A stretch of DNA of 64,000 nt, taken from Acidobacteria bacterium Mor1 (GTDB taxonomy: Bacteria; Acidobacteriota; Polarisedimenticolia; Polarisedimenticolales; Polarisedimenticolaceae). The notes under the pieces are model-generated. The model was not told where the DNA came from, made no database searches, and was given only the letters and a program-made list of their open reading frames with translations. Positions 1 to 64,000 of the stretch are shown here, piece by piece; position 1 is the first letter of the stretch; each line of letters opens with the position of its first letter. Location of the stretch: contig CP011806.1 in NCBI GenBank assembly GCA_001664505.1, positions 2,704,904-2,768,903 of the forward strand. Direction: 5' to 3'. A program made the position numbers and the translations under genes.

Positions 1-381
1 GGCCATCGCCGAACACTCGGCGGCCAGTTCGCTGATCGCGTTGATGCCGCGAGCGAAGCGTTCCTCACCGGCGACCTCTTCACCGACGGCGAGCAGGTCG
101 ATTCCGGACTGGCATTCGAGCCGGGCGTCGTCGAGCCGCTGATAGAGCGCCTGGACCTCGCCGGGGACCACCTCACCGCCGTGGGCGGCGTCGGTCTCGT
201 CCCAGTTCTCCAGCTCCTCTTCCAGAATGGCGGGAGCAGGCTCCGGCGTGGGGGTGGGGATCGGCGCAGGGGCCTGTCGGGCGGCGCAGCCGCTGACGAA
301 TACCAGGCATGCCGCCAGCAGGGCGACGGCCGCAAGGCGACCCCAAGAAACACGTCTCGACAGCGGACCCGTCAATTGCAT
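1..381 (-). CDS. Exported lipoprotein, N-terminal part, cut by window start
   Basis: The reading frame is open from an ATG at 381 to the first base of the window, giving 127 residues of an incomplete protein. The N-terminus has a positively charged start, a hydrophobic stretch and a lipobox ending VSGC, so it is very likely a lipoprotein. A proline-rich linker (PAPIPTPTPEPAP) follows, then an acidic, probably helical region. GGAGG lies 4 bases before the ATG and supports this start. Function is not recognisable from this part. A cell-wall enzyme of the lytic transglycosylase kind is one possibility, but nothing seen here proves it. Confidence 0.75.
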   Translation of the reverse strand, partial: MQLTGPLSRRVSWGRLAAVALLAACLVFVSGCAARQAPAPIPTPTPEPAPAILEEELENWDETDAAHGGEVVPGEVQALYQRLDDARLECQSGIDLLAVGEEVAGEERFARGINAISELAAECSAMA

Positions 382-403
382 CCGACCTCCGAAGAGCTGC
401 TCG

Positions 404-433
404 ATTGTCTTGACCCATCGGGAGAGCGTGCAA
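404..433 (-). promoter_or_regulatory. Putative sigma-70-type promoter of the lipoprotein gene
   Basis: On the minus strand, TTGCAC (433-428) and GACAAT (409-404) are separated by 18 bases. Transcription would start near 397, giving a leader of about 16 bases before the ATG at 381. The rest of 382-615 shows no gene. Confidence 0.45.
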
Positions 434-615
434 AAATCTCCCTAGGTGATTTTTACGCGCGAATCTCGTCGAGTCCACTCGAAAGAGAAACATCGGTCCC
501 GATCCGGTGATTTCAAAGCCCCGACAATGACGGATTTCCCGACGCGGCACCCGGCCGGAACGGCCCGCTGACGACCTCGAAACCGGCTCTGGAGCGCCGG
601 GGCGGCCGATCGGAT

Positions 616-1983
616 ATGGTGCGCCGTTCGATGAGCGCCCGCGATTCCCAGCAGGAACCCCTCGGATTCGGCACCCTGGTGCGCTTCTGGGCCCCGCTGG
701 CCACCACCTGGCTGATGATGGCGGTGGATGGGCCGTTTCTGGCGGCGGTGATCGCCCGGCTCCCCGATCCCAAGTACAACCTGGCGGCCTGGGGCGTGGC
801 TTTTGCCGTGGCGCTGATCATCGAAGCGCCGATCATCATGATCCTCAGCGCCGCCACCGCGCTGGTTCGCGACCGGGACTCCCTGCGCAAGCTGCGCAAC
901 TACACCTATGCCTGGAACGGCATCCTGACCGCCGCGATGCTGCTGCTGGTGCTGACCCCGGCCTGGTCCTGGGTCGCCGACCGGATGCTGGGCCTGCCCG
1001 AGACGGTCACCGAGCGGGCCCGGGGCGCCCTCCTGATCCTGACCCCCTGGGCCCCCGCCATCGGCTACCGGCGCTTTTTCCAGGGGCTGATGATCCGGGA
1101 CAACCTGACCCGGATGGTGGCCTACGGCACCGTGGTCCGGGTGCTGGCGATGATCGGCACCGCCCTGGCCCTGTTCCCCTTCTTCCGCGACGGCGAGTCA
1201 GGCATCCCCGGGGTCTACGTCGGAGCCGCCGCGATGTGTGCCGGGGTGGTCGCCGGCGCCGTGGCCACCCGCTGGATGGCGATCGGCACCGTGCGCAAGC
1301 TGCGGGCCACCCCCTTCGATCCGGATCTCGGCGAGGAACGGCTGACCTACCGGCGGATCAACGCCTTCTACTATCCGCTGGCCCTGACCTCGATGATCGG
1401 CCTCGCCGTTCATCCGATGGTGACCTTCTTCATCGGGCACGCGCGAATGGCGATCGAATCCCTTGCGGTACTGCCGGTGATCCACGCCCTGTCCTTCATC
1501 TTCCGCAGCCTGGCGCTCTCCTATCAGGAGGTCGCGATCACCATGCTGGCCCGGGACGAGCGCAACTACCCGCTGGTGGCCCGCTTCTCGGCGATGCTGG
1601 CGGCGGGGGTCGCCGTGGGGATGGCGCTGGTCGCGTTCTCACCGCTGGGGGATGTCTGGTTCCGCAACGTCTCCGGTCTGACCGACGAGCTGGCGCGCTT
1701 CGCCGTGCTGCCGACCCGGATCATGGCGTTGATGCCGGCGCTCTCGGTGCTGCTGGTGATGCAGCGCAGCGTGTTGGTCCACCGCCGGGAAACCGTGCCG
1801 ATCACCTGGGCCACCGCCATCGAACTCGCCGGCATCGCTGCGGCCATGGCGGTGGGCATCCTGTGGCTGGATCTGGTCGGCGCGGTGGTCGCGACCGGCG
1901 CGCTGATCGTCGGCCGGGTGATGGGCAACCTGTACCTGATGCCCCCCTGGCGCCGGGCGTTGGCGCCAATCCCCCGCGACTAG
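616..1983 (+). CDS. MATE-like multispanning membrane transporter
   Basis: This 455-residue protein is almost wholly hydrophobic, with roughly 10-12 membrane helices separated by short charged loops (for example RDRDSLRKLRN near residue 95). The overall pattern resembles MATE-like or ANKH-like flippase-fold exporters, and it should sit in the inner membrane. The substrate cannot be read from sequence. The ATG at 616 lacks a clear ribosome site; the ATG at 631 (MSARDSQQ) is an equally plausible start. It ends 15 bases from the convergent GrpB gene. MATE-like is a fold-level assignment. Confidence 0.7.
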   Translation: MVRRSMSARDSQQEPLGFGTLVRFWAPLATTWLMMAVDGPFLAAVIARLPDPKYNLAAWGVAFAVALIIEAPIIMILSAATALVRDRDSLRKLRNYTYAWNGILTAAMLLLVLTPAWSWVADRMLGLPETVTERARGALLILTPWAPAIGYRRFFQGLMIRDNLTRMVAYGTVVRVLAMIGTALALFPFFRDGESGIPGVYVGAAAMCAGVVAGAVATRWMAIGTVRKLRATPFDPDLGEERLTYRRINAFYYPLALTSMIGLAVHPMVTFFIGHARMAIESLAVLPVIHALSFIFRSLALSYQEVAITMLARDERNYPLVARFSAMLAAGVAVGMALVAFSPLGDVWFRNVSGLTDELARFAVLPTRIMALMPALSVLLVMQRSVLVHRRETVPITWATAIELAGIAAAMAVGILWLDLVGAVVATGALIVGRVMGNLYLMPPWRRALAPIPRD

Positions 1984-1998
1984 CTGTCCCCGGTGGCT

Positions 1999-2523
1999 CT
2001 AGCTGTCGGCGCGGTTGATCAGCGAGCGCATGAAGGTCAGCTTGCCCTCGAGATACGCCTCGGGGTCCTGGGCGAACACCTCCACCAGGTGTCCCTTGAA
2101 CGATGCGTAGCGGAAGGTGTCCAGCGGCGAGGCCTTGAGCAGATCGCGGAAAGCGATCGCCTGATTCCAGTAGGGAGTCCCCTGCTCGGCCAGGTGCACC
2201 ACGTGAGTCGCCTCACCGGCGCGGGGCCGCGCGTACTGCCGCACCCGGGGGTCGAGTCCGTCGACCGACTGGCGGCGGTAGTTCAGGCCGATGATGTACG
2301 GCTCGAGTTCGTCGAACTGCCGCGCGTCTTCCACGCCGGCCAACAGGTCGATCACCGGACGGGCGGGAACGTCGACAAGCGCGGTGCTGCCGATGTGCTC
2401 GATGCCGAGGATCCGCCCCTCCGCCGCGTCCAGCAGGCAGGACTTCATCTGCTGGAACTCCTGAGGCCAGGTCGGATCGGTCAGCGTCAGGGAGAGGGGT
2501 GCTTTCAGCTGGGAGTCGGACAT
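1999..2523 (-). CDS. GrpB family protein (UPF0157)
   Basis: A 174-residue protein with the hallmark HIGSTALVDVPARPVIDLL near residue 43, matching the GrpB/UPF0157 family, which has a nucleotidyltransferase-like fold. The GS and DxD-like positions typical of that fold are present. The cellular role of the family is poorly defined; some members are fused to dephospho-CoA kinase, which is not the case here. GGTGGAG lies just upstream of the ATG. It diverges from the small gene at 2613. Confidence 0.88.
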   Translation of the reverse strand: MSDSQLKAPLSLTLTDPTWPQEFQQMKSCLLDAAEGRILGIEHIGSTALVDVPARPVIDLLAGVEDARQFDELEPYIIGLNYRRQSVDGLDPRVRQYARPRAGEATHVVHLAEQGTPYWNQAIAFRDLLKASPLDTFRYASFKGHLVEVFAQDPEAYLEGKLTFMRSLINRADS

Positions 2524-2612
2524 GATGGCTCCACCCTGGGGAGGTGTGGATCGACCCGGGGGCCGAGCCGGTGGCGGCGCCGACGTGGCGACCGTCGCTA
2601 AGATGGTAATTC

Positions 2613-2948
2613 ATGAAGCAATGGCTGACCAAACTGCGGGAGAAGTGGGACGGCTACGTCGGCGATCGTGAGCTCGAGCTCGCGATCCGCCGGGAGATGG
2701 TCCACCGCGGCCTCGCCCGCAGCTCGCCGATCCGCGGCGTGCGCCTGGCGGCGATCGAACGCCCGGGGTGGGTCCAGGTATACGAGTTTCAAGTTCAAGA
2801 CCAGAACAGCCGCACCCGATGGTTCGGTGTGGCCCGGGATGACGGACGCAAGGGCACCGAGGTGGCGCTTTTCGACCACGCAGATTTGCGAGACACCCAG
2901 TTTCGCGCCTGGTCTCAGGGTATGATCCTTCGTCCCTCGCGACGCTAG
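2613..2948 (+). CDS. Small conserved-looking protein of unknown function
   Basis: A 111-residue cytoplasmic-type protein rich in Arg, Glu and Trp, with no signal peptide or membrane segment. It begins with a basic amphipathic stretch (MKQWLTKLREKWDGY) and then a probable beta-rich region (WVQVYEFQVQDQ, RWFGVARDDG). I do not recognise the family. A TAAGAT -10-like box at 2599-2604 lies only 9 bases before the ATG, so the leader would be very short. The codon pattern fits its neighbours, which supports a real gene. Confidence 0.6.
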   Translation: MKQWLTKLREKWDGYVGDRELELAIRREMVHRGLARSSPIRGVRLAAIERPGWVQVYEFQVQDQNSRTRWFGVARDDGRKGTEVALFDHADLRDTQFRAWSQGMILRPSRR

Positions 2949-3029
2949 CAGGCTGGCGGCCGGGAGCGGGACACGGATGTCCCGGAAAAAACACGCGCGA
3001 ACTCCCCCTTCGCGGAGGTCTGGAACGGA

Positions 3030-3863
3030 ATGCAGCTCGGGACTCTCGAGTCGGCGTCGGTTCGCCAGATGGCGGACGCCCTCAACGCCGCTTTTTCCGA
3101 TTACGTCGTACCGATGCACCTCTCCGAGGAGCAGTTCGCCCGCAAGCTCCAGGCGGACTCCACCGACGTCTCTCTGTCCGGCGGCGCCTTCGTCGACGAC
3201 GAACTGATCGCCTTCATCCTCCACGGCTACCGGGAGATCGACGGGGTCCGCTGGATCTATAACGGTGGCACCGGCGTGCGGCCCTCCTATCGTGGCCAGG
3301 GACTGACCCGCCGGCTGTTCGATCTGTTGCTGCCCCGGCTCGAAGCCCGGGGCGTGCAGCGATCGGTGCTCGAGGTCCTCACCGACAACGAGTACGCGAT
3401 CCGCATCTACCGGGAGCAGGGCTACGAAACCCGGCGGCACCTGCTCTGCTTCAGGGGCACGCCGCCGCTGGAGGCGGCCGAGGGATTGGAGTGCCGCTGG
3501 ATCGCAGAGCCGGACTGGACGGAGCTATCGAAGTTCTGGGAGACCGAGCCGAGCTGGCAGAACACCCCCGAGTCTCTGCGCAACAAGCACTCGATGCGCA
3601 CTCTGGGCGCCTACATCGACGGCCGCCTGGCCGGCCATGCGACCTTCTCGCCGGCCCAGGGCCGGGTGGCGGTGTTCGGCATCAACCCGGAGTTTCGCGG
3701 CAAGGGGCTCGGTAGCAGCCTGATCGCCGAGGTCCAGCGCCGCTCCGAGGAAGCGCTGTCGTTCATCAACATCGCGTCGACGGCGTCGGACAGTCTCGGG
3801 TTCCTGAAGCAGCTCGGCTTCGAACTGTTTCTCGAGCAATACGAGATGGTGCTCGAGCTCTAG
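3030..3863 (+). CDS. GNAT acetyltransferase with two GNAT domains
   Basis: A 277-residue protein made of two GNAT folds. The N-terminal domain (about 1-150) has the acetyl-CoA loop RPSYRGQGLTRRLFD and the following YRxQGYE segment. The C-terminal domain (about 155-277) has a second loop, NPEFRGKGLGSSLI, and ends in a GFLKQLGFE segment. Double-GNAT proteins acetylate small molecules or peptides, but the acceptor cannot be named. The last four bases overlap the last four of the convergent hydrolase gene at a shared CTAG. Confidence 0.88.
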   Translation: MQLGTLESASVRQMADALNAAFSDYVVPMHLSEEQFARKLQADSTDVSLSGGAFVDDELIAFILHGYREIDGVRWIYNGGTGVRPSYRGQGLTRRLFDLLLPRLEARGVQRSVLEVLTDNEYAIRIYREQGYETRRHLLCFRGTPPLEAAEGLECRWIAEPDWTELSKFWETEPSWQNTPESLRNKHSMRTLGAYIDGRLAGHATFSPAQGRVAVFGINPEFRGKGLGSSLIAEVQRRSEEALSFINIASTASDSLGFLKQLGFELFLEQYEMVLEL

Positions 3864-4801
3864 CCGGCGTTCTCCGCCGCGAGCGCCCGGTACACCTGGC
3901 GAATCCAGCGCTCGGCGCTCAGATAGCGCGGGCGCGCACCCATGGTCGGTAGCGGCTCGGGCAGGTCGTCCCGGGTTGCCAGGGTTTCGAGGTCCACGCC
4001 CCGCTCCAGTTCGCCGCGAATCCAGTCGATGGTCCGCTCCAGGGTCTCGGCGTAGGCCCGCACCTCGGCGATGGTCGCGATGCGGATCTCCGCGGGCTTG
4101 AAGGTCCCGTGTCCGGGCACCACCCGGGTATCCGGCGGAAAACGATCGACGATCCAGCGCAGGTTCTCGAGGAAGCCGTCGAGACTGCCGCCGTTCTGCA
4201 GGTCGACGATCGGGAACTTGTCGAAGAACACGTAGTCGCCGGCACAGAGCACCCGGTCTTCGCGCAGGTAGATGAACAGATCGCCGTCGGTGTGGCCGCT
4301 GCGGTTGGGGGGCAGCAGCAGGTCAATGGTCCGGCCGGCGAAGCGCAAGGTGACGTCCTGGTCGAAGACCAGGTCCGGAAGCGCCGCCGCTTCGATCGGC
4401 CGCTCACCCAGCACGACCTGACCGGTGGCCAGGCGCTCCCGCTGCCGCACCGGTGCAAGCGAGACCGCATCGGGGAAGACCTCCAGCCCTTCGGTGTGGT
4501 CCCCGTGGAAATGGGTGGTCGCGATGTAGCGCACCGGCAGATCGCCGGCGGAACGCAGGAACGCCTTGAGCGGTTGGGCGGCCAGCAACAGGTTGGGGTC
4601 GACCAGCAGGAAGCCGTCGTCGCCGCGAAGCGCCACCGTCGAGGGATTGCCGATCGGCGAGTCGCTGCGCAGCAGGAACAGTCCATCCCCCAGCTCCAGA
4701 CTGTCCAGGGTCGCCTTCATGCCTCCGTCCTCGGCGGGCACGGAGACGGGCAGAGCGACCAGCAGCAGCAACAGCACGATCCGGTGGACCTTCAAACTCA
4801 T
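3860..4801 (-). CDS. Exported metallo-beta-lactamase-fold hydrolase
   Basis: A 313-residue protein with a strong signal peptide (KVHRIVLLLLLVALPVSVPA) followed by an MBL fold. The zinc motif THFHGDHTEG is followed by the downstream ligand region AGDYVFF and a late VVPGHGTF histidine, so both metal sites look intact. It should act in the periplasm. The substrate is unknown, and a true beta-lactamase is only one option. The ATG at 4801 was chosen over 4828 because GAGAGG precedes it at proper spacing and it puts the signal peptide at the N-terminus. Confidence 0.88.
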   Translation of the reverse strand: MSLKVHRIVLLLLLVALPVSVPAEDGGMKATLDSLELGDGLFLLRSDSPIGNPSTVALRGDDGFLLVDPNLLLAAQPLKAFLRSAGDLPVRYIATTHFHGDHTEGLEVFPDAVSLAPVRQRERLATGQVVLGERPIEAAALPDLVFDQDVTLRFAGRTIDLLLPPNRSGHTDGDLFIYLREDRVLCAGDYVFFDKFPIVDLQNGGSLDGFLENLRWIVDRFPPDTRVVPGHGTFKPAEIRIATIAEVRAYAETLERTIDWIRGELERGVDLETLATRDDLPEPLPTMGARPRYLSAERWIRQVYRALAAENAG

Positions 4802-4946
4802 GGCGTTCCTCTCGATGGAGGCCGGCACGGCGGCCGGCTTCGTTACCCCTCCGCGCCGGAAGCGTAGGATCGACAGGGGTCGGGGACCACCGCATAATCC
4901 TCATGGATGGGATGAGCGCCGCTCATTCGCCGCCCGGAGCCTGCCG

Positions 4947-5882
4947 ATGCTGAATCTCGACCTGCGTGATCTGGAGCTCGTGCGTGAGGTGGCCGCCACC
5001 GGCAGCCTGACCGCGGCGGCCGGCCGGCTGAACGTGACCCAGTCCGCCCTGAGCCACCGGCTGCAGGAACTGGAGGGGCGGCTCGGCGCGCCGCTGTTCG
5101 AGCGGCAGAGCAGGCGCATGGTGTTGACCCGGGCCGGCGAACGGTTGGCCCGCACCGCCAGCCGGGCCCTGGGAGAGATCCAGGTCGCCTGGGACGAGAC
5201 CCGGGCGCTGGCGGGAAGCGGCGTCGGCACCCTGCGCCTCAGCACCGCCTGCTACACCGGCTACGCCTGGCTGGCCGACGTGCTCGAAGGCTTCCGCGGG
5301 GCGCACCCGGGCATCGAGGTGGTGGTCGACGCCGACGCAACCCACGGCGCCGTCGATGCGGTGCGCGGCGGCACCCTCGACTTGGCGCTGGCGCCCGGGC
5401 CGACCGAGGACGAGCGGCTCCTGGCCGAGCCGCTATTCGAAGACGAACTGGTGGTGCTGCTGCCGCCGGATCATCCCCTCGCCGCCGAGCCCTACATCAC
5501 CCCCGCCCACTTCGCCGAACTGCACCTGATCGGCTACAGCGCCGATCCGAAACAGAGCTTCTTTCTCGGCGGCGTGCTCGGCCCCGCCGGAGTCACTCCA
5601 CAGCGGGTGACCGGTGTGCCGTTGACCGAGGCGATCATCGAACTGGTCAAGGCGGGCCAGGGGGTCGCCGCGTTGGCTCGCTGGGCGGTGGCGCCTCATC
5701 TCGAGAATGGAGCGCTGATCGCCCGGCCCTTCGGCTCCCAGGGGCTGCGGCGTTGCTGGCACGCGGTCACCCTGCGGCGGGATCCGGCGCCGGCCCACCT
5801 GGCGACCTTCGTCGAGCTGCTGAGGGAGCGGCTCCCGGCGATGCTGAGCCGGGGCGGGGCCGCGGCGGTCTCCGAGGGGTAG
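4947..5882 (+). CDS. LysR-type regulator resembling MetR
   Basis: A 311-residue LysR-type transcriptional regulator. Residues 1-60 form the winged helix (LTAAAGRLNVTQSALSHRLQ); the rest is the periplasmic-binding-like effector domain. The length and several segments (TQSALSH near the start, DHPLAA, the late GVAALARWAV) resemble E. coli MetR, the homocysteine-responsive activator of methionine genes. No methionine gene is adjacent, so the regulon is open. It diverges from the hydrolase at 4801 with a 145-base gap, the usual arrangement when a LysR protein controls its neighbour. Confidence 0.85.
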   Translation: MLNLDLRDLELVREVAATGSLTAAAGRLNVTQSALSHRLQELEGRLGAPLFERQSRRMVLTRAGERLARTASRALGEIQVAWDETRALAGSGVGTLRLSTACYTGYAWLADVLEGFRGAHPGIEVVVDADATHGAVDAVRGGTLDLALAPGPTEDERLLAEPLFEDELVVLLPPDHPLAAEPYITPAHFAELHLIGYSADPKQSFFLGGVLGPAGVTPQRVTGVPLTEAIIELVKAGQGVAALARWAVAPHLENGALIARPFGSQGLRRCWHAVTLRRDPAPAHLATFVELLRERLPAMLSRGGAAAVSEG

Positions 5883-6141
5883 AAACGGGCCAGGAAAGCC
5901 GCCGGGCTCGCCGTGCAGCAGCGAACACCCTCGGACGAACCCGGGCGCCCGGCCTGAATCTTCTCGATTACGTCCTGGTGATCCGCTGGCGGCGGCTGGC
6001 ACGATGTAGAGGGCGATACCCCGCCTGAGTCCTTGGAGTTCCCGGCCACCGGCTCGTGGCACACCCCTTGCTCCTTTTCAGGGCGTGATTCGGGGTACTC
6101 CGAGATGGGCCGGGGACCGAAATCACACCAGGGTGCTTCAA

Positions 6142-7212
6142 ATGCGATGCCGTCTGATGGTCTGGGTGCTGCTGCTTGTGTTCGCAGTTCCCGGCGCCGC
6201 GTCCGAACTCAGTGAAAAAGCTGCCTCCCTGGCCGTCGGGGACTGGGTAGAACTGAACACCAATTTCCCCAGCCTGATCCAGGGGCAGGACTTCGTCTGG
6301 AGCGATTCCGCCTCCTGGGACTCCCAGAACGAGCAGGTCAACTGGATCTGCAGCCCCGTGGGACAGGACGATTATTACCATTACCGCTACGACGTGGTTA
6401 CGAACACGTGGTCGCGGGTTACGACTCCGCACGGCGTGCGCAGCGGCCACGGCTACGACGTGAACACCGCCGACCACGACGGCCACATCTTCTACACCCG
6501 GCACAGCGAAGGCTCGGTCCACCGGGGCACCTGGAACGGCAACGGCTATTCCTGGGAGACCCTGCCCGAACCGAACATCACCGTGGTGGCCGCCAACTCC
6601 CTGACCTGGATGGACCACCTGGATGGCGGCCGGGGCGGCCTAGCCTTCGTCAGCGGCGACGGCCGGGCGACCTGGTACAAGTTCAGCCCTCCTGCCGGTT
6701 GGCAGACCCCGTTCGATCGCAGCGTGTGGGGCTCCCCCCACCCGTTCTCCGAGTACAGCCCCAAGGACCGGGTGCTGTGGGCCGGCAGCGGCAACAACTA
6801 CCCGCGGGCCTCGAAGCTGCTCACCGAGAACGGCGACTGGCTGACCATGGTCGACGCCCCCAGTGGCTGCAACCTGCGGGTCAGCGACGCCCTGCACGGC
6901 TACGACCCGGTCAGCGGCCGCTTCCTGCTGCTGTGCGACACCGGCCGCTGGTACGAGTTCGATCACCGCAACGGCGGGCGCTACACCGACATCACCAACG
7001 ACATGGGCAACCGCCCCAACATCGTGATCGGCCGTGGCACCGCGATCACCTCGATCCCCGAATACGGCGTGGTGATGGTGGTCCAGGGCCAGGGCAGCGC
7101 CACCGCCAACAACCCGCGCCCGGGCGTGTGGATCTACAAACACGCGCCGAGCACCCCGCCGCCGCCGCCCAGCGATCCACCCAACGCTCCGGGCAACCCG
7201 CGGGTACAGTAG
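6142..7212 (+). CDS. Secreted beta-propeller-like protein with Pro-rich tail
   Basis: A 356-residue protein with a signal peptide (MVWVLLLVFAVPGAAS) and a body of repeated short beta segments rich in Trp, Tyr and Gly (YDVVTNTWSRV, VHRGTWNGNGYSWE, RWYEFDHRNGGRYTDI). The pattern suggests a kelch- or galactose-oxidase-like propeller, but no blade motif is clean. The C-terminus is a proline tract (STPPPPPSDPPNAPGNP), perhaps a linker to the cell surface. The ATG at 6142 is preferred because it starts the signal peptide. The 259 bases before it (5883-6141) show no other gene. Confidence 0.7.
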   Translation: MRCRLMVWVLLLVFAVPGAASELSEKAASLAVGDWVELNTNFPSLIQGQDFVWSDSASWDSQNEQVNWICSPVGQDDYYHYRYDVVTNTWSRVTTPHGVRSGHGYDVNTADHDGHIFYTRHSEGSVHRGTWNGNGYSWETLPEPNITVVAANSLTWMDHLDGGRGGLAFVSGDGRATWYKFSPPAGWQTPFDRSVWGSPHPFSEYSPKDRVLWAGSGNNYPRASKLLTENGDWLTMVDAPSGCNLRVSDALHGYDPVSGRFLLLCDTGRWYEFDHRNGGRYTDITNDMGNRPNIVIGRGTAITSIPEYGVVMVVQGQGSATANNPRPGVWIYKHAPSTPPPPPSDPPNAPGNPRVQ

Positions 7213-7265
7213 GCGCGTACCCGCCCCCTCAGCGAGCAGTGTCTGCCGCGAGGCATCCTCCGGAA

Positions 7266-7296
7266 CTCTGGTAGAGTTGCCGCAGGAGGAGCTGCC
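7266..7296 (+). promoter_or_regulatory. Putative -10 box and strong ribosome site before DUF4062 gene
   Basis: A TAGAGT -10-like box (about 7272-7277) is followed by GGAGGAG a few bases before the ATG at 7297. No convincing -35 is visible. Confidence 0.35.
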
Positions 7297-8481
7297 ATGG
7301 CTCGGGTCTACCTGTCGTCGACCTTCAAGGACCTTCGCGAGTGCCGTGCCGCCGTCGCGAGCATCCTGCGCAAGCTCAAACATGAAGTGATCGCGATGGA
7401 AGACTACGTCGCGGCGGACCGCAGGCCGTTGGCCGACTGTCTCGACGACGTAGACCGCAGCGACGTCTACGTCGGCCTGGTTGCGTGGCGCTACGGGTTT
7501 CGTCCTGAGGAAGAGAACCCTAAACGGCGTTCGATCACGGAACTCGAGTATCGCCAGGCCCTCGACCGCATCGAATGCCTGATGTTTCTCCAGGACGAAC
7601 AAGCCCCCTGGATCCCGGCCTACATCGACAAGGGCGAGGATGGGGAGCAAGTCGCCGCCCTGCGAAAAGAGCTCGGTCTGCGCCACCAGGTCGGCTTCTT
7701 CCGCGATGCGGACGATCTCGCCGGCCTGGTATCCACGGCGATCCAGGACTGGGAGAAGCGTCGAACTGCGGCCGCGGCGGCGACGACCCAGGCCCTCGAC
7801 CTGCGGGCGCTGCCCGCTCCGTTTTCCGGCCTGGTCCCGTTGGCGGAAAAAGGCGACACCACCCGCGCGCTGACCGAGCTTCGAACGGTCATCCACGACC
7901 AGCTACGCGAGATCGCCGCCGAAGCAGGCATCACCGCCGACGAGACGTCGCCGATGAACACCCTGCGAGCCCTGGAACGAACGCCGGCCGTGTCTGCCGA
8001 GGCCTACGCTTCGCTGGAGTCCGCGATCAGCCGCAGCGCCGGAATCCTCTACGATGAGGAGGTCTCGGCGGGAGAGACCATCCTCGCCATTCGCGAGGCC
8101 GGCGCCGGGTGCGCGGCCCTCGGAAGTGGCTCGGCTGAGCTTCCCCGCTTCGTGATGAAGACCGCCCGAGGCGGGCAAGTGTTCTTCAGCTACGAGAACG
8201 ACAGCACCCAGCTATTCAGGAGCGAGCGCTACAAAAGCCACGCGGCTGCCCAGAACGGCATCCGGTCGGTGCGTCGGATCGCGAAGTCGGGCCGCCGCTT
8301 CGATACGCGCCAGGCAAAAAACGGAAGCCACTATTTCTTGATGGTGGCGGGCAACGGCGAAATCGTGGCTCGCTCGGAGCTCTACGAGCGGGAGGAAGAG
8401 GTCGCCCGCGACATCGAGTTCGTTCGGCGCACCGCTCCCAAGGCCTTCCTGGAAGACACCACCGGGAAGGGTGGCTCCTGA
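7297..8481 (+). CDS. DUF4062 protein fused to tandem YegP/DUF1508 repeats
   Basis: A 394-residue protein. Residues 1-100 look like DUF4062 (VYLSSTFKDLRECR at the start, SDVYVGLVAWRYGF, then SITELEYRQAL), a Rossmann-like module often at the front of signalling and immunity NTPases. The middle is helical and Ala-rich. The last 100 residues contain two YegP-like units, RFVMKTARGGQVFFSYEN...AAQNGIRSVRR and RRFDTRQAKNGSHYFLMV...EFVRR. In YegP-like proteins such repeats form a small beta-rich dimer of unknown function. The fusion suggests a sensor or effector role, possibly in defence; that is inference. Confidence 0.8.
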   Translation: MARVYLSSTFKDLRECRAAVASILRKLKHEVIAMEDYVAADRRPLADCLDDVDRSDVYVGLVAWRYGFRPEEENPKRRSITELEYRQALDRIECLMFLQDEQAPWIPAYIDKGEDGEQVAALRKELGLRHQVGFFRDADDLAGLVSTAIQDWEKRRTAAAAATTQALDLRALPAPFSGLVPLAEKGDTTRALTELRTVIHDQLREIAAEAGITADETSPMNTLRALERTPAVSAEAYASLESAISRSAGILYDEEVSAGETILAIREAGAGCAALGSGSAELPRFVMKTARGGQVFFSYENDSTQLFRSERYKSHAAAQNGIRSVRRIAKSGRRFDTRQAKNGSHYFLMVAGNGEIVARSELYEREEEVARDIEFVRRTAPKAFLEDTTGKGGS

Positions 8482-8578
8482 GCGCAACGCAGAACCAGGG
8501 CAGCCCCATCGTCAGCGTGTAGACTCTCTGAACAGAGCCGGCGGCATGTTTGCCGGCCTTCGCGGAGGCTGCACCCTG

Positions 8579-9121
8579 ATGATCGTCGCTCTACTGCTTG
8601 CCCTGCTCGGCGCAGGCGCTCCCGCTGAAGCCGCCCGGGCGCGGCTCACACCATCGACACCCTGGGAGCGCTACCTCGAGCTCCCCACACCCGAGAACGC
8701 CCGCGCCGTGCAGAGCGCGACCTACATCGACCGGGAGCGGCTGCAAGACCTCGACTGGGACCTGCTGATGCTCGAAGTGCAGGTCCTGAGTTCCGACAGC
8801 GAAGCAGTGGCGCTGGCATTCCGGCTACGTCGCCAGAGCGACGGCCACATATCCGAGACGCTGGACATCATGCTCGGGCGGCTGATTCGCATTAATCCGC
8901 AGTTATTCCTGCAGGAACTGGCCGTCGCCCGGAGATCCGATGAGACCCGGGCCTCACCGCTACACAACTTCGGCTTCGCCTATGTCGACCACGAGAAGGC
9001 CCACGACTACGAACAGGCCCGACGCATCGAGGCGTTGCGCTCGGTCGATGTTCCGCAGCTGAGGGAGCTTCGCAACGAGTGCATCCGTCGGCTAGGTGGC
9101 AAACCGGACGCTGGCGGCTGA
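8579..9121 (+). CDS. Exported protein of unknown function
   Basis: A 180-residue protein with a signal peptide (MIVALLLALLGAGAPAEA, likely cleaved after AEA). The mature part is helical and charged, with LDIMLGRLIRINPQLFLQEL and a short conserved-looking tail containing ECIRRLGG. The ATG at 8579 is preferred to 8546 because GGAGG sits 10 bases upstream and the signal peptide then starts at residue 1. It lies 97 bases downstream of the DUF4062 gene and may be cotranscribed. The family is not recognised. Confidence 0.7.
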   Translation: MIVALLLALLGAGAPAEAARARLTPSTPWERYLELPTPENARAVQSATYIDRERLQDLDWDLLMLEVQVLSSDSEAVALAFRLRRQSDGHISETLDIMLGRLIRINPQLFLQELAVARRSDETRASPLHNFGFAYVDHEKAHDYEQARRIEALRSVDVPQLRELRNECIRRLGGKPDAGG

Positions 9122-9231
9122 TCGGAGGGAGGTCGAAGAAGGTCCGGACTCGATGGAGCTTTGAGCGCGAGGGGCGAATAATCCAGGAGTGGGCGGGTAT
9201 CTATCCCAAAAGACCTCGAGGAAGAACCGCT

Positions 9232-9762
9232 ATGTTCCTGACGTGGACACCATCTGCTCTCGCCGCCCGCCGAATGGGCCTGATGGCCACCGCCATCTTC
9301 TGCGCCTCGCTGCTTGCCCATGTGCTGACCTTCCTGCCGTCGCCGCCGTTTCTCGGCTGGGCGTGGCCGTTGCATGTGGCCACCTTCGTACCCTTTGGAG
9401 CGATGATCTTCGCCCTACCCACCCGACTGAGCCTATCGGCAAGGAAAGAAGGCGAGGGTTGGCTTGCGTGGAATGCGCGCCGGCAGCTCGATAGCCAGGC
9501 GGCCTACATCCGGCTGGTGGCCCTCGTCCCGCCGATGGTGACCGTTCTCGCTGGCATGCTCACCGCCTATGTTTTTGTCGCGTTCTTCGCAAACCTGGGT
9601 TTGATGGCAACCCCCGACGAGGCGGCCCAGGACCAGATCGGAATACGCCTCTTCTCCGGCCACTGGATGATCTTCTCAATGATGCCCGCAATCTACTTTA
9701 TGTTCGTGGAGCCGCGAGCTCGCGCGGAAGAAGCGGAGGATGATGCGAGTCCAACCGACTGA
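9232..9762 (+). CDS. Small integral membrane protein, about four helices
   Basis: A 176-residue protein with about four hydrophobic segments (around 14-32, 38-58, 100-122 and 140-160) and an acidic cytoplasmic tail (EEAEDDASPTD). GAGGAA before the ATG at 9232 supports that start over upstream options. It overlaps the next membrane gene by 23 bases, so the two are probably made together. No family is recognised; a pore or sensor partner for the nearby DUF4062 proteins is conceivable but untested. Confidence 0.7.
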   Translation: MFLTWTPSALAARRMGLMATAIFCASLLAHVLTFLPSPPFLGWAWPLHVATFVPFGAMIFALPTRLSLSARKEGEGWLAWNARRQLDSQAAYIRLVALVPPMVTVLAGMLTAYVFVAFFANLGLMATPDEAAQDQIGIRLFSGHWMIFSMMPAIYFMFVEPRARAEEAEDDASPTD

Positions 9763-10219
9763 ACCCTCGCGAATCGGCAGGTGGCTCCAGTTGGCCGCTA
9801 CCTTGGTCGCCTTGGGCGGCATCATCGCGAGCACGGCCATGCTTGTCGCCCCTGGTGATGGAGGCATTTACGAAGCCCCGCCGCCGTTACGGGTACTCCT
9901 ACTCGGAACCGCAGCCTTCCTGTACCTCCCTGTCGTACTCTGCCCGTTGAGCATCACCCGGCACAAGCTCTGGCGAGCTTTTTTTCGGCGTGTGCCTTGG
10001 TCGGCATGGGTCACGCTGGCGCTCTGGTGGGCTTTCCACGTCCTGATCTACCCCAGCCTGATGCCTGCAGTTGGTCAATCGCACGCGCAGACCTTCCCCA
10101 GTGTGAGTCTGGCCTTCTTCGCGATCGCGTTCGTCTACCACTGGCAGTTCTCGCCGCATGTCGAGGCGCTGCTAGCGGAGTCAACAGCGGGGCGGCAGGC
10201 CGACCAGCCTGAGGAGTAG
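9740..10219 (+). CDS. Small integral membrane protein, about four helices
   Basis: A 159-residue protein with about four hydrophobic segments (roughly 14-36, 50-70, 85-105 and 122-138) and a charged C-terminal tail. It starts inside the last 23 bases of the preceding membrane gene, with ATGATG at 9740 and 9743; either could be used. The tight overlap implies a coupled pair of comparable size, possibly a heteromeric complex. The family is not recognised. Confidence 0.65.
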   Translation: MMRVQPTEPSRIGRWLQLAATLVALGGIIASTAMLVAPGDGGIYEAPPPLRVLLLGTAAFLYLPVVLCPLSITRHKLWRAFFRRVPWSAWVTLALWWAFHVLIYPSLMPAVGQSHAQTFPSVSLAFFAIAFVYHWQFSPHVEALLAESTAGRQADQPEE

Positions 10220-10348
10220 GCGAATCCGGCGACACGTGCCGGCGGCGGCGCAAGGTGCTCCACAGCCGGGGTTCTTTCCCGCGCCGAACTTCGTTAGACT
10301 TGCGCCAGGCCGGCCGGTACCGAACGAACCCATCGACGGAGCGACGAC

Positions 10349-11905
10349 TTGTCCCGAATGCAGCTCTTCCGCGTGCTGATCGCTTCGCCCGGCGACGTGC
10401 GCGAACGGAACGCCGTGCGCAACGAGATCATCCGCTGGAGCGTGGAGCACTCCGAATCCCGCCAGATCGCCCTCCTGCCGCTGATGTGGGAGGACGCCGC
10501 CCCAACCGACCTGCGGGACCGGCCACAGCGGGTGATCAACCGCCACCTGGTCGACCATTGCGACATGTGCATCGCCCTGTTCTGGAACCGCATCGGTACG
10601 CCGACCGACGAACACGAAGGGGGCGCGGTGGAAGAGGTGGTGCGCATGGTCAAGCGGGGCCTGCCCACCTCCGTATTCTTCAATGACGCAAAACCGCCCG
10701 ACGACCATGACCCGGCACAACGCAAGCAAATCGAGGCCCTGCAGACCCGCTGGCGCAACAAGGGCTTCACCGGAAACTACAAGACCAAGGGGGAGCTACT
10801 CTCCGCGGTGCGCACGTCGCTGTCGGCCCATGTCACCGAACTCTCGGAGAACGCCCTGGACGACGGCGGGATCATCGGCGAGTGGATCGAGATCAAGGAG
10901 GAGAACGCCCGCAAGCCCTATGCGTTGGTGCAGATCGCGCCCCGCTCGGCCAACGAGTACGCCATCAGCGGCGTGTCCTACGGTTCCGACGGCAAGAAGG
11001 ACACCCGCTGGCCCGACGGGGCCCTGGACTTCTCCGGACGCTACAAGGACGGCCTGATTCACTGCTTCGACGCCAAGTCCAGGGACTCCAACATCCTCGG
11101 CCTGACCTTCTACGAGTTCGAGAAGACCTCGGCCACCGTCCCCGGTGCCCGGCCCCAGCGGATGACCGGCCAGGGCTTCTACGCCCATCACGCCGACGGC
11201 AGCGACCACAAGTCGGACAAGGTCGAATTCAAGATGGAGCGGATCACTCCGGGGCTGGTCAAACGCCTGACCGGTAAGGACGAACTACGCAACGACAACG
11301 ACCGCCGTCAGTTCATTCGACGCTACCACCGGGACCGCAAGCAACAGCGCATCGTACTGACCGGCGGAGCCTACTCGGGCAAGTCGTCGCTGTTGCGGCG
11401 CCTGCGCGAGGAGGGCTACCGGGTCATCCCCGAGGCGGCGATCCACGTGATCGGCGAGGGACGGGACGAACGGGACGACTACGACGAGTGGCGGGCCGAG
11501 AACCCGGTGCCATTTCAGCTGGATATCCTCGAACGCCAGCTACACAACGAGCGGCGGCTGATGGGCAACGCCAAGGAATGGGTGGTGATGGATCGCTCGG
11601 GCCTGGACGGCATCGCCTACCTGAAACATGAAGGGGTCAAGGAGATCCCCCGGGAGTACGGCGACTACGCTGCGGGGCTGCCGGTCGGCTGCGCGTTCTT
11701 GCTGGAGACCCTGAAGCCCTTCGATCCCCGTCGGCAGACGGGCAGGCAGGGGGACGAGAAGAAGTCCCGCAAGATCCACGACCTGCTCTACACCGTCTAC
11801 GACGAGCTGGGCTGGGAAGTGATGGTGCTGAGCAACAACCTCTCGATCGAGGAGCGGGCGCAGCAGGTGCTGGGGTTTATTGAGGAGATGGAGGAGGGGG
11901 ATTGA
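10349..11905 (+). CDS. Three-part protein: DUF4062 + beta-rich domain + AAA_28-like NTPase
   Basis: A 518-residue protein. Residues 5-110 form a DUF4062-like module (VLIASPGDVRERNAVRNEI, then FWNRIGTPTDEHEGGAVEE). Residues about 175-300 are predicted beta-rich (GEWIEIKEE, YAISGVSYGSDG, GQGFYAHHADG) and could be a small barrel. Residues 334-518 are a P-loop NTPase of AAA_28/NadR-kinase type: Walker A GGAYSGKS (339-346), Walker-B-like WVVMD (411-415), and an early VIPEAA segment typical of that family. The TTG at 10349 has GGAG 7 bases upstream; the ATG at 10358 is the alternative. Cytosolic. A defence or stress-sensing function is inference. Confidence 0.85.
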   Translation: MSRMQLFRVLIASPGDVRERNAVRNEIIRWSVEHSESRQIALLPLMWEDAAPTDLRDRPQRVINRHLVDHCDMCIALFWNRIGTPTDEHEGGAVEEVVRMVKRGLPTSVFFNDAKPPDDHDPAQRKQIEALQTRWRNKGFTGNYKTKGELLSAVRTSLSAHVTELSENALDDGGIIGEWIEIKEENARKPYALVQIAPRSANEYAISGVSYGSDGKKDTRWPDGALDFSGRYKDGLIHCFDAKSRDSNILGLTFYEFEKTSATVPGARPQRMTGQGFYAHHADGSDHKSDKVEFKMERITPGLVKRLTGKDELRNDNDRRQFIRRYHRDRKQQRIVLTGGAYSGKSSLLRRLREEGYRVIPEAAIHVIGEGRDERDDYDEWRAENPVPFQLDILERQLHNERRLMGNAKEWVVMDRSGLDGIAYLKHEGVKEIPREYGDYAAGLPVGCAFLLETLKPFDPRRQTGRQGDEKKSRKIHDLLYTVYDELGWEVMVLSNNLSIEERAQQVLGFIEEMEEGD

Positions 11906-11930
11906 CCGTGTCGGCGCAAGGGATCGTGCG

Positions 11931-12190
11931 ATGAGATCGCTGCCCGAAGGAATCCGCTACGTGATCACGGCGCTTTGCTCGTCGACGCTCGCGACTGCTT
12001 GCTTGGCCGATGCCCCACCTTTTGGGAGTCGTTTCGGGTCTGTAGCGACAACGGCCGCTACTGCGCGGATGCACCGCCTGTAGACCTCCGGATCCCTCGG
12101 CAAGCTCCGCAAGAACTGCCGACCCAGGTTAGCTTGTGCGTTCGGCCACGTTCCGTCTGGGCGGGACGGACCCTACTGCTGGTAGAATGA
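11931..12190 (+). pseudogene. Possible frameshifted small exported-protein gene
   Basis: The 322 bases between 11905 and 12228 hold no intact gene, but two partial frames join plausibly. From the ATG at 11931 the product begins like a signal peptide (YVITALCSSTLATACLADAP) and then loses sense. From about 12020 the +2 frame continues with WESFRVCSDNGRYCADAPP and runs to a TGA at 12188. A one-base indel near the CCTTTTGGG run at 12017-12025 would join them into one protein of about 85 residues. It could be a decayed gene or a sequencing error. Confidence 0.35.
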
Positions 12191-12227
12191 CCCCGGTCCC
12201 GTTGTCGCCTCCCGGCAGGCAGCGATC

Positions 12228-12497
12228 ATGCCGGAAATCTCTCGTTTCTTCGGGATTGTGATCCGTATGTTTTCCGAACCCGGAGGTCGTCATCACCGCC
12301 CACACTTCCACGCTTACTACCAGGGCCAAGTGGCCGTCTTCGCGATCGATGCCATCGAGTTGCTGGGAGGAAACCTCCCCGCACGCCAGCGACGGCTCGT
12401 GGAAGCCTGGACCGAGATCCATCTGGACGAGCTACAGCAGGACTGGGAGCTACTTCAGCAGGGGCGAACGCCCTTTCGCATCGAACCTCTTCGCTAG
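12228..12497 (+). CDS. DUF4160 protein
   Basis: An 89-residue protein with the DUF4160 pattern: MPEISRFFGIVIRMF at the start, then HHRPHFHAYYQGQ with a cluster of histidines, and a C-terminal helix (LVEAWTEIHLDEL). Its length is normal for the family. The partner at 12510 is DUF2442, and the two families are often neighbours, which has led to suggestions of a toxin-antitoxin-like pair. Function is not established. Confidence 0.85.
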   Translation: MPEISRFFGIVIRMFSEPGGRHHRPHFHAYYQGQVAVFAIDAIELLGGNLPARQRRLVEAWTEIHLDELQQDWELLQQGRTPFRIEPLR

Positions 12498-12509
12498 CTC
12501 GAGTGCCGC

Positions 12510-12797
12510 ATGAACCATCCTGTTTACCGGGTGACGGCCTTCGAGATCATCGCCACCCACACCCTTTCCGTCACGTTTGACGATGGGCTGACGCGAACGA
12601 TCGACTTCGCGCCGGTACTCAGGGGCGAGATCTATGGCCCGCTCAAAGACCCTCAGGTCTTCGCCAGGGTCCAGATCGACCCCGAGGCGCACACGTTGGT
12701 CTGGCCCAACGGAGCTGATTTCGACCCGGCGACCCTCCACGACTGGCCTGAAGTCGTGGACGACTTCGTGCGAATGGCGCAAGGCTGGAGGGATTAG
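12510..12797 (+). CDS. DUF2442 protein
   Basis: A 95-residue protein with the DUF2442 layout: a beta-rich N-terminus (YRVTAFEIIATHTLSVTFDD), the RTIDFAPVLRGEIYGPL segment, and the diagnostic LVWPNGADFDPATLHDW. It lies 12 bases after the DUF4160 gene in the same direction, so the two should be cotranscribed. The family may bind DNA or its partner protein; this is not settled. Confidence 0.88.
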   Translation: MNHPVYRVTAFEIIATHTLSVTFDDGLTRTIDFAPVLRGEIYGPLKDPQVFARVQIDPEAHTLVWPNGADFDPATLHDWPEVVDDFVRMAQGWRD

Positions 12798-12814
12798 AGA
12801 CTCAGTCTGGCCCG

Positions 12815-13240
12815 CTAAGAGGGTAGCCTCCTCCCCGACGGCCGGACTCTATCCATCAGTGACTGCAGTTCGGCGTCGGTGCCTTCTAGGAAGAACCTGC
12901 CAAGCCGATTCAAGTCGTGAAGCAAGTCCGCGAATGCCTCGAGAGGCTCCTTGGAGAAACCCGGGTAGCGATGCTCGCTCCGGGCGCCCTCGATCACCCT
13001 CATCAGAGATTCATGTCGCACCGAGCGATCGCCCAGACCGTAGGCAACCAAGCCCAGGGACCGGCGGAAATGCAGCTCGAGACGCCGAGTTGCACGCTCG
13101 AACGCACCGCTGGCGAAGGCACCTCCCGATCCGGCGCCGATTGGTCCGGGCCGCCAGATGAAGCCGTGTGAAGACATCAAGGGATCGAGGAGCAGGCGCC
13201 CCTCTTCGAGAACAACCGCAGGGTCCTGACCTGAACTCAC
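12815..13240 (-). CDS. Small protein coupled to the efflux operon, unknown function
   Basis: A 141-residue protein with motifs FIWRPGPIGAGSGGAF and RRLELHFRRSLGLVAYGLG that look conserved, but I cannot name the family. It has no signal peptide. The GTG at 13240 is preferred to the GTG at 13246 because GTGA then overlaps the permease stop by exactly four bases, with AGGTGGGA just upstream. Translation is therefore probably coupled to the permease. The resemblance of its layout to small standalone proteins suggests the operon link may be incidental. Confidence 0.7.
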   Translation of the reverse strand: MSSGQDPAVVLEEGRLLLDPLMSSHGFIWRPGPIGAGSGGAFASGAFERATRRLELHFRRSLGLVAYGLGDRSVRHESLMRVIEGARSEHRYPGFSKEPLEAFADLLHDLNRLGRFFLEGTDAELQSLMDRVRPSGRRLPS

Positions 13241-14469
13241 TCCCACCTGAGGGCGTCGATCGGGTCCAGTTCCGCGGCTCTCAACGCCGGGTAGATCCCC
13301 GACGCCAGCCCCACCGCCATCGACACGCCGGTTGAGAGCGCGATGGAGGTGAAGGTCACCACTGTCGGCCAGTCGGCGTAGGCTGCGACGACCCGGGCGA
13401 TGGCGACGCCCATCACCACACCGGCGACCCCGCCCAGCACCGAGATCGCGAAGGACTCGATGATGAACTGGGAGCGGATGTCGGCTCGGCGGGCGCCGAC
13501 GGCGCGGCGGACGCCGATCTCGCGGGTTCGTTCGAGCACCGTGGCCAGCATGATGTTCATGATGCCGATGCCGCCGACCAGCAGTGAGATGCCGGCGATG
13601 CAGCCCATCACGATGTTGAACAGGCGCTGGGTCTTGCGGCTCTGTTCCAGCAGAGCCTCGGGGATGACCAGCTCGAAGTCCCTCTCCCCCGAGTGCAGCC
13701 GGTCCAGCGTGTTGGAGATCACGGCGGAGACCGCCTGGGTCGAGACCCCTTCGCGAAGCTGCACGATGATCTCGTCCAGCGGCGACTTGAGCGGATCCCG
13801 GTCGAACTTGCGCAGCGCGGTGCTGACCGGCACGTAGATCTCGTTGGAGGTGCTGCCGATGTTGACCCCCTGGAAGGAAGAACCCCCGGTGGAGGTGCGC
13901 AGCACGCCGACGACGCTGAACCAGACGTCGTTGATCTTGAGGTCCTGGCCCAGCGGCGAGTCGTAGCCGAACAGCGCTCGCTGAACGCCGGGACCGATCA
14001 CCGCCACCTGGGCGTGGGTCTCCTCGTCCATGGCGTCGAGGAAGCGGCCGTCCTCGAGCTCCAGCGCCCCCAGGGCATCCTGCTGCCAGGCGACGCCAAA
14101 GACCTTGGCGTCGCTGTCGGCGCCGGCGGCCATCACCTTGTAGGTCTCGATCTCGACCCGGGGCACCACCAGCTCCGCTTCCTTGATGCCCTCGGAAATC
14201 GCCAGCGCGTCACGGCGGGAGACTCCCAGGGACTTCTTGCGGATTTCCTGGAGCTTCTGATCGTCGAGGTCCTTGGCCCGGATGATCACGTTGCGCACGC
14301 CGAGGCGCTGAATCATCTCCAGCGCCTGCTTCTCGGCGCCGGCGCCGATGGAGAGCATGGCGATCACGGCTCCGACGCCGAAGATCATGCCCAGCATGGT
14401 CAGGATCGAGCGCAGCTTGTGGGCGCCCAGGTTGGAGATGGCGCCGCGGAAGGCTTCGATCAGGCTCAT
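13237..14469 (-). CDS. MacB/FtsX-type ABC transporter permease
   Basis: A 410-residue permease of the MacB/FtsX (type VII ABC) superfamily. A first helix near residue 20-40 (LRSILTMLGMIFGVGAVIAM) is followed by a periplasmic MacB-like core domain (about 50-270) and three C-terminal helices in the FtsX domain, including the cytoplasmic loop LERTREIGVRRAVGARRADI that meets the ATPase. No ATP-binding subunit is encoded next to it or fused to it. It overlaps the preceding adaptor gene by four bases (ATGA). Likely an efflux or mechanotransmission partner of the three adaptors. Confidence 0.92.
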   Translation of the reverse strand: MSLIEAFRGAISNLGAHKLRSILTMLGMIFGVGAVIAMLSIGAGAEKQALEMIQRLGVRNVIIRAKDLDDQKLQEIRKKSLGVSRRDALAISEGIKEAELVVPRVEIETYKVMAAGADSDAKVFGVAWQQDALGALELEDGRFLDAMDEETHAQVAVIGPGVQRALFGYDSPLGQDLKINDVWFSVVGVLRTSTGGSSFQGVNIGSTSNEIYVPVSTALRKFDRDPLKSPLDEIIVQLREGVSTQAVSAVISNTLDRLHSGERDFELVIPEALLEQSRKTQRLFNIVMGCIAGISLLVGGIGIMNIMLATVLERTREIGVRRAVGARRADIRSQFIIESFAISVLGGVAGVVMGVAIARVVAAYADWPTVVTFTSIALSTGVSMAVGLASGIYPALRAAELDPIDALRWE

Positions 14470-15731
14470 CCCAGCGGCCCCGCCGAGGCGGTCGCCCCAT
14501 CCGCGTCGCCGGCTTCTTCAAGCCGTGAGGTCGGATCCCGCAGGGCAACCCGGTCCCCCTTCTCGAGGCCGCTCTCGACCACAACCCGGCCCAGAGCCGC
14601 CGGCCCCAGCTCGACCTCGATCGGGTCGAAGTCGCCGCCGCGATAGCGGTAGACCACCTTCTTGCCTTCCAGCTCGAAGATCGCCTCGCGGGGTACCGAG
14701 AGCGCGTCGTCCCGGGCGTCCAGTTTGAGCACCGCCCGCACCCGCTGGCCCGGTTTCATCACGTCGGGGTTGGTGGTATCCAGCTCGACCATCACCGGGA
14801 AGTACTGCACCGGGCTCCAGCGCACCCGCCGGGTCGGCAGCGCGTCGACGGAGCTGATCTTGCCGCTGTAGACCGCCCGTGGGTCGGACTCCAGCGAGAG
14901 CTGGACCTCGAGCCCCTCTTCGATGCCGCCGGCATCCGCCTCGAGCACGAAGACCTTGGCGTTCATCTTGTCCATCTGCGGGATCTCGGCCACCGGCGAG
15001 CCCCGCCACATGACCGAACCGATCTCCGGCCGCTCACCCCAGTGCTCCTGCAGCACGAAGATGCCGGCGTGGGGCGCCTTGATCTCGAGTTGAGAGAGGT
15101 TGGTCTGGGCCTGCTCGATGGCCAGGTCCGCCTTGCGCTTCTCGATCTCCAGCAGATCCCGGTCGGCCTTGCTCAGCTTGTTGTGGATCGCCCGGGACTT
15201 GTCGGCGTTTTCCTTGCGGTGGATCGCCAGGGTCTGATCGATCTCCGATTCGATGATCTCGACCCGGGAGAAGACCACGGCGTCCTTGGACTGGAACTCG
15301 CTGGCGTACTCCAGCTCCTTGTCCGCGGCCTCGGCGTCCAACTCGATGCCGGTCAGCTTGGACTCGCTCTCGTAGTCGGTCTTGCGCAGCTTGCTCTCGG
15401 CGGTGCGCCGGTCGATGCGACCGGTCTCCAGCTCCTTGGTCATCTCGGTGGGGTCGAAGCGGACCACCACCTGCCCTTCTTCAACGTGGCGGCCATCCTC
15501 GGCGAGCCAGGAGATGCGGGCAGGGCGGGTCAGGTTCATCGGCGCGGTCAGCTTGGTGGCCTCGGCCGCTTCCAGGTTGCCTTCGGCCTCGATGGTGCGC
15601 ACGAAGGCGCCGAGCTCCACCGACGCCACCGGCACCGAGGGGCCTGCGCCGAAACCGCTACCGCCGAACATCACCACGCCGCCGGCCACCGCCAGCGCCG
15701 CTACCGCGAAGATGCCGATGCGCAGGATCAT
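14466..15731 (-). CDS. HlyD-type periplasmic adaptor (third in operon)
   Basis: A 421-residue membrane-fusion protein with an N-terminal anchor (residues 5-26), a lipoyl half (LEAAEATKLTAPMNLTRPA), a long charged coiled coil (about 90-215), the second lipoyl half (LSQLEIKAPHAGIFVLQEH) and a beta-barrel/membrane-proximal part ending in LEKGDRVALRDP. It spans the periplasm between an inner-membrane pump and an outer-membrane channel. It overlaps its neighbours on both sides by four bases. The C-terminal tail is Ala/Gly-rich and not conserved. Confidence 0.9.
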   Translation of the reverse strand: MILRIGIFAVAALAVAGGVVMFGGSGFGAGPSVPVASVELGAFVRTIEAEGNLEAAEATKLTAPMNLTRPARISWLAEDGRHVEEGQVVVRFDPTEMTKELETGRIDRRTAESKLRKTDYESESKLTGIELDAEAADKELEYASEFQSKDAVVFSRVEIIESEIDQTLAIHRKENADKSRAIHNKLSKADRDLLEIEKRKADLAIEQAQTNLSQLEIKAPHAGIFVLQEHWGERPEIGSVMWRGSPVAEIPQMDKMNAKVFVLEADAGGIEEGLEVQLSLESDPRAVYSGKISSVDALPTRRVRWSPVQYFPVMVELDTTNPDVMKPGQRVRAVLKLDARDDALSVPREAIFELEGKKVVYRYRGGDFDPIEVELGPAALGRVVVESGLEKGDRVALRDPTSRLEEAGDADGATASAGPLG

Positions 15732-16963
15732 GAGTCCGCCTCCAGCTCATCGGTGGCCAGGGCGATGCGGTCCCCTTCGGCGAGCCCACCCAATACCTGC
15801 ACCCGGGTATCGTCCCGCGCGCCCAGTTCGACGGGCACGTACTCGTCGCCCATCAAACTCTTGCGGCGCACCATCGGCCCGTCGGGGGTCGGAGTGACCG
15901 CGGCCAGGGGAATCAGCAGCACGTCTTCCAGCTTCTCGACCTCGGCCTCACCCCGGAAGCGCATACCCGGCCGCATCCGCTGAGGATCGGTCTCATCGAG
16001 CTCGATCTCCATCTTCACGACCTTGAGCGGCGTACGCCAGGACTGGCGCTGGACGTTGCGGCGAATCAGCTTGACCGCCCCCTCGAACTCCACGTCGGGG
16101 TGGGCGTCGAGGCGCAGCTTGACCCGCTGCCCGGTCTCGATCCGGCCGGCGTTGGCCTCGTGCACGTTCCCTTCGGCCTGCATCACCGTCAGATCGGGAA
16201 GCTCCAGCACGCTGGCGCCGCGCCAGACCTGATCGCCGACCTTCTTCTTTTGATCTTGCCAGTCGGTGACATAAACGACGGTGCCCTTGCGGTCCGCCTT
16301 GACCGTCATCATCTCGATGGCGGACTGGATCTCGCGGACATCCCCTTCGGCCTGGCTGAGCTGGTTGTTCAGCGACTTGAGATTGGCGTCCCGGGCCCGC
16401 TTGGAACCTTCGAGGCGCTTTTGCAGGTGGGCGACCTCGGCCTCGGCGAGCTGTAGATCCAGTCGCGCATCGGCCAGGTCGTTCCCCTTGGACAGCTCCT
16501 CGGGGACGTCGACCTTGAGCTGCGCCTTGCGCAGCTTGGCCTCGGCCTCGGCCAGCCGCAGACCGTCGGTCTGCAGGCTCAGCAACGTTTCGTTCTCGGT
16601 CTTCTCGATCTGCTTGCGCACGGTGTCCGCTTCGGCCTGCAGCCGCTGCATCGATTGCTGTAGCTCGGTGGTGTCGAAGCTGAGGATCGGCGTGCCCGGT
16701 TCGACCTCGTCCCCTTCGGGCGCCATCCGCGCGATCTTGAAGTTGTAGGTCGCGGTGATCGGCGGCGGCCCGACGGCGCCGGAATCGACCGCCCGCAGGG
16801 TGCCCTCGACGTCGACGGTGGTGCGCAGGTCGCCCCGCTCGGCGGTGACCCAGGTGCCGGTCTCTTCACCACCCAGGAGCGTTCCGCTGAACCACCAGCC
16901 GGCGGCGACCACCAGCAGAATCGCGACGGCCAACAGCAACCGGCGTTTCATCGTTCGCGCCAT
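15728..16963 (-). CDS. HlyD-type periplasmic adaptor (second in operon)
   Basis: A 411-residue adaptor with an anchor helix (RRLLLAVAILLVVAAGWWF), first lipoyl half, coiled coil from about 95 to 210 (LAEAEAKLRKAQLKVDVPEELS), second lipoyl half (MMTVKADRKGTVVYVTDW) and barrel domains with the usual LRLDAHPDVEFEGAVKLI and RPGMRF segments. The ATG at 16963 is preferred because GGGGTG precedes it and it leaves two bases after the upstream stop. It overlaps the next adaptor by four bases. It differs clearly in sequence from the other two adaptors. Confidence 0.9.
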   Translation of the reverse strand: MARTMKRRLLLAVAILLVVAAGWWFSGTLLGGEETGTWVTAERGDLRTTVDVEGTLRAVDSGAVGPPPITATYNFKIARMAPEGDEVEPGTPILSFDTTELQQSMQRLQAEADTVRKQIEKTENETLLSLQTDGLRLAEAEAKLRKAQLKVDVPEELSKGNDLADARLDLQLAEAEVAHLQKRLEGSKRARDANLKSLNNQLSQAEGDVREIQSAIEMMTVKADRKGTVVYVTDWQDQKKKVGDQVWRGASVLELPDLTVMQAEGNVHEANAGRIETGQRVKLRLDAHPDVEFEGAVKLIRRNVQRQSWRTPLKVVKMEIELDETDPQRMRPGMRFRGEAEVEKLEDVLLIPLAAVTPTPDGPMVRRKSLMGDEYVPVELGARDDTRVQVLGGLAEGDRIALATDELEADS

Positions 16964-16965
16964 GC

Positions 16966-18189
16966 TCACCCCGCCCGGCGAAGGCGCTCTCCCTCGGAGA
17001 GGCCGCTTTCCAGAATGCACTCGTTGTCGCTACAGAAGGTGACCTGCACCTCGGTATCGCTGCCGTCGGCCTTGCGTGCCCGGGGCGGATCGACGCTCAG
17101 GTCGAGCCCCGCTCGCGGCGCCAGCAACACGTTCTCCACCGCCGGCAGCTCCACGGTGACCTTGACCGACATGCCGGGACGCATCCTTTCCGGGTCGGAC
17201 TTGTCCAGCAGGATGGTGGCGTGGAAGGCCCGGCGCATGGAGCGGAACCCCTGGGACTGGGCGATCGGCGCCACCTCTTCGACGGTGCCCTCGAATTCGA
17301 GATCGGGATAGGCGTCGAGAACGCAGCGGGCGCGCATGCCCGGGGCGATGCGGCCGTCATCTACATCGCTGAGATATCCGGTGACCTTCCAGGCGTCGAG
17401 ACTCGGCACCTTCATCACCGTGGTGCCCACGTTGACCGAATCGCCGACCTGGAACTTGCGATCTTCCCGGCGGTTCTCGTCGATGACCAGGATGCCGTCG
17501 GCGGGTGCTCGCAGGGTCAGGGCTTCGATGGCGCTGCGCGCGGCATCCGCCTCGAGCCGCGCCTTCTGCTTGGCGATCTCGGTGACCTCGATTTCGGCCT
17601 TGCTCGAGTTGCGGTAGGACTCGAGATCCGCCTCGGCCTTGGCGAAGGCGATGCGGGCGCGCTCGTACTCGAGCTGGGCCTCTTGATAGGTGCGGCGCTC
17701 CTGAACGTCGGCAGGCACCTCCGCCTTGATCCTAGCCTTCTCCAGCGCCACCGTCGCCTTGTCCAGCTCGAACTCCTTGTCTCCCATCATCACGGCGACA
17801 TCGGCGCGGATCTTGGCCAGGTCGTTGGCCGCCCGCAGCCAGGCGAGTTCCTGCTGGTCGAGGTTGTTGAGCAGCTCGGTGTTGTCCAGTTCGAGCACGG
17901 GATCGCCGGCCTTGACCGTGGCGCCGTCCCGCTCCATCCAGCGGATCGGGATCTGCCAGGTGGGGTTCGGCGGGACCTTGATATCGGAGGCCTGAACAGC
18001 CTCGAGGGTGCCGGTGACCAGGAACTGGGACTGGAGGTTGCCGCGGTAGACCATGAGGCCGCGGCTGGGGGCCGGATCCTCAGGGGTGGTGGCGCGGTTG
18101 TCGGTGCATCCCGGGGCCAGCAGCAGCGCCGCCATCAATCCGGCGGCCGCCCCGGTCACCCGCGCCTGGTGTCTGGCTCTCCGCTTCAC
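16966..18189 (-). CDS. HlyD-type adaptor with lipoprotein signal (first in operon)
   Basis: A 407-residue adaptor that carries a lipobox (AALLLAPGC) instead of a plain membrane anchor. It then follows the standard order: lipoyl half (LEAVQASDIKVPPNPTWQI), coiled coil of about 100 residues, second lipoyl half (EALTLRAPADGILVIDENR), and a barrel with LDAYPDLEFEGTVEEVAP and RPGMSVKVTVELP. The C-terminus holds two cysteines (FCSDNECILESG), uncommon in this family. It is the first gene of the operon, with the promoter expected in 18190-18568. Confidence 0.88.
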   Translation of the reverse strand: MKRRARHQARVTGAAAGLMAALLLAPGCTDNRATTPEDPAPSRGLMVYRGNLQSQFLVTGTLEAVQASDIKVPPNPTWQIPIRWMERDGATVKAGDPVLELDNTELLNNLDQQELAWLRAANDLAKIRADVAVMMGDKEFELDKATVALEKARIKAEVPADVQERRTYQEAQLEYERARIAFAKAEADLESYRNSSKAEIEVTEIAKQKARLEADAARSAIEALTLRAPADGILVIDENRREDRKFQVGDSVNVGTTVMKVPSLDAWKVTGYLSDVDDGRIAPGMRARCVLDAYPDLEFEGTVEEVAPIAQSQGFRSMRRAFHATILLDKSDPERMRPGMSVKVTVELPAVENVLLAPRAGLDLSVDPPRARKADGSDTEVQVTFCSDNECILESGLSEGERLRRAG

Positions 18190-18568
18190 GGCAGGATGTC
18201 CCCTCGCGTCGCTGGAACCCGGCTATTTCCGGGATCCGCCCATCCATCTCGGCGGTGTCGTGCTTCTTTTTCTAGTACGCCCGACATCCCCGAATCGTCT
18301 AACTACCTACGAGCCGATTCGGTTGCGGTTAGGAAACCGCACCTGCCATCCAGTCTACCCACCCCCCGAGGGGCCGCAAAAGGGCTGAACGGTCACTATC
18401 AGGTAACGAAACCGGCAGGGGCCCGGGGCCGCCTTCCCGGGCCTCTTCGCCGGGGAATACGCCTGGACGCTACAATGGTTACCGGGGTCGAAACGGTTCG
18501 AGAAACCGGGCGGCTAGCCGCCCCAGAAGACAGGTCCGGTCCACTCCCGGGCCTCCAGGAAAGGCCGC
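18190..18568 (+). other. Divergent regulatory region with a perfect 16-base palindrome
   Basis: This 379-base gap separates the adaptor operon (minus) from the TPR operon (plus) and shows no gene. A TACAAT -10-like box lies at 18471-18476. A perfect 16-base palindrome (GGGCGGCTAGCCGCCC) sits at 18508-18523, inside the predicted leader of the TPR gene, where it could be an operator or an RNA hairpin. AGGAAAGG before the ATG at 18569 is a good ribosome site. Confidence 0.4.
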
Positions 18569-20377
18569 ATGCCCAGACGATTCCCCTCCCCCCCGTCGAA
18601 TCGCCGCCTCAGGCCGCAGACCGCCGGCACCGCGGCCCTGGTTCTCGCCCTGGCCACCGTGCTCCTCGGCAGCGCCCTGATTTCGCCTGTGGTGCGGGCC
18701 GAGCGGGCCGAGGTGGTCCGCACCGAGTCCTTCCGGCTGATCAACGAGGGGGTCTCGGCCTACAACCGCGGGGACTACTCCGGCGCCGTCGAGAGCCTGT
18801 CGACGGTGGCCGCCATGGCGCTGAACTCCTTCCGGGCCCACTACTACCTGGGCCTGGCGCTGATCGGCGACCGCCGCTACGGCGAGGCCATCGAGATGCT
18901 CGAGATCGCCCTCGACCTCGACCCGACTCACCTCAACGCCCACGTCAATCTGGGGAACGCCTACCTGAAACTCGGGGATATCGACGAGGCCTCGGCCGAG
19001 TACTACCGGGCGATGAAATTGCGGGCGGAGTACCCGCCGGCCCTGGACGGGCTGGCGCGCACCGCCGAGGCCCGTGCCGACGATGCCAAGGCGATCGAAA
19101 TGTTCCGCCGGGCGATCGCCAGCGACCAGGGCTACGCCGAGGCCTACACCCACCTGGGCGAACTCTACCTGCGGCAGGACCGGCTCGACGACGCCGTTCG
19201 CCTGCTTGCCGAAGCGGTCAGCATCCGGCCGGACTACGCCCCCGGCCTCAACCGCCTGGCCCTGGCCTACTCCCGGCTCGGCCTGGAGAACGAAGCGGTC
19301 GCCACGATCCGCAAGGCGATCGAGTTGGAGCCCCAGGCGGCGTCCCACCAGTCGGCGCTGGGTCATATCCAGCTCGGCCTGGGTCTGGTGGAGACCGCGG
19401 AGAAGTCCTTTGCCCGTTCGCTGGAACTGGACTCGGGGCTGCCCGATGCCCGGCGCGGCACCGCCGAGGTCGCGCGACGCCGGGGCGACTACGAAGCCGC
19501 CCTCGCCGAGGTTCAGGTGATCCTCGACGACCAGCGGACCGGCGGCAGCCTGCGGCGTTCCTTCGAGGCGCTGTTGGAGAGCATCGGCCAGGAGCGGGAC
19601 CGGGTCGCCGAGCTGGAAGCGCTGGCGGCCAACGGCGACGCTGCGGGCGAAGCGGCCGACGCCGTTACCGACGGTGAGATGGCCGACCAGGCGATGAACG
19701 TGACCGAAGACGGGCAGCCGGCCGACGGCGCCGATGGAGACGCGTCAAACGAAGCCGGTGATGTCGCCGCCGACGCGGGAGAGGCGGTCGCTGCCGCCGA
19801 CGCCGCCCCTCGCGGCCTGAACGCCGCCGAGCGCATCGAGCTGGCCGGCATCTACGCCGACCGGCGCCAGTGGCGCCGGGCCGCCGATACCCTGGAACCC
19901 GGCGCCGAGAACGACGACGCCCGGGAAACCCTGGCCTTCTATCTGTTCCAGGCCGGACGCTTCCGCGACGCCCAGTCGATCTACGCCGCGCTGGCTCAGA
20001 CCACGCCCCGTTCGGACCTCGAGGTCAACAACGGCGTGGCCTTGACACTGCTCGGCAGCGACAGCGCCGCCATCGACGCCTATCGCCGGGCGCTCAACAT
20101 CGATCCGGAGAACAGCCTGGCCCAGCTCTACCTTGGTAACGCCCTGCTGCGGCTGGGACGCTCCGACGAGGCGGCCGACGCCTACGTGGTGTTCCTCGAC
20201 CGGGCCGAGGGCAACAGCGAAGCCAAGGAGCGGGTGCGGCGCATTCTCGAGCAGGTGGCCCCGGGCCGTCTGCCCCAGAAGCCGGACCCGGCCCGGGCAC
20301 CGCGACGGCCGCCCCGCGAGGCGCCTGCCGACGCCGAAGCCGAGACTGCCGAGGGGGATCAGGGAGAAGACGCATGA
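18569..20377 (+). CDS. Exported or membrane-anchored TPR protein
   Basis: A 602-residue protein with an N-terminal hydrophobic segment (TAALVLALATVLLGSALIS) after a basic start, then about eight TPR units (for example NRGDYSGAVESLSTV, DRRYGEAIEMLEIALDLDP, RADDAKAIEMFRRAI). An acidic low-complexity stretch of Ala, Asp, Glu and Gly (about 350-415) separates these from two or three more TPR units. The tail is Pro/Glu-rich. It is a protein-interaction scaffold facing the periplasm. It overlaps the VWFA gene by four bases (ATGA), so the two products probably work together. Confidence 0.85.
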   Translation: MPRRFPSPPSNRRLRPQTAGTAALVLALATVLLGSALISPVVRAERAEVVRTESFRLINEGVSAYNRGDYSGAVESLSTVAAMALNSFRAHYYLGLALIGDRRYGEAIEMLEIALDLDPTHLNAHVNLGNAYLKLGDIDEASAEYYRAMKLRAEYPPALDGLARTAEARADDAKAIEMFRRAIASDQGYAEAYTHLGELYLRQDRLDDAVRLLAEAVSIRPDYAPGLNRLALAYSRLGLENEAVATIRKAIELEPQAASHQSALGHIQLGLGLVETAEKSFARSLELDSGLPDARRGTAEVARRRGDYEAALAEVQVILDDQRTGGSLRRSFEALLESIGQERDRVAELEALAANGDAAGEAADAVTDGEMADQAMNVTEDGQPADGADGDASNEAGDVAADAGEAVAAADAAPRGLNAAERIELAGIYADRRQWRRAADTLEPGAENDDARETLAFYLFQAGRFRDAQSIYAALAQTTPRSDLEVNNGVALTLLGSDSAAIDAYRRALNIDPENSLAQLYLGNALLRLGRSDEAADAYVVFLDRAEGNSEAKERVRRILEQVAPGRLPQKPDPARAPRRPPREAPADAEAETAEGDQGEDA

Positions 20378-21576
20378 AGACCGCAACCGGACACCTCCGC
20401 CCCGCCGGCCTCGTCGCCGGCTTCCTGTTGATCGTGCTGGGCGCGAGCAGCCTGATGGCCCAGCCGGTCCAGCGCCGGGGCTTCTCGGTCAAGATCACCG
20501 AACCGGCCAACCAGGAATTCGTCTACGGCAAGACCCGCATCGCCGCCGACGTGGACATCGACGCCATTCAGGATCTCGACCGGGTCGAGTTCGTCGTCGG
20601 CGACAAGGTGGTCTTCATCGACCGCGAAGCGCCCTTCGAGTGCATCCACGACTTTGGCGAAGAGAGCAAGTCCCACGTGATCCGCGCCGTGGCCCACCAC
20701 GTCGAGGAGCTGACCGTCGAGGACGCGATCATCACCCGCAAGGTGACCTTCTCCGCCTTCGAGCAGGTCAACCGGGTGATCCTGTGGCTGACGGTCACCG
20801 ACAAGGACGACAACCTGATCACCGACCTCAAGCAGGAGCAGTTCCGGGTCTACGAGGACAGCGACCCGCAGAAGATCATCGACTTCTACCCCGAGGACCG
20901 GGCGATCACCATGGCGATCCTGGTGGACACCTCCGGCTCGATGCGGGACAAGATGGGCGAGGTGCACAAGGCCGCGGCCAGCTTCGTCGAGACCCTGCGG
21001 CCGGAAGATCAGGCGCTGGTCATCGACTTCGACGACAAGGTGTTCCTGATCCAGGACCTGACCAACGATCACGACAAACTGCAGACCGCGATCACCAGCA
21101 CCAAGCCGCTGGGCCAGACGTCGATCTACGACGCGATCCACGCCTCGTACCGCAAGATCGGCAAGATCGACGGGCGCAAGGCGATCATCCTGCTGTCCGA
21201 CGGTGAGGATTCCTCCAGCCTGTTCGGCTTCGACCGGGTGCTCGAGGAGGCCAAGGGCAACAACACGATGATCTACACCATCGGGTTGGGCTCGCGGATC
21301 GACCGGGGCGTGCTGAAGAAGTTCGCCAGCTTCACCGGCGGCCGCTCGTTCTTCGTCGAGGACGCGTCGGAACTGGCCGAGGTCTACGAACGCATCGCCG
21401 CCGAACTGCGGACCCAGTACTACCTGACCTACTCCACCGACAACGACGAGTGGGACGGCCGCTGGATCAAGATCAAGGTCGATGCGCCGGATACGGACCT
21501 GCGCATTCGAGCGCGGCGCGGGTACTTCGCGGTGCGCAGCCCGGGCAAGGGCGGCGGCAGCTCGACCGGGCCGTAG
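20374..21576 (+). CDS. VWFA-domain protein of the acidobacterial type
   Basis: A 400-residue exported protein (signal peptide near LVAGFLLIVLGASSLMA). A beta-sandwich region (about 35-160) is followed by a von Willebrand A domain with the metal site DTSGSM near residue 190, a later Thr in GQTSIYDAIH, and LLSDGEDSSSLFGF. This layout fits the VWFA-related domain originally described from Acidobacteria. It should bind a divalent metal and a protein ligand in the periplasm. It is coupled to the TPR gene upstream. Confidence 0.88.
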   Translation: MKTATGHLRPAGLVAGFLLIVLGASSLMAQPVQRRGFSVKITEPANQEFVYGKTRIAADVDIDAIQDLDRVEFVVGDKVVFIDREAPFECIHDFGEESKSHVIRAVAHHVEELTVEDAIITRKVTFSAFEQVNRVILWLTVTDKDDNLITDLKQEQFRVYEDSDPQKIIDFYPEDRAITMAILVDTSGSMRDKMGEVHKAAASFVETLRPEDQALVIDFDDKVFLIQDLTNDHDKLQTAITSTKPLGQTSIYDAIHASYRKIGKIDGRKAIILLSDGEDSSSLFGFDRVLEEAKGNNTMIYTIGLGSRIDRGVLKKFASFTGGRSFFVEDASELAEVYERIAAELRTQYYLTYSTDNDEWDGRWIKIKVDAPDTDLRIRARRGYFAVRSPGKGGGSSTGP

Positions 21577-21583
21577 CGGCACT

Positions 21584-22084
21584 GTGAATCAATTCCCGCT
21601 GAGGCTGACGGCCCGAGCCTCGTCGATCGAGGATCGGTCCCCGGTCGAGTTCGAGTTGCAGTGGAATCGATTGATGGTACGGCAGGAAAACGGCCTGTTG
21701 TCCCCGCTACCCAACCCTCGCTTCACCCGCGTCGAGCGCTTCGACGGACGAAACATCGTTCGGGTCGCAGCCTGGATACTCGCCCCACAGCTTGCAGTCG
21801 CCCTGGCGGCGATCGCCGCGAAGCAAGGACTGGGCATAGACGTTTTCCGGCCCCTGTACGACATGGGGCTCGGATTCATCAAGGAATGGGTGTTCCCGGG
21901 CCTGTTGCTGCTGACCCTCCTCGCCTGCCCGATCCTGCTGCCCACGGTTCTCGTCAGGCGACGGCCTGCCGTCGTGTTGGAGTTTGAAGTCGACGAAGAG
22001 TGGGTCGAAGGCGATTACTGGCTGAACGAGGCGGACTCGCCAGGGCTCGAGACCCTCGTCGACGAGATGGAGCGCCGCGCGTAG
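21584..22084 (+). CDS. Small membrane protein, two helices
   Basis: A protein of 166 residues if the GTG at 21584 (VNQFPLRLTARASS) is used, which is the best start because it lies just 7 bases after the VWFA stop. Two hydrophobic segments (about 62-82 and 96-122) flank a short loop, and the C-terminus is acidic. The ribosome site is weak. The family is not recognised. It may belong to the same operon as the TPR and VWFA genes. Confidence 0.6.
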   Translation: MNQFPLRLTARASSIEDRSPVEFELQWNRLMVRQENGLLSPLPNPRFTRVERFDGRNIVRVAAWILAPQLAVALAAIAAKQGLGIDVFRPLYDMGLGFIKEWVFPGLLLLTLLACPILLPTVLVRRRPAVVLEFEVDEEWVEGDYWLNEADSPGLETLVDEMERRA

Positions 22085-22113
22085 CTCTACGGCAGGTGAG
22101 ACCCGAACGACGG

Positions 22114-22941
22114 CTAGTTGTCGGCGCGGAGTGCCTTGCCGGCGGCCGGAGGCGGCGTCGGCTGCTCGTGGGGCAGCAGGTCGATGGGCGACGGAGTGTA
22201 GCTGGCGGGCTGCTTGATCAGCAGCACCTTGGTTTCCATCGTCCCCTCGATTTCCAGGTTGACCCGGATCGGCAGGTAGCCCAAGCCCTGGATCTCCAGG
22301 CGCCAGCCGCCGTCGATCAGATCCTCGAACCAGAAGTCGCCGTTGCCGTCGGTCCGCATCACCCGGGGATCGGCGGCGCCGTCCTCGTTGAGCAGGCGTA
22401 CCAGCACCTCGCCGATCGGCTCGCCGTCTTCGCCCCAGACCCGGCCCTCGAGCTCAGCGGGCCCCTTGGTGGCCTTGGCCGAACGGGGACGTTGGGCGAC
22501 CAGGTCGACCACGCCGGTCTGGCGGGCCATCGGCAACTCGACCACGGCGCGGTAGGGAAACAGGACCTCGACCCGGTCCTTGCGGACCGGCGCCAGCCCC
22601 TCGCGGAAGATCTGGACGGTGTAGTCGCCGTTGCGCAGGCCTTCGGCCCGGAACTGCCCTTTCTCGTCGGTGGCGGTCAGCCAGACCTTGCGGGGATGCT
22701 CCGGGCACTGGGCCATCACCGAGGCGCCGGTCACCTTGGTCCGGCGGTCGATGAAGGCGCTCCCCTGGAGGCGGGAGGTCTTGGAAGCCGCCGAGGCTTC
22801 AGGCGCCGCGCCGTCGGTGACCTGGCCGGCGACGGCCTCCTCGCCGGTGGCGAAGGCGGGCAGGGCCAGGATCATGGCCAGCAGCGCCACGGGAAGGACC
22901 CGGGTGCCCCGGATATCGGCGAAAACCGCGAGAAGCCGCAT
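22114..22941 (-). CDS. Exported carboxypeptidase-regulatory-like protein
   Basis: A 275-residue protein with an N-terminal signal (VLPVALLAMILALPAFATG) and two Ig-like carboxypeptidase-regulatory-like domains. The first has LTATDEKGQFRAEGLRNGDYTV; the second has LEGRVWGEDGEPIGEVLVRL followed by MRTDGNGDFWFEDLIDGG. Such domains act as extracellular binding or stabilising modules. The ATG at 22941 is preferred to 22962 because GGAG lies 6 bases before it. Its promoter diverges from that of the tRNA genes. Confidence 0.85.
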   Translation of the reverse strand: MRLLAVFADIRGTRVLPVALLAMILALPAFATGEEAVAGQVTDGAAPEASAASKTSRLQGSAFIDRRTKVTGASVMAQCPEHPRKVWLTATDEKGQFRAEGLRNGDYTVQIFREGLAPVRKDRVEVLFPYRAVVELPMARQTGVVDLVAQRPRSAKATKGPAELEGRVWGEDGEPIGEVLVRLLNEDGAADPRVMRTDGNGDFWFEDLIDGGWRLEIQGLGYLPIRVNLEIEGTMETKVLLIKQPASYTPSPIDLLPHEQPTPPPAAGKALRADN

Positions 22942-22988
22942 CTGAACTCCGTTTCGGGCCATCGGGCCCCACGCCCCTGTAAACCAAC

Positions 22989-23017
22989 ATTATATGGAGC
23001 GGATTCCCCGTTGACGA
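22989..23017 (-). promoter_or_regulatory. Promoter of the carboxypeptidase-regulatory-like gene
   Basis: On the minus strand a perfect TATAAT (22994-22989) is preceded, with a 17-base spacer, by TCGTCA (23017-23012). The predicted transcript starts near 22982, about 40 bases before the ATG at 22941. Confidence 0.6.
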
Positions 23018-23034
23018 ACTACGGCTTTCCGTTC

Positions 23035-23063
23035 TTGACGACCCCCTGGGGATGCGGTACTTT
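23035..23063 (+). promoter_or_regulatory. Promoter of the tRNA-Val/tRNA-Asp operon
   Basis: TTGACG (23035-23040), a 17-base spacer and TACTTT (23058-23063) form a good sigma-70-type promoter. A second TTGACG copy at 23011-23016 overlaps the -35 region of the divergent gene. The predicted start near 23070 is 36 bases before tRNA-Val. Confidence 0.65.
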
Positions 23064-23105
23064 CCTCCGGTTCCTGGCGGGTTTCGGCCCGGAAGGAGCA
23101 CGGGC

Positions 23106-23182
23106 GGGCGGTTAGCTCAGCTGGTTAGAGCACCTGCCTTACATGCAGGGGGTCACTGGTTCGAGTCCGGTACCGCCCACCA
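23106..23182 (+). tRNA. tRNA-Val, anticodon TAC
   Basis: A 77-base cloverleaf. The acceptor arm GGGCGGT pairs with ACCGCCC; the anticodon stem CCTGC/GCAGG encloses loop CTTACAT with anticodon TAC. The T-loop TTCGAGT is normal. The 3' CCA is encoded. It is followed 14 bases later by tRNA-Asp. Confidence 0.96.
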
Positions 23183-23196
23183 AGCCAGACCATTGC

Positions 23197-23273
<77 letters not shown>

Positions 23274-23319
23274 TTCGCTCTCTTCGTTCGCTGCTGTCGG
23301 AGCCGACGTGCTCTGGTGG

Positions 23320-23344
23320 CACCGCGCCGTTTCTCGGCGCGGTG
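23320..23344 (+). terminator. Stem-loop after the tRNA pair
   Basis: A perfect 10-base-pair GC-rich stem (CACCGCGCCG/CGGCGCGGTG) around the loop TTTCT lies 47 bases after tRNA-Asp. There is no T-run after it, so termination is likely but not certain. Confidence 0.45.
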
Positions 23345-23453
23345 GCGGCGAGTCCCTGTAACTACCCCACCGCTTCTGGCGTAGGTCACTCCGAGGGCCA
23401 CACCGCCTCACTTCGGCTGGTCTGTCTGGGCGCTCACCAAGAGGAGTGGAAGC

Positions 23454-24542
23454 ATGCACGGTACCGGAGTGCGCCGGACAGTCGCGCTGTCGATCTTGGC
23501 GATCGGATTCGGTGCCTGCGGGTCGACACAGCCGCCTGAACCGCTCGTTCTCGAAGCAACCCAGGCGCTCATCCAAAGTGCGTGCGAGGAAGGGCGTTTC
23601 TCCGGTGTCGTCCGGGTGCGCCACGGCGAAGGACGCGTCTTCGAGGTCGCTTGCGGCCAGGGGGTGGCTCCCGGGAGCCTGTTCAAGATCTTCTCGACCT
23701 CGAAGCAGATCACGGCGGCGGTCGTCATGGCTCACGTCGATTCAGAACGGCTGCGCCTCGGAGATACGTTGGGAGACCATGTCGCCGCCGCTCCCGAAGC
23801 GTGGTCCGGAGTCACCGTGGAGTCCCTGCTGCGGCATCGATCGGGGCTGCCCGACCTGACGGGGGCGTTGCTGGAACAGTATCGCGACGGCGTACGGGAT
23901 CATTCCTCGGCGATGGCTGCGGTGCTGGCGGCTCACGACCCGGAAGAACCGCCGGACGCCCCTGAGTGGGCCTACAACAACTTCGGATACGAGTTATTGA
24001 CTCTCGTGGCGGAGAGCGCGGACTCCGGCAGCTTCGAAGAGCAAGCACAGCGTCTGATTTTCGATCCCGCAGGAATGACCACCGCTCGATTCGAACAGGT
24101 CGATCCGGACACCGAAGAGCTGCAGGCGGCCAACACCGATGACCTCGTGCAGGGCTACAACGGGGAGCCGGGCGACCTATCCCCAGCTCGGAGCTACTCG
24201 TTCGTCCAGCGCGGTGCCGGCGCGCTGCATATGTCCGCGGCCGATCTCTCGGCCTACCTTCGAGCCTACCGGTCGGGCCACCTGCTCTCCCCGCAGACGG
24301 TGGCGCTGATGGTCGCCGATCCCCACCCGATCTCCGAAACGACCGGCATGGGTCTCGGCTGGTTCATTCGGAAGTCCGGTAGCGGCGACTTCGTCAACCA
24401 TTCCGGCGGCACCAACGGTTACGTGTCTTTGTTCGGCTTCCTGGCGGAAGGCGATCTCGAACTGGTCATCGTGAGCAACTACGGCTTCGCCGAGATCGGC
24501 ACAATCCGAGATGCCATCTTCGCCGACCTCAAACACCACTGA
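23454..24542 (+). CDS. Beta-lactamase-family serine hydrolase, lipoprotein
   Basis: A 362-residue protein with a lipobox at GFGAC (Cys22). It has all three motifs of the class C beta-lactamase/DD-peptidase-like fold: STSK with the nucleophile Ser81 and Lys84, the YNN motif in EWAYNNFGYE, and HSGGTNG late in the chain. It should be anchored in the envelope and hydrolyse an ester, amide or peptide; the substrate is unknown. AGGAG precedes the ATG at 23454. It is convergent with the YWTD gene. Confidence 0.88.
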   Translation: MHGTGVRRTVALSILAIGFGACGSTQPPEPLVLEATQALIQSACEEGRFSGVVRVRHGEGRVFEVACGQGVAPGSLFKIFSTSKQITAAVVMAHVDSERLRLGDTLGDHVAAAPEAWSGVTVESLLRHRSGLPDLTGALLEQYRDGVRDHSSAMAAVLAAHDPEEPPDAPEWAYNNFGYELLTLVAESADSGSFEEQAQRLIFDPAGMTTARFEQVDPDTEELQAANTDDLVQGYNGEPGDLSPARSYSFVQRGAGALHMSAADLSAYLRAYRSGHLLSPQTVALMVADPHPISETTGMGLGWFIRKSGSGDFVNHSGGTNGYVSLFGFLAEGDLELVIVSNYGFAEIGTIRDAIFADLKHH

Positions 24543-24616
24543 CGGGCGAAGCCGAACCCTCGGTGCGAGCTGAAGCCCACGTTCTCGGGGCTCCAGCCCT
24601 CGGAAAGGCCTCTCCT

Positions 24617-26464
24617 TTAGAGGCAGGTCTCCACCGCCTGCTGCAGACACGCCGCTGCTCCCTGCGGGCGCTCACTTCCGTCGGAATCGGTTCCATAGGA
24701 GCCCTCTCGAAAACTCCCCCTGGGCACGATGAGAAAATAGACACTGGACGAGGCGGGAGTGAACGTGGAGTTCGTCGCCCCACTGGTCGTGCACGACTTC
24801 GGCGTGTGACTCGAGAAGTCGCCAAGGGTCCCCTCATACACCGCGTAGTCACCGTCGCCCCCGTTGCAGGACTCGCTCCAGCTGAGCGTAATGTCGCCTG
24901 CAGCATCGATGTCGACGTTCATCAAGCCACCGGGAACGTCGTCTCCATCAGGCACGCTTCCGGCATTGCAGTCGATTGGAGTTCCGGGCTGGCAGCCGAG
25001 TGCCGCGTCGCAGGTCTCGACCCCATTGCAAGGGTCCCCGTCATCGCACTCGATCGCCGCATCCTCGTCGAAGAAACCGTCGCCGTCTTCGTCGACCCCG
25101 TCGCAGTTCGCGTCCAGCACGTCCACGGCGATGCCATTCGGTCCCACGAGCCCGGTATCAATCAAGACTTCTCGGCTGCTGCCGTCGAGATTCGAACGCT
25201 CAATCCTCTGCATCCCTGCGTCGGTCCAGTACATCTTCCCGCCGGTCAGGTCGAGTGCGATACCCCGGGGAAAATCGAGACCGCTACTGATCAGCGTCTC
25301 CTGTGCCGACCCGTCGATGTTGGCCCGATAGATCCGGTCATCCAACGTATCGACCCAGTAGAGCTTGCTGTTGGTGACATCCAGCGCGACTCCGCGGGGG
25401 CCGGTCAAGTTCTCGAGCACGTTCTCGCCCGAGGAACCGTCCAGGTTCGCCCGGCGAATCCAGCGAGCGCCCCCGCCGTAGTCGGTCCAGTACATCTTGC
25501 CGGCCAAGGGATCCAGCGCCATGCCGTAGGGCCGATCGACGAAGGTCGTCAACAGTTCGATGTCGGTCCCGTCCAGATCGGCCCGCTGAATCCGTTCGGA
25601 ACCACGCTGCGCCCAGTACATCTTGCCGGCCGGGATATCGAGAGCGATTCCTTCGGATAATGAGATGCCACTCGAGATCAGATCGGTCTGGTTGGAGCCG
25701 TCGAGCGCGGCCCGGCGAATACGTCCTCCGTTGAACTCGGTCCAATAAATCGCGTCACCGGCAACGTCCAGGGCGATACCGTTCGGCTCGTTTAGGCCGG
25801 AGGTGATCAGGGTCTCCACGGCGGTACCATCGAGATTTGCTCGCTGCAGCCTGTCCCCTTCGAAATCGGTCCAGTAGATCTTGCTTGCAGCGGTCACCGG
25901 CGTCCCGCAGACCGGGGGGCTGCACGACGGATCGTGTTGCTCCGGCCAACCGCCGACCGAACCGGTCAGGCCGTATCGATTCCCAGGTCCCTGACAGAGC
26001 GATAGCGCGGTGGTGGGCTCACCGATCTCCCCGTCCGGCCCGGTGTCTGCGGTCGGGTCGGCACCGTTGCGAAGAACCGTACCGGAGGCGTTCCAGATCA
26101 GGAGATCCCCGGGCTGAGCGGACCAACTCGTGCAACGCTGATAGATCCCCGCGCCCGGGCCGCCTCCGAAGTCGGTGAGGCATGGCGCATCGACGCCGCG
26201 CACGACGAGGGTGTTCGGCCCCTCCACCGTGCTGCCGCCTCGCTCCAGCGTGAGCTCGACGGTGTACGAACCGCTGTTGCCGCCGAATGTGCCGCAATCA
26301 TCGTTGAACGCGAGACAAACTCGGCCGCTCGAAGTAACCGAAGCCTGGCCCGACTCGCTCATCAGAAAGCACTCACTCCCAGCGACTCCGCTGTATGAGA
26401 AGCACAGCAGAGTCAGAATCGCTGCTCGACGATAGAACTCTTGCGACCGGATCGTTAACCACAT
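24617..26464 (-). CDS. Secreted YWTD (LDL-receptor class B) propeller protein
   Basis: A 615-residue exported protein. After a signal peptide and a jelly-roll-like region (about 20-160, Cys-rich), six YWTD units follow in order (KIYWTDFEGDR, AIYWTEFNGGR, KMYWAQRGSER, KMYWTDYGGG, KLYWVDTLDDR, KMYWTDAGMQR), forming one complete six-bladed propeller. A calcium/metal-binding type segment (CDGVDEDGDGFFDED) and a Cys-rich stretch come next. The C-terminal domain of about 95 residues recurs in two other proteins of this window. The ATG at 26464 has AGGGG before it. The gap 26465-26751 shows no gene. Confidence 0.88.
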   Translation of the reverse strand: MWLTIRSQEFYRRAAILTLLCFSYSGVAGSECFLMSESGQASVTSSGRVCLAFNDDCGTFGGNSGSYTVELTLERGGSTVEGPNTLVVRGVDAPCLTDFGGGPGAGIYQRCTSWSAQPGDLLIWNASGTVLRNGADPTADTGPDGEIGEPTTALSLCQGPGNRYGLTGSVGGWPEQHDPSCSPPVCGTPVTAASKIYWTDFEGDRLQRANLDGTAVETLITSGLNEPNGIALDVAGDAIYWTEFNGGRIRRAALDGSNQTDLISSGISLSEGIALDIPAGKMYWAQRGSERIQRADLDGTDIELLTTFVDRPYGMALDPLAGKMYWTDYGGGARWIRRANLDGSSGENVLENLTGPRGVALDVTNSKLYWVDTLDDRIYRANIDGSAQETLISSGLDFPRGIALDLTGGKMYWTDAGMQRIERSNLDGSSREVLIDTGLVGPNGIAVDVLDANCDGVDEDGDGFFDEDAAIECDDGDPCNGVETCDAALGCQPGTPIDCNAGSVPDGDDVPGGLMNVDIDAAGDITLSWSESCNGGDGDYAVYEGTLGDFSSHTPKSCTTSGATNSTFTPASSSVYFLIVPRGSFREGSYGTDSDGSERPQGAAACLQQAVETCL

Positions 26465-26751
26465 GGTTCCCCTCATCACGCGCCGGAAGCCGGCGTCATC
26501 GATCATTGCTGCCGGGGATTCTACGGATGCTGGAGTGCACGCTACTTCGAAGGGAATCGTTCTTGCGGACTTCGAACCCGCACTGGAATTGCACGACGAA
26601 CAAAGGCGTTTGCGCGCCGAGCTTCGCTCGGTTCTCCAGCACCGCCTGTTATGGGGAATTCATGTTGCAGCGCTGCAACTTGCGCGGTCTCGACGCGCTG
26701 AGCACGTCCGCCGCCGATCGGTTCAACCAATCGTCGAGCCTGGCGATCGGA

Positions 26752-27957
26752 TCACCTGGTCGAGGAATTCGAGTCGCCTCGACGGGTACCCAGCCACACG
26801 GCGATCACACCGAGCACGAGGATCACACCCGCCACCGCCGCGGTCTCATGCATCAAACGATAGAACGGGCGGTCCGACAGGTATTGAGAATACCGCCGGG
26901 GCATACCTTGGCTGCCCACTAGCAAATGGCTGAGCGCCAGCATCTGACCGCCCACCGCGACGCCGGCAAAGCCCAGCCACCCGAGTCCGCCGACCCGTTG
27001 CGGGCGCGCGGCAGCCATCCAGCCGACCGCACCGACGAAGAATGCCAGATGAAGGGTCCCGCTCACGAACAGGGTGTCGTGGAGGAAGACGTCCGTTGCG
27101 ACAAGGCGGAGGAAGCAGAATGGAGTCAACGCCTCGACGAACAGGACCGCCTGTAGGCGCGCCGCCCAGCGTGGCCATGCATCCTCGAGGTGGCCGGCAA
27201 CTCGGTACGCGTAGACGGCGAGCGCAACACCAACGGGCCAGGCGAGAGCCGCGAGCGGTGTGGAGAAATAGGCCCCCGATACGGTGGCCACGCCCACCAG
27301 CGCCGCCGCACCGAGAGGGATGAAGCGACGGTACCCGACGTCGGTCGTTGCTGCAGCCGCAGTAGCTGCGGTCGACGCGGCGGCAATCACGATTGGAGTG
27401 GTCCACGCGGGAAGCTGCAGCAGGACGACGGAGTCCGGAACATGGGGGAGAAACTCATGGACCCAGTACGGAAGCGTCGACAAGGCGTCGATGGAAAGAA
27501 CGTAGCCTGCTCCCAACAGCACCAATGCCTGCCCCACCCAGGCCAACCCGAACGCGCGGCAGGCCCGGCTGGCGAACGGCACGTCATCCTGGAGCATCGC
27601 AGCCGCCGCCAGCACCAGCGAGCCGATGCCCGCCGCGATGATCCCTCCCCCGCTCACCCCAACCGAGTCGACCGTCAGCATGCCCGCTACGGGCCCTCCG
27701 ACGATGCAGGCCGCTGCGAGCGCCCAGAAGGGAGCGTGCGTCTCGAGGTCGCGCCGCCGCACAATCACGAGAAGCAGCGGCAGCAGAATCCACATCATCG
27801 CAGCGTGGAACGTGTAGAGGGAGTTGTACCTGTCCGGCGACAACAGACCCGAAGGAGGGGCGGTCGCGATCGCAACAGCGACGCCCGACAAGGTCGACAC
27901 CGCCACGATTGCCGCAAAGACGAACCTGAGCTTGCTTCCAAGTCGGTCTCGGGCCAT
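26752..27957 (-). CDS. Degenerate heme-copper oxidase subunit I-like membrane protein
   Basis: A 401-residue protein with about 11-12 helices that matches cytochrome c oxidase subunit I in scattered hallmarks: YNSLYTFHAAMMW (His51, helix II), HDTLFVSGTLHLAFF (helix X) and GMPRRYSQY. It is shorter than subunit I (about 530 residues). The helix VI segment reads PDSVVLLQLP where the family has HPEVY..LP, no HH pair follows, and helix X has TLH where the family has HFH. The CuB and high-spin heme ligands therefore appear lost, while the two low-spin heme histidines (51 and 303) remain. No subunit II or III is nearby. Confidence 0.72.
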   Translation of the reverse strand: MARDRLGSKLRFVFAAIVAVSTLSGVAVAIATAPPSGLLSPDRYNSLYTFHAAMMWILLPLLLVIVRRRDLETHAPFWALAAACIVGGPVAGMLTVDSVGVSGGGIIAAGIGSLVLAAAAMLQDDVPFASRACRAFGLAWVGQALVLLGAGYVLSIDALSTLPYWVHEFLPHVPDSVVLLQLPAWTTPIVIAAASTAATAAAATTDVGYRRFIPLGAAALVGVATVSGAYFSTPLAALAWPVGVALAVYAYRVAGHLEDAWPRWAARLQAVLFVEALTPFCFLRLVATDVFLHDTLFVSGTLHLAFFVGAVGWMAAARPQRVGGLGWLGFAGVAVGGQMLALSHLLVGSQGMPRRYSQYLSDRPFYRLMHETAAVAGVILVLGVIAVWLGTRRGDSNSSTR

Positions 27958-28127
27958 CGAGCGGCGCCTCTCAAGGTCACGGGATGCTGTGGCCCGTAGA
28001 TCGTCGGAGTGCCGAGTTGCCCCGGCCAGGATGCACGACTGCGGGTACCGTACCTTAGAAGAGCCTGCTTGAGAACCTTGCGCCGACTCCGCTGGATAGG
28101 GGGAGCCCCGGCCTCAGCCGCGCCCTG

Positions 28128-28577
28128 CTAGGAAAGCGCCTTTTCCAACTCCTCGATCGCCAGGGGCCAGTTGTCCGCATGGGCCCGGCAAGACTCTTCG
28201 GAGACGAAGCCCGAGTGAGTCAGACGGATCTCCGTTCCATCGCCGCTCGGAGAAAGCTCGACGCGCAGTACCGTCTCGGCTCCCGCGGTGCCCCGGTCGG
28301 TGCCGTCGCCGGTCATCCAGGTCATCTCGACCAGCCTGTCCGGCGCAACCTCGAGGAACCGCCCGTAGTGCGGATGCCGCCCCCATTCGTTGCGGTTGTA
28401 GAAGAAGTAGGGCCGCCCCGGCTCCGCCACCATGGCGACCGTTCCCGCCTGGGCGAACCAGCTGTCGAAGCGGGCGGTCCAGGCGGCGTAGACGGCCTCA
28501 GGGCTTGCGTTGACGGTGTAGGTGCCGCTCGTTTTCAACGGCCGTGCGGACAGGTCGGGTCGCGGTACGGAACTCAT
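28128..28577 (-). CDS. SRPBCC (AHSA1-like) domain protein
   Basis: A 149-residue START/SRPBCC protein of the AHSA1 type. The N-terminus VNASPEAVYAAWTARFDSWF and the C-terminal LTHSGFVSEESCRAHADNW helix are typical. These small cup-shaped proteins bind hydrophobic ligands. AGGAGG precedes the ATG at good spacing. It is the third gene after arsR, with 67 bases between it and the second SRPBCC gene. Confidence 0.88.
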   Translation of the reverse strand: MSSVPRPDLSARPLKTSGTYTVNASPEAVYAAWTARFDSWFAQAGTVAMVAEPGRPYFFYNRNEWGRHPHYGRFLEVAPDRLVEMTWMTGDGTDRGTAGAETVLRVELSPSGDGTEIRLTHSGFVSEESCRAHADNWPLAIEELEKALS

Positions 28578-28644
28578 GAAGAACCTCCTGGGACGAACGA
28601 CAAACCTCGCGGGCGCGCTCGAACCCCGATCGGGTTTGCCGGCG

Positions 28645-29175
28645 CTAGTCGCCGGGTGAAGGCGCTCCTTGTTGCGAACCGGCCTGGGGCTCCAACGCCT
28701 CGACGTACCGCTCGAACAGCACGGCCCATGCCGCCATGTCGAACTCCGCGGGAGCCTGGCCGTTCAAGGCGCGATCCAGGTTGGCGAAACACATCTCCCA
28801 GCCGGCCGCGTTGCGCGCTGCGGTCGATTTGTCTTCGAAGCTGTGGGCGAAGAGGAACCTGCAGCCGTCACCGTCGGGGCTCAGCTCACAGCGAAGGATC
28901 TCCCGGCCCCAGCGGAACTCCAGCAGCCGGAGCGGTTCCACCGCCAGCACCTCTCCGTGGTGGTCCTCTTCGCGGGCGCCCACTGCGGCGACCCCTTCCA
29001 GGATGAACTGCAGCTTCGCACCGGCGGTCCACTCCCCCACGATGTCGCAGGGGAACCACTGCCGGATGAACTTCCGCTCGGTGAGGGCGCGCCAGACCTT
29101 CTCGGGAGGATGAGACAGCAGCCGTTCGAAGCGAACGGTGTAGCGCTTCCCGTCTCTGGAAAACGAAGCGCTCAT
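28645..29175 (-). CDS. SRPBCC (AHSA1-like) domain protein
   Basis: A 176-residue AHSA1-type protein with RLLSHPPEKVWRALTERKFI at the start, QWFPCDIVGEW, and the C-terminal HSFEDKSTAARNAAGWEMCF helix. It starts one base after the stop of the ArsR gene, so the two are translated together. The ArsR/AHSA1 pairing is very common in bacteria and suggests the regulator controls the SRPBCC proteins; the ligand is unknown. Confidence 0.9.
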   Translation of the reverse strand: MSASFSRDGKRYTVRFERLLSHPPEKVWRALTERKFIRQWFPCDIVGEWTAGAKLQFILEGVAAVGAREEDHHGEVLAVEPLRLLEFRWGREILRCELSPDGDGCRFLFAHSFEDKSTAARNAAGWEMCFANLDRALNGQAPAEFDMAAWAVLFERYVEALEPQAGSQQGAPSPGD

Positions 29176-29176
29176 C

Positions 29177-29485
29177 TCAATCGTCCATCGAATCGAGGGT
29201 GCGCTCCATGGCGTCCAGGCGCTCCTCCCAGAAGGCGCGGTAGGGCGCCAACCATTCGTCGACCTCTCGCAGGCCGCGCGGCTCCAGCCGATAGATCCGC
29301 CGCTGGGCGTCTACCCGCACCGACGCCAGGCCGGCGTCGCGCAGGACGCGCAGCTGTTTGGAGACGGCGGGCTGGCTCATTTGCAGGCGATCGACCAGCT
29401 CGCCGACGGAACGCTCGCCCGCCAGGAGTTCATCGAGGACGCGCCGCCGGGTGGGATCCGCGAGAAGTTCGAAGGATGTCGCCAT
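29177..29485 (-). CDS. ArsR-family winged-helix repressor
   Basis: A 102-residue winged-helix protein: FELLADPTRRRVLDELLAGE, recognition helix MSQPAVSKQLRVLRDAGL and wing VRVDAQRRIYRLEP. No metal-binding ELCVCDL motif is present, so this is the non-metal ArsR subgroup that accompanies SRPBCC proteins. It has no ribosome site, and the promoter places the RNA start at or next to the ATG at 29485, so it is probably leaderless. It is likely autoregulated. Confidence 0.92.
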   Translation of the reverse strand: MATSFELLADPTRRRVLDELLAGERSVGELVDRLQMSQPAVSKQLRVLRDAGLASVRVDAQRRIYRLEPRGLREVDEWLAPYRAFWEERLDAMERTLDSMDD

Positions 29486-29491
29486 GCCCGA

Positions 29492-29521
29492 AACATACGC
29501 ATCTGGGCATATAACTGTCAA
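29492..29521 (-). promoter_or_regulatory. Promoter and palindromic operator of the arsR operon
   Basis: On the minus strand a perfect TTGACA (29521-29516) is followed after 18 bases by TATGTT (29497-29492), predicting transcription from about 29485. An imperfect palindrome ATATGC-N6-GCGTAT (29512-29495) covers the spacer and -10, a good place for ArsR binding. Confidence 0.65.
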
Positions 29522-29544
29522 GGCATATTCAAAGAACGGCCACC

Positions 29545-32508
29545 TTACGGGCAAGCCTCGCCGAGGGTACGGGGCAAATGACAGCCGAACGCCGGATCCG
29601 ATCCCGGGCGATCGAGCCCCGATGTCGCAGCTCCGGCACCGCCCTCGAACTCCGCCGTCCGACCGACCAGCAGCCAGAAGCGATCCCCTGCCCCCACATC
29701 CACCGTCGCGCTTCCGCTGGTGCCGAGGCCGCAGCCCATGCGGTCGTAGGCGTAGCTGCCGACCGACCCCAGCGGGCCGCTGAGCACGCCGTGATCGCCG
29801 GCGCCGCAGGCAGGGTCGTAGCTCAACACGACGGTATCGGCGTCCAACCGGTCGGACACGGTCATCGGGTTCATGCCGGCCGCAGCGTCCGAGACACCCG
29901 ACGGCGCCGGTGCGGCGTCCTCCAGGCGAACGACCAGCACACCCAGCGCCGGCAGTTGAACCGTGAAGCTCCCGGCGGCGATCGGGGCGGCCCCGACCTC
30001 GGTGAACGTCAGGTTCTCCGGGTCGAAGGGGACGGCGCGATCCGGTGCGTAGGCCAGGCCGTCGAGCTGGACCTCGACCTGGAGGCGGCTGCCGACGATC
30101 TGTTGATCCCACGGAGCGTAGGGGTCGACCCGATGGTAGTTGTTGGCCAGGATCAGGTAACCCTTGCCGTCGAGCTCGCGGCGCCCGCAGAGGATCCCGT
30201 CATCGCCGAAGGGCACACCCGGCTGCCCCGGTTCGTCGATCGCCGTGGCGTTGCAGGTCGCGCCCCAGTCTGTCCAGTGGGTGGCGCGCAACACCGGCCC
30301 CAGCGCCTCGAACTCCCGGCGCAGCTTCGGGATCTCCTGGTACCAGTTCCGCTGCTCGATGGTGATCTGGTAGTCGACCAGAAACGCCCCGGACACCTCG
30401 GCCACGCTGGCGCCCGCGATCGGGTCGCCGCTCGATACATCCCGCAGCCCCTCGCCGATCTGGAACTCCCCGCTCTGCATGTGGATCCTGTAGGACGCCC
30501 CGTCGCCGCTACAGCTGTTGTAGGCGGTGGGGTTTGCCAGAACCTCTGCTCGGGCGCCGCTCAGCAACCCCTCGATGATCTGCCCCGGCGGGTTGTAGTA
30601 GTTCAGCCGGGCCTGGAGGCCGAAGTCCGTCGCTCCGCAAAGCCTGAGGACAGGTGACTTGTAGATGTTGCCGTGACTTCCGGTCGTAGGTGCCCAGTCG
30701 CGCCAGGTGCCGATCATCTTGGCGCCGAGACCGACCCCTCCGTAGGCCAGTGCCCGGTAGCGATCGCCTACGCTGGTCTGGATCTGGACGTTCAGCGGCG
30801 GCGCGGTCTGATTGTCGATGTGCCCCATGTGGCCCAGGCTCTCGGCACCGTAGGTCCCGGTGATGTCCATCCGCAGGTCGCCCTGGGCGTTGACCGCGCT
30901 CTCGGGCTTGTCGTAGGCCCGAGCGACCCCCTCGTTGCCGTTCAACATGTAAGAGGGGACGCCGCGCACCCCGCCGTTCTCGTCCCGGTCCGCCTGGAAG
31001 ATGTCGGTCATCGGTGCGATCTGCGCCTGCCACATGCGCTGGAGGCATTCCTCGGTGACGTCGTCCTCGAGGCCACAGTCGGAGAAGATCTCGTTGTCGT
31101 AGTTGAACGCGAACAGCCGCTCCCACAGACGGACGCCCCGGGCCGGCGAGGTCTTGGTGCGCAGGTTGTCCAACGCCACGTCGAGCTGCAGATCGGTCGG
31201 ACCCGGGTCACTCCAGGTGTGGGAGATGAACAGGTACTCCATTCCGTCGGGATTGAACGGCGACACGGCATCGATGGCCTTGCCCGCCTCGACGCCGAAA
31301 CCCCGTTCGTTCATCGCCACGTTGAAGCCGGCGTCGGAGTAGACCTGAAAGTCCTGCGGATGATGCACGTAGATGGTGAACGGAAAGAAGGGACGCCACT
31401 CGCCGTCGCGGAAAATCTCGAAGTTGCCCAGATCATCCACCCGGGTACGCGCCCCATTGAAGGAATGCTTGGCGGCCGGCGGCATGCGGTAGGTCGGGCT
31501 TCCGTCGGGCGGCAACTGCCAGAAGGCGAAGTCATCCGCCCACAGGGTCATGCGGGCCCAACCCGGGCCGGCCTTGCGGAAGAGCTTCGGTCGCACCAAC
31601 GCGACCTCCGCACTGGAGGGGCGGTAGACGTAGGCGGTCTCCTCCCAGACTCCTTCCTGTGAAGGCATGAGCTTGCTTCCACCGACGTTCCCCAAGAACG
31701 TTCCCGAACCGTCGTACTCGCTGAACGAGAGGCTCATGGAGGTAGGTGGATACTCGGGCATGCAGACGAAGAAGGAGTAGACGTAGGCGCTACCGTGGGC
31801 CACCGGCACCGGCTGCGGTTGAACGCAGGAGCTGCCGCACAGATCGCCGCCCCCGTGCCCGGCGCCACCCCAGGCCAGCCACTGGAACGCGCTATCCCCT
31901 ACCCGGCGCACGTCGGGGCTCGCGTCGATGTAGCGCTGGTTCAGCGTGCCCCAGCCTGTCGGCGGTGTGCCCGCGAGTTCTCCGTTCTGAATCAGATTCG
32001 GCTGGGTGGTTTCGTCCCACCGCTCTCGAAACGGCGGACGGCCGTTTCCGCAGGTCCCGTAGCAGGTATCGAAGTCCCCGGCGCAGCCGTTCATGCAACT
32101 CTCGTAGTCGCCGGCACGGCAGAAATCGAGGAGGCCGTCTCCGTCGGCGTCGTGAGCCATCGGCCCGGCGGGTCCGAGAGGGTTGCCTTCCAACTCGTCG
32201 ATGAACCAGTCGACGTCGGTTTGATCGACGACCCCGTCTTCATTCAGATCGGCTACCGGGCGCGGGCTGGAGCTGCCGCTCTCGCCGATGACCAGGGATC
32301 GATCGGTACCGTCGGCCACGCCGTCCTGGTCGAGATCGCCGTCACAAACGTTGCCGAAACGGTCGTAGTCGCTGTTGAGCTGGAGCGGATTGAAGCGGTC
32401 GACGCAGTTGTCCACCGCATCGAGGACGCCGTCACCGTCCGCATCCTGGGCGGAGATCGGCGCCGTCGACAGGAGCAGGAGCACGATAGCGAGCGGAACC
32501 CACCGCAT
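29545..32508 (-). CDS. Large secreted protein, thrombospondin-3-like start, possible glycosidase core
   Basis: A 987-residue exported protein (signal MRWVPLAIVLLLLSTAPISA). Residues 20-110 hold thrombospondin-3 or dockerin-like calcium loops (DADGDGVLDAVDNC, DLNEDGVVDQTD). A Cys-rich stretch and a region resembling a carbohydrate-binding sandwich (about 165-330, NLIQNGELAGTPPTGW) follow. The large middle part (about 350-800) contains WRDWAPTTGSHGN and LRATHWTDWGATCN and may be a TIM-barrel glycoside hydrolase, but no catalytic motif is certain. The last 100 residues match the C-terminal domain of the YWTD protein. Probably cell-surface or secreted. Confidence 0.75.
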   Translation of the reverse strand: MRWVPLAIVLLLLSTAPISAQDADGDGVLDAVDNCVDRFNPLQLNSDYDRFGNVCDGDLDQDGVADGTDRSLVIGESGSSSPRPVADLNEDGVVDQTDVDWFIDELEGNPLGPAGPMAHDADGDGLLDFCRAGDYESCMNGCAGDFDTCYGTCGNGRPPFRERWDETTQPNLIQNGELAGTPPTGWGTLNQRYIDASPDVRRVGDSAFQWLAWGGAGHGGGDLCGSSCVQPQPVPVAHGSAYVYSFFVCMPEYPPTSMSLSFSEYDGSGTFLGNVGGSKLMPSQEGVWEETAYVYRPSSAEVALVRPKLFRKAGPGWARMTLWADDFAFWQLPPDGSPTYRMPPAAKHSFNGARTRVDDLGNFEIFRDGEWRPFFPFTIYVHHPQDFQVYSDAGFNVAMNERGFGVEAGKAIDAVSPFNPDGMEYLFISHTWSDPGPTDLQLDVALDNLRTKTSPARGVRLWERLFAFNYDNEIFSDCGLEDDVTEECLQRMWQAQIAPMTDIFQADRDENGGVRGVPSYMLNGNEGVARAYDKPESAVNAQGDLRMDITGTYGAESLGHMGHIDNQTAPPLNVQIQTSVGDRYRALAYGGVGLGAKMIGTWRDWAPTTGSHGNIYKSPVLRLCGATDFGLQARLNYYNPPGQIIEGLLSGARAEVLANPTAYNSCSGDGASYRIHMQSGEFQIGEGLRDVSSGDPIAGASVAEVSGAFLVDYQITIEQRNWYQEIPKLRREFEALGPVLRATHWTDWGATCNATAIDEPGQPGVPFGDDGILCGRRELDGKGYLILANNYHRVDPYAPWDQQIVGSRLQVEVQLDGLAYAPDRAVPFDPENLTFTEVGAAPIAAGSFTVQLPALGVLVVRLEDAAPAPSGVSDAAAGMNPMTVSDRLDADTVVLSYDPACGAGDHGVLSGPLGSVGSYAYDRMGCGLGTSGSATVDVGAGDRFWLLVGRTAEFEGGAGAATSGLDRPGSDPAFGCHLPRTLGEACP

Positions 32509-32598
32509 CTGGGACCCCCCGAAGCCACGGATCCCCTGACTATCCGGCGATATCGGCGTCCCGTCAAGCGGGCTCGGAGTGCGGAGCCCGGAACCGAA

Positions 32599-33306
32599 TC
32601 ACCCGGGCAGCAAACCCGCGTACAGCATGCCGAAGGAGATCAGGTGCGTCAGACCATGAGCGATGACGGCGGCCCAGATATTGCGGCGATTGAGGTAGTA
32701 GATCGCCCCGAGCGCGATCCCGGTCCAACCGGTCACGATCACACCTGCCGGCCCCTGGTAGAGGTGGAGCAGGCCGAACCCGACGGCTCCGACCAGGAGC
32801 GCACAGAGGGCCGCCAACCTGCCGCCGCCGAAGAGCCGTTCGAGCCGGGGAAGCAAGAAGCCGCGGTACACGACCTCTTCTCCGAAGGCGGCGGTGGTCC
32901 AGACCACCGCGAGGGTTCGGACCAGGACCGGTAGATTGCCGCGGATCGCGTCGAACCGGCTTGTTTCCGGCGTGGCCTGCTTGAGGAAGAGCGGCAATAC
33001 GACCGCCTGAACCAGAATCCCGACGACGAAAAGCACCACGGTCCCGGCGACGGCCAGCCCGAGAGTCCGAGGCCAACTATCGGGGCGGCCGACCCCGAGG
33101 GCCCCCACTCGCTCCCGCCGCAAGCGGGTCGCCAGGAAGGCCCAGCCGATGGCCGCGAGAACTCCCGCCATCGCAGCACGATTCCCCGCCGGGCTCGCGG
33201 GGTCGAGGGCCTGGGCGACGACGACCGCCGTCGCCGTGATGACCACCAGAACAGCGATGTCCGCGGCATCTCGAAGGGGGGACGCCGGATTGCCGGGTTG
33301 TCTCAT
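32599..33306 (-). CDS. CPBP-family intramembrane metalloprotease
   Basis: A 235-residue protein with about six to eight helices and the CPBP (CAAX protease/bacteriocin-processing) motifs: EEVVYRGFLLPRL, GLLHLYQG, and the final HGLTHL. The two Glu and the later His are the metal-linked catalytic residues of the family. It should cleave within or near the membrane; the substrate is unknown. The ATG at 33306 is preferred to 33333 because GGAGG lies 6 bases before it. It diverges from the TetR gene, which may repress it. Confidence 0.88.
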   Translation of the reverse strand: MRQPGNPASPLRDAADIAVLVVITATAVVVAQALDPASPAGNRAAMAGVLAAIGWAFLATRLRRERVGALGVGRPDSWPRTLGLAVAGTVVLFVVGILVQAVVLPLFLKQATPETSRFDAIRGNLPVLVRTLAVVWTTAAFGEEVVYRGFLLPRLERLFGGGRLAALCALLVGAVGFGLLHLYQGPAGVIVTGWTGIALGAIYYLNRRNIWAAVIAHGLTHLISFGMLYAGLLPG

Positions 33307-33330
33307 CGGACCACCTCCGGGCTCCTTTTC

Positions 33331-33371
33331 CATAGCGTTCGTTATGTTTCCCAGAAAGCATAATCGATGCT
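33331..33371. promoter_or_regulatory. Two candidate operator palindromes between CPBP and TetR genes
   Basis: Two dyads lie in the 101-base divergent gap: CATA-GCGTTCGT-TATG (33331-33346) and AGCAT-AATCG-ATGCT (33357-33371), the second with perfect 5-base arms. They are likely binding sites for the adjacent TetR regulator. Confidence 0.45.
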
Positions 33372-33407
33372 ATGTTTTGGCGCAACCCGGAAGAAGGAGG
33401 CCTTGAG

Positions 33408-34037
33408 TTGAAGCCCGCCAAGCAGGCGCGAAGCGAGGAAACCCTCAAACGTCTGGCTCGCGCCGCCGAACAGGTGCTGCGCGACAAGAACTACGAGAAG
33501 GCCGGGGTCGCCGAGATTGCCGAGCGGGCCGGCGTCACCGTGGGCGCGCTCTACTTCCGCTTCGCCAACAAGGAAGCGCTGCTGGACTACCTCGAAGAGA
33601 AGACCTTCGCGGAAGTCGGCGAGCGACTCGCCGGGGCACTCCAGCCTCCGGCTCGAGGCGTGAGCGTGGAATCCCGCCTGGCCGGCGCTCTCGTTGCACT
33701 GTCCGCGGTCTACGTGGAACATCGCGGCGTGGCCCGGGCGATCATCGAACGGGCACGGACCAACGACAAACGCAAGGCAAGCCGGGCGGCCAAGAACCGT
33801 CCCCTCTTCGCCCTGGCCAGCGGGTGGCTGGAGGAGCACTTCGCCCCGGCAAGGGCCGTAGGGCGCAAGCGGGTCAACACCGCCATGCTCTTCGCCACGA
33901 CCACGCTGCGAGAGCGCATCATCTTCCGCGAGTTCTGGTCCGGCGAGGAACTCCCGGACCTCGACGAGCTCTGCCTCGAACTGGCGAGCGCCGTGACGAG
34001 TTACCTGCGGTCCGCCGCGAAGCGGTCAGCACGATAA
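33408..34037 (+). CDS. TetR-family repressor
   Basis: A 209-residue TetR regulator. The helix-turn-helix lies in YEKAGVAEIAERAGVTVGALYFRFANKEALLDY; the C-terminal ligand domain is helical and Ala/Arg-rich. The TTG at 33408 is preferred to the ATG at 33372: GGAGG lies 7 bases before the TTG, while the ATG has no ribosome site and overlaps a palindrome. It probably controls itself and the divergent protease gene. Confidence 0.88.
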   Translation: MKPAKQARSEETLKRLARAAEQVLRDKNYEKAGVAEIAERAGVTVGALYFRFANKEALLDYLEEKTFAEVGERLAGALQPPARGVSVESRLAGALVALSAVYVEHRGVARAIIERARTNDKRKASRAAKNRPLFALASGWLEEHFAPARAVGRKRVNTAMLFATTTLRERIIFREFWSGEELPDLDELCLELASAVTSYLRSAAKRSAR

Positions 34038-34064
34038 GGGCGGCCCCCAAACGCGAGGCCGCCC
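34038..34064. terminator. Stem-loop between convergent TetR and PrcB-like genes
   Basis: GGGCGGCC and GGCCGCCC pair over 8 bases around an 11-base loop, starting one base after the TetR stop. It can act in either direction; no strong T-run is present. Confidence 0.5.
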
Positions 34065-34084
34065 GCCCTGGTTGATTCCTATAG

Positions 34085-34747
34085 CTAACAGTCGTCGCAG
34101 CAGGGAGTCCCCTGCGGGTCACTGGTCTGCCCCGGCGCACAGGCGATGCAGGGGAAGCACTGGTCCGGGTCATCCGCGGGACAGTCGATGGTGAAGCTCT
34201 CGTGGACGAATGTGGTCGTGGTGTCGCTGAGCAGCCCGTCGGTCCGGTTGACTTTGACGATGTCGTAGTAGTTCGAGAACAAGGGGAACAGAATGCAGTT
34301 GGCGCCGGCGTTGTAGTCCTCGGCAGTCACTCGCACGCTCCCGATCTGACCGGGGACAAGAGGATTCTCGAGGTACTGGACGCAGGTAACGCCGATCGAG
34401 TGATTCTGGTTCCGCCGTTCTCCCAGCAACGTGACCACGACGAAGTGCTGGTTGAAGTCTACGGTCGGAGCCGGGTTGAACGGGTCGTGCTTTGACCAGA
34501 AGCTCGTCCACTGACCCTGGTTCTCGATGACAAGGTCCTCTCCGTTACACGGAGGCAGGTAGAGATCCGACGTGAGGGGGCCGCAAAGCGGATCCGCGTC
34601 GTAGCCGCTGTAGTTCCCGGCCTCGATGCGCTCGAAGAAACCGCAAGGCGGGTTGTTCGCCGGAGGACGCTGGGCAACAGCGGCCGTCACCGCGAGCAGG
34701 CATACGAGAACCGACAACAGCACGACGCGAAACGTACGATTGTGCAT
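34085..34747 (-). CDS. Exported PrcB-like protein with Cys-rich tail
   Basis: A 220-residue exported protein (signal VVLLSVLVCLLAVTAAVA). Residues about 75-180 resemble the PrcB C-terminal domain: TSFWSKHDPF, VDFNQHFVVVTLLGERRN, YYDIVKVNRTDG. In Treponema the PrcB domain belongs to a surface protease complex; here no protease is adjacent. The last 30 residues are Cys-rich (CFPCIACAPGQT and CCDDC), perhaps disulfide-bonded. AGGAG precedes the ATG at 34747. It diverges from the CBS gene. Confidence 0.75.
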   Translation of the reverse strand: MHNRTFRVVLLSVLVCLLAVTAAVAQRPPANNPPCGFFERIEAGNYSGYDADPLCGPLTSDLYLPPCNGEDLVIENQGQWTSFWSKHDPFNPAPTVDFNQHFVVVTLLGERRNQNHSIGVTCVQYLENPLVPGQIGSVRVTAEDYNAGANCILFPLFSNYYDIVKVNRTDGLLSDTTTTFVHESFTIDCPADDPDQCFPCIACAPGQTSDPQGTPCCDDC

Positions 34748-34948
34748 GAAGACTCCTGAGTTGAATGACCGTGACGGCTCGGCACCCCGTTGCGCCCAGC
34801 CCCCGAGGGTCTGTCCGTCTCCTGGTCTTGTCGCGCCGGTCTGTCGCTGGTTCACAAACTTGCGCCTCGAAGTGGACGCTGCCGGCACCCTGGGTGGTTG
34901 GCCGGGCGGGTTTGCTCTAAGGTCTTTCTTCAGGAGGTTTCGCACACC

Positions 34949-35353
34949 ATGAGCATGCCCGACATCCAGACCGTGATGACCCCGATGCCCCACTCGATCG
35001 AGGCAGGTGCCAACCTGGTCGAGGCCCAGAACCTGATGCAGTCCCAGGGGATTCGGCACCTGCCGGTCACCCGGGACGGAGAGCTGGTGGGCCTGCTCTC
35101 GGACCGGGACCTTCGCCGTTCCTTCGATCCGATGGTGGACATGCCGCCGCTGCTGCCGGTGGGGGACGTGATGGTCGATGACGATCTGTACATCGTCCCG
35201 GCTGAAGCTCCGCTGGACGAGGTGCTCGAGACGCTGGCGAAGCGCCGGATCGGCTGCGCGCTGATTCGGGGCGAGAGCGGTCTCTCGGGTATTTTCACCA
35301 CGACCGACGCCACCCGCATGCTCGCCGAGCACCTTCGCGAACTTCACCGCTAG
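34949..35353 (+). CDS. CBS-domain protein
   Basis: A 134-residue protein consisting of one pair of CBS motifs: VMTPMPHSIEAGANLVEAQ with GIRHLPVTRDGELVGLLSDR, then VMVDDDLYIVPAEAPLDE with CALIRGESGLSGIFTTTD. A CBS pair binds adenine nucleotides such as AMP or ATP and regulates partners. The ATG at 34949 follows AGGAGG. No partner enzyme is fused to it. Confidence 0.9.
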   Translation: MSMPDIQTVMTPMPHSIEAGANLVEAQNLMQSQGIRHLPVTRDGELVGLLSDRDLRRSFDPMVDMPPLLPVGDVMVDDDLYIVPAEAPLDEVLETLAKRRIGCALIRGESGLSGIFTTTDATRMLAEHLRELHR

Positions 35354-35393
35354 AGTCTGAAATCTCCGGACACTCCCGTTGGGTGTGGTCCGC

Positions 35394-35399
35394 TATAAT
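35394..35399 (+). promoter_or_regulatory. Consensus -10 box before the GAF gene
   Basis: A perfect TATAAT lies 46 bases before the ATG at 35446. No clear -35 is visible at 17-18 bases, so an extended or activated promoter is possible. AGGAGG at about 35434 is the ribosome site. Confidence 0.4.
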
Positions 35400-35445
35400 C
35401 CGGTCAGTACTTCAGCCTGTCAGCCTTTACCCCAGGAGGCCTACG

Positions 35446-36681
35446 ATGGCGCAGATTGCGGACCCCCGTGTGGCGGCCGTGCTTCGGTCGATGCACGACA
35501 TCACCATCATGGAAAGTCAGGAGCCTCGAAGCCGCACCGAGGCGATGCTGGCCCTGGGCTGCGCCCAGTTCGGGCTGCCGATCGGCATCCTGGCCCAGGT
35601 CGAGGACGAAAGCTACGAGGTCGTCGAAGTTCACAGTCCCCCCGAGGTGGAGCTCGCGCGGGGCGATTCCTTCGCCCTCGGGGCAACCTACTGCCAGAAG
35701 ACCATCGCCGCTGACGGCCCCGTCGGCTTCGAACACGCGGCCCAGACCGAGTGGAACCTCCACCCGGCTTATGTCAATTTCCGGCTCGAGGCGTACTTCG
35801 GCATCGCGATCCGCGTCTTCGGGCAGACCTGGGGAACCCTGAACTTCTCCAGCCTTTCCCCCCGCGACGTGAACTTCGGCGATGTCGACCGCGAGATCAT
35901 CCGGTTGATGGCGGAATGCATCGGCAGCACCCTGGAACGGGACACCCTGGAGCGGGAGGTCGGCAACTCCGGGAACGGCGTCATGCGGCGCATCACCGCC
36001 GGAATCGCCCACGACATGAACGACATGCTGACGGCGATCCTCGGGCACGCGACCCTGGCCGGGATGGACCGGGGCCTCAGCGCCGACACCCGCCACAACC
36101 TCGAACGGATCCTGCATTCTGCCCAACGGGCCGGGGCGCTCTGCGGCCGGCTCGGCCTGCATTCGGGCCATCGCGGCGCCGCGATCGAACCGCTCGACCT
36201 TTCGGCCGTTACCCGGGACACCCTGCACCTGCGGCAGGTCACCGCCCACGGCATTACCCAGGTGCATACCGATCTGGCCGAGCAGCTACCGATGGTCGAG
36301 GCGGACTATCAGCGCCTGCAGCAGGCCTTGATGGCGGTGCTGGAATGCGTCCGCGGCAAGGAAGACGGGATCGCGACGCTGCATGTCTCCACCCGCGCCG
36401 TCGAGGTCTACGGAGCGGATCTCGGCTCCAGCCTTCAACGGGACGAACCTCCCCACAGCCCCGGGCCCTACCTGGTGTGCCGCATCCGCCGGACTCCGGC
36501 GGCGCGCCCCTCGACCGCCTCTGCGGCGCTCCATAGACCTATCGACCGTCATGCGCGGGAACTGGCTGCCGCGCGCAGGCTCCTGCGCCCCTCAGGCGGC
36601 TGGATTCGCCTGGCGGATCCCCCGGAGGCGATGGTCGAGGTGCTGCTGCCGCTGATGCCGCCGCCTGTCGCCGAGGCTTGA
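35446..36681 (+). CDS. GAF protein with degenerate histidine-kinase core
   Basis: A 411-residue cytosolic protein. Residues about 20-165 form a GAF domain (FGLPIGILAQVEDESYEVVE, FGIAIRVFGQTWGTLNFSS). Residues 180-245 look like a HisKA helix pair with an H-box, ITAGIAHDMNDMLTAIL, including His189. The region that should be the ATPase has lost its N-box (LMAVLECVRGK in place of the usual NLxxNARDA) and the DxGxG motif (RIRRTPAARP). It therefore probably cannot bind ATP normally and may act as a sensor or phosphotransfer partner. No response regulator is adjacent. Confidence 0.8.
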   Translation: MAQIADPRVAAVLRSMHDITIMESQEPRSRTEAMLALGCAQFGLPIGILAQVEDESYEVVEVHSPPEVELARGDSFALGATYCQKTIAADGPVGFEHAAQTEWNLHPAYVNFRLEAYFGIAIRVFGQTWGTLNFSSLSPRDVNFGDVDREIIRLMAECIGSTLERDTLEREVGNSGNGVMRRITAGIAHDMNDMLTAILGHATLAGMDRGLSADTRHNLERILHSAQRAGALCGRLGLHSGHRGAAIEPLDLSAVTRDTLHLRQVTAHGITQVHTDLAEQLPMVEADYQRLQQALMAVLECVRGKEDGIATLHVSTRAVEVYGADLGSSLQRDEPPHSPGPYLVCRIRRTPAARPSTASAALHRPIDRHARELAAARRLLRPSGGWIRLADPPEAMVEVLLPLMPPPVAEA

Positions 36682-36735
36682 TTCGCTGGAACGCCCTCGC
36701 CGATTGATCTAGGGTACCGGCCTGGAGGGCTTCCC

Positions 36736-37971
36736 ATGAGCAAACCCGTGGTGATCGTCGGCGCCGGACTGAGCGGCCTCTGCTGTGCGCTGCACCTGAC
36801 CCGAGCGGGCATCCCCTGCCGTCTGCTGGAGGCCTCCGATGCCGCCGGCGGCCGGGTGCGCACCGATGTCGTCGACGGCTTCCGTCTCGACCGGGGCTTT
36901 CAGGTGCTGCAGACCGCCTACCCCGAAGCCCGCGCGATGCTCGACTACGACGCTCTCGACCTGCGGCCCTTCGATGCGGGGACCTGGGTTCGCCGCGATG
37001 GCGGCTTCACCCGGCTGATGGACCCACGGCGGCATCCCGGCTCCATTCTCTCCGGGCTGATGGCCTCCGTCGGCAGCTTCGGCGACAAGCTCAGGGTCGG
37101 CAAGCTGCGCAAGCTACCGCTGCCGGAGAGTTCCGCAGCCGACCGCTCGACCCTCGAAGAGCTGCGCGCCCTCGGCTTTTCCGACTCGATCATTGACGGG
37201 TTGTTCCGCCCCTGGTTCGCCGGCGTATTCCTGGAGCGTGAACTCGAGACCAGTGCCGCCTTCTTCCGCTTCACCTACCGGATGTTCGGCTCCGGCGACG
37301 TGGCGATGCCGGCCAAGGGCATGGAAGAGATCCCCCGCCAGCTCGCCGGCCGTCTGCCGGCGGACACCCTGCGCACCGGCGCACGGGTGGAATCCGTCGC
37401 CGCCGATCATGTCCGGCTCGAAGGGGGCGAACAGATCGAGGCCTCCACGGTGGTCCTCGCGGTCGAGGGACCCGAGGCGGCGCGGCTGGCCGGCCAGGGC
37501 TTCGACTCCCCGACCCAGCGGGGCACCGCCTGTATCTACTTCGCCGCCGACACGCCGCCGCTTCGGCAGCCGGTGCTGGTCCTCGACGGTGAGCAATCCG
37601 GCCCGGTCAACAACCTGGTCGTGCCGAGCAACGTGTCGCCGGAACTGGCGCCGGCGGGCAAAGCGCTGATCTCGGTGTCGACCGTCGGCGTGCCCGATCA
37701 GGATGACGACTCGTTGGTCGATGCCTCTCGCGCTCAGCTACGTGGCTGGTTCGGCGCCGCGGTGGATAGCTGGTCGCCTCTGCAGGTCTATCGCATCCCC
37801 CACGCGCTACCCGCCCAGCCCCCGGGGAGCCTCGCCTCGGGGCCTCTCAGACTCCCGAGCGGCGTCTGGGTCTGCGGTGATCACCGGGAAGCCGCGTCGA
37901 TCCAGGGTGCGATGACATCCGGCCGCCGCATGGCCGAGCAATGGATCGCGGAACAAAGAGCGTCCGCCTGA
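36736..37971 (+). CDS. FAD-dependent oxidoreductase (amine-oxidase/desaturase-like)
   Basis: A 411-residue flavoprotein. The N-terminal dinucleotide motif VIVGAGLSGLCCALHL is followed by LLEASDAAGGRVRTD, the pattern of the amine oxidase/phytoene desaturase/protoporphyrinogen oxidase superfamily. A C-terminal FAD contact is seen in GVWVCGDHREAASIQGAM. The substrate cannot be named. GGAGGG precedes the ATG. It ends before a long stem-loop. Confidence 0.88.
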   Translation: MSKPVVIVGAGLSGLCCALHLTRAGIPCRLLEASDAAGGRVRTDVVDGFRLDRGFQVLQTAYPEARAMLDYDALDLRPFDAGTWVRRDGGFTRLMDPRRHPGSILSGLMASVGSFGDKLRVGKLRKLPLPESSAADRSTLEELRALGFSDSIIDGLFRPWFAGVFLERELETSAAFFRFTYRMFGSGDVAMPAKGMEEIPRQLAGRLPADTLRTGARVESVAADHVRLEGGEQIEASTVVLAVEGPEAARLAGQGFDSPTQRGTACIYFAADTPPLRQPVLVLDGEQSGPVNNLVVPSNVSPELAPAGKALISVSTVGVPDQDDDSLVDASRAQLRGWFGAAVDSWSPLQVYRIPHALPAQPPGSLASGPLRLPSGVWVCGDHREAASIQGAMTSGRRMAEQWIAEQRASA

Positions 37972-38307
37972 CCTCGACTCCCCTGCAATCGAAAAAGCGG
38001 CGAGGCCGCTCCGAACTGTCCCCCGCAGCGGCCTCGCCGTACAACGTTCGCGGGAGAGCCTCGGCCTGGCGAGGCAGTCGACCGGGCAGGAAGACAGACT
38101 GCCAGGTGCCCCCGAGGGAATTCGCGAACGGAGGACCTCGGCGTGCGTCCGAGGCCCCGTGACAAGAGTCGTCTGCCCCCCTCCGCCGCCCCCGGGAAAT
38201 CTTCGACTGAAAATTCTTTCAGAAAATCGGGGGCGTTCCGGCCCGGCCGACGACTAGATCCCTGAAGCGCGCAGTTTCGCCGCTTTTTTTGACCGGGCAG
38301 GTTCGCA
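37972..38307. other. Intergenic region with a 13-bp stem-loop before the sigma-factor operon
   Basis: No gene is visible. A perfect 13-base-pair stem with a 16-base loop spans 37998-38039 (CGGCGAGGCCGCT/AGCGGCCTCGCCG). On the minus strand it is followed by CTTTTTCG, so it works best as a minus-strand or bidirectional terminator. A smaller hairpin (CCTCGG/CCGAGG) lies near 38136-38154. The sigma operon promoter should be in 38160-38300, but I could not fix a -35/-10 pair. Confidence 0.5.
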
Positions 38308-38946
38308 ATGACCGCGTTTCAGGGAATACTCGGCGCACGGGTGGCAGGCAGACCCCGCCCGGCTTATGACGTGAAGCAGGCGCCGACCGACGAAACCACC
38401 GAACGCTTCGCCGCCGGCGACCCCGAGGTCGTCGCCGCAGCGGCCGATCTCGTGCGCGAAGCGGTGCGGTTCAAGGGCTTCTACATTCCCGCACAGGATC
38501 AACCCGAGGTCATTCAGGAGACCCTGACCGACCTGTGGCGATCTCTTCGAGCCGGGAAGAGCAACGCCAACCCCCGGAACTTCGAGGCCTACGTAAGGAC
38601 CATCGCCTATCGCCGCTGCGTGGACTGGATGCGTAGCCGGCGGCCTCAGGAAGAGCTCTCGGTCGACGTCCCCGACGCCATGGGAGACGCGGAGCACCGC
38701 GCCCTCGCCGCCGAACGCGTTCGTATCGGCGCCCGGGTACTGGAGAGCCTCAGCCCCGCTTGCCGCACGTTGATCGCGGCTCACACGGTGGACCAGCGCA
38801 CCTACGCCGACATCGCGGCGGAGCAGGGACGGTTGGAAAAGACCGTGCGCAACCAGATGTACAAGTGCCTCAAGTCGGCGCGATCGATCCTCGATCGCAT
38901 GCTCAAGCGCGAGAAGCTCGGGCTGCGCGCCAAGGACCCGTCATGA
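38308..38946 (+). CDS. ECF-type RNA polymerase sigma factor
   Basis: A 212-residue sigma factor. Region 2 is in PEVIQETLTDLWRSLR...FEAYVRTIAYRRCVDWMRSRR; region 4 is in SLSPACRTLIAAHTVDQRTY followed by the helix-turn-helix IAAEQGRLEKTVRNQMYKC. There is no region 1.1 or 3, so it is ECF-type. It directs RNA polymerase to an alternative promoter, probably its own operon. The ATGA overlap with the next gene couples it to its anti-sigma factor. Confidence 0.88.
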   Translation: MTAFQGILGARVAGRPRPAYDVKQAPTDETTERFAAGDPEVVAAAADLVREAVRFKGFYIPAQDQPEVIQETLTDLWRSLRAGKSNANPRNFEAYVRTIAYRRCVDWMRSRRPQEELSVDVPDAMGDAEHRALAAERVRIGARVLESLSPACRTLIAAHTVDQRTYADIAAEQGRLEKTVRNQMYKCLKSARSILDRMLKREKLGLRAKDPS

Positions 38947-39746
38947 ATCATCCCCAGGCTCGCTATCTCCTCGCCGACTGGCGCGCGGGACATCTCGATC
39001 CGAGCACTGCCGGTGAGGTCTCGCAACACGCGGAGAACTGCTCGATCTGCCGGCCGCTGGTCGAGGTCTACGACCTGGTTCGCGCTCCGGCACGGGCCCG
39101 GACTCATCTGGCCGCCGAACGATTGGTCGACATCGCGCTCGGACGGGACCCACTCCCCGAGGAGCAAGAACATCTCGCCCTGTGTTCCGCCTGCAACGAG
39201 CAGATCGATCAGGTCCGCGCAGCGGAAGCCTCGCGACGGGTCCCGCCGCGCCGGAAGCAACGCCGGACCCGCCTCGCCGCCACGCTGGCTGCAGCGGCGG
39301 CACTGGCATTCACGGCCTTCCTCGGAGGCCGCATGAGTCAAGCACCTACGGCCGTTGTGCCCGACTCCCCCGCCCTGACGCTGCGGGAGCTGCCGTTGCT
39401 CCGCGGCGCGCAGCGGGCCGGGGAAGCAGAGCGCCTGCCGGCCCGGGACGGTCGCATCGAGATTGCGCTGGCCGTCCCGATTCCCGAGTCGCAGCCCGGC
39501 GATCTGCGGGTCGAGATCGCATGGTCGATGGCGGACGATTCATCGGTGCACCGCACCTACCTCACGATTGACGAACTGCGCCGGCTCAGTGCCGGCAGCG
39601 GAGCGATCTTGATCACCCTTCCGGTAGGAGACCGTGAGGAAGGATCGGGACACCTCGTATTGAAATCGATCTCCGGCGAGGAAACGTGGCTGGACACCCC
39701 GGTCTCATGGCACGTCTCGTCAGAGACAGGAGGAGGGCAAGAATGA
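38943..39746 (+). CDS. Transmembrane anti-sigma factor with two zinc-binding motifs
   Basis: A 267-residue protein. Residues 20-40 hold an H-x3-C-x2-C motif (His29, Cys33, Cys36), and residues 77-84 hold a second one (His77, Cys81, Cys84). Such ZAS motifs bind zinc in anti-sigma factors. A single membrane helix (about 112-132) and an extracytoplasmic beta-rich domain follow. It overlaps the sigma factor by four bases and the next gene by four. It should hold the sigma factor inactive until a periplasmic signal arrives. Confidence 0.85.
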   Translation: MNHPQARYLLADWRAGHLDPSTAGEVSQHAENCSICRPLVEVYDLVRAPARARTHLAAERLVDIALGRDPLPEEQEHLALCSACNEQIDQVRAAEASRRVPPRRKQRRTRLAATLAAAAALAFTAFLGGRMSQAPTAVVPDSPALTLRELPLLRGAQRAGEAERLPARDGRIEIALAVPIPESQPGDLRVEIAWSMADDSSVHRTYLTIDELRRLSAGSGAILITLPVGDREEGSGHLVLKSISGEETWLDTPVSWHVSSETGGGQE

Positions 39747-41308
39747 GAGATGGCCTAGGTCGCCTGGTGGGCATGGCGGCACTTTTGGCGCTGGCGGCGA
39801 CGTCGAGCGTAACCCTGGCGCAAGAAACCTGGATTATCGGTGAAGGCAGCGGCTCCCTCTGGGTGTTCGACCCGGTACAACAGGTGATCGTCGATGAGGT
39901 CGCGCTCCCCGAGCGTATCGGCTCGGCGACCGATCTGACGCTTTCCACGGTTCCCGGCCACCGGCACGACGAGGTGTTCGTCGCTTCGGGCAGCCGGCTG
40001 ATCCGCTTTGACCGGATCTCCCGCGCCCCGGTCGAACTCCTCGACCTGAACGCGCTGCTCGATGCACCGGCGACCATTCGCGACATGTTCGCCGGCCTTC
40101 CGGCCACGGACACCGAGGGCCATGCGCGCACGCTGCTGTACGTCCTCGCCGACGTGGCGACCAAGGGCGGGAAGGGCGCCAAGCAGGGTCACGCCACCCC
40201 TCAGATCATCGTCTTCGACCAGGAAGTGTTGACCGAGCTCGCGACGGGAGCGCTGATCGTCGATGTCGAGCCGGTTCCGTCGGGCGAGCCGGGAGCGTGG
40301 ACCGGCTCGGGCATCAGTGTGGCCGACGCACCGGGAGCTCCCGACTCGCCGCGGGTCTGGGCAACGATCCGCAATCAAACCCAGCCGGCCCAGATCGAAG
40401 CCCACCGCTTCACGCTATCGGCGGCATGGACCCTCGCTCCGGTGGAGTCACGAAGCTTCGCTCTTGCGGCTGATGCCGTGGACGAGATGCGCGCTGCGGT
40501 GGTCGCCGATCACGACGACGCGCTGCTCCCGCTGCCCGGCCAGGGGACGCTGCTCAACCTGACCGGTGACGGCAGCTGCGTGTTCGACGGGCGGATGGAT
40601 GCCGGCGCTCTCAGCGGGCCCGCAGGCGGCTTCACCTTCATCGGGATCGACGCCACCGGCACCAGGGCGCTGCGCTTCAACGCAGGCACCTGCGATGCCG
40701 CGGGCTATCCCCTGGAGTTCCGTCCGACCGCGATCAGCCTCGTCCGTTCGGACGCACCATCCGATGCGATCATTTCCCATCGCGACGACGATAGAATCTC
40801 CATGCTCAAGCCCAGTGGCGAGGTGGATTCGATCCTGCTCGGCAGTGGGAAACCCGGGAAGTGCCAGATATGTCCAGGCGAATCGGAAACGGCATTCGAT
40901 GGAGGCGGAGGGGGTTGTCCGATCAACATCACCGGAGCGAGCGACATCGCACCCGTCGGTCCGTCCCAGTGGTCGGTCGCCTGGCAGGCGCCCGGCTGCG
41001 ATCCGGGCTTCGACGTCTGGTGCACCTGTCTCGACACCTCCAATCCGAACTGCTTCTCCTGTTACTGCCCGACACCTCAGACCAAGGGCTGCATCTTCCC
41101 CGATTGGTCGGTCCAGAACAGCGCCGACTTCATCCCGTCGACACCGGGCAGCAACGGCCCGCCGATGCCGCTGGGCCCCAACTCGTCTCCCTGGAAGCAT
41201 CTGGGTCTGACCTACGGCGGCGGTGGACCGAACTACGTCTACACCGACCCGACCAAGAACGCGTTGGAACGCATTCTGTACGCCATCACCGGCGTCTACT
41301 GGGAGTGA
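39743..41308 (+). CDS. Exported propeller-like protein with Cys-rich end
   Basis: A 521-residue exported protein (signal LVGMAALLALAATSSVTLA). The body of about 350 residues has repeated beta segments (SGSLWVFDPVQQVIVD, VFVASGSRLIRFDR, DDRISMLKPSGEVDSILLG) suggesting a six- or seven-bladed propeller. The C-terminal part is Cys-rich (GKCQICPGES, FDVWCTCLDTSN, NCFSCYCPTPQ). AGGAGGG before the ATG at 39743 supports the start. It overlaps both neighbours by four bases, so it belongs to the sigma/anti-sigma/CHAT operon. The family is not recognised. Confidence 0.78.
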   Translation: MRDGLGRLVGMAALLALAATSSVTLAQETWIIGEGSGSLWVFDPVQQVIVDEVALPERIGSATDLTLSTVPGHRHDEVFVASGSRLIRFDRISRAPVELLDLNALLDAPATIRDMFAGLPATDTEGHARTLLYVLADVATKGGKGAKQGHATPQIIVFDQEVLTELATGALIVDVEPVPSGEPGAWTGSGISVADAPGAPDSPRVWATIRNQTQPAQIEAHRFTLSAAWTLAPVESRSFALAADAVDEMRAAVVADHDDALLPLPGQGTLLNLTGDGSCVFDGRMDAGALSGPAGGFTFIGIDATGTRALRFNAGTCDAAGYPLEFRPTAISLVRSDAPSDAIISHRDDDRISMLKPSGEVDSILLGSGKPGKCQICPGESETAFDGGGGGCPINITGASDIAPVGPSQWSVAWQAPGCDPGFDVWCTCLDTSNPNCFSCYCPTPQTKGCIFPDWSVQNSADFIPSTPGSNGPPMPLGPNSSPWKHLGLTYGGGGPNYVYTDPTKNALERILYAITGVYWE

Positions 41309-43668
41309 TCCCCGTGGGATGCAAGGGGGCGGCCGTAGTGGCGGCCGCCGCCTTGCTCTGCGGCTGCACGGAAAAGCCGGAGCCTCCCGTCGATCCCATC
41401 GAGGCGGTCGGCACCTGCCCGACCGGTGACCGGGCCTGGCGCGCGGTCCTCGAGGCGAAACCGGACCCGGCCGACCTTCCCGAGAGCGCCTGGCTGGCCG
41501 GTCAGGTGGAACGCTGCGCGCCACGCTGGGAGCCGCTGTGGTTCAAGGGAGAAGTAGAGCTGCGGCGCGGAGAGCTGCAGGAAGCGCAACAGTCTTTTCA
41601 GCAGGGTGCCGCCGCTGCCGAACAGCAGGCGGACCCGACCGGGATCGCCTGCAATCTCAACCGGCTGGGCGTGTTCGCCTACTACAACCAGGAACTGGAA
41701 CGCTCGGAAACCCTCTACCGGCAGGCCCTCGCCGCCGCCCGTCAGGCCGAGCGGCGTGACCTTGAAGGCTTTGCCCTGAACAATCTGGCCGGGACGCAGC
41801 TCGAACTCAACCGCATCGGCGACGCGCTGTCGACGATGTCGGCGGCCAGCGAAACGCTGAAAGACGCCGGCCGTGGCTCGGTCGCCCGATCCATCGCGTA
41901 CAACCTCGCCGTACTCTCGATGGAGCTCGGAGACTGGAACGGCGTCCGGGAAGAGCTCGAACGGCTCGACGAGGCGTGCGCCGAGGCGGGTGACCTGGAG
42001 GTCGGCCCCTACGTCCGGATCGCGTTGGGGTTCCAGGCGCTGGCCCGGGGCGAACTGGAGCAGGCGGCCCAACGCTATCGTTCGCTGCCCAGCTCGACGC
42101 CGGTTATCGCCGCCGAGCGCAGCATCGGCCTCGGGCGGGTGGCCATGGAGCGGGGCGAACTCGAAGACGCCGCGGGTTTGTTCGGCACCGCGGCCGCCGC
42201 CGTACGGGAGCACGGGTTGCCCGTGGAATCCCGGGCGCGGGTGCTGGAGTTGACCGCTCGCGCCCGCCAGGGTCGGTCCGAAGAGGCCCGGGACGGATTC
42301 CGCGCCCTGATCGATCTGAAGTACCCCGATACCGACTCCGAGGACTACGCGGCCTGGTCGGCCTGGCAGGGTCTGGGAGGTGCGGAACATCGGCTCGGCA
42401 ATCTCGACGCAGCCGCCGCAGCCTACCGCCGCTCGATCGACGCCATCGAACGGCTGGGCACCGGGCTCGACATGACCGGCGACGGGCTGTACTTCCTCTC
42501 CGGGCGCAACGACCCCTACCTGGATCTCGCCTGGCTGCTTGCGGGTTCGCCGGAGTCCGTATCGGAGTTGCCGGAGATCTTCGCGGGCGCACAAACCCGG
42601 GCGCTCGGCCGCATCGCGTCGGAACCCGGTGAGGCGCGTCCCTTCGATACGGCGAGCCTGGAACCGAACGAAGCTTGGCTCGGCTATCTGATCGGCGCCG
42701 AGAGGAGCGTCGCGCTGGTTGCGACCCGCGACAACCTTCGGGCTGTCCGGCTCGAGGGCTCCCGGAAGGTCGCCGGCGATGCGCAACGCTACCTGGCCGC
42801 GTTGCGCCGCCCCGGGCAGGCGCTCGCCGCGCAATCCGACCCGATGGCGGACCTGAACCCCGATCTCGAGGCAGGTCGCCGGGTGCGCCGAGCCTGGATC
42901 GACCCCCTGCTCGCAGGCCTGGACGGAATCGAGCGGCTATGGCTTTCCCCGGCGGGCGATCTGGCCACCTTGCCGGTGGCTGCCCTACCCCTCGACGGCA
43001 ACGGCGAAGGCTTCCTCGCCGATCGATTCTCGGTGATCCGCATGCCGCGCCCGGGAACCGTCCCGAGAGGAAGCCAGCCCTTCGAGCGAGTCCTGCTTGC
43101 CGGCGACCCGACCCGCGACGGCCGCCCCCGGCTTCCCCGGGCGGCTTCGGAGCTCCGGGCACTCGAGCAAATCTGGGGAACGTCACGGAGCACCGCCCTG
43201 TCTGCCGCCGCGTTCGTCGCGGAGCCCCTCGAAGGAGCCCTGCAGGCCGGCCCGAACCTGGTCCATTTCGCCACCCACGCCGAAGCCTCGTCCCTCGACC
43301 CGCGCAAGAGCGGACTGGAACTCTCCGCGGACAACAGGCTGGGATTCGATCGGATCGGGCGGCTGCCCCTGGACGAGGCCTGGGTCGTACTCGGCGCCTG
43401 CAGCACCGGCGAAGGAGAATCGATCCCCGGCCAGGGCATCGTCGGGCTGGGTTGGGCCTTTCTCACGGCCGGGTCCCGGGGCGTGCTGATGACACTCTGG
43501 GAACTGGACGACGATGTCGCTGCTGAGTTCTCGGTGGCGTTGCATCGGGAGTTGGAGCGACACGGTGACCCGGTTTCGGCGGTGCATCGCGCCGCCGCAG
43601 AGATTCGCGAGAACCGGCCTCATCCGTACTTCTGGGCACCCTACTCGCTGACCCTGCGCTCGGACTGA
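41305..43668 (+). CDS. TPR-CHAT (caspase-like peptidase) lipoprotein
   Basis: A 787-residue protein starting with a GTG that overlaps the previous stop (GTGA). A lipobox (ALLCGC) suggests membrane attachment. Residues about 60-400 are TPR repeats (LFGTAAAAVREHGLPVES, HRLGNLDAAAAAYRRSID). The C-terminal CHAT domain holds the catalytic pair: His658 in HFATHAE and Cys699 in GACSTGEGE, followed by TLWELDDD. CHAT domains are caspase-related peptidases; in other bacteria they cut partner proteins in defence and cell-death pathways. The target here is not known. Confidence 0.9.
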   Translation: MIPVGCKGAAVVAAAALLCGCTEKPEPPVDPIEAVGTCPTGDRAWRAVLEAKPDPADLPESAWLAGQVERCAPRWEPLWFKGEVELRRGELQEAQQSFQQGAAAAEQQADPTGIACNLNRLGVFAYYNQELERSETLYRQALAAARQAERRDLEGFALNNLAGTQLELNRIGDALSTMSAASETLKDAGRGSVARSIAYNLAVLSMELGDWNGVREELERLDEACAEAGDLEVGPYVRIALGFQALARGELEQAAQRYRSLPSSTPVIAAERSIGLGRVAMERGELEDAAGLFGTAAAAVREHGLPVESRARVLELTARARQGRSEEARDGFRALIDLKYPDTDSEDYAAWSAWQGLGGAEHRLGNLDAAAAAYRRSIDAIERLGTGLDMTGDGLYFLSGRNDPYLDLAWLLAGSPESVSELPEIFAGAQTRALGRIASEPGEARPFDTASLEPNEAWLGYLIGAERSVALVATRDNLRAVRLEGSRKVAGDAQRYLAALRRPGQALAAQSDPMADLNPDLEAGRRVRRAWIDPLLAGLDGIERLWLSPAGDLATLPVAALPLDGNGEGFLADRFSVIRMPRPGTVPRGSQPFERVLLAGDPTRDGRPRLPRAASELRALEQIWGTSRSTALSAAAFVAEPLEGALQAGPNLVHFATHAEASSLDPRKSGLELSADNRLGFDRIGRLPLDEAWVVLGACSTGEGESIPGQGIVGLGWAFLTAGSRGVLMTLWELDDDVAAEFSVALHRELERHGDPVSAVHRAAAEIRENRPHPYFWAPYSLTLRSD

Positions 43669-43714
43669 AGCGGCTTGTCCGGTCGTTCGGCATCGGGTCC
43701 TCCTCGAAGGTGAA

Positions 43715-43743
43715 GGCGCCCCGAGCCGGATGCTCGGGGCGCC
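43715..43743. terminator. Strong stem-loop between convergent CHAT and kelch/RCC1 genes
   Basis: A perfect 12-base-pair stem (GGCGCCCCGAGC/GCTCGGGGCGCC) around CGGAT lies 46 bases after the CHAT stop and 62 bases from the stop of the facing gene. It probably ends both transcripts. Confidence 0.6.
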
Positions 43744-43805
43744 CTCGAGGCACACGCGCCAGGGGTTGGCGCCGGACTGCGGTCCGAGGACCGCGGGAAG
43801 GCCGA

Positions 43806-46800
43806 CTAGCGGCAGATCAACTCGTGCACCACGGTGCAGGTCGACACGTTGCCCGATGCGTCGATCGCGGTGTAGGTCACGGTGTGGAGACCCGGCCCGG
43901 TCAACGGGTCGGGGCTGGCGGTCACCTTGGGCTTCGCATCGCATTCGTCGACGGCGCTGGCCGGAGGCGGCGATGCCGAGCACTTGTCCCCGCCCAGTAT
44001 CGAGACCGGCAACGGACAACTGATGACCGGCGGTGTCTTGTCGTTCTCGCAGTCGTCGCAGGTCACCGCCGCGGCGACCGGAACGTCCGCATCGTTCTGC
44101 GATCCGTCACCGAGCTGGCCCTGGGCGTTGCGGCCCCAGGTGTAGACCCAGCGATCGACGCCGAGTGCGATCGAGTGTTCGAATCCACCGTCGATGGCCT
44201 GGATAGGACCGGTCATGGTGTTGACCACCATGACAGGCAACGACTGGAATCCGCCGAACAGCCCGTCGCCGAGCTGGCCGGAGGTGTCGTTACCCCAGCT
44301 CCAGACAGCGCCGTTGGCGTCCAGCGCCAGTGAATGCCGGTCGCCGGCGGCCACGTCACGGACAGGCCCCATGGCGGCCGCGGAGACGAGATCGGCGTGT
44401 GGCCGGATGCCGCCGGGTACGCCGTCGCCGAGTTCGCCGATGAGGTTACGCCCCCAGGCCCAGGCCCGGCCGCCGGAGTCCAGCGCCACCGAATGGCCGA
44501 AGCCGCCGTCGATGTCCACCACGTCGACGAGGGCCACACCGGTGAAGTCGACCACCTGCACCGGAAGCGGTTGGTTGATGGTGCCGCCGTCTCCCAGCTG
44601 CCCGTCGGTATTGCGTCCCCAGCTCCAGACGTTGCCCCCTGCGTCGATGGCGAGGGAGTGATGCACGCCCGCAGCGATGGCGACGATGTCCTGCAACGGA
44701 CCGCCGGAGGCGGGATCGAGCACGAGATCCGCCAGGTTTACCGGACCGCCGATGGTGCCGTTCCCCAACTGGCCGAAGTTGTTGGCGCCCCAGGACCAGA
44801 CCTGGCCCCGGTTGTCCAGCGCCAACGAGTGGATCCCGCCGCCGGACACCGCCTGGATATCTCCCAGCGGGTTCCCGGAGACGTTGCGCACGGCCACCGG
44901 CAGGGAGCTGTTGCTGAACGAGCCCTCTCCGAGTTGACCGTTGCCGTTGCGCCCCCAGGACCAGACAAAGCCGTTGTTGTCGATCGAGAGAGCATGGGCA
45001 ACCTCGTAGCCGCCGGCCGAGAAGGAGACGACATCGACCAGGTTCGCGGCACCGGTCGAATCGAGCACCGGGTCCGGGTTGGGCAGCGGACCGCTGAAGG
45101 TCCCCTGGCCCAGCTGGCCGTGGGTGTTGCCGCCCCAGGAGAAGAGCAGCGGATCGTCGCGAAGCGCCAGGGAGAAGCCACCGCCGCCGGAGATCGCGTC
45201 GTAGCAGCCCCGCTCCTTGTCGCAGGGTTCATCTTCGATGACCTTGATCTCCTGGGTACAGGTGGTGGCGTTGCCCGAGGCGTCGGTTCCGGTGAACTCG
45301 ACCAGCGTGGTTCCCACAGGGTAGCACCAGGTCAGGTCCCCTTCCTGGGGCGGGTCGATGTTGTTGGTCACGCTGACGTCGGAGCAGTTGTCCCCGGTAC
45401 ACGTTCCGAGCCGCACCTCGGCGCAGCAGGTATCCGGGTCGGCCACGACGGTCATCCCGCCGCCGTTGGGCGTGGTGAAATCGATCTCGAGCTCGGCGAA
45501 ATCGATCCGGGTGTCGTCGGTAATCGAGATGCTGAGCGGCGAACCGTCGATCAGGCCCAGGACTCCGGGGAAGTCGGCGAGATCCAGTGTCGTGGTCCCC
45601 GCCGTGTTGGGGTTCGGGCAGTTGCCGTACATCGCCTGAGTGAAGGGGTCGAAGCAACGGCCGAAGGTCAGCGTCCCCGAGGCGCTGGAGAAGGTGATTG
45701 TCTCCGTCGGCCGATCCGGCCCGCCGGCACAGGCCCCGCAAAGGGTGTCCACCAGCTCCCAGTCCAACGTCAATCGTGCACCGCTGACGCAGGCATCGGG
45801 ATCCATCGCGTAGGTGTGGTTCCAGGCGCGGCAGAGGTTAGCGCCCGGCGTGTCGGTACCGACCGGACCGCCACCGTAGGGGCACCCGGCGAAGTTCGGC
45901 CCGGGACCGGGGTTATCCCCGGGATCCCCCGGAGTGAAGTTGTCGTCGTCGCCGACCGTGTCGCTGACCGACATCGCTGCGCCGCACTCCAGGGTCGGAT
46001 CGGCGAAGTCGACCACCTGGTGCAGCGTCGAACAGGTGGAGACGTTCCCCGAGGCGTCTGTCGCCGTGTAGTTGACCGTGGTCATGCCCGTGCCGTTGAG
46101 CACCGGCGGCGTCGTGACCAAGGTCGGGTTCGGATCGCAATTGTCGGTGACCTTGGCCTCGAGGGGGTCCGCCGAGCATTCCCGGTCGGCCAGGATGCTG
46201 ACCGGAAGGGGGCAGGACAGGGCCGGCGGCGTCTGATCGACGATCTGGTACTGCACGGTGCAGCTCGAGGTATTCCCCGCCGCGTCGGTGGCGGTGTAGG
46301 TCACCGAATGGAAACCGACACCGTTGATCCCGGTGGCGCTCTGGGTCACCGTCGGGTTGGGATCGCAATCATCGGTTGCGGTGGCCTTGGGCACCTTGGC
46401 ACCACAGGCGCGATCGGCGATGAAAGAGACGGGCAGCGGACAGGAGAGCACCGGCGGCGTGGCATCGTTGGCGCAGGGGCAGCCCGGAACTACCGTGGCG
46501 CAGACCGGATCGGGCACGATGCCCGACCATTCCTCGTTGAACGTCCCCCACGTGTTTCCGCCGGCGGTCTCCCGCTTGGAGCCGCCGAGGGCGTAGATGG
46601 TGTCGCAGAGCGCGACCACCGCCAATTCGTCACGGCCGGCGCCGGGGGGCGCGGGCAGGGTCGTCCACACACCGGTCGCCGGATTGAAGGACTCGAAGTG
46701 CGCGCTACCGCTGTGACCGTTGCCGCCGACGACGTAGATCATTCCGTCACCACCTGTCGCCGCTCCGATCTCGGCGTCACCGGTATTCATCTGCGGCGCC

Positions 46801-47474
46801 ACCGTCCAGCTATCGAGGAGCGGGTCGTAGGCTTCGTTCTGGCGGCCGTTTCCGGTGTGGCCACCGACCACATAGATCAGACCGTTGCAGGCGGCTGCCG
46901 CGGCGATCCCGGCTCGAGCCGTAGGCATGGCCGTCAACCCGGTCGTCCAGCTGTCGGTGATCGGGTCGTAGGCCTCGACGGTGTTGATCGACGTGATGTT
47001 GGTTCCGCCGAAGACATAGATCAGCCCGTTGCTGCCTGCGGCAGCCGCGGCGAAAGAACGCGGGGTCGGCATCGCCGTCAATCCCGTGGTCCAGCTATCG
47101 TTGACCGGGTCATACGCTTCCACCGTCGACTGCGCGGTGGCGCCGATCTGGCCGCCGATCACGTAGATCATGTTGTTGACCGTCACCGCGACCAGACGGC
47201 TCCGGGGCGTCGGCATCGGGCTCAACGCCGTCCAGTTGTTGGTTGCCGGGTCGTACTTTCTCGGCACCGCGATCGATCCGCCGGTCGAGCTGTTGCCGCC
47301 GAAAACGAAGATCTTGTCGCCGCCTCCGTCGTCGGCGACGGCGGCGGCATGAGCCGCTCGCGGCGGACTCATCGGCGCCTTGGTTGTCCAGGTGGCATAG
47401 GCGGGTGAGGCGGCTGCCAGCATCGTCAAGACGAGTGCGCCGACCAGCCATGTCGTTCGTCGAAAAAGAAGCAT
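43806..47474 (-). CDS. Giant secreted protein: kelch propeller, HYR domains, RCC1 propeller
   Basis: A 1222-residue exported protein. After the signal (LVGALVLTMLAAASPAYA) come six kelch units (KIFVFGG, MIYVIGG, LIYVFGG, LIYVVGG, MIYVVGG, TIYALGG), two HYR-like Ig domains (each with PVxxTATDAxGNxSxC), a longer segment with a metal-ion-like site, a third HYR-like stretch, seven RCC1 units (each ending GQLGxG or GELGDG) and a final HYR domain. Six and seven blades each complete one propeller. Probably surface-exposed, binding ligand or matrix. The ATG at 47474 has GGGAGG before it. Confidence 0.88.
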   Translation of the reverse strand: MLLFRRTTWLVGALVLTMLAAASPAYATWTTKAPMSPPRAAHAAAVADDGGGDKIFVFGGNSSTGGSIAVPRKYDPATNNWTALSPMPTPRSRLVAVTVNNMIYVIGGQIGATAQSTVEAYDPVNDSWTTGLTAMPTPRSFAAAAAGSNGLIYVFGGTNITSINTVEAYDPITDSWTTGLTAMPTARAGIAAAAACNGLIYVVGGHTGNGRQNEAYDPLLDSWTVAPQMNTGDAEIGAATGGDGMIYVVGGNGHSGSAHFESFNPATGVWTTLPAPPGAGRDELAVVALCDTIYALGGSKRETAGGNTWGTFNEEWSGIVPDPVCATVVPGCPCANDATPPVLSCPLPVSFIADRACGAKVPKATATDDCDPNPTVTQSATGINGVGFHSVTYTATDAAGNTSSCTVQYQIVDQTPPALSCPLPVSILADRECSADPLEAKVTDNCDPNPTLVTTPPVLNGTGMTTVNYTATDASGNVSTCSTLHQVVDFADPTLECGAAMSVSDTVGDDDNFTPGDPGDNPGPGPNFAGCPYGGGPVGTDTPGANLCRAWNHTYAMDPDACVSGARLTLDWELVDTLCGACAGGPDRPTETITFSSASGTLTFGRCFDPFTQAMYGNCPNPNTAGTTTLDLADFPGVLGLIDGSPLSISITDDTRIDFAELEIDFTTPNGGGMTVVADPDTCCAEVRLGTCTGDNCSDVSVTNNIDPPQEGDLTWCYPVGTTLVEFTGTDASGNATTCTQEIKVIEDEPCDKERGCYDAISGGGGFSLALRDDPLLFSWGGNTHGQLGQGTFSGPLPNPDPVLDSTGAANLVDVVSFSAGGYEVAHALSIDNNGFVWSWGRNGNGQLGEGSFSNSSLPVAVRNVSGNPLGDIQAVSGGGIHSLALDNRGQVWSWGANNFGQLGNGTIGGPVNLADLVLDPASGGPLQDIVAIAAGVHHSLAIDAGGNVWSWGRNTDGQLGDGGTINQPLPVQVVDFTGVALVDVVDIDGGFGHSVALDSGGRAWAWGRNLIGELGDGVPGGIRPHADLVSAAAMGPVRDVAAGDRHSLALDANGAVWSWGNDTSGQLGDGLFGGFQSLPVMVVNTMTGPIQAIDGGFEHSIALGVDRWVYTWGRNAQGQLGDGSQNDADVPVAAAVTCDDCENDKTPPVISCPLPVSILGGDKCSASPPPASAVDECDAKPKVTASPDPLTGPGLHTVTYTAIDASGNVSTCTVVHELICR

Positions 47475-47588
47475 GAGACCTCCCTGGTGCGCGCCGCGAG
47501 CGCGGCGCAGTGGACCATCCGTACCGGGGAAGTCGAGGGCAGACGGAAAGCGCCCCCTCAAAATTAGGCGGGCTGCCCGGACGGCGGC

Positions 47589-47594
47589 TACAAT
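47589..47594 (+). promoter_or_regulatory. TACAAT -10 box before the outer-membrane barrel gene
   Basis: TACAAT lies 56 bases before the ATG at 47650. The -35 is unclear. The divergent kelch/RCC1 gene begins 115 bases away. Confidence 0.4.
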
Positions 47595-47649
47595 CGCGGC
47601 CGAACCGGGGCTCGGCGGAATCGTGCCCCGAACTCCAGGAGACACCCCC

Positions 47650-48318
47650 ATGCCCCCTCGCATCTCTAGAACCCTCGCCGTCGTTTCCCTGCTGTTTTGC
47701 GCCGCGGTGCTGCCGACCGCCCTGGCCCAGCGTTCGCCGAAGTCCTTCGGTGTCGCGCTGCGGGCCGGGACCTACGGCGTCGGCGCCGACGTCGGCATCG
47801 GGGTCAATCGCCTGATCACCGTCCGCGGCTCGTATCAGACCCTGGACGTGAACGAGTCCTTCGACGAGGACGGCATCGACTACGACGCCGACCTGGAGAT
47901 CGGCGGTACCGGCCTCTACGTCGACGTGTTTCCCTTTGCCGGCAGCTTCCGCATTACCGGCGGGCTGATAGAAAACCGCAACGAGGTCCGGGTGATGGCC
48001 ACGCCGACCGAGGCAGAGGTCATCGGGGACACCCTGTACACCCCGGACCAGATCGGCACGCTGACCGGATTCGTCGACTACGACAGCTCGGCAACCTATC
48101 TCGGCGTCGGCGTGGGCAACCTGGTTCGCGGCCGACGCTTCGGCTTCGTTTTCGATGCCGGCCTGGTGTTTCAGGATGCCGGCGACGTAACCCTCGCTTC
48201 CAGCACCGGGCTGATCGATCCCGGCGACCTGGAGCTCGAGCGTCTCGATCTACAGGATGACGCCGATGATCTAGAGTCCTGGCCGGTGATCTCCTTCGGC
48301 CTGGCCATCCGCTTCTGA
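47650..48318 (+). CDS. Outer-membrane beta-barrel protein
   Basis: A 222-residue exported protein (signal TLAVVSLLFCAAVLPTALA). The body alternates hydrophobic and polar residues in strands (ITVRGSYQTLDV, GTGLYVDVFPFAG, YLGVGVGNLV), and the C-terminus is Ile-Arg-Phe, the outer-membrane assembly signal. It probably forms an 8- to 10-strand barrel. AGGAG precedes the ATG. Its last 48 bases overlap the facing lipoprotein gene. Confidence 0.8.
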   Translation: MPPRISRTLAVVSLLFCAAVLPTALAQRSPKSFGVALRAGTYGVGADVGIGVNRLITVRGSYQTLDVNESFDEDGIDYDADLEIGGTGLYVDVFPFAGSFRITGGLIENRNEVRVMATPTEAEVIGDTLYTPDQIGTLTGFVDYDSSATYLGVGVGNLVRGRRFGFVFDAGLVFQDAGDVTLASSTGLIDPGDLELERLDLQDDADDLESWPVISFGLAIRF

Positions 48319-50607
48319 TCCAAGGGCCTGGACCTCGGAGCCCTGGCAAGCAGCCGGGTTGAGGTTGACCCGCGGCGTCTCGGGAAACCGGGGCGCCGCC
48401 GGCCCGATCCCGCAGGTACGATTGTCCCCCTGGACGATGTAGAAAAAGGCCTCGCCGGATGAGGGCACGTCTGCGTCGTCGAGTTCGGTGATCAGGCTCT
48501 CGATCAAGCAGGCGCCGTAGTCTCCGCCCGGGAGCCCTGCCAACAGCCCGCGACTGACCGAAAACGAAGTCGCCTCGAGCCGTGGCGACCACGACCAGCG
48601 CGCCGTACTCGCGCCCAGCTTCTCCACCGACAGGTCCAGCACCTCGCGGGGAGGCCGGTCCACACCGCCCCAGTTTCGGCTGCTGTTGCAATCGCAGACG
48701 TCTCCACGGCCGTCGTCGTCGGAATCCTCCTGCCCCGGATCGAAATCGTCGGGACAGGTGTCGCAACGATCGCCGACGCCGTCACCGTCGATGTCCCGCT
48801 GGGTCGGGTTGAAGACCCCTGGGCAGTTGTCGACGCCATCGGCAATACCGTCGTTGTCCGCTTCAGTTGGGTAGAGGTCGCAGAGATTGCCCCGGCCGTC
48901 TCCGTCGTCGTCGGCCTGGGCCGGGTTGGCCCGCTGAGGACAATTGTCGTTGCAGGTCAAGACACCATCCAGGTCCAGGTCGATCTCGTTGCCCACGACC
49001 GCACCGGGGCAAGGGTCGCAGACGTCCCCTTGCCCATCCCGGTCCTGGTCGAACTGATCGACGTTGGCCAGGGCCGGACAGTTGTCGCACGCATCTCCGA
49101 CCTGATCGCCGTCGCCATCGGCCTGAACCGGATTGGGAGTACCGGGGCAGTTGTCATCGCACCCTGCGGTCTGCCCGGCGGTACATCGATTGTCCGCGTA
49201 GACGCCGCTGGAGTCTCCATCGTTGAGCACCAGATCGTCGTCATAATCGGCCAGGTCGACGCCTCGCGTGTAGACATCGAGATCTCCGCTGCGGGCATCC
49301 GGCCACAACGGGTGCAGGCGCCGGTCAGCGGAGACCGCAGTACCGGCGTAGTCCCCGGCGAACTCGGTGGCGTCGGCGGGGTACAGCCCGTCGGAGATCC
49401 GTACGTTGGGACCGAAACTCGCTCCCCCGTCGCTGGAGGTCGCGACGTACATCGAGTACAGCTCGCTCTCGGGATCGTCTCGACGGTCGAGGAAAGTGAC
49501 GTGCACCTCCCCCAGATCGTCGACCACCACGTGAGGGAACCACTGGTCGGCTCCATTGCCCACGAAATCGTCGTTGACCCTCAACGGGGTAGTCCAAGTA
49601 CTTCCCTGGTCGTCGGAGCTGCACAACACGATGTCCGCGTCCCCTTCCGTACCGTCACTCCAAACCACATAGATGCGACCCCGGTAAGGGCCGTTGGTCC
49701 GGTCGACGATGATGTCGGGCACCATCGGATTGCGGAAGCGGCCCTCGATCCAGAAGCGAGGTGGGACATAGGGAGAAACCACGATGTCGTCGGCCAGCCA
49801 GGTCAGGCCCGCGTCCAGCGAGCGGTCGAACCAGATGCGATCGTTACCGAGCCCCCAGACCACGTAGACCTCGCCGTTCGTACCGACCGCCGGGATCCCG
49901 GCGTTTCCGCCACTCTCTTCGGAGGAGATCAACTGGGCGGGGAGTGAGAACGTCTGGCCGCCGTCGACGCTGCGGGATACGTAGATACCAATGCTGTCGA
50001 ACGCCGCTTCGCCCAGGGTCATGTAGAGGTTGCCGTTCGCCGGATCGTGGGCGAGGTAGGGCTTGTCCCCGCCGAGAAGGAGGAACGCTTCCTGAGGAAA
50101 GGTCGCTCCTCCGTCGAACGAAGTGCCGACACGGATCCCTGTGCTGTAGCCGATCGCGATCACGTAGAAGACGCCATTGCCTGCGGCTACCACAGCCGGA
50201 TCAAAATACTCGTCTGCCGGCGGCCGGGAAAACTGCAGGACCCTGCTTTGCCAGGTGGCGCCGCCGTCGGTGGTCCAGCCGTGGTAGGCAGTGGTGAAGT
50301 CCTGCCAGACCGCGACGATCACGTCGGGGTCGTCGGGGTCCGCCGCCATGGCGGTCTCTTGCTGGGACCCGGAAGGATGGCCGACGTTGACTCTCACATC
50401 GTTTCCCGGCAGCGACGCAAGGGAACGCCCTTGCTGCACGGGGGCCGGCTGAACGCCCGGGGGGCGCTCCGGGGGGCGGGCTGTCGCGCCTTCCTCGGAG
50501 CCGGCTGCATCACCGGCCGGTACATGGCGGGCCGAACAACTCGCGGCCATCAGCAGCAACGCGGCCAGGGTCAGGATCGCGACGATTCGTCGGGGGTAAA
50601 CGAGCAT
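48271..50607 (-). CDS. Lipoprotein with Asp-box (BNR) propeller and thrombospondin-3 repeats
   Basis: A 778-residue lipoprotein (lipobox LLLMAASC). Residues about 60-420 are a sialidase-like propeller with Asp boxes (TTDGGATW, SFDGGATF, SVDGGQTF, SLDAGLTW, SSDDQGSTW, SSDGGASF). Sialidase catalytic residues are not evident, so binding rather than catalysis is likely. Six or so thrombospondin-3 calcium repeats follow (DxDxDGxGDxCDNCP type). The last 100 residues resemble the C-terminal domain shared with two other proteins here. It overlaps the facing barrel gene by 48 bases. Confidence 0.85.
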   Translation of the reverse strand: MLVYPRRIVAILTLAALLLMAASCSARHVPAGDAAGSEEGATARPPERPPGVQPAPVQQGRSLASLPGNDVRVNVGHPSGSQQETAMAADPDDPDVIVAVWQDFTTAYHGWTTDGGATWQSRVLQFSRPPADEYFDPAVVAAGNGVFYVIAIGYSTGIRVGTSFDGGATFPQEAFLLLGGDKPYLAHDPANGNLYMTLGEAAFDSIGIYVSRSVDGGQTFSLPAQLISSEESGGNAGIPAVGTNGEVYVVWGLGNDRIWFDRSLDAGLTWLADDIVVSPYVPPRFWIEGRFRNPMVPDIIVDRTNGPYRGRIYVVWSDGTEGDADIVLCSSDDQGSTWTTPLRVNDDFVGNGADQWFPHVVVDDLGEVHVTFLDRRDDPESELYSMYVATSSDGGASFGPNVRISDGLYPADATEFAGDYAGTAVSADRRLHPLWPDARSGDLDVYTRGVDLADYDDDLVLNDGDSSGVYADNRCTAGQTAGCDDNCPGTPNPVQADGDGDQVGDACDNCPALANVDQFDQDRDGQGDVCDPCPGAVVGNEIDLDLDGVLTCNDNCPQRANPAQADDDGDGRGNLCDLYPTEADNDGIADGVDNCPGVFNPTQRDIDGDGVGDRCDTCPDDFDPGQEDSDDDGRGDVCDCNSSRNWGGVDRPPREVLDLSVEKLGASTARWSWSPRLEATSFSVSRGLLAGLPGGDYGACLIESLITELDDADVPSSGEAFFYIVQGDNRTCGIGPAAPRFPETPRVNLNPAACQGSEVQALGSEADGQAEGDHRPGL

Positions 50608-50669
50608 CGGAGCCTCCTTGGCTCCGAAACTACCGGGATCGCCCGACCGGGAGTACGACAGCTAGACAA

Positions 50670-50698
50670 CAGGAGCGGACGGCCGGACCGCGCTCCTG
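50670..50698 (-). terminator. Stem-loop between asnB and the BNR lipoprotein gene
   Basis: CAGGAGCG and CGCTCCTG pair across a 13-base loop that can fold further. It lies 47 bases after the asnB stop, on the path of minus-strand transcription. Confidence 0.4.
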
Positions 50699-50744
50699 CG
50701 GAACGAAATCGTCGCGCTACTCCCCGCGGGCTCTACAGGAGACT

Positions 50745-52451
50745 TCAGTCGGAGGAAACACCTCCCGGTTCACCCTCGGGCGCCTTTTCCCGGCCCTGCT
50801 CGTGGACATCGTGGACTGCGCGCCCAGAGGGATCGGCGTTGGCCCGAAACGCCCGGTCCCACTCGAGCGCCACCGGAGAGCTACAGGCGATCGACTTGCC
50901 CTCGGGAACACAGCGCACGGCGCTGCGGTGGGGAAACAGCTCCTCGAAGATCGAGCGGTAGAAGTAGCCCTCCTTGGTCCAGGGGGTCGCCACCGGGTAA
51001 CGCTCGGCGGCGTGCTTCATCTGGGTGTCGGTGACCCGCTCCTCGGCGACATCCTGCAGGGTATCGATCCAGCCGTAGCCCACGCCGTCGGAGAACTGTT
51101 CCTTCTGCCGCCAGAGCACGTCGTCGGGCAACCATCCGCGGAACGCCTCGCGCAGCAGATGCTTTTCCATCCGGCCCGGCCCGACCATCTTGTCCCGGGT
51201 CGCCACCTGCATCGCCGTCTCGAGGAATTCCAGATCGAGGAAGGGTACCCGGGCCTCGACACCCCACGCCGCCATCGACTTGTTGGCCCGCAAGCAGTCG
51301 AACTTGTGCAGCTGTTCGAGCTTGCGCACGGTCTCGCCGTGGAACGCCTCGGCATGGGGCGCCTTGTGGAAGTACAGATAGCCGCCGAACATCTCGTCGG
51401 AGCCCTCCCCGGAGAGCACCATCTTCACGCCCATGGCCTTGATCCGCCGGGCCATCAGGTACATCGGAGTGGCCGCCCGAATCGTCGTGATGTCGAAGGT
51501 CTCGAGGTGCCGGATCACATCGCGCAAGGCGTCGAGCCCCTGCTCGATGGTGTAGGTGAAGGGATGATGCACCGTTCCCAGGGCGTCGGCGACCACCTGG
51601 GAGGCCGCCAGGTCCGGCGATCCCTCGAGGCCGATGGCGAAGGAGTGCACCCGCGGCCACCAGGCTTCGGAACGCTCGTCGTCTTCGACCCGGCCCCGGG
51701 CGTGGCGCACGGCGCATGCCGCCACCACCGACGAATCCAGCCCACCGGAAAGCAGCAGACCGTAGGGCACGTCGGACATGAGCTGCCGGCGCACCGCACC
51801 GTCGAGGGCGTTCCGCAGGTCCTCGGCCGAGACCGAGTCCCCCTCGACCACCGTCGCCCGGCGCCAATCCGGATCGAAGTAGCGCTGCGGCTCGCCGACC
51901 TCGCTATCGAGGATGTGCCCCGGAGGAAAGTCCTCCACCGATTCGCAATGGGGCAAGAGTGCCTTCATCTCCGAGGCGACGTGCAAACGTCCTTCCCGGT
52001 CCCGGCCAAGATAGAGCGGGATCACCCCGATCGGGTCGCGGCCGATCAGATAGCGGTCCCGCTCGACGTCGTAGAGCACGAAGGCGAAGATACCGTTGAG
52101 CTCCTTCGCGAAATCCGGTCCCAGTTCGCGGTAGAGCTCGAGCAACACCTCGCAATCGGAGCCGGTGCGACAGGGCACATCCGGCGCGTGGCGCTCGCGC
52201 AGCTCGGCGTGGTTGTAGATCTCTCCGTTGACCGCCAGCACGACCTTGCCGTCGGGTGAGGCCAACGGCTGGGCGCCGCTATCGACGCCGACGATGGCCA
52301 GCCGCTCATGGACCAGCAGCGCCCGCTCGCCGACCCAGATGCCGCTCCAGTCAGGTCCCCGGTGGCGCAGGTGTCGGGCCATGTCCAGAGCGCGGGGGCG
52401 CAAGCCGTCCAGCGCCCCTGCGGGATCGAAGATTCCGGCAATTCCACACAT
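50745..52451 (-). CDS. asnB: Asparagine synthase, glutamine-hydrolysing
   Basis: A 568-residue class B asparagine synthase (E. coli AsnB has 554). MCGIAGIF starts the protein and Cys2 is the glutaminase nucleophile; ELYRELG and VNGEIYNH follow in the glutaminase domain. The synthetase half has the ATP-binding motif LLSGGLDSSVVAA and VLSGEGSDEMFGGYLYFHKA. It makes Asn from Asp, Gln and ATP in the cytosol. A short acidic tail (about 20 residues) is extra. GGGAGG lies before the ATG at 52451. It has its own gap from the TIR gene, so it is probably transcribed alone. Confidence 0.95.
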   Translation of the reverse strand: MCGIAGIFDPAGALDGLRPRALDMARHLRHRGPDWSGIWVGERALLVHERLAIVGVDSGAQPLASPDGKVVLAVNGEIYNHAELRERHAPDVPCRTGSDCEVLLELYRELGPDFAKELNGIFAFVLYDVERDRYLIGRDPIGVIPLYLGRDREGRLHVASEMKALLPHCESVEDFPPGHILDSEVGEPQRYFDPDWRRATVVEGDSVSAEDLRNALDGAVRRQLMSDVPYGLLLSGGLDSSVVAACAVRHARGRVEDDERSEAWWPRVHSFAIGLEGSPDLAASQVVADALGTVHHPFTYTIEQGLDALRDVIRHLETFDITTIRAATPMYLMARRIKAMGVKMVLSGEGSDEMFGGYLYFHKAPHAEAFHGETVRKLEQLHKFDCLRANKSMAAWGVEARVPFLDLEFLETAMQVATRDKMVGPGRMEKHLLREAFRGWLPDDVLWRQKEQFSDGVGYGWIDTLQDVAEERVTDTQMKHAAERYPVATPWTKEGYFYRSIFEELFPHRSAVRCVPEGKSIACSSPVALEWDRAFRANADPSGRAVHDVHEQGREKAPEGEPGGVSSD

Positions 52452-52491
52452 CGTCCGGCCTCCCGCCCCGCATATCACCGCGAGGCATGAA

Positions 52492-52516
52492 AAAACCCCG
52501 GCCGGGCCGGGGTTTT
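52492..52516. terminator. Bidirectional intrinsic terminator between TIR and asnB genes
   Basis: AAAACCCCGGC and GCCGGGGTTTT form an 11-base-pair stem with a 3-base loop, ending in T4 on one strand and T-rich on the other. It should stop transcripts from the TIR gene before asnB. The 180 bases from 52517 to 52697 show no gene. Confidence 0.75.
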
Positions 52517-52697
52517 GCTCGCAGCGAAAATAGGTTCGAAGACGCTACAGGCACACCCCGGCGGCACAGCTATTGCCGCGATTCGGATTCACGCTATTCG
52601 AGCGGGTGTGCATCATGACCGGACCAATCTACGCTTGGTCCATCGCTCAGGCAACGACAAAAAACCGAGCAACATTGGACGGCTCGCCGAGAGCAGG

Positions 52698-53543
52698 TTA
52701 CTGCCGATCAAGATCGCCCGCCGATCTCTGGAAATCCCGTACACGGTCAGCAACCTGCTCAAAGTAGGCCACGCCCGATTCCGAAAGTGCGTAGCCCTCC
52801 CCGAGCCGGGTGACGAGCCCATTACCCATCAACCGGGCAAGGTTCTTTGTTTCGAAGGTCCTGGCGAGCATCAAGAGTGCGGTCGAGGCCGGCATCCTAG
52901 CGCTCGGGTTCACCGCTTTCATGACCGTCGGAACCAGTTCATCCAGGCTCCAGGCGGACTGTCCTCGCGACAACATCGTCACACCAATGATCTCGTCGAA
53001 GGGATCTAGCGCTCCTCCATCCGGCGGCGCCTGCGAGCTGCCGGGACCGGAATCGTCGCGCTGCTTCGAAGCCGCAGCCAGCGCCCCGGCCAATCGTTCC
53101 CAGTTCGCCTCGAAGATCCTGTTGAGCACCGGTGCAGACAGCTTGCGGCCTCCGCTCTTTCCCACCGCGTCGTTGACGCTCTGCAAAAGCCGCCGGATGT
53201 CTTCTTTGGTCGATCGCGTCGATTGGAACTGGGCTAGCGGATAGGCCACATCGCCGGGCTCGATATCCAGCAGGAGGTTGCAGACCAGCGCGTCTTCCGT
53301 CTTGGCGATTGCACCTGCCTCGTAGTGCATCCACAGGGACGATAGCGCCGAACGCGTCAAACACAGAATCGCTACCTTCGATTGCGACAGCTGACCGTTC
53401 AGTTCGTCGAGCCATTTGCGCCCCTTGGGAATGTCCGAGGACATCCATGGCTCCGCGGCCTGAATCACCTCTTGGAGCCACTTCTGCAACTCGAACGCAA
53501 CGGCTTTGCTTTGTTGCCCCGACCAACTGATAAATATCTTCAT
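52698..53543 (-). CDS. TIR-domain protein with C-terminal winged-helix-like region
   Basis: A 281-residue cytosolic protein. Residues 1-125 are a TIR-like (TIR_2) domain: KIFISWSGQQS at the start, IPKGRKWLDELNGQL, then SLWMHYEAGAIAK with Glu75 at the place of the catalytic Glu of NAD-consuming TIR domains. A variable linker follows, and the last 85 residues (ALLMLARTFETKNLARLM, LVTRLGEGYALSESGVAYF) look like a winged helix. Many bacterial TIR proteins are defence NADases; no known partner gene is adjacent. GGAG precedes the ATG. Confidence 0.85.
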   Translation of the reverse strand: MKIFISWSGQQSKAVAFELQKWLQEVIQAAEPWMSSDIPKGRKWLDELNGQLSQSKVAILCLTRSALSSLWMHYEAGAIAKTEDALVCNLLLDIEPGDVAYPLAQFQSTRSTKEDIRRLLQSVNDAVGKSGGRKLSAPVLNRIFEANWERLAGALAAASKQRDDSGPGSSQAPPDGGALDPFDEIIGVTMLSRGQSAWSLDELVPTVMKAVNPSARMPASTALLMLARTFETKNLARLMGNGLVTRLGEGYALSESGVAYFEQVADRVRDFQRSAGDLDRQ

Positions 53544-53672
53544 CGATTCTCCGCCGACTGAAGCTCCTACCAGCCCCGCAGTCTGGCAATATTCTAGCTT
53601 GAGCAGCCTTTGTCGGGGCCGGCTCCCGCCGAGGCGTTGGACATCGGAGCAGAACCGGGGCATTAATCCGCT

Positions 53673-55064
53673 ATGCGTACTCTCGTCTGGTTTCGCGGCA
53701 AGGACCTCCGGATCTCCGACCACGCCCCGCTCCGATCGGCGGCGGACAGCGGAGAGATCATCCCGCTGTTCGTGCTGGATCCCTACTTCTTCGCGCCGGA
53801 GCGGGCGCAAGAGCTCCCCCACCGGATCCAGTTCCTGCTGCAGTCCCTCGAGGCGCTGCGGGACAACATCGCCGCCAAGGGTTCCCGGCTGATCGTCGTG
53901 GCCGGCAAATCCACCGAGGTGGTTCCCCGGCTGGCGAAGAAGTGGAAGGTCGAACGGGTGGTCGCTCAGCGCTGGACCGAGCCTTTCGCCCGGGAGCGTG
54001 ACCGTCGCATCACCGAAGCCCTCGACGTGCCGTTCGACCTGTTCGAGGGGGAGCTTTTGCGTCCGCCGGGCACGCTGCGTACCGGCGGAGGCACACCCTA
54101 CGCGGTGTTCACACCATTCATGCGCAACCTGCTGGACAGCACCACCATCGATGCGCCGTTGCCGGCCCCCCGCTCGCTGCCGGCGCTGCCGGAAGGCCTG
54201 GCCAAGGTCAAGGAGGCGGCGATTCCGGGAGTCGAAGATCTGGGCATGAAGCCCAACCCGGCGATCCTCCAGGGGGGCGAGCGGGCCGCGCGAAAACGGC
54301 TCAAGGATTTCCTGGCCGGTGCCGCTGCGCGCTATCACAGCGACCGGGATCGGATGGATCTGGCGCGTACCAGTCGCCTCTCCGCCGATCTCAAGTTCGG
54401 CACGCTGTCGCCACGCACGGTTTGGCACGCGGTCCAGAACGAGATCGGCCGCACCCAGGCGGCGAAGGTCTTCGGCAGCGAACTCATCTGGCGCGAGTTC
54501 TACTACCACACTCTCTGGGACCGGCCCTCGATCCTGGAGAAGCCGGTGCGGGAGAAGTTCGAGAGTTTCCCCTGGGAGTTCGACGAGGCTCTGTGGAACG
54601 CCTGGGTCGAGGGTCGCACCGGCTACCCGGTCGTCGACGCCGCATCCCGCCAGCTACTGGGTGAAGGCTTCGTACACAACCGGGCCCGGATGATCCACGC
54701 CAGCTTCCTGACCAAGCACCTGATGATCCCCTATCGCTACGGCGAAGCCCACTACATGAAGTATCTGACCGACGGGGACTGGGCCAGCAACAACGGGGGC
54801 TGGCAGTGGTCGGCGGGCTGCGGCTGCGATGCCCAGCCCTACTTCCGAGTGTTCAATCCAATTACCCAGGGACAGAAGTTCGATCCCGGCGGTGACTACG
54901 TAAAGCGCTGGGTCCCGGAGCTGGCCGACATGCCGGTCAAACAGATCCACTGGCCACACGACGCCGGACTGTTGCGCGGGGGCTACCCCGCCCCGGTGGT
55001 CGAGCACAAGGCCGCCCGGGAGCATTTCCTCGCCACGGCCAAGGCCTACTTCGATCGCGAATAA
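53673..55064 (+). CDS. phr: Class I CPD photolyase
   Basis: A 463-residue photolyase/cryptochrome-family protein that uses light to repair pyrimidine dimers. The Rossmann-like antenna domain (RTLVWFRGKDLRISDH) is followed by the FAD domain with LSADLKFGTLSPRTVWH, ELIWREFYYHTLW, TGYPVVDAASRQL, VHNRARMIHASFLTKHL and NNGGWQWSAGCGCDAQPYF, all of the CPD photolyase class. The Trp chain positions look intact. It diverges from the TIR gene with a 129-base gap. Confidence 0.95.
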   Translation: MRTLVWFRGKDLRISDHAPLRSAADSGEIIPLFVLDPYFFAPERAQELPHRIQFLLQSLEALRDNIAAKGSRLIVVAGKSTEVVPRLAKKWKVERVVAQRWTEPFARERDRRITEALDVPFDLFEGELLRPPGTLRTGGGTPYAVFTPFMRNLLDSTTIDAPLPAPRSLPALPEGLAKVKEAAIPGVEDLGMKPNPAILQGGERAARKRLKDFLAGAAARYHSDRDRMDLARTSRLSADLKFGTLSPRTVWHAVQNEIGRTQAAKVFGSELIWREFYYHTLWDRPSILEKPVREKFESFPWEFDEALWNAWVEGRTGYPVVDAASRQLLGEGFVHNRARMIHASFLTKHLMIPYRYGEAHYMKYLTDGDWASNNGGWQWSAGCGCDAQPYFRVFNPITQGQKFDPGGDYVKRWVPELADMPVKQIHWPHDAGLLRGGYPAPVVEHKAAREHFLATAKAYFDRE

Positions 55065-55084
55065 CGCCCTGGGCGGTGTGTAGC

Positions 55085-55111
55085 TTGGCTGACGGCGTCA
55101 TCCGTTATAGT
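55085..55111 (+). promoter_or_regulatory. Putative promoter of the DUF6090-like gene
   Basis: TTGGCT (55085-55090) and TATAGT (55106-55111) are spaced by 15 bases, a little short. The -10 is good. A leader of about 70 bases would precede the ATG at 55188. Confidence 0.4.
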
Positions 55112-55187
55112 CCAGGGCCGGGTGCGCGAGCTTGCCGACAGGGGTGACGGCTAGCGAGGCGCGAGGGGCGCCGGAGAGGAGGCACGC

Positions 55188-55964
55188 ATGCTGCTGCGTC
55201 GATTCGCCAAGCATTTCAGGGAACAGGACTGGACCGCGATCAGCATCGAGCTGGTCATCGTCGTGATCGGGGTCTACATGGGCCTCCAGGTCCAGAACTG
55301 GAACCAAGCCCGGATGGATCGCAACGCGGCGGAAGACTACCGCGGACGGCTGATCGAAGAACTCCGTCGCAACCAACACAACTTGCAGTCCCGTAGGGGG
55401 TACTACGTGGAAGTCCAGCGCAGGGCGCAAGCCACTCTGGACGCGCTGGAGGCCCCGGCGAACACGTTGGGCGCCTCGTTCATCACCGATGCCTACATGG
55501 CGTCACAGGCCTGGAGCCCGGCGGTGGATCGCGGGGTCTACGACGAGGTGCTGGACGCCGGAGCCATCGAAGCAACTCTCAGCGTCGAATCGCGGCGGAG
55601 GCTATCGAACCTGCTCAACGTCTTCGAGTCGTTGAAGCCCACCCTTGCCGACGATCCCGACTACCGCAAACTGGTACGAGCGCACATCCCGATCGCGCTA
55701 CAACGAGACATCGAGACCGGCTGCGGCGATGTCGTCACCGCGGACTCCGACGGGGCGATCTCGATCAGCTGGCCCGAGTGTGCGCCGGAGTGGGATCCGT
55801 CCGCCACGAGAGCCGGCGTCGACACCCTGCTCGCGGCGCCGGGCCTGCGGACGAGCCTGACCTTCCGGCTCAGCAACGTGGAGACCAAGCTGCGGGTCCT
55901 TGGGCGCAATATCAACCGCTGCGGCGGCTTGATCGAGCACCTGGAGCAGGAGCACGCAGGCTGA
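55188..55964 (+). CDS. DUF6090-like single-pass membrane protein
   Basis: A 258-residue protein with one hydrophobic helix near the N-terminus (ISIELVIVVIGVYMGLQVQN) that ends in the typical NWNQARMDR, followed by a helical extracytoplasmic region and a Cys pair (Cys near 185 and 198). This front end is typical of DUF6090-type proteins, of unknown function. It is followed by a terminator. Confidence 0.75.
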   Translation: MLLRRFAKHFREQDWTAISIELVIVVIGVYMGLQVQNWNQARMDRNAAEDYRGRLIEELRRNQHNLQSRRGYYVEVQRRAQATLDALEAPANTLGASFITDAYMASQAWSPAVDRGVYDEVLDAGAIEATLSVESRRRLSNLLNVFESLKPTLADDPDYRKLVRAHIPIALQRDIETGCGDVVTADSDGAISISWPECAPEWDPSATRAGVDTLLAAPGLRTSLTFRLSNVETKLRVLGRNINRCGGLIEHLEQEHAG

Positions 55965-56009
55965 CGCCGCGCCCAGCCGCATTCCCAGCGGCCATCCACC
56001 GCAAAAGAA

Positions 56010-56033
56010 AACGCCCGGCAATCGCCGGGCGTT
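56010..56033. terminator. Bidirectional terminator between DUF6090-like and YceI genes
   Basis: AACGCCCGGC and GCCGGGCGTT form a 10-base-pair stem with a 4-base loop. A T-rich stretch follows on the minus strand (CTTTT), and TTCGC on the plus strand. Confidence 0.7.
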
Positions 56034-56059
56034 CGCTCAATCCGTAGCTGTCGGTGCGA

Positions 56060-56686
56060 TCAGGCGCCGGGCTTGGCCATCAGATCGAAGCGGATCAGCA
56101 CTTCGTCGCGGATCAGGTTGTCGGCCATGCCCTTGTACTCGATACCGAAGTCGAAACGCTTGATCGAGAACTCGGCCTGGGCGGTCACCTGGTCCGGGGC
56201 CGCCTGGATGGTGGCCGGGAAGGTGATGCTCTTGGTCACGCCATGGAGATCGAGGTTGCCGGTCACCTGGTAGAGCTCGCCGTCGGCGACGATCGAGGTC
56301 GAGGTGAAGGTCGAGGTCGGGAAGTTCGCGACATCGAAGAAATCGTCGCTCTTCAGATGTCCGGTCAGCTTGTCGTCGTCGGACCAGATCGAGTCGGTGT
56401 CGATCTCGATCATGACGGTCGATTTGGTCGGCTCACCGTCGACCAGATCGATGCTGCCGGTGAAGGCGTTGAAGCCACCGTCATGGGTGCCGGTGACCTT
56501 GGCGCCGACGAACTCGATCTTCGACTCCGGGGTGAGCGCGAAGGCCGTACCACCGCCGGCCGGGGTCTCGACGGCGGCGGGCTCGGTGACCGCGGCGTCG
56601 GGAGCATCGTCGGCAGGGTTGGAGCAGCCGGCGGTCAGCGCCAGCAACATGAGCATAGCCAGGGTAAGGGAAGCGAAACGGTGCAT
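56060..56686 (-). CDS. YceI-family lipoprotein
   Basis: A 208-residue lipoprotein (lipobox LALTAGC) with a YceI lipocalin-like barrel: IEFVGAKVTGTHDGGFNAF, SIWSDDDKLTGHLKSDDFFD and the late LDLHGVTKSITFP. The family binds long-chain isoprenoid or fatty compounds in the periplasm. An Ala/Pro-rich linker separates the lipobox from the domain. The ATG at 56686 is preferred because GAGAGGA precedes it and it puts the lipobox near the start. Confidence 0.92.
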   Translation of the reverse strand: MHRFASLTLAMLMLLALTAGCSNPADDAPDAAVTEPAAVETPAGGGTAFALTPESKIEFVGAKVTGTHDGGFNAFTGSIDLVDGEPTKSTVMIEIDTDSIWSDDDKLTGHLKSDDFFDVANFPTSTFTSTSIVADGELYQVTGNLDLHGVTKSITFPATIQAAPDQVTAQAEFSIKRFDFGIEYKGMADNLIRDEVLIRFDLMAKPGA

Positions 56687-56773
56687 GGAATCCTCTCTTG
56701 TGCGGGTTTCTGCGGGCCGTTGCGGTCGCCACTGGACCGGCCCGGAAGGGAATAAGTCGGAGGCAGATGGTAG

Positions 56774-56825
56774 CACCGGCGATTTCCTGTCGCCGCACCG
56801 GCGATTTCCCGTCGCCGCACCGGCC
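56774..56825. repeat. Tandem 22-base repeat, each unit a hairpin
   Basis: Two nearly identical 22-base units (56774-56795 and 56796-56817, one mismatch) and the first bases of a third lie between the YceI and EamA genes. Each contains CGGCGA-N7-TCGCCG, a 6-base-pair stem. The arrangement recalls REP/BIME-type elements, but no further copy was noticed in the window. Confidence 0.6.
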
Positions 56826-56917
56826 GAAAGCCGGTTCCGCACCTACCGCCACCCCCTCGTCGCACTGCTTGACCGCCCCTGGCCGGACACCGCCCGAGCC
56901 GCTACCGTGGCGGCTCG

Positions 56918-57808
56918 ATGATGCTCTACGGCGAACTGGCTTGCCTGGGCTCCGCGTTCCTCTGGGCCATCACCCTCAACCTGATGAGCGGCCCGATCGA
57001 GCGCTACGGCGCCCGGGTGATCAATCTGGCCAAGTGCGGGATCGCCGCGGTGATGCTCGGCATCACCGTGCTCCTCGCCGGCCAGACCGGCGCCATGCTC
57101 GCGGCCTCTCCCCGGGACCTGACCCTGATCGGCATCTCCGGCCTGCTCGGCCTGGTACTGGGCGATACGGCGCTATTCGCTTCGGTCGCGCGGCTGGGGG
57201 TCCATCGCAGCCTGCTGCTCCAATCCCTGGCGCCGGTGTTCACCGCACTCCTCGCCGCCGCGTGGCTCGGCGAACGGCTGACCGCAATCCAGGGCCTCGG
57301 CGCGGCGGTGATTCTCGCCGGTGTGCTGCTGGTCGTCGCCCCGGGCCGCGCCGATACACGAAGCGCCGCCGGCTGGTCGATCGCCGGCATCCTCTTCGGT
57401 TTGATCGCCGCCTTCGGCCAGGGCTCGGGGGTCGTAGTGGCCAAGGAGGGAATGGCCGAGATCCCGACCCTTTCGGCGACCTTCCTGCGGCTCGCGGCTT
57501 CGGTGGCGGGGTTGGTGCTGATCGATCTGTTACTTCGCCGCGGCGGCCGCTACGTGGAACTGGCCCGCGACGGGAAGACCCTGGGCCGGGTCGTCCCCGC
57601 GACCTTTCTCGGCACCTACGTGGCGCTCTACCTGATGATGGCCGGCGTGAAGTTCGCTCCGGCAGCCATCGCCGCCGTACTGCTCTCGACGCCTCCGGTG
57701 TTCAGCCTGGTGATCGAGTCGGTGCTGGAGCGGCGGCTGCCGACCCTGCGCGGTGTCGTCGGGACGGCGCTTGCGGTCACCGGCGTCGCGATTCTCGTCG
57801 TGCCCTGA
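56918..57808 (+). CDS. EamA/DMT-family transporter
   Basis: A 296-residue protein of ten helices in two EamA halves, each with the loop pattern of the DMT superfamily (LQSLAPVFTALLAAAWLGERL in the first half, LSTPPVFSLVIESVLERRL in the second). It should move a metabolite or amino acid across the inner membrane. The substrate is unknown. The start may be the ATG at 56918 or the one at 56921. Confidence 0.9.
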   Translation: MMLYGELACLGSAFLWAITLNLMSGPIERYGARVINLAKCGIAAVMLGITVLLAGQTGAMLAASPRDLTLIGISGLLGLVLGDTALFASVARLGVHRSLLLQSLAPVFTALLAAAWLGERLTAIQGLGAAVILAGVLLVVAPGRADTRSAAGWSIAGILFGLIAAFGQGSGVVVAKEGMAEIPTLSATFLRLAASVAGLVLIDLLLRRGGRYVELARDGKTLGRVVPATFLGTYVALYLMMAGVKFAPAAIAAVLLSTPPVFSLVIESVLERRLPTLRGVVGTALAVTGVAILVVP

Positions 57809-57971
57809 CCCCTCCCGGCGTAGCGCACTTCACGAGAAAGCCCGCGCCCCACGCAACTTTCCGGCGCCACCGGGCGTAATCCAGAACACAGGCCGCGGCC
57901 CGCGAGAGAAAGCGGACCGTTCCATGCCGCGAGCCCCCGAGAGGTCGCCCTTCGACGAAACCGGCGCGAGG

Positions 57972-57977
57972 TACAAT
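57972..57977 (+). promoter_or_regulatory. TACAAT -10 box giving a likely leaderless start
   Basis: TACAAT ends 6 bases before the ATG at 57984, so RNA would begin at or near the start codon. A weak TTCGAC -35 is at 57951-57956, with a 15-base spacer. No ribosome site precedes this ATG. Confidence 0.4.
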
Positions 57978-57983
57978 GCCCGT

Positions 57984-59864
57984 ATGAGGATCATGTTGCT
58001 CTTGTTATGCGGCCTGTGGACGCTGGGAGCAGCGTCCCCGGTCCTGGCGAAAACCTACGAGGCTCCTGCCGCGAACCTCGACGTCCTCGAGGCGCGTCTC
58101 GTCGAGATCCTGAACGAGCACAACGTGCCCGGGATGAGCTTCAGCGTGATCGCGCCGACTGGAGCCCGCGCCACCGGCCTGGGCCTGGCGGCCCGGCAGG
58201 GCAACCAGCCGGCCACCGCACAGACCTGCTTCCGCCAGGGCTCCATCTCCAAGAGCTTCGTGGCCCTGGCTGCGCTGAAGCTGGCCGAGGAGGGCCGGCT
58301 CGATCTGAACGCGCCGGTCCACACGCTGCTCCCCGATTCGGGCATCGAGAACCGCTGGCGGGACGAACACCCGGTGCGGGTGATCCACCTCCTCGACCAC
58401 ACCGCCGGCTTCGACGATATCCATGTCAACGAATACGCCAACGGAACGCCGGACATCTCGCTGAGCGACGGCCTCGCATTCAACACGAACTCCCGCAAGG
58501 TGCGCTGGCGGCCGGGGCATCATTTCTCCTACTCCAATGCCGGGCCATCCCTTGCCGCGCTCGTGGTCGAACAGGCCGCCGGCATCGAATTCGAAAGCTA
58601 CGTGAAGCAGACGTTCTTCGATCCGCTGGGTATGGAGACCGCCGGCTACCGGCTGGACGAGGCTATGGCCGAACGCATCGCTACCGGCCACGAGGGGGAC
58701 GGCAACACCGCCGCCGACTACGAACACATCCTGATGCGGCCCGCAGGCGCGCTGAACGCCTCGGCCAACGATATGCTGCATTTCCTGCAGTTCATGCTCA
58801 ACCGCGGCAGCTTCCGCGAGATGGAGATCCTGAGCGAGGCGTCGATGCGCACGATGGAGACGCCGCAATCGACGCTGTCCGCCCGTGAAGGGGTGCGCGC
58901 CGGCTACGGGCTGGGCAACTTCACCACGGCGTTCAAGGGTCACCTGTTCCACGGACACAGCGGAGGCATCACCGGCTTCGTCGCCCACTACGGCTACCTG
59001 CCCGAACATCAGGCGGCCTTCGCCTTCTCGCTCAATGCCCCGAGCGGCGCGGCGTTCCAGGCGATTCACGACGAAGTTTGCCGCTTCCTGACCCGGGACG
59101 CGGAGTCGCGCTATCCGCCCGAACACTTGCTCGCCTCCGACCTGGGAAGCGAGATCGCCGGCGTCTACTCCCAGTTCACCGTGCGCCAGGAGATCGGACG
59201 ATTCCTGATGCCGCTCCTCGGCTACGTTCGGGTGGTCTCCCGGGACGGCCGGCTCTATGCCCGGCCGCTGCTCGGAGGCGAAGAGGCGGCAATCTACGCC
59301 GTGACCGATTCATTGTTCCGCGGCGCCGAGGACCCGATCGCCAGCATGTCGCTCCATCGCGATGAGGGCACACCCCTGATCCAGGCGGCGTCTGGGCCAC
59401 TGGCCGGCACCTTCCGCAAGAGCTCCATGGGCCGAGTGGTGTTCTTCTGGGTCGCGGCGATTCTCAGCCTGGCGCTGCTGGTCAGCTCCATCGCCTTCGC
59501 CCTGGGATGGGTCCCGCTCCTGGCCGTCGGCCGCATGCGCCAGGCGAAACATCTCAGTGTCCGCCTCTGGCCTCTGCTCGCGGCGCTCAGTTTCGTCGTC
59601 TGGGCCCTGGCGGTCTTCACCGCCCTGGGCAACGCGGTCGACAAACTCGGCCATCTCACCGCGCACTCGGGCCTGATGTTCGTGAGCTCCCTGACCCTCG
59701 CCCTCGCGGCCGTGCTGGGTGCGGTCCAGGTGATTCGTTCGCGCACCTGGGATATTTCCCGTAAGGTGTGGGTGCATTCGGCCCTGGTCAGCGCCGCGGC
59801 GCTGGTCGTGGCGGGCTACATGACCTACTACGGCCTGATCGGTTTGAGGACCTGGGTCTACTAA
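57984..59864 (+). CDS. Beta-lactamase-family serine hydrolase with C-terminal membrane helices
   Basis: A 626-residue protein. A signal peptide (LLLLCGLWTLGAASPVLA) is followed by a class C beta-lactamase/DD-peptidase-like domain (about 30-380): Ser87-x-x-Lys90 in GSISKS, YSN in HFSYSNAG, and GHSGGITG. A linker beta domain (about 385-480) and four predicted membrane helices (about 488-626) anchor it, so the active domain should face the periplasm. The ATG at 57984 starts the signal peptide. A small barrel gene follows 17 bases later. Confidence 0.88.
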   Translation: MRIMLLLLCGLWTLGAASPVLAKTYEAPAANLDVLEARLVEILNEHNVPGMSFSVIAPTGARATGLGLAARQGNQPATAQTCFRQGSISKSFVALAALKLAEEGRLDLNAPVHTLLPDSGIENRWRDEHPVRVIHLLDHTAGFDDIHVNEYANGTPDISLSDGLAFNTNSRKVRWRPGHHFSYSNAGPSLAALVVEQAAGIEFESYVKQTFFDPLGMETAGYRLDEAMAERIATGHEGDGNTAADYEHILMRPAGALNASANDMLHFLQFMLNRGSFREMEILSEASMRTMETPQSTLSAREGVRAGYGLGNFTTAFKGHLFHGHSGGITGFVAHYGYLPEHQAAFAFSLNAPSGAAFQAIHDEVCRFLTRDAESRYPPEHLLASDLGSEIAGVYSQFTVRQEIGRFLMPLLGYVRVVSRDGRLYARPLLGGEEAAIYAVTDSLFRGAEDPIASMSLHRDEGTPLIQAASGPLAGTFRKSSMGRVVFFWVAAILSLALLVSSIAFALGWVPLLAVGRMRQAKHLSVRLWPLLAALSFVVWALAVFTALGNAVDKLGHLTAHSGLMFVSSLTLALAAVLGAVQVIRSRTWDISRKVWVHSALVSAAALVVAGYMTYYGLIGLRTWVY

Positions 59865-59881
59865 CGCTCGCGAGGACATCC

Positions 59882-60430
59882 ATGTTGGTTCGCCGGTTGT
59901 CGATCTTCTGTGTGCTCCTGGCACTCGCTGCGGTTCCCGCCGCCGCGGGTTCCGACTTCAACATCATCTACGGCACCAAGTCGATGGATGACGACTTCGC
60001 CCCCTTCGACTCCCAGCAGTCGCTGATGGCTTCGTTGACGCTGGGCGACGACAACTGGCCGGTTTACCTGGCCGTCGACTTCCTGCTCAGCGACGACGAT
60101 TCGATGGACGGCAGCACCGTGTTCACCGAGGGATCGACCCGTGAGCTGGCCTTCGGCGCCCGCAAGGTCTGGGACCATAGCCGGGTCCGCCCTTTCGTCG
60201 GCGGCGGTATCACCCGCATCGAAGGGGAGTTCCGCCGCGAGAACCTGATCGTCGACGATGCGGCCCTCGGCTTCTGGCTCGACGCCGGAGTGTTCTGGCG
60301 CATCGGCGACTCCTTCAACCTGGGCATCGAGGGACGCATGTCCCGGGCCAAGGTCGAGATCGGACCCGACGGTTCGGAAGTCGAAGCTGGCGGGGAGTCG
60401 GTCGGCCTGCTGGTCGGCTTCGGCTGGTAA
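59882..60430 (+). CDS. Small outer-membrane beta-barrel protein
   Basis: A 182-residue exported protein (signal LSIFCVLLALAAVPAAA) with about eight amphipathic strands (DFNIIYGTKSM, WPVYLAVDFLLS, VRPFVGGGITRIEG, GFWLDAGVFWRI, LLVGFGW), ending in Gly-Phe-Gly-Trp. It resembles the small 8-strand outer-membrane barrels. It is 17 bases downstream of the hydrolase gene. Confidence 0.8.
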   Translation: MLVRRLSIFCVLLALAAVPAAAGSDFNIIYGTKSMDDDFAPFDSQQSLMASLTLGDDNWPVYLAVDFLLSDDDSMDGSTVFTEGSTRELAFGARKVWDHSRVRPFVGGGITRIEGEFRRENLIVDDAALGFWLDAGVFWRIGDSFNLGIEGRMSRAKVEIGPDGSEVEAGGESVGLLVGFGW

Positions 60431-60445
60431 CCCAAGCCGCAGGCG

Positions 60446-61273
60446 ATGCTCGCCCACATCCGCAGTTTGCTCTACGTCCCGGCCCGCAAGCCGGAGATGC
60501 TGCGCAAGATCGGCCGGCTCGGTGCCGATTTCTACATCGTCGATCTCGAGGACGGGATCGGACCGGAGCACAAGAACTCCGCCCGGCAGATCGTCGCCGA
60601 TGTCCATGCCGAGGGCGCGCTGCCCGCCGAGGGCTGGGCGCTCCGCATCAACGCCGAACGGAGCGCCTGGATCGACGCCGACCTCGAACTCACGTCGGCG
60701 GTGAACCCGCCCGCGGTGGTGCTCCCCAAGGCCGAGGATCCGCAGGAGGTCGCCCGGCGCGCCGCAACTCTCCAGAACGACGCGCTGCTGTTGATGCTCG
60801 AGACCGCCGCCGGCGTCGGCCGTGCACGGGAGTTGGCTGCGCATCCTTCGGTCCGGGGGCTGGTCTACGGCTCCGCCGACCTGCGGCGCTCCCTGGGAGC
60901 CCGCCCCGATGCCTCCCGAGCCTGGGAACGCCACGCCATGAGCGAGATCCTGCTGGCGGCCCGGATGCACGGTTGCGCCGCCATCGATGCCGTCACCTTC
61001 CAGTTCCGTGACCTCGACGCCCTGGCCGACGACGCGAAGATCGCCCGGGATCTCGGCTTCGACGGCAAGAGCTGCATCCACCCGGCCCAGCTGGAGACGG
61101 TGCACCGGGTGTTTTCCAGCAGCGAAGAAGAGCTGGCCTGGGCGCGCCGGGTGCACGAAGCCTGGGAGCGCGAAGAGGGGGAACGCCGCGGTGTGATCGT
61201 CGTCGACGGGGAGATGATCGAGGCGCTGCACGTCGATGTGGCCCGGCGCATCCTCGAGCGCGCCCCCCGCTAG
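60446..61273 (+). CDS. CitE/HpcH-like CoA ester lyase
   Basis: A 275-residue TIM-barrel protein of the HpcH/HpaI/CitE family. Motifs are YVPARKPEMLRKIG, the metal and substrate segment IVDLEDGIGP, RINAERSAW, LLLMLETAAGVGRARELA, GSADLRRSLG and GFDGKSCIHPAQL. The family cleaves or forms C-C bonds in malyl-, citramalyl- or similar CoA esters using Mg. The exact CoA substrate is unclear. It starts 15 bases after the barrel gene. Confidence 0.9.
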   Translation: MLAHIRSLLYVPARKPEMLRKIGRLGADFYIVDLEDGIGPEHKNSARQIVADVHAEGALPAEGWALRINAERSAWIDADLELTSAVNPPAVVLPKAEDPQEVARRAATLQNDALLLMLETAAGVGRARELAAHPSVRGLVYGSADLRRSLGARPDASRAWERHAMSEILLAARMHGCAAIDAVTFQFRDLDALADDAKIARDLGFDGKSCIHPAQLETVHRVFSSSEEELAWARRVHEAWEREEGERRGVIVVDGEMIEALHVDVARRILERAPR

Positions 61274-61361
61274 GCCCTCTCTCCACCGAGCTTTCCGCGA
61301 AGGGGCCGGCAGGCCCGCCACGAGCCCGGCCGGGCGAACGGTGTTAGGCTTCTAGCGGGTC

Positions 61362-62348
61362 ATGGAAAACAAACAAGACTTGAGCTTTGCCGAGCACCGG
61401 CTCCGCAACGTCACCCATTCGGTCCTGCTGGTCGGCGGCATGTTGCTGCTGCTGGCCGTCGTCGGCTATCTGTTCGCCGGCACCAAGGGACTGTTCTTCC
61501 TGGGTGCGATCGCCGCGATCCTGTTCATCGTCAGTCCGCGGGTCTCTCCCAGGCTGATCCTGCGCATGTACCGGGCGCGGCCGCTCCACGAGGCAGACGC
61601 TCCCTACCTGGTGCGTGTCGTCGAGGAGCTGGCACGCCGGGCCAACCTCGAGCGGGTGCCCGAGCTCTACTACGTTCCGAGCAAGATGGTGAACGCCTTC
61701 GCCGTGGGCACCCGGGACAACGCCGCGATCGGGCTGACCGACGGCATCCTGCGCACCCTCAACCGGCGGGAGCTGACCGGCGTGCTGGCTCACGAGATGA
61801 GCCACGTCCGCTCAAACGACACCCGGGTCATGGGGCTCGCCGACATGATCAGCCGCGCGACCAACACCCTGTCGATGATCGGGCAGTTCCTGCTGTTCCT
61901 GAACCTGCCGTTGATCCTCACCGGCCGGGCGGCGATCCCCTGGTTGGCGGTACTGCTGTTGATCCTGGCGCCGACGGTGGCCTCGCTCCTGCAACTGGCG
62001 CTCTCCCGCGCCCGTGAATACGACGCCGATCTGGGAGCGGCCCGGCTGACCGGCGACCCCGAAGGGCTGGCCTCGGCCCTGGCCAAGCTGGAGCAGGTCG
62101 CCTCGGGATGGTTCGAGCGGATCCTGATTCCCGGCCGCCGGGTTCCGGAGCCCTCGATGCTGCGCTCCCACCCGCGAACCGAGGACCGGATCCGCCGCCT
62201 GCTCTCGCTCCCCTCGGCGGGCACGCCGGCGGCCGCCGAGGTACCGGCGACCTTCGTGGCCAAGGCTCCGATCGAAAGCCCCTGGCGCAGCCTCGGCGAC
62301 ATCCGGGTACCCCGTTGGCACATCAGCGGACTGGGGCTCTGGTACTAG
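61362..62348 (+). CDS. HtpX-like membrane zinc protease
   Basis: A 328-residue protease of the M48 family. Two N-terminal helices (about 20-58) and two central helices (about 155-205) flank the catalytic motif HEMSH (His144, Glu145, His148), with the third ligand in SRAREYDADLGAARL. In other bacteria HtpX degrades damaged membrane proteins. It ends at a CTAG shared with the facing cupin gene. Confidence 0.9.
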   Translation: MENKQDLSFAEHRLRNVTHSVLLVGGMLLLLAVVGYLFAGTKGLFFLGAIAAILFIVSPRVSPRLILRMYRARPLHEADAPYLVRVVEELARRANLERVPELYYVPSKMVNAFAVGTRDNAAIGLTDGILRTLNRRELTGVLAHEMSHVRSNDTRVMGLADMISRATNTLSMIGQFLLFLNLPLILTGRAAIPWLAVLLLILAPTVASLLQLALSRAREYDADLGAARLTGDPEGLASALAKLEQVASGWFERILIPGRRVPEPSMLRSHPRTEDRIRRLLSLPSAGTPAAAEVPATFVAKAPIESPWRSLGDIRVPRWHISGLGLWY

Positions 62349-62863
62349 CGTCCCGCCGTGCTGCCGTACATCCCGGGCAACGGCCACTCGGCCTCGGTCT
62401 CTTCCCGGGGGCCGATATCGGAGTAGGCCACTCGCGGGTGCGGCGTCGGTTCCGGCGCCTCGGCGCCGTAGCCCCGGGCCAGCTCGCTCTCAGGGTAGTA
62501 GAGCTGCTGATCCTCGGGCGCGTCCCGATGGCCGATCATCAAAACCACGCAGGGCCCGTCCCCTGCCCCGACGAACACGTGGGTCACCCCGGCGGGACAG
62601 TGCACGAAGTCCCAGGGAGCCAGCTCCCGCTCCTCGCCGTTGACCAGCAGTTTGCAGCGGCCGGAGAGCACCAGGAAGTTCTCCTGGGCCTCCTCCCGGT
62701 GGTAGCGGCAGTTCGGCTTGCCCGGCTCCAGGATGTGGATGCCTACACCGACCTGGGGAAAGCGCTCCTCCTCGAAGATCACCCGCCGGCCGAACTCGGC
62801 GGTGCGGACCCAGCGTGCATCCTTGACGTTCTTGACGAACCAGCCCGAGCGTTCTTCGACCAT
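62345..62863 (-). CDS. Cupin-domain protein
   Basis: A 172-residue single-domain cupin. Motif 1 appears as CRYHREEAQENFLVLSGRC, motif 2 as PWDFVHCPAGVTHVFVG; the His and Glu ligands of a metal are in place. The C-terminal tail is Pro/Glu-rich. Function is unknown; the fold binds small ligands or sugars. The stop overlaps that of HtpX. Confidence 0.85.
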   Translation of the reverse strand: MVEERSGWFVKNVKDARWVRTAEFGRRVIFEEERFPQVGVGIHILEPGKPNCRYHREEAQENFLVLSGRCKLLVNGEERELAPWDFVHCPAGVTHVFVGAGDGPCVVLMIGHRDAPEDQQLYYPESELARGYGAEAPEPTPHPRVAYSDIGPREETEAEWPLPGMYGSTAGR

Positions 62864-62896
62864 GGCGACCTCCGTGCAGGGTGTGGGAAAGGAACC

Positions 62897-62902
62897 TATA
62901 TT
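62897..62902 (+). promoter_or_regulatory. TATATT -10 box between cupin and ACT genes
   Basis: TATATT lies 45 bases before the GTG of the ACT gene in an 83-base divergent gap. No -35 is clear. Confidence 0.3.
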
Positions 62903-62946
62903 CTCACCCTTCCCGGCGACGGAATGTCGCCTTGCAGGAGAAACCC

Positions 62947-63462
62947 GTGTCCCAGAACCTGATTCTCACCGTGATCGGCGACGACAAGCCCGGCCTGGTC
63001 GAGGCGTTGTCCCAATCGGTTACCGCTCACCAGGGCAACTGGCTCGAGAGCCGCATGTCCCATATGGCCGGCAAGTTCGCCGGGATCGTGCGGGTCGAGG
63101 TGCCCGACGGCGAGGCCAACGCCTTGCGCCACGAACTGGAGCGGATGGCGGAGCTGGGCCTCAAGGTCTCGGTGGAGGGTGCGGGCGCCGTCTCGGAGCC
63201 GGTCCCGGCGGTCCGGCTGGAGCTGGTGGGCAGCGACCACCCGGGTATCGTGCGGGATATCTCGCAGGTCCTGCACCAGCGCGGCGTCAACGTCGAGGAA
63301 CTGAACACCGCCTGCGTCGATGCGCCGATGTCCGGCGAGGCGTTGTTCCAGGCCAGCGCCCGACTGCGGCTTCCGTCCGATGTCTCGATGGACGCCCTGC
63401 GTGACGACCTGGAACAGGTCGCTCAGAGCCTGATGGTCGAGATCAAGCTCGACGACGACTAG
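62947..63462 (+). CDS. Tandem ACT-domain protein, GcvR-like
   Basis: A 171-residue protein of two ACT domains: LILTVIGDDKPGLVEALSQS at the start and LELVGSDHPGIVRDISQVL in the second half. This layout matches GcvR-type regulators, which respond to glycine or other amino acids, though it also occurs in other proteins. The GTG at 62947 is preferred because AGGAG precedes it. Its final CTAG is shared with the facing gene. Confidence 0.85.
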   Translation: MSQNLILTVIGDDKPGLVEALSQSVTAHQGNWLESRMSHMAGKFAGIVRVEVPDGEANALRHELERMAELGLKVSVEGAGAVSEPVPAVRLELVGSDHPGIVRDISQVLHQRGVNVEELNTACVDAPMSGEALFQASARLRLPSDVSMDALRDDLEQVAQSLMVEIKLDDD

Positions 63463-64000
63463 TGTCCCGCTCCTTCCGGCTCGGGCTCGACGATCTCGGG
63501 TTCCGCCGCGGTCTCGCCGCGGGTCGCTTTCAGTAGCGAACCGACCAGGTCGACCATTTCCGCCGGCGGAATCTCCATGTTGGAGAAGGTCATCTCGACG
63601 CCGATCCGGTCATGGACCGCGACGACGCTGGCGACGCTTACTTCCTGATCGGCCACCGCGACCTGCTTGAGCACGTGGAGACCGGTCCAGTCACCCTCGT
63701 CGAGGAGGGTGTACTGGGCGTCGACGATCCGGGTCTCCCCCTCGGCCATCAGCTCGTCTTTCTTCCGCGAGGTCCGGTCCTGGAGCTTGAGGAAGGCCTC
63801 GGCGGTCTCCCGGTCGTTGAACTCGTAGAGGCCTGCCAGGGCGATCCCGCTCATCGGGTTGGCCTTGGGCTGGGCCACGATCATGCGGTTCTGCATCAGC
63901 CCGTCGAGTACCGGCGCAACGTCATCCACGGGCAGCATGTTGAAGGCGACCTCGAGTTGAGGGCGGGCGGCCGAAACCTTCTGGACCAGCCAATCGTCCC
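63459..64000 (-). CDS. Partial gene of unknown function, cut by window end
   Basis: The frame is open from the stop at 63459 to the edge of the window, so the true start lies beyond 64000. About 180 residues are visible, including LMQNRMIVAQPKANPMSG, YEFNDRETAEAFLKLQDRTS and an acidic Glu/Pro tail (EPEIVEPEPEGAGH). It looks cytosolic or periplasmic in this part; the hidden N-terminus may carry a signal. The family is not recognised. Confidence 0.75.
   Translation of the reverse strand, partial: DDWLVQKVSAARPQLEVAFNMLPVDDVAPVLDGLMQNRMIVAQPKANPMSGIALAGLYEFNDRETAEAFLKLQDRTSRKKDELMAEGETRIVDAQYTLLDEGDWTGLHVLKQVAVADQEVSVASVVAVHDRIGVEMTFSNMEIPPAEMVDLVGSLLKATRGETAAEPEIVEPEPEGAGH

Follow-up and report, generated by a model that had tools for sequence, protein, structure and literature searches.

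How is a sigma factor controlled when its operon also encodes a membrane anti-sigma factor and a caspase-like CHAT peptidase? An earlier note on such an operon from Acidobacteria bacterium Mor1 proposed a circuit in which a periplasmic event activates the peptidase, which then cuts the anti-sigma factor to release the sigma factor. Here we evaluate that proposal computationally, starting from the window, which is the whole stretch of 64,000 nucleotides of contig CP011806.1 that was analyzed.

A four-gene operon with a sigma/anti-sigma pair and a CHAT lipoprotein

The operon contains the following genes:

38308..38946, + strand, ECF sigma factor, 212 aa
38943..39746, + strand, membrane anti-sigma factor, 267 aa
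39743..41308, + strand, exported protein, 521 aa
41305..43668, + strand, TPR-CHAT lipoprotein, 787 aa from the GTG at 41305, lipobox Cys C21

All three junctions overlap by four bases, exactly ATGA, ATGA and GTGA, as had been observed before, and the gene identities given in the earlier note (ECF sigma factor, double-zinc anti-sigma factor, Cys-rich exported protein and TPR-CHAT lipoprotein) were confirmed. A promoter and terminator scan found neither type of element. The sigma factor scores 55.4 bits against the TIGR02937 sigma70-ECF model (cut-off 42.9), and it matches Pfam Sigma70_r2 and r4_2 above cut-off, having regions 2 and 4 only, as in ECF sigma factors. The sigma gene has an alternative GTG start at 38371.

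The anti-sigma factor is built from four recognizable parts:

38949..39050, + strand, first zinc-type anti-sigma motif, H3 and H29-x3-C33-x2-C36
39105..39194, + strand, second zinc-type motif, H55 and H77-x3-C81-x2-C84
39270..39329, + strand, single transmembrane helix, residues 110-129
39426..39719, + strand, periplasmic Ig-like beta domain, residues 162-259

The ZAS pattern of H-x3-C-x2-C plus an upstream His or Cys occurs twice, with H3 and H55 as the upstream residues, and Pfam zf-HC2 matches residues 5-37 at 19.9 bits, just under its cut-off of 22.2. The AF2 model consists, in order, of two helical units, the transmembrane helix (also evident from hydropathy), a linker and the beta domain, whose Ig-like fold was recognized with AF2 and Foldseek. 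The helix is preceded by RRKQRRTR, which places the N-terminus inside the cell by the positive-inside rule. From its position in the operon, this protein presumably binds and inhibits the accompanying sigma factor.

The last gene encodes TPRs and a peptidase domain:

42868..43647, + strand, CHAT peptidase domain, residues 522-781, with H658 (43276-43278), C699 (43399-43401) and the candidate S1 Asp D736 (43510-43512)

Pfam CHAT (PF12770) matches at 150.2 bits against a cut-off of 24, and the TPRs are also matched. The start of this gene is not certain because later in-frame GTG codons lie at 41314 and 41338; the lipobox LCGC, which is also present in the orthologues, requires one of the first two GTG starts. 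The H658-C699 dyad and D736 are invariant in all 16 class-A orthologues, and 155 of the roughly 175 CHAT proteins carry HHCWD. The lipoprotein is predicted to be an active protease. The nearest solved relatives are Csx29 (E 3e-8) and, by a weak sequence match, separase (E 0.18). D736 follows the catalytic Cys by 37 residues, and we take the corresponding distance to the pocket Asp of separase to be about 41 residues. By motif and spacing rather than residue-level alignment, D736 is a candidate counterpart of that Asp, through which separase cuts after Arg (PMC10317155). Separase (clan CD, C50) resembles the window protein in its caspase-like fold and in the predicted cutting after Arg via a pocket Asp, but it is a eukaryotic cohesin protease.

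CHAT genes are linked to sigma genes in two phyla

The earlier note made its circuit depend on the four genes keeping company in other genomes. The set does recur, at about a dozen same-class loci, among which gene order, strand and even sigma/anti-sigma type vary. Within this genome, 17 of the 21 CHAT genes have a sigma gene no more than 6 kb away, compared with about 3.8 expected (p ~ 8e-10). We also collected 51 non-class-A loci from Acidobacteriota and Bacteroidota by CHAT pattern only, in a scan blind to sigma genes, and at 42 of these a sigma gene is located within 4 kb.

In an alternative reading, the CHAT protein is an effector and not the trigger. The sigma pair would then answer some other site-1 protease, or a conformational signal, and do no more than set the expression of the CHAT and propeller genes, while CHAT would act on a target elsewhere, in cell death or surface remodelling, and any cut in the anti-sigma linker would be made by another Arg-specific protease. 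CHAT proteases do act on other targets in other systems. Several class-A loci with CHAT and propeller genes have no sigma pair close by (four CHAT loci: L064, L065, L068 and L070), and in flavobacteria the CHAT and propeller genes are divergent from the pair. We nevertheless consider this reading unlikely in view of the anti-sigma linker, described below.

An invariant arginine in the linker of CHAT-linked anti-sigma factors

Between the transmembrane helix and the folded periplasmic domain of the anti-sigma factor lies a candidate site for proteolysis:

39390..39413, + strand, predicted periplasmic cleavage site LPLLR↓GAQ, R154 codon 39402-39404

R154 falls in a flexible, low-confidence linker of the AF2 model, with residues 151-155 at pLDDT < 50. 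A juxtamembrane linker Arg is invariant in 58/58 CHAT-linked anti-sigma factors, which we grouped ourselves into six separately aligned families (7/7, 6/6, 12/12, 4/4, 21/21 and 8/8, where 7 of the 12 members of the class-B family were fetched after the motif had been noted). The families that bear this Arg come from two phyla and have unrelated periplasmic domains, either Ig-like or TPR. Because the C-domains of the two class-A anti-sigma types are themselves unrelated (hhalign probability 0.2), a shared domain does not account for the Arg; on the same comparison we rejected a common periplasmic domain as a docking element for CHAT. No invariant linker Arg was present in a control family of 13 non-CHAT anti-sigma factors, and two more control families had too few full-length orthologues. 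Together, the conservation across unrelated domains and its absence from the control family argue against the effector reading.

The strength of the signal differs between families. Among 100 linker shuffles per family, 0-1 reached the real Arg conservation in four of the six families, 14 did so in the class C family and 34 in the window's own family, where this linker-only test is not significant and the Arg signal is weak by itself. A simple regular-expression motif was found in 15 of 21 held-out loci, against 9.8 expected from shuffled Arg-rich linkers, and in 4 of 17 controls (Fisher p 0.004). This test is of only moderate value in Arg-rich, high-GC linkers, and we therefore used family-wise column conservation. 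At least one CHAT-linked anti-sigma factor, at locus L268, is without such an Arg, though its CHAT protein retains the catalytic residues.

Linkage, topology, the invariant dyad and the linker Arg make the circuit proposed in the earlier note the best-supported reading, with its cleavage step standing as a prediction. The operon as a whole is probably best explained as a CHAT-triggered anti-sigma cleavage switch, which would signal across the membrane as a self-contained unit. Through its cytoplasmic zinc-type domains, the anti-sigma factor would keep the ECF sigma factor bound on the inner side of the membrane. Once activated by a periplasmic signal, the TPR-CHAT lipoprotein would act as an Arg-specific site-1 protease and cut the linker after R154. 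Removal of the periplasmic domain may turn the anti-sigma stub into a substrate of a site-2 (M50) protease, and cytoplasmic proteases acting after that cut would free the sigma factor. M50 proteases are encoded in the genome.

The exported propeller protein

The third gene encodes a signal peptide, a YVTN-type beta-propeller (about residues 24-386) and a Cys-rich tail (387-521). Its single sequence matched no Pfam family, and a profile of the protein matched 1l0q (E 4.8e-14), which is also the top Foldseek match of the AF2 model. The protein has invariant Cys, and its tail is predicted to be unstructured. All four propeller genes of this genome adjoin class-A CHAT genes. Judging by linkage and fold, the propeller most likely serves the CHAT protein as a sensor or regulator and would act upon it through the TPRs.

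The propeller protein could instead be the CHAT substrate, for example through its flexible tail, with the product signalling to the anti-sigma factor. Its gene does track the CHAT gene at least as closely as the sigma pair does, and its tail is the part predicted to lack structure, but the tail shows no obvious invariant Arg cut site. In other CHAT-sigma units the exported partners are unrelated (small lipoproteins or a subtilase), yet the anti-sigma Arg persists. We regard this alternative as improbable.

Relation to described systems

The earlier note could name no precedent for this gene combination, but two described systems come close. The closest known case is Csx29/Csx30/CASP-sigma of type III-E CRISPR loci, which encode a sigma factor, the sigma inhibitor Csx30 and the TPR-CHAT protein Csx29 (PMC10028731). 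Csx29 cuts Csx30, an inhibitor of CASP-sigma, and this cleavage has been proposed to switch the sigma factor on (PMC10028731). Both systems encode a TPR-CHAT protease together with an ECF-type sigma factor and its inhibitor. Csx29, however, is cytoplasmic and is activated by Cas7-11 and target RNA, whereas the window CHAT protein is an exported lipoprotein, its inhibitor partner is a membrane anti-sigma factor, its third component is an exported propeller and CRISPR is absent. The predicted P1 residue is Arg, with an invariant D736 where Csx29 has Ser. Despite the shared logic and the relationship to Csx29, it is very improbable that the operon is a Craspase-like defence module stripped of its CRISPR part, and we rejected membership: its proteins are exported, the window has no direct repeats, no cas-like genes were seen among the called neighbours, and the type III-E sigma model NF041236 reached only 16.7 bits on the window sigma factor (cut-off 100) and was not above cut-off elsewhere in the genome. 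Assignment to a known defence system was likewise rejected; the matches were limited to a TPR model and a weak one to BovA.

The second case is the ECF54 group, in which CHAT genes are conserved beside the sigma gene and which is described as having no anti-sigma factor (PMC8999054). CHAT lies close to the sigma gene in the window too, and a class C locus also has a subtilase. Unlike ECF54, both the window and the class C units encode a membrane anti-sigma factor, and the window has this factor and a propeller, and no subtilase, in place of the ECF54 neighbourhood of CHAT with subtilase/carboxypeptidase.

The proposed switch also resembles regulated intramembrane proteolysis of anti-sigma factors (DegS-RseP/RseA-sigmaE and PrsW/RsiW-sigmaW) in its single-pass anti-sigma factor, its putative near-membrane periplasmic site-1 cut and the M50 site-2 step that we infer. 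The difference is that the site-1 cut would fall to a clan CD CHAT cysteine peptidase from the same operon, rather than to a PDZ serine protease or PrsW.

Discussion

A broader proposal, which we advance tentatively as a real possibility, is that in Acidobacteriota and Bacteroidota exported CHAT proteases form a widespread class dedicated to the Arg-specific site-1 cleavage of ECF anti-sigma factors. These separase-like caspase relatives would be transducers of envelope signals, with the type III-E CRISPR circuit of Csx29, Csx30 and sigma as a cytoplasmic offshoot.

If the switch operates as predicted, a common bacterial caspase-like family would gain a role outside CRISPR and cell death, as a membrane signalling protease for which both the substrate and the scissile bond are predicted. 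Transmembrane sigma control would acquire a new type of site-1 protease. The finding would also explain why so many CHAT genes adjoin sigma genes in two phyla, and it would hint at the origin of the Craspase circuit. Our analysis suggests that CHAT-gated anti-sigma factors are a widespread and unrecognized means by which bacteria sense trouble outside the cell.

Gene set and its recurrence in relatives

The four overlapping genes that the earlier note described are present in the window, with the junctions ATGA, ATGA and GTGA read in the sequence:

38308-38946, + strand, ECF sigma factor; TIGR02937 and Pfam r2/r4 over cut-off
38943-39746, + strand, anti-sigma factor; two HxxxCxxC motifs, both preceded by a His; one TM helix
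39743-41308, + strand, exported protein (gene 3); YVTN-type beta-propeller with a Cys-rich tail
41305-43668, + strand, TPR-CHAT protein; CHAT peptidase match of 150 bits; lipobox

The anti-sigma scored narrowly below the zf-HC2 cut-off in the family scan. The propeller assignment comes from a profile match to 1l0q (E 4.8e-14), with which AF2 and Foldseek agree; the Cys-rich tail is modelled at low confidence. A big exported Kelch/RCC1/HYR-type repeat protein, called by eye (43806-47663, - strand), is convergent with the CHAT gene.

Overlaps of 4 bp are commonplace within operons, and the weight rests instead on conservation of the gene set. We searched 40 relatives with gene 3 and the CHAT protein and read up to 19 kb around each match. 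Sigma, single-TM anti-sigma, gene 3-like protein and lipoprotein TPR-CHAT recur together as a conserved unit, and all four parts of this arrangement (class A) are found in about 12 loci; its exported protein begins with an EVWVVNEN-like repeat. Gene order and strand differ between loci, and two distinct sigma/anti-sigma types occur alongside a single CHAT family and a single gene 3 family. Because these elements are exchanged, the sequence comparison argues that the linkage is functional and not merely inherited position. Gene 3 relatives are limited to the taxonomic class of the window's genome, being found in 8 of the 247 genomes sampled across the phylum, and all four copies in the window's genome adjoin class-A CHAT genes. 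No nearby sigma pair was found at four class-A CHAT loci (L064, L065, L068 and L070).

CHAT genes and sigma factors at large

The window's 6 Mb genome (5.985 Mb, one contig) has about 101 sigma-70-type loci, many with long kinase-like or anti-sigma genes after them, and 21 CHAT genes. Seventeen of the latter have a sigma gene no more than 6 kb away, versus about 3.8 expected (binomial p 8e-10), mostly in clusters of sigma, TM anti-sigma and CHAT. Besides class A, we saw two other arrangements: in class B the CHAT protein carries a TM at its C terminus, and in class C a lipoprotein CHAT comes first, then an anti-sigma, with an exported protein after it. A sigma-blind scan with two CHAT peptide patterns, one genome per species, found 79 loci; a sigma gene lay within 4 kb in 42 of the 51 non-class-A loci with sufficient flank, most with a TM anti-sigma. 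Many non-class-A loci are from Bacteroidota, such as Aquimarina, Tenacibaculum, Dokdonia and Algoriphagus.

Besides a lipoprotein CHAT and a TM anti-sigma, class C loci L080, L090, L091 and L092 encode a Cys-rich exported protein; that of L092, the one member scanned, matches Peptidase_S8 (subtilase) over cut-off. At three Tenacibaculum loci (L134, L136, L138), multiple tandem CHAT genes adjoin a single sigma/anti-sigma pair. In flavobacterial loci L139, L129, L147 and similar, a small lipoprotein gene (130-180 aa) directly precedes the CHAT gene; its products have no Pfam match and are possible counterparts of gene 3.

The earlier note knew of no described system of this kind and left unmentioned the closest one, the Csx29-Csx30-CASP-sigma circuit (PMC10028731). 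Membership of a type III-E CRISPR circuit was rejected: no repeats were found in the window, and the type III-E sigma model was not matched. Class C resembles the context of the ECF54 sigma group, whose sigma genes have CHAT genes as neighbours (PMC8999054), but differs by having anti-sigmas. The open-access literature searched on CHAT with anti-sigma or ECF factors holds little besides these two papers; the broad CHAT-sigma association may already have been described elsewhere.

A conserved linker arginine

The basic stretch RRKQRRTR precedes the anti-sigma TM helix, which should place the zinc motifs in the cytoplasm and the C-domain in the periplasm. The lipobox of the CHAT protein is kept in orthologues, so that CHAT should reach only the periplasmic portion of the anti-sigma. 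The AF2 model of the anti-sigma (pTM modest, 0.42) has two helical units and the TM helix (110-129), then a linker of low confidence, in which R154 lies, and finally a beta domain (162-259).

If CHAT acts as a site-1 protease, the cut must fall in the periplasmic part. There, after the TM helix, we found a recurrent motif, hydrophobic-x-Arg-(Gly/Ser/Ala).

Linker motifs after the TM helix of CHAT-linked anti-sigmas
Aquimarina: IPSLVTRGED
Algoriphagus: IPVMRGES
Class-A type 2: PPPTLRGQ
Class B: PVLRSVED
Window: LPLLRGAQ

In alignments made per family across the entire periplasmic half, the Arg is invariant in all six families (7/7, 6/6, 12/12, 4/4, 21/21 and 8/8), 7 of the 12 class B members having been added after the motif had been spotted. 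The periplasmic domains of the two class-A types are unrelated (Ig-like beta versus TPR; hhalign probability 0.2). With 100 shuffles of the linkers alone per family, the real value was reached once for class-A type 2 and never for class B, Flavobacteriia and Algoriphagus, but 14 times for class C and 34 times for the family to which the window's anti-sigma belongs. Seventeen of 18 sequences in an extended set of window-type relatives, read by eye, have an Arg just ahead of the beta domain with Gly, Ala or Asp as the next residue; L268 is the exception. No conserved linker Arg was found in a non-CHAT anti-sigma family (13 orthologues, same genomes). A crude motif count gave 15 of 21 held-out loci, versus 4 of 17 non-CHAT anti-sigmas of the window's genome (Fisher p 0.004) and 9.8 expected from shuffles. 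Because we assembled the families ourselves, without phylogenetic weighting, these figures are strong leads and not final statistics.

The CHAT protease

The catalytic dyad H658 and C699, together with D736 in the motif LWxxDD, are each invariant in 16/16 class-A orthologues. About 175 CHAT proteins were compared, and 155 of them retain this combination. All four class C CHATs lack a W732 equivalent, and two lack a D736 equivalent. In a CHAT-like protein of locus L286 (gene index 4), the catalytic His and Cys positions align as Thr and Ser, and it is perhaps an inactive copy.

Among solved structures, profile comparison places the CHAT protein closest to Csx29 (E 3e-8), with separase a marginal match (E 0.18). 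Separase cleaves after Arg via an invariant pocket Asp (PMC10317155), and D736 is a candidate for this role; Csx29 has a Ser at the aligned position. We infer the CHAT Arg pocket from motif and spacing.

A probable circuit for sigma release

The gene set, its conservation, the residues and the topology signals are shown by the sequence analysis; the events that may link them in a circuit are ones we infer. The circuit, similar to one that the earlier note proposed with either the anti-sigma or gene 3 as substrate, probably runs as follows. An event in the periplasm or at the surface, perhaps sensed by the propeller and relayed through the TPRs, would activate CHAT, which would then cleave the anti-sigma after R154. 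The window's genome has several M50 protease loci; one such protease, together with cytoplasmic proteases, would complete anti-sigma breakdown, and the sigma factor would be set free.
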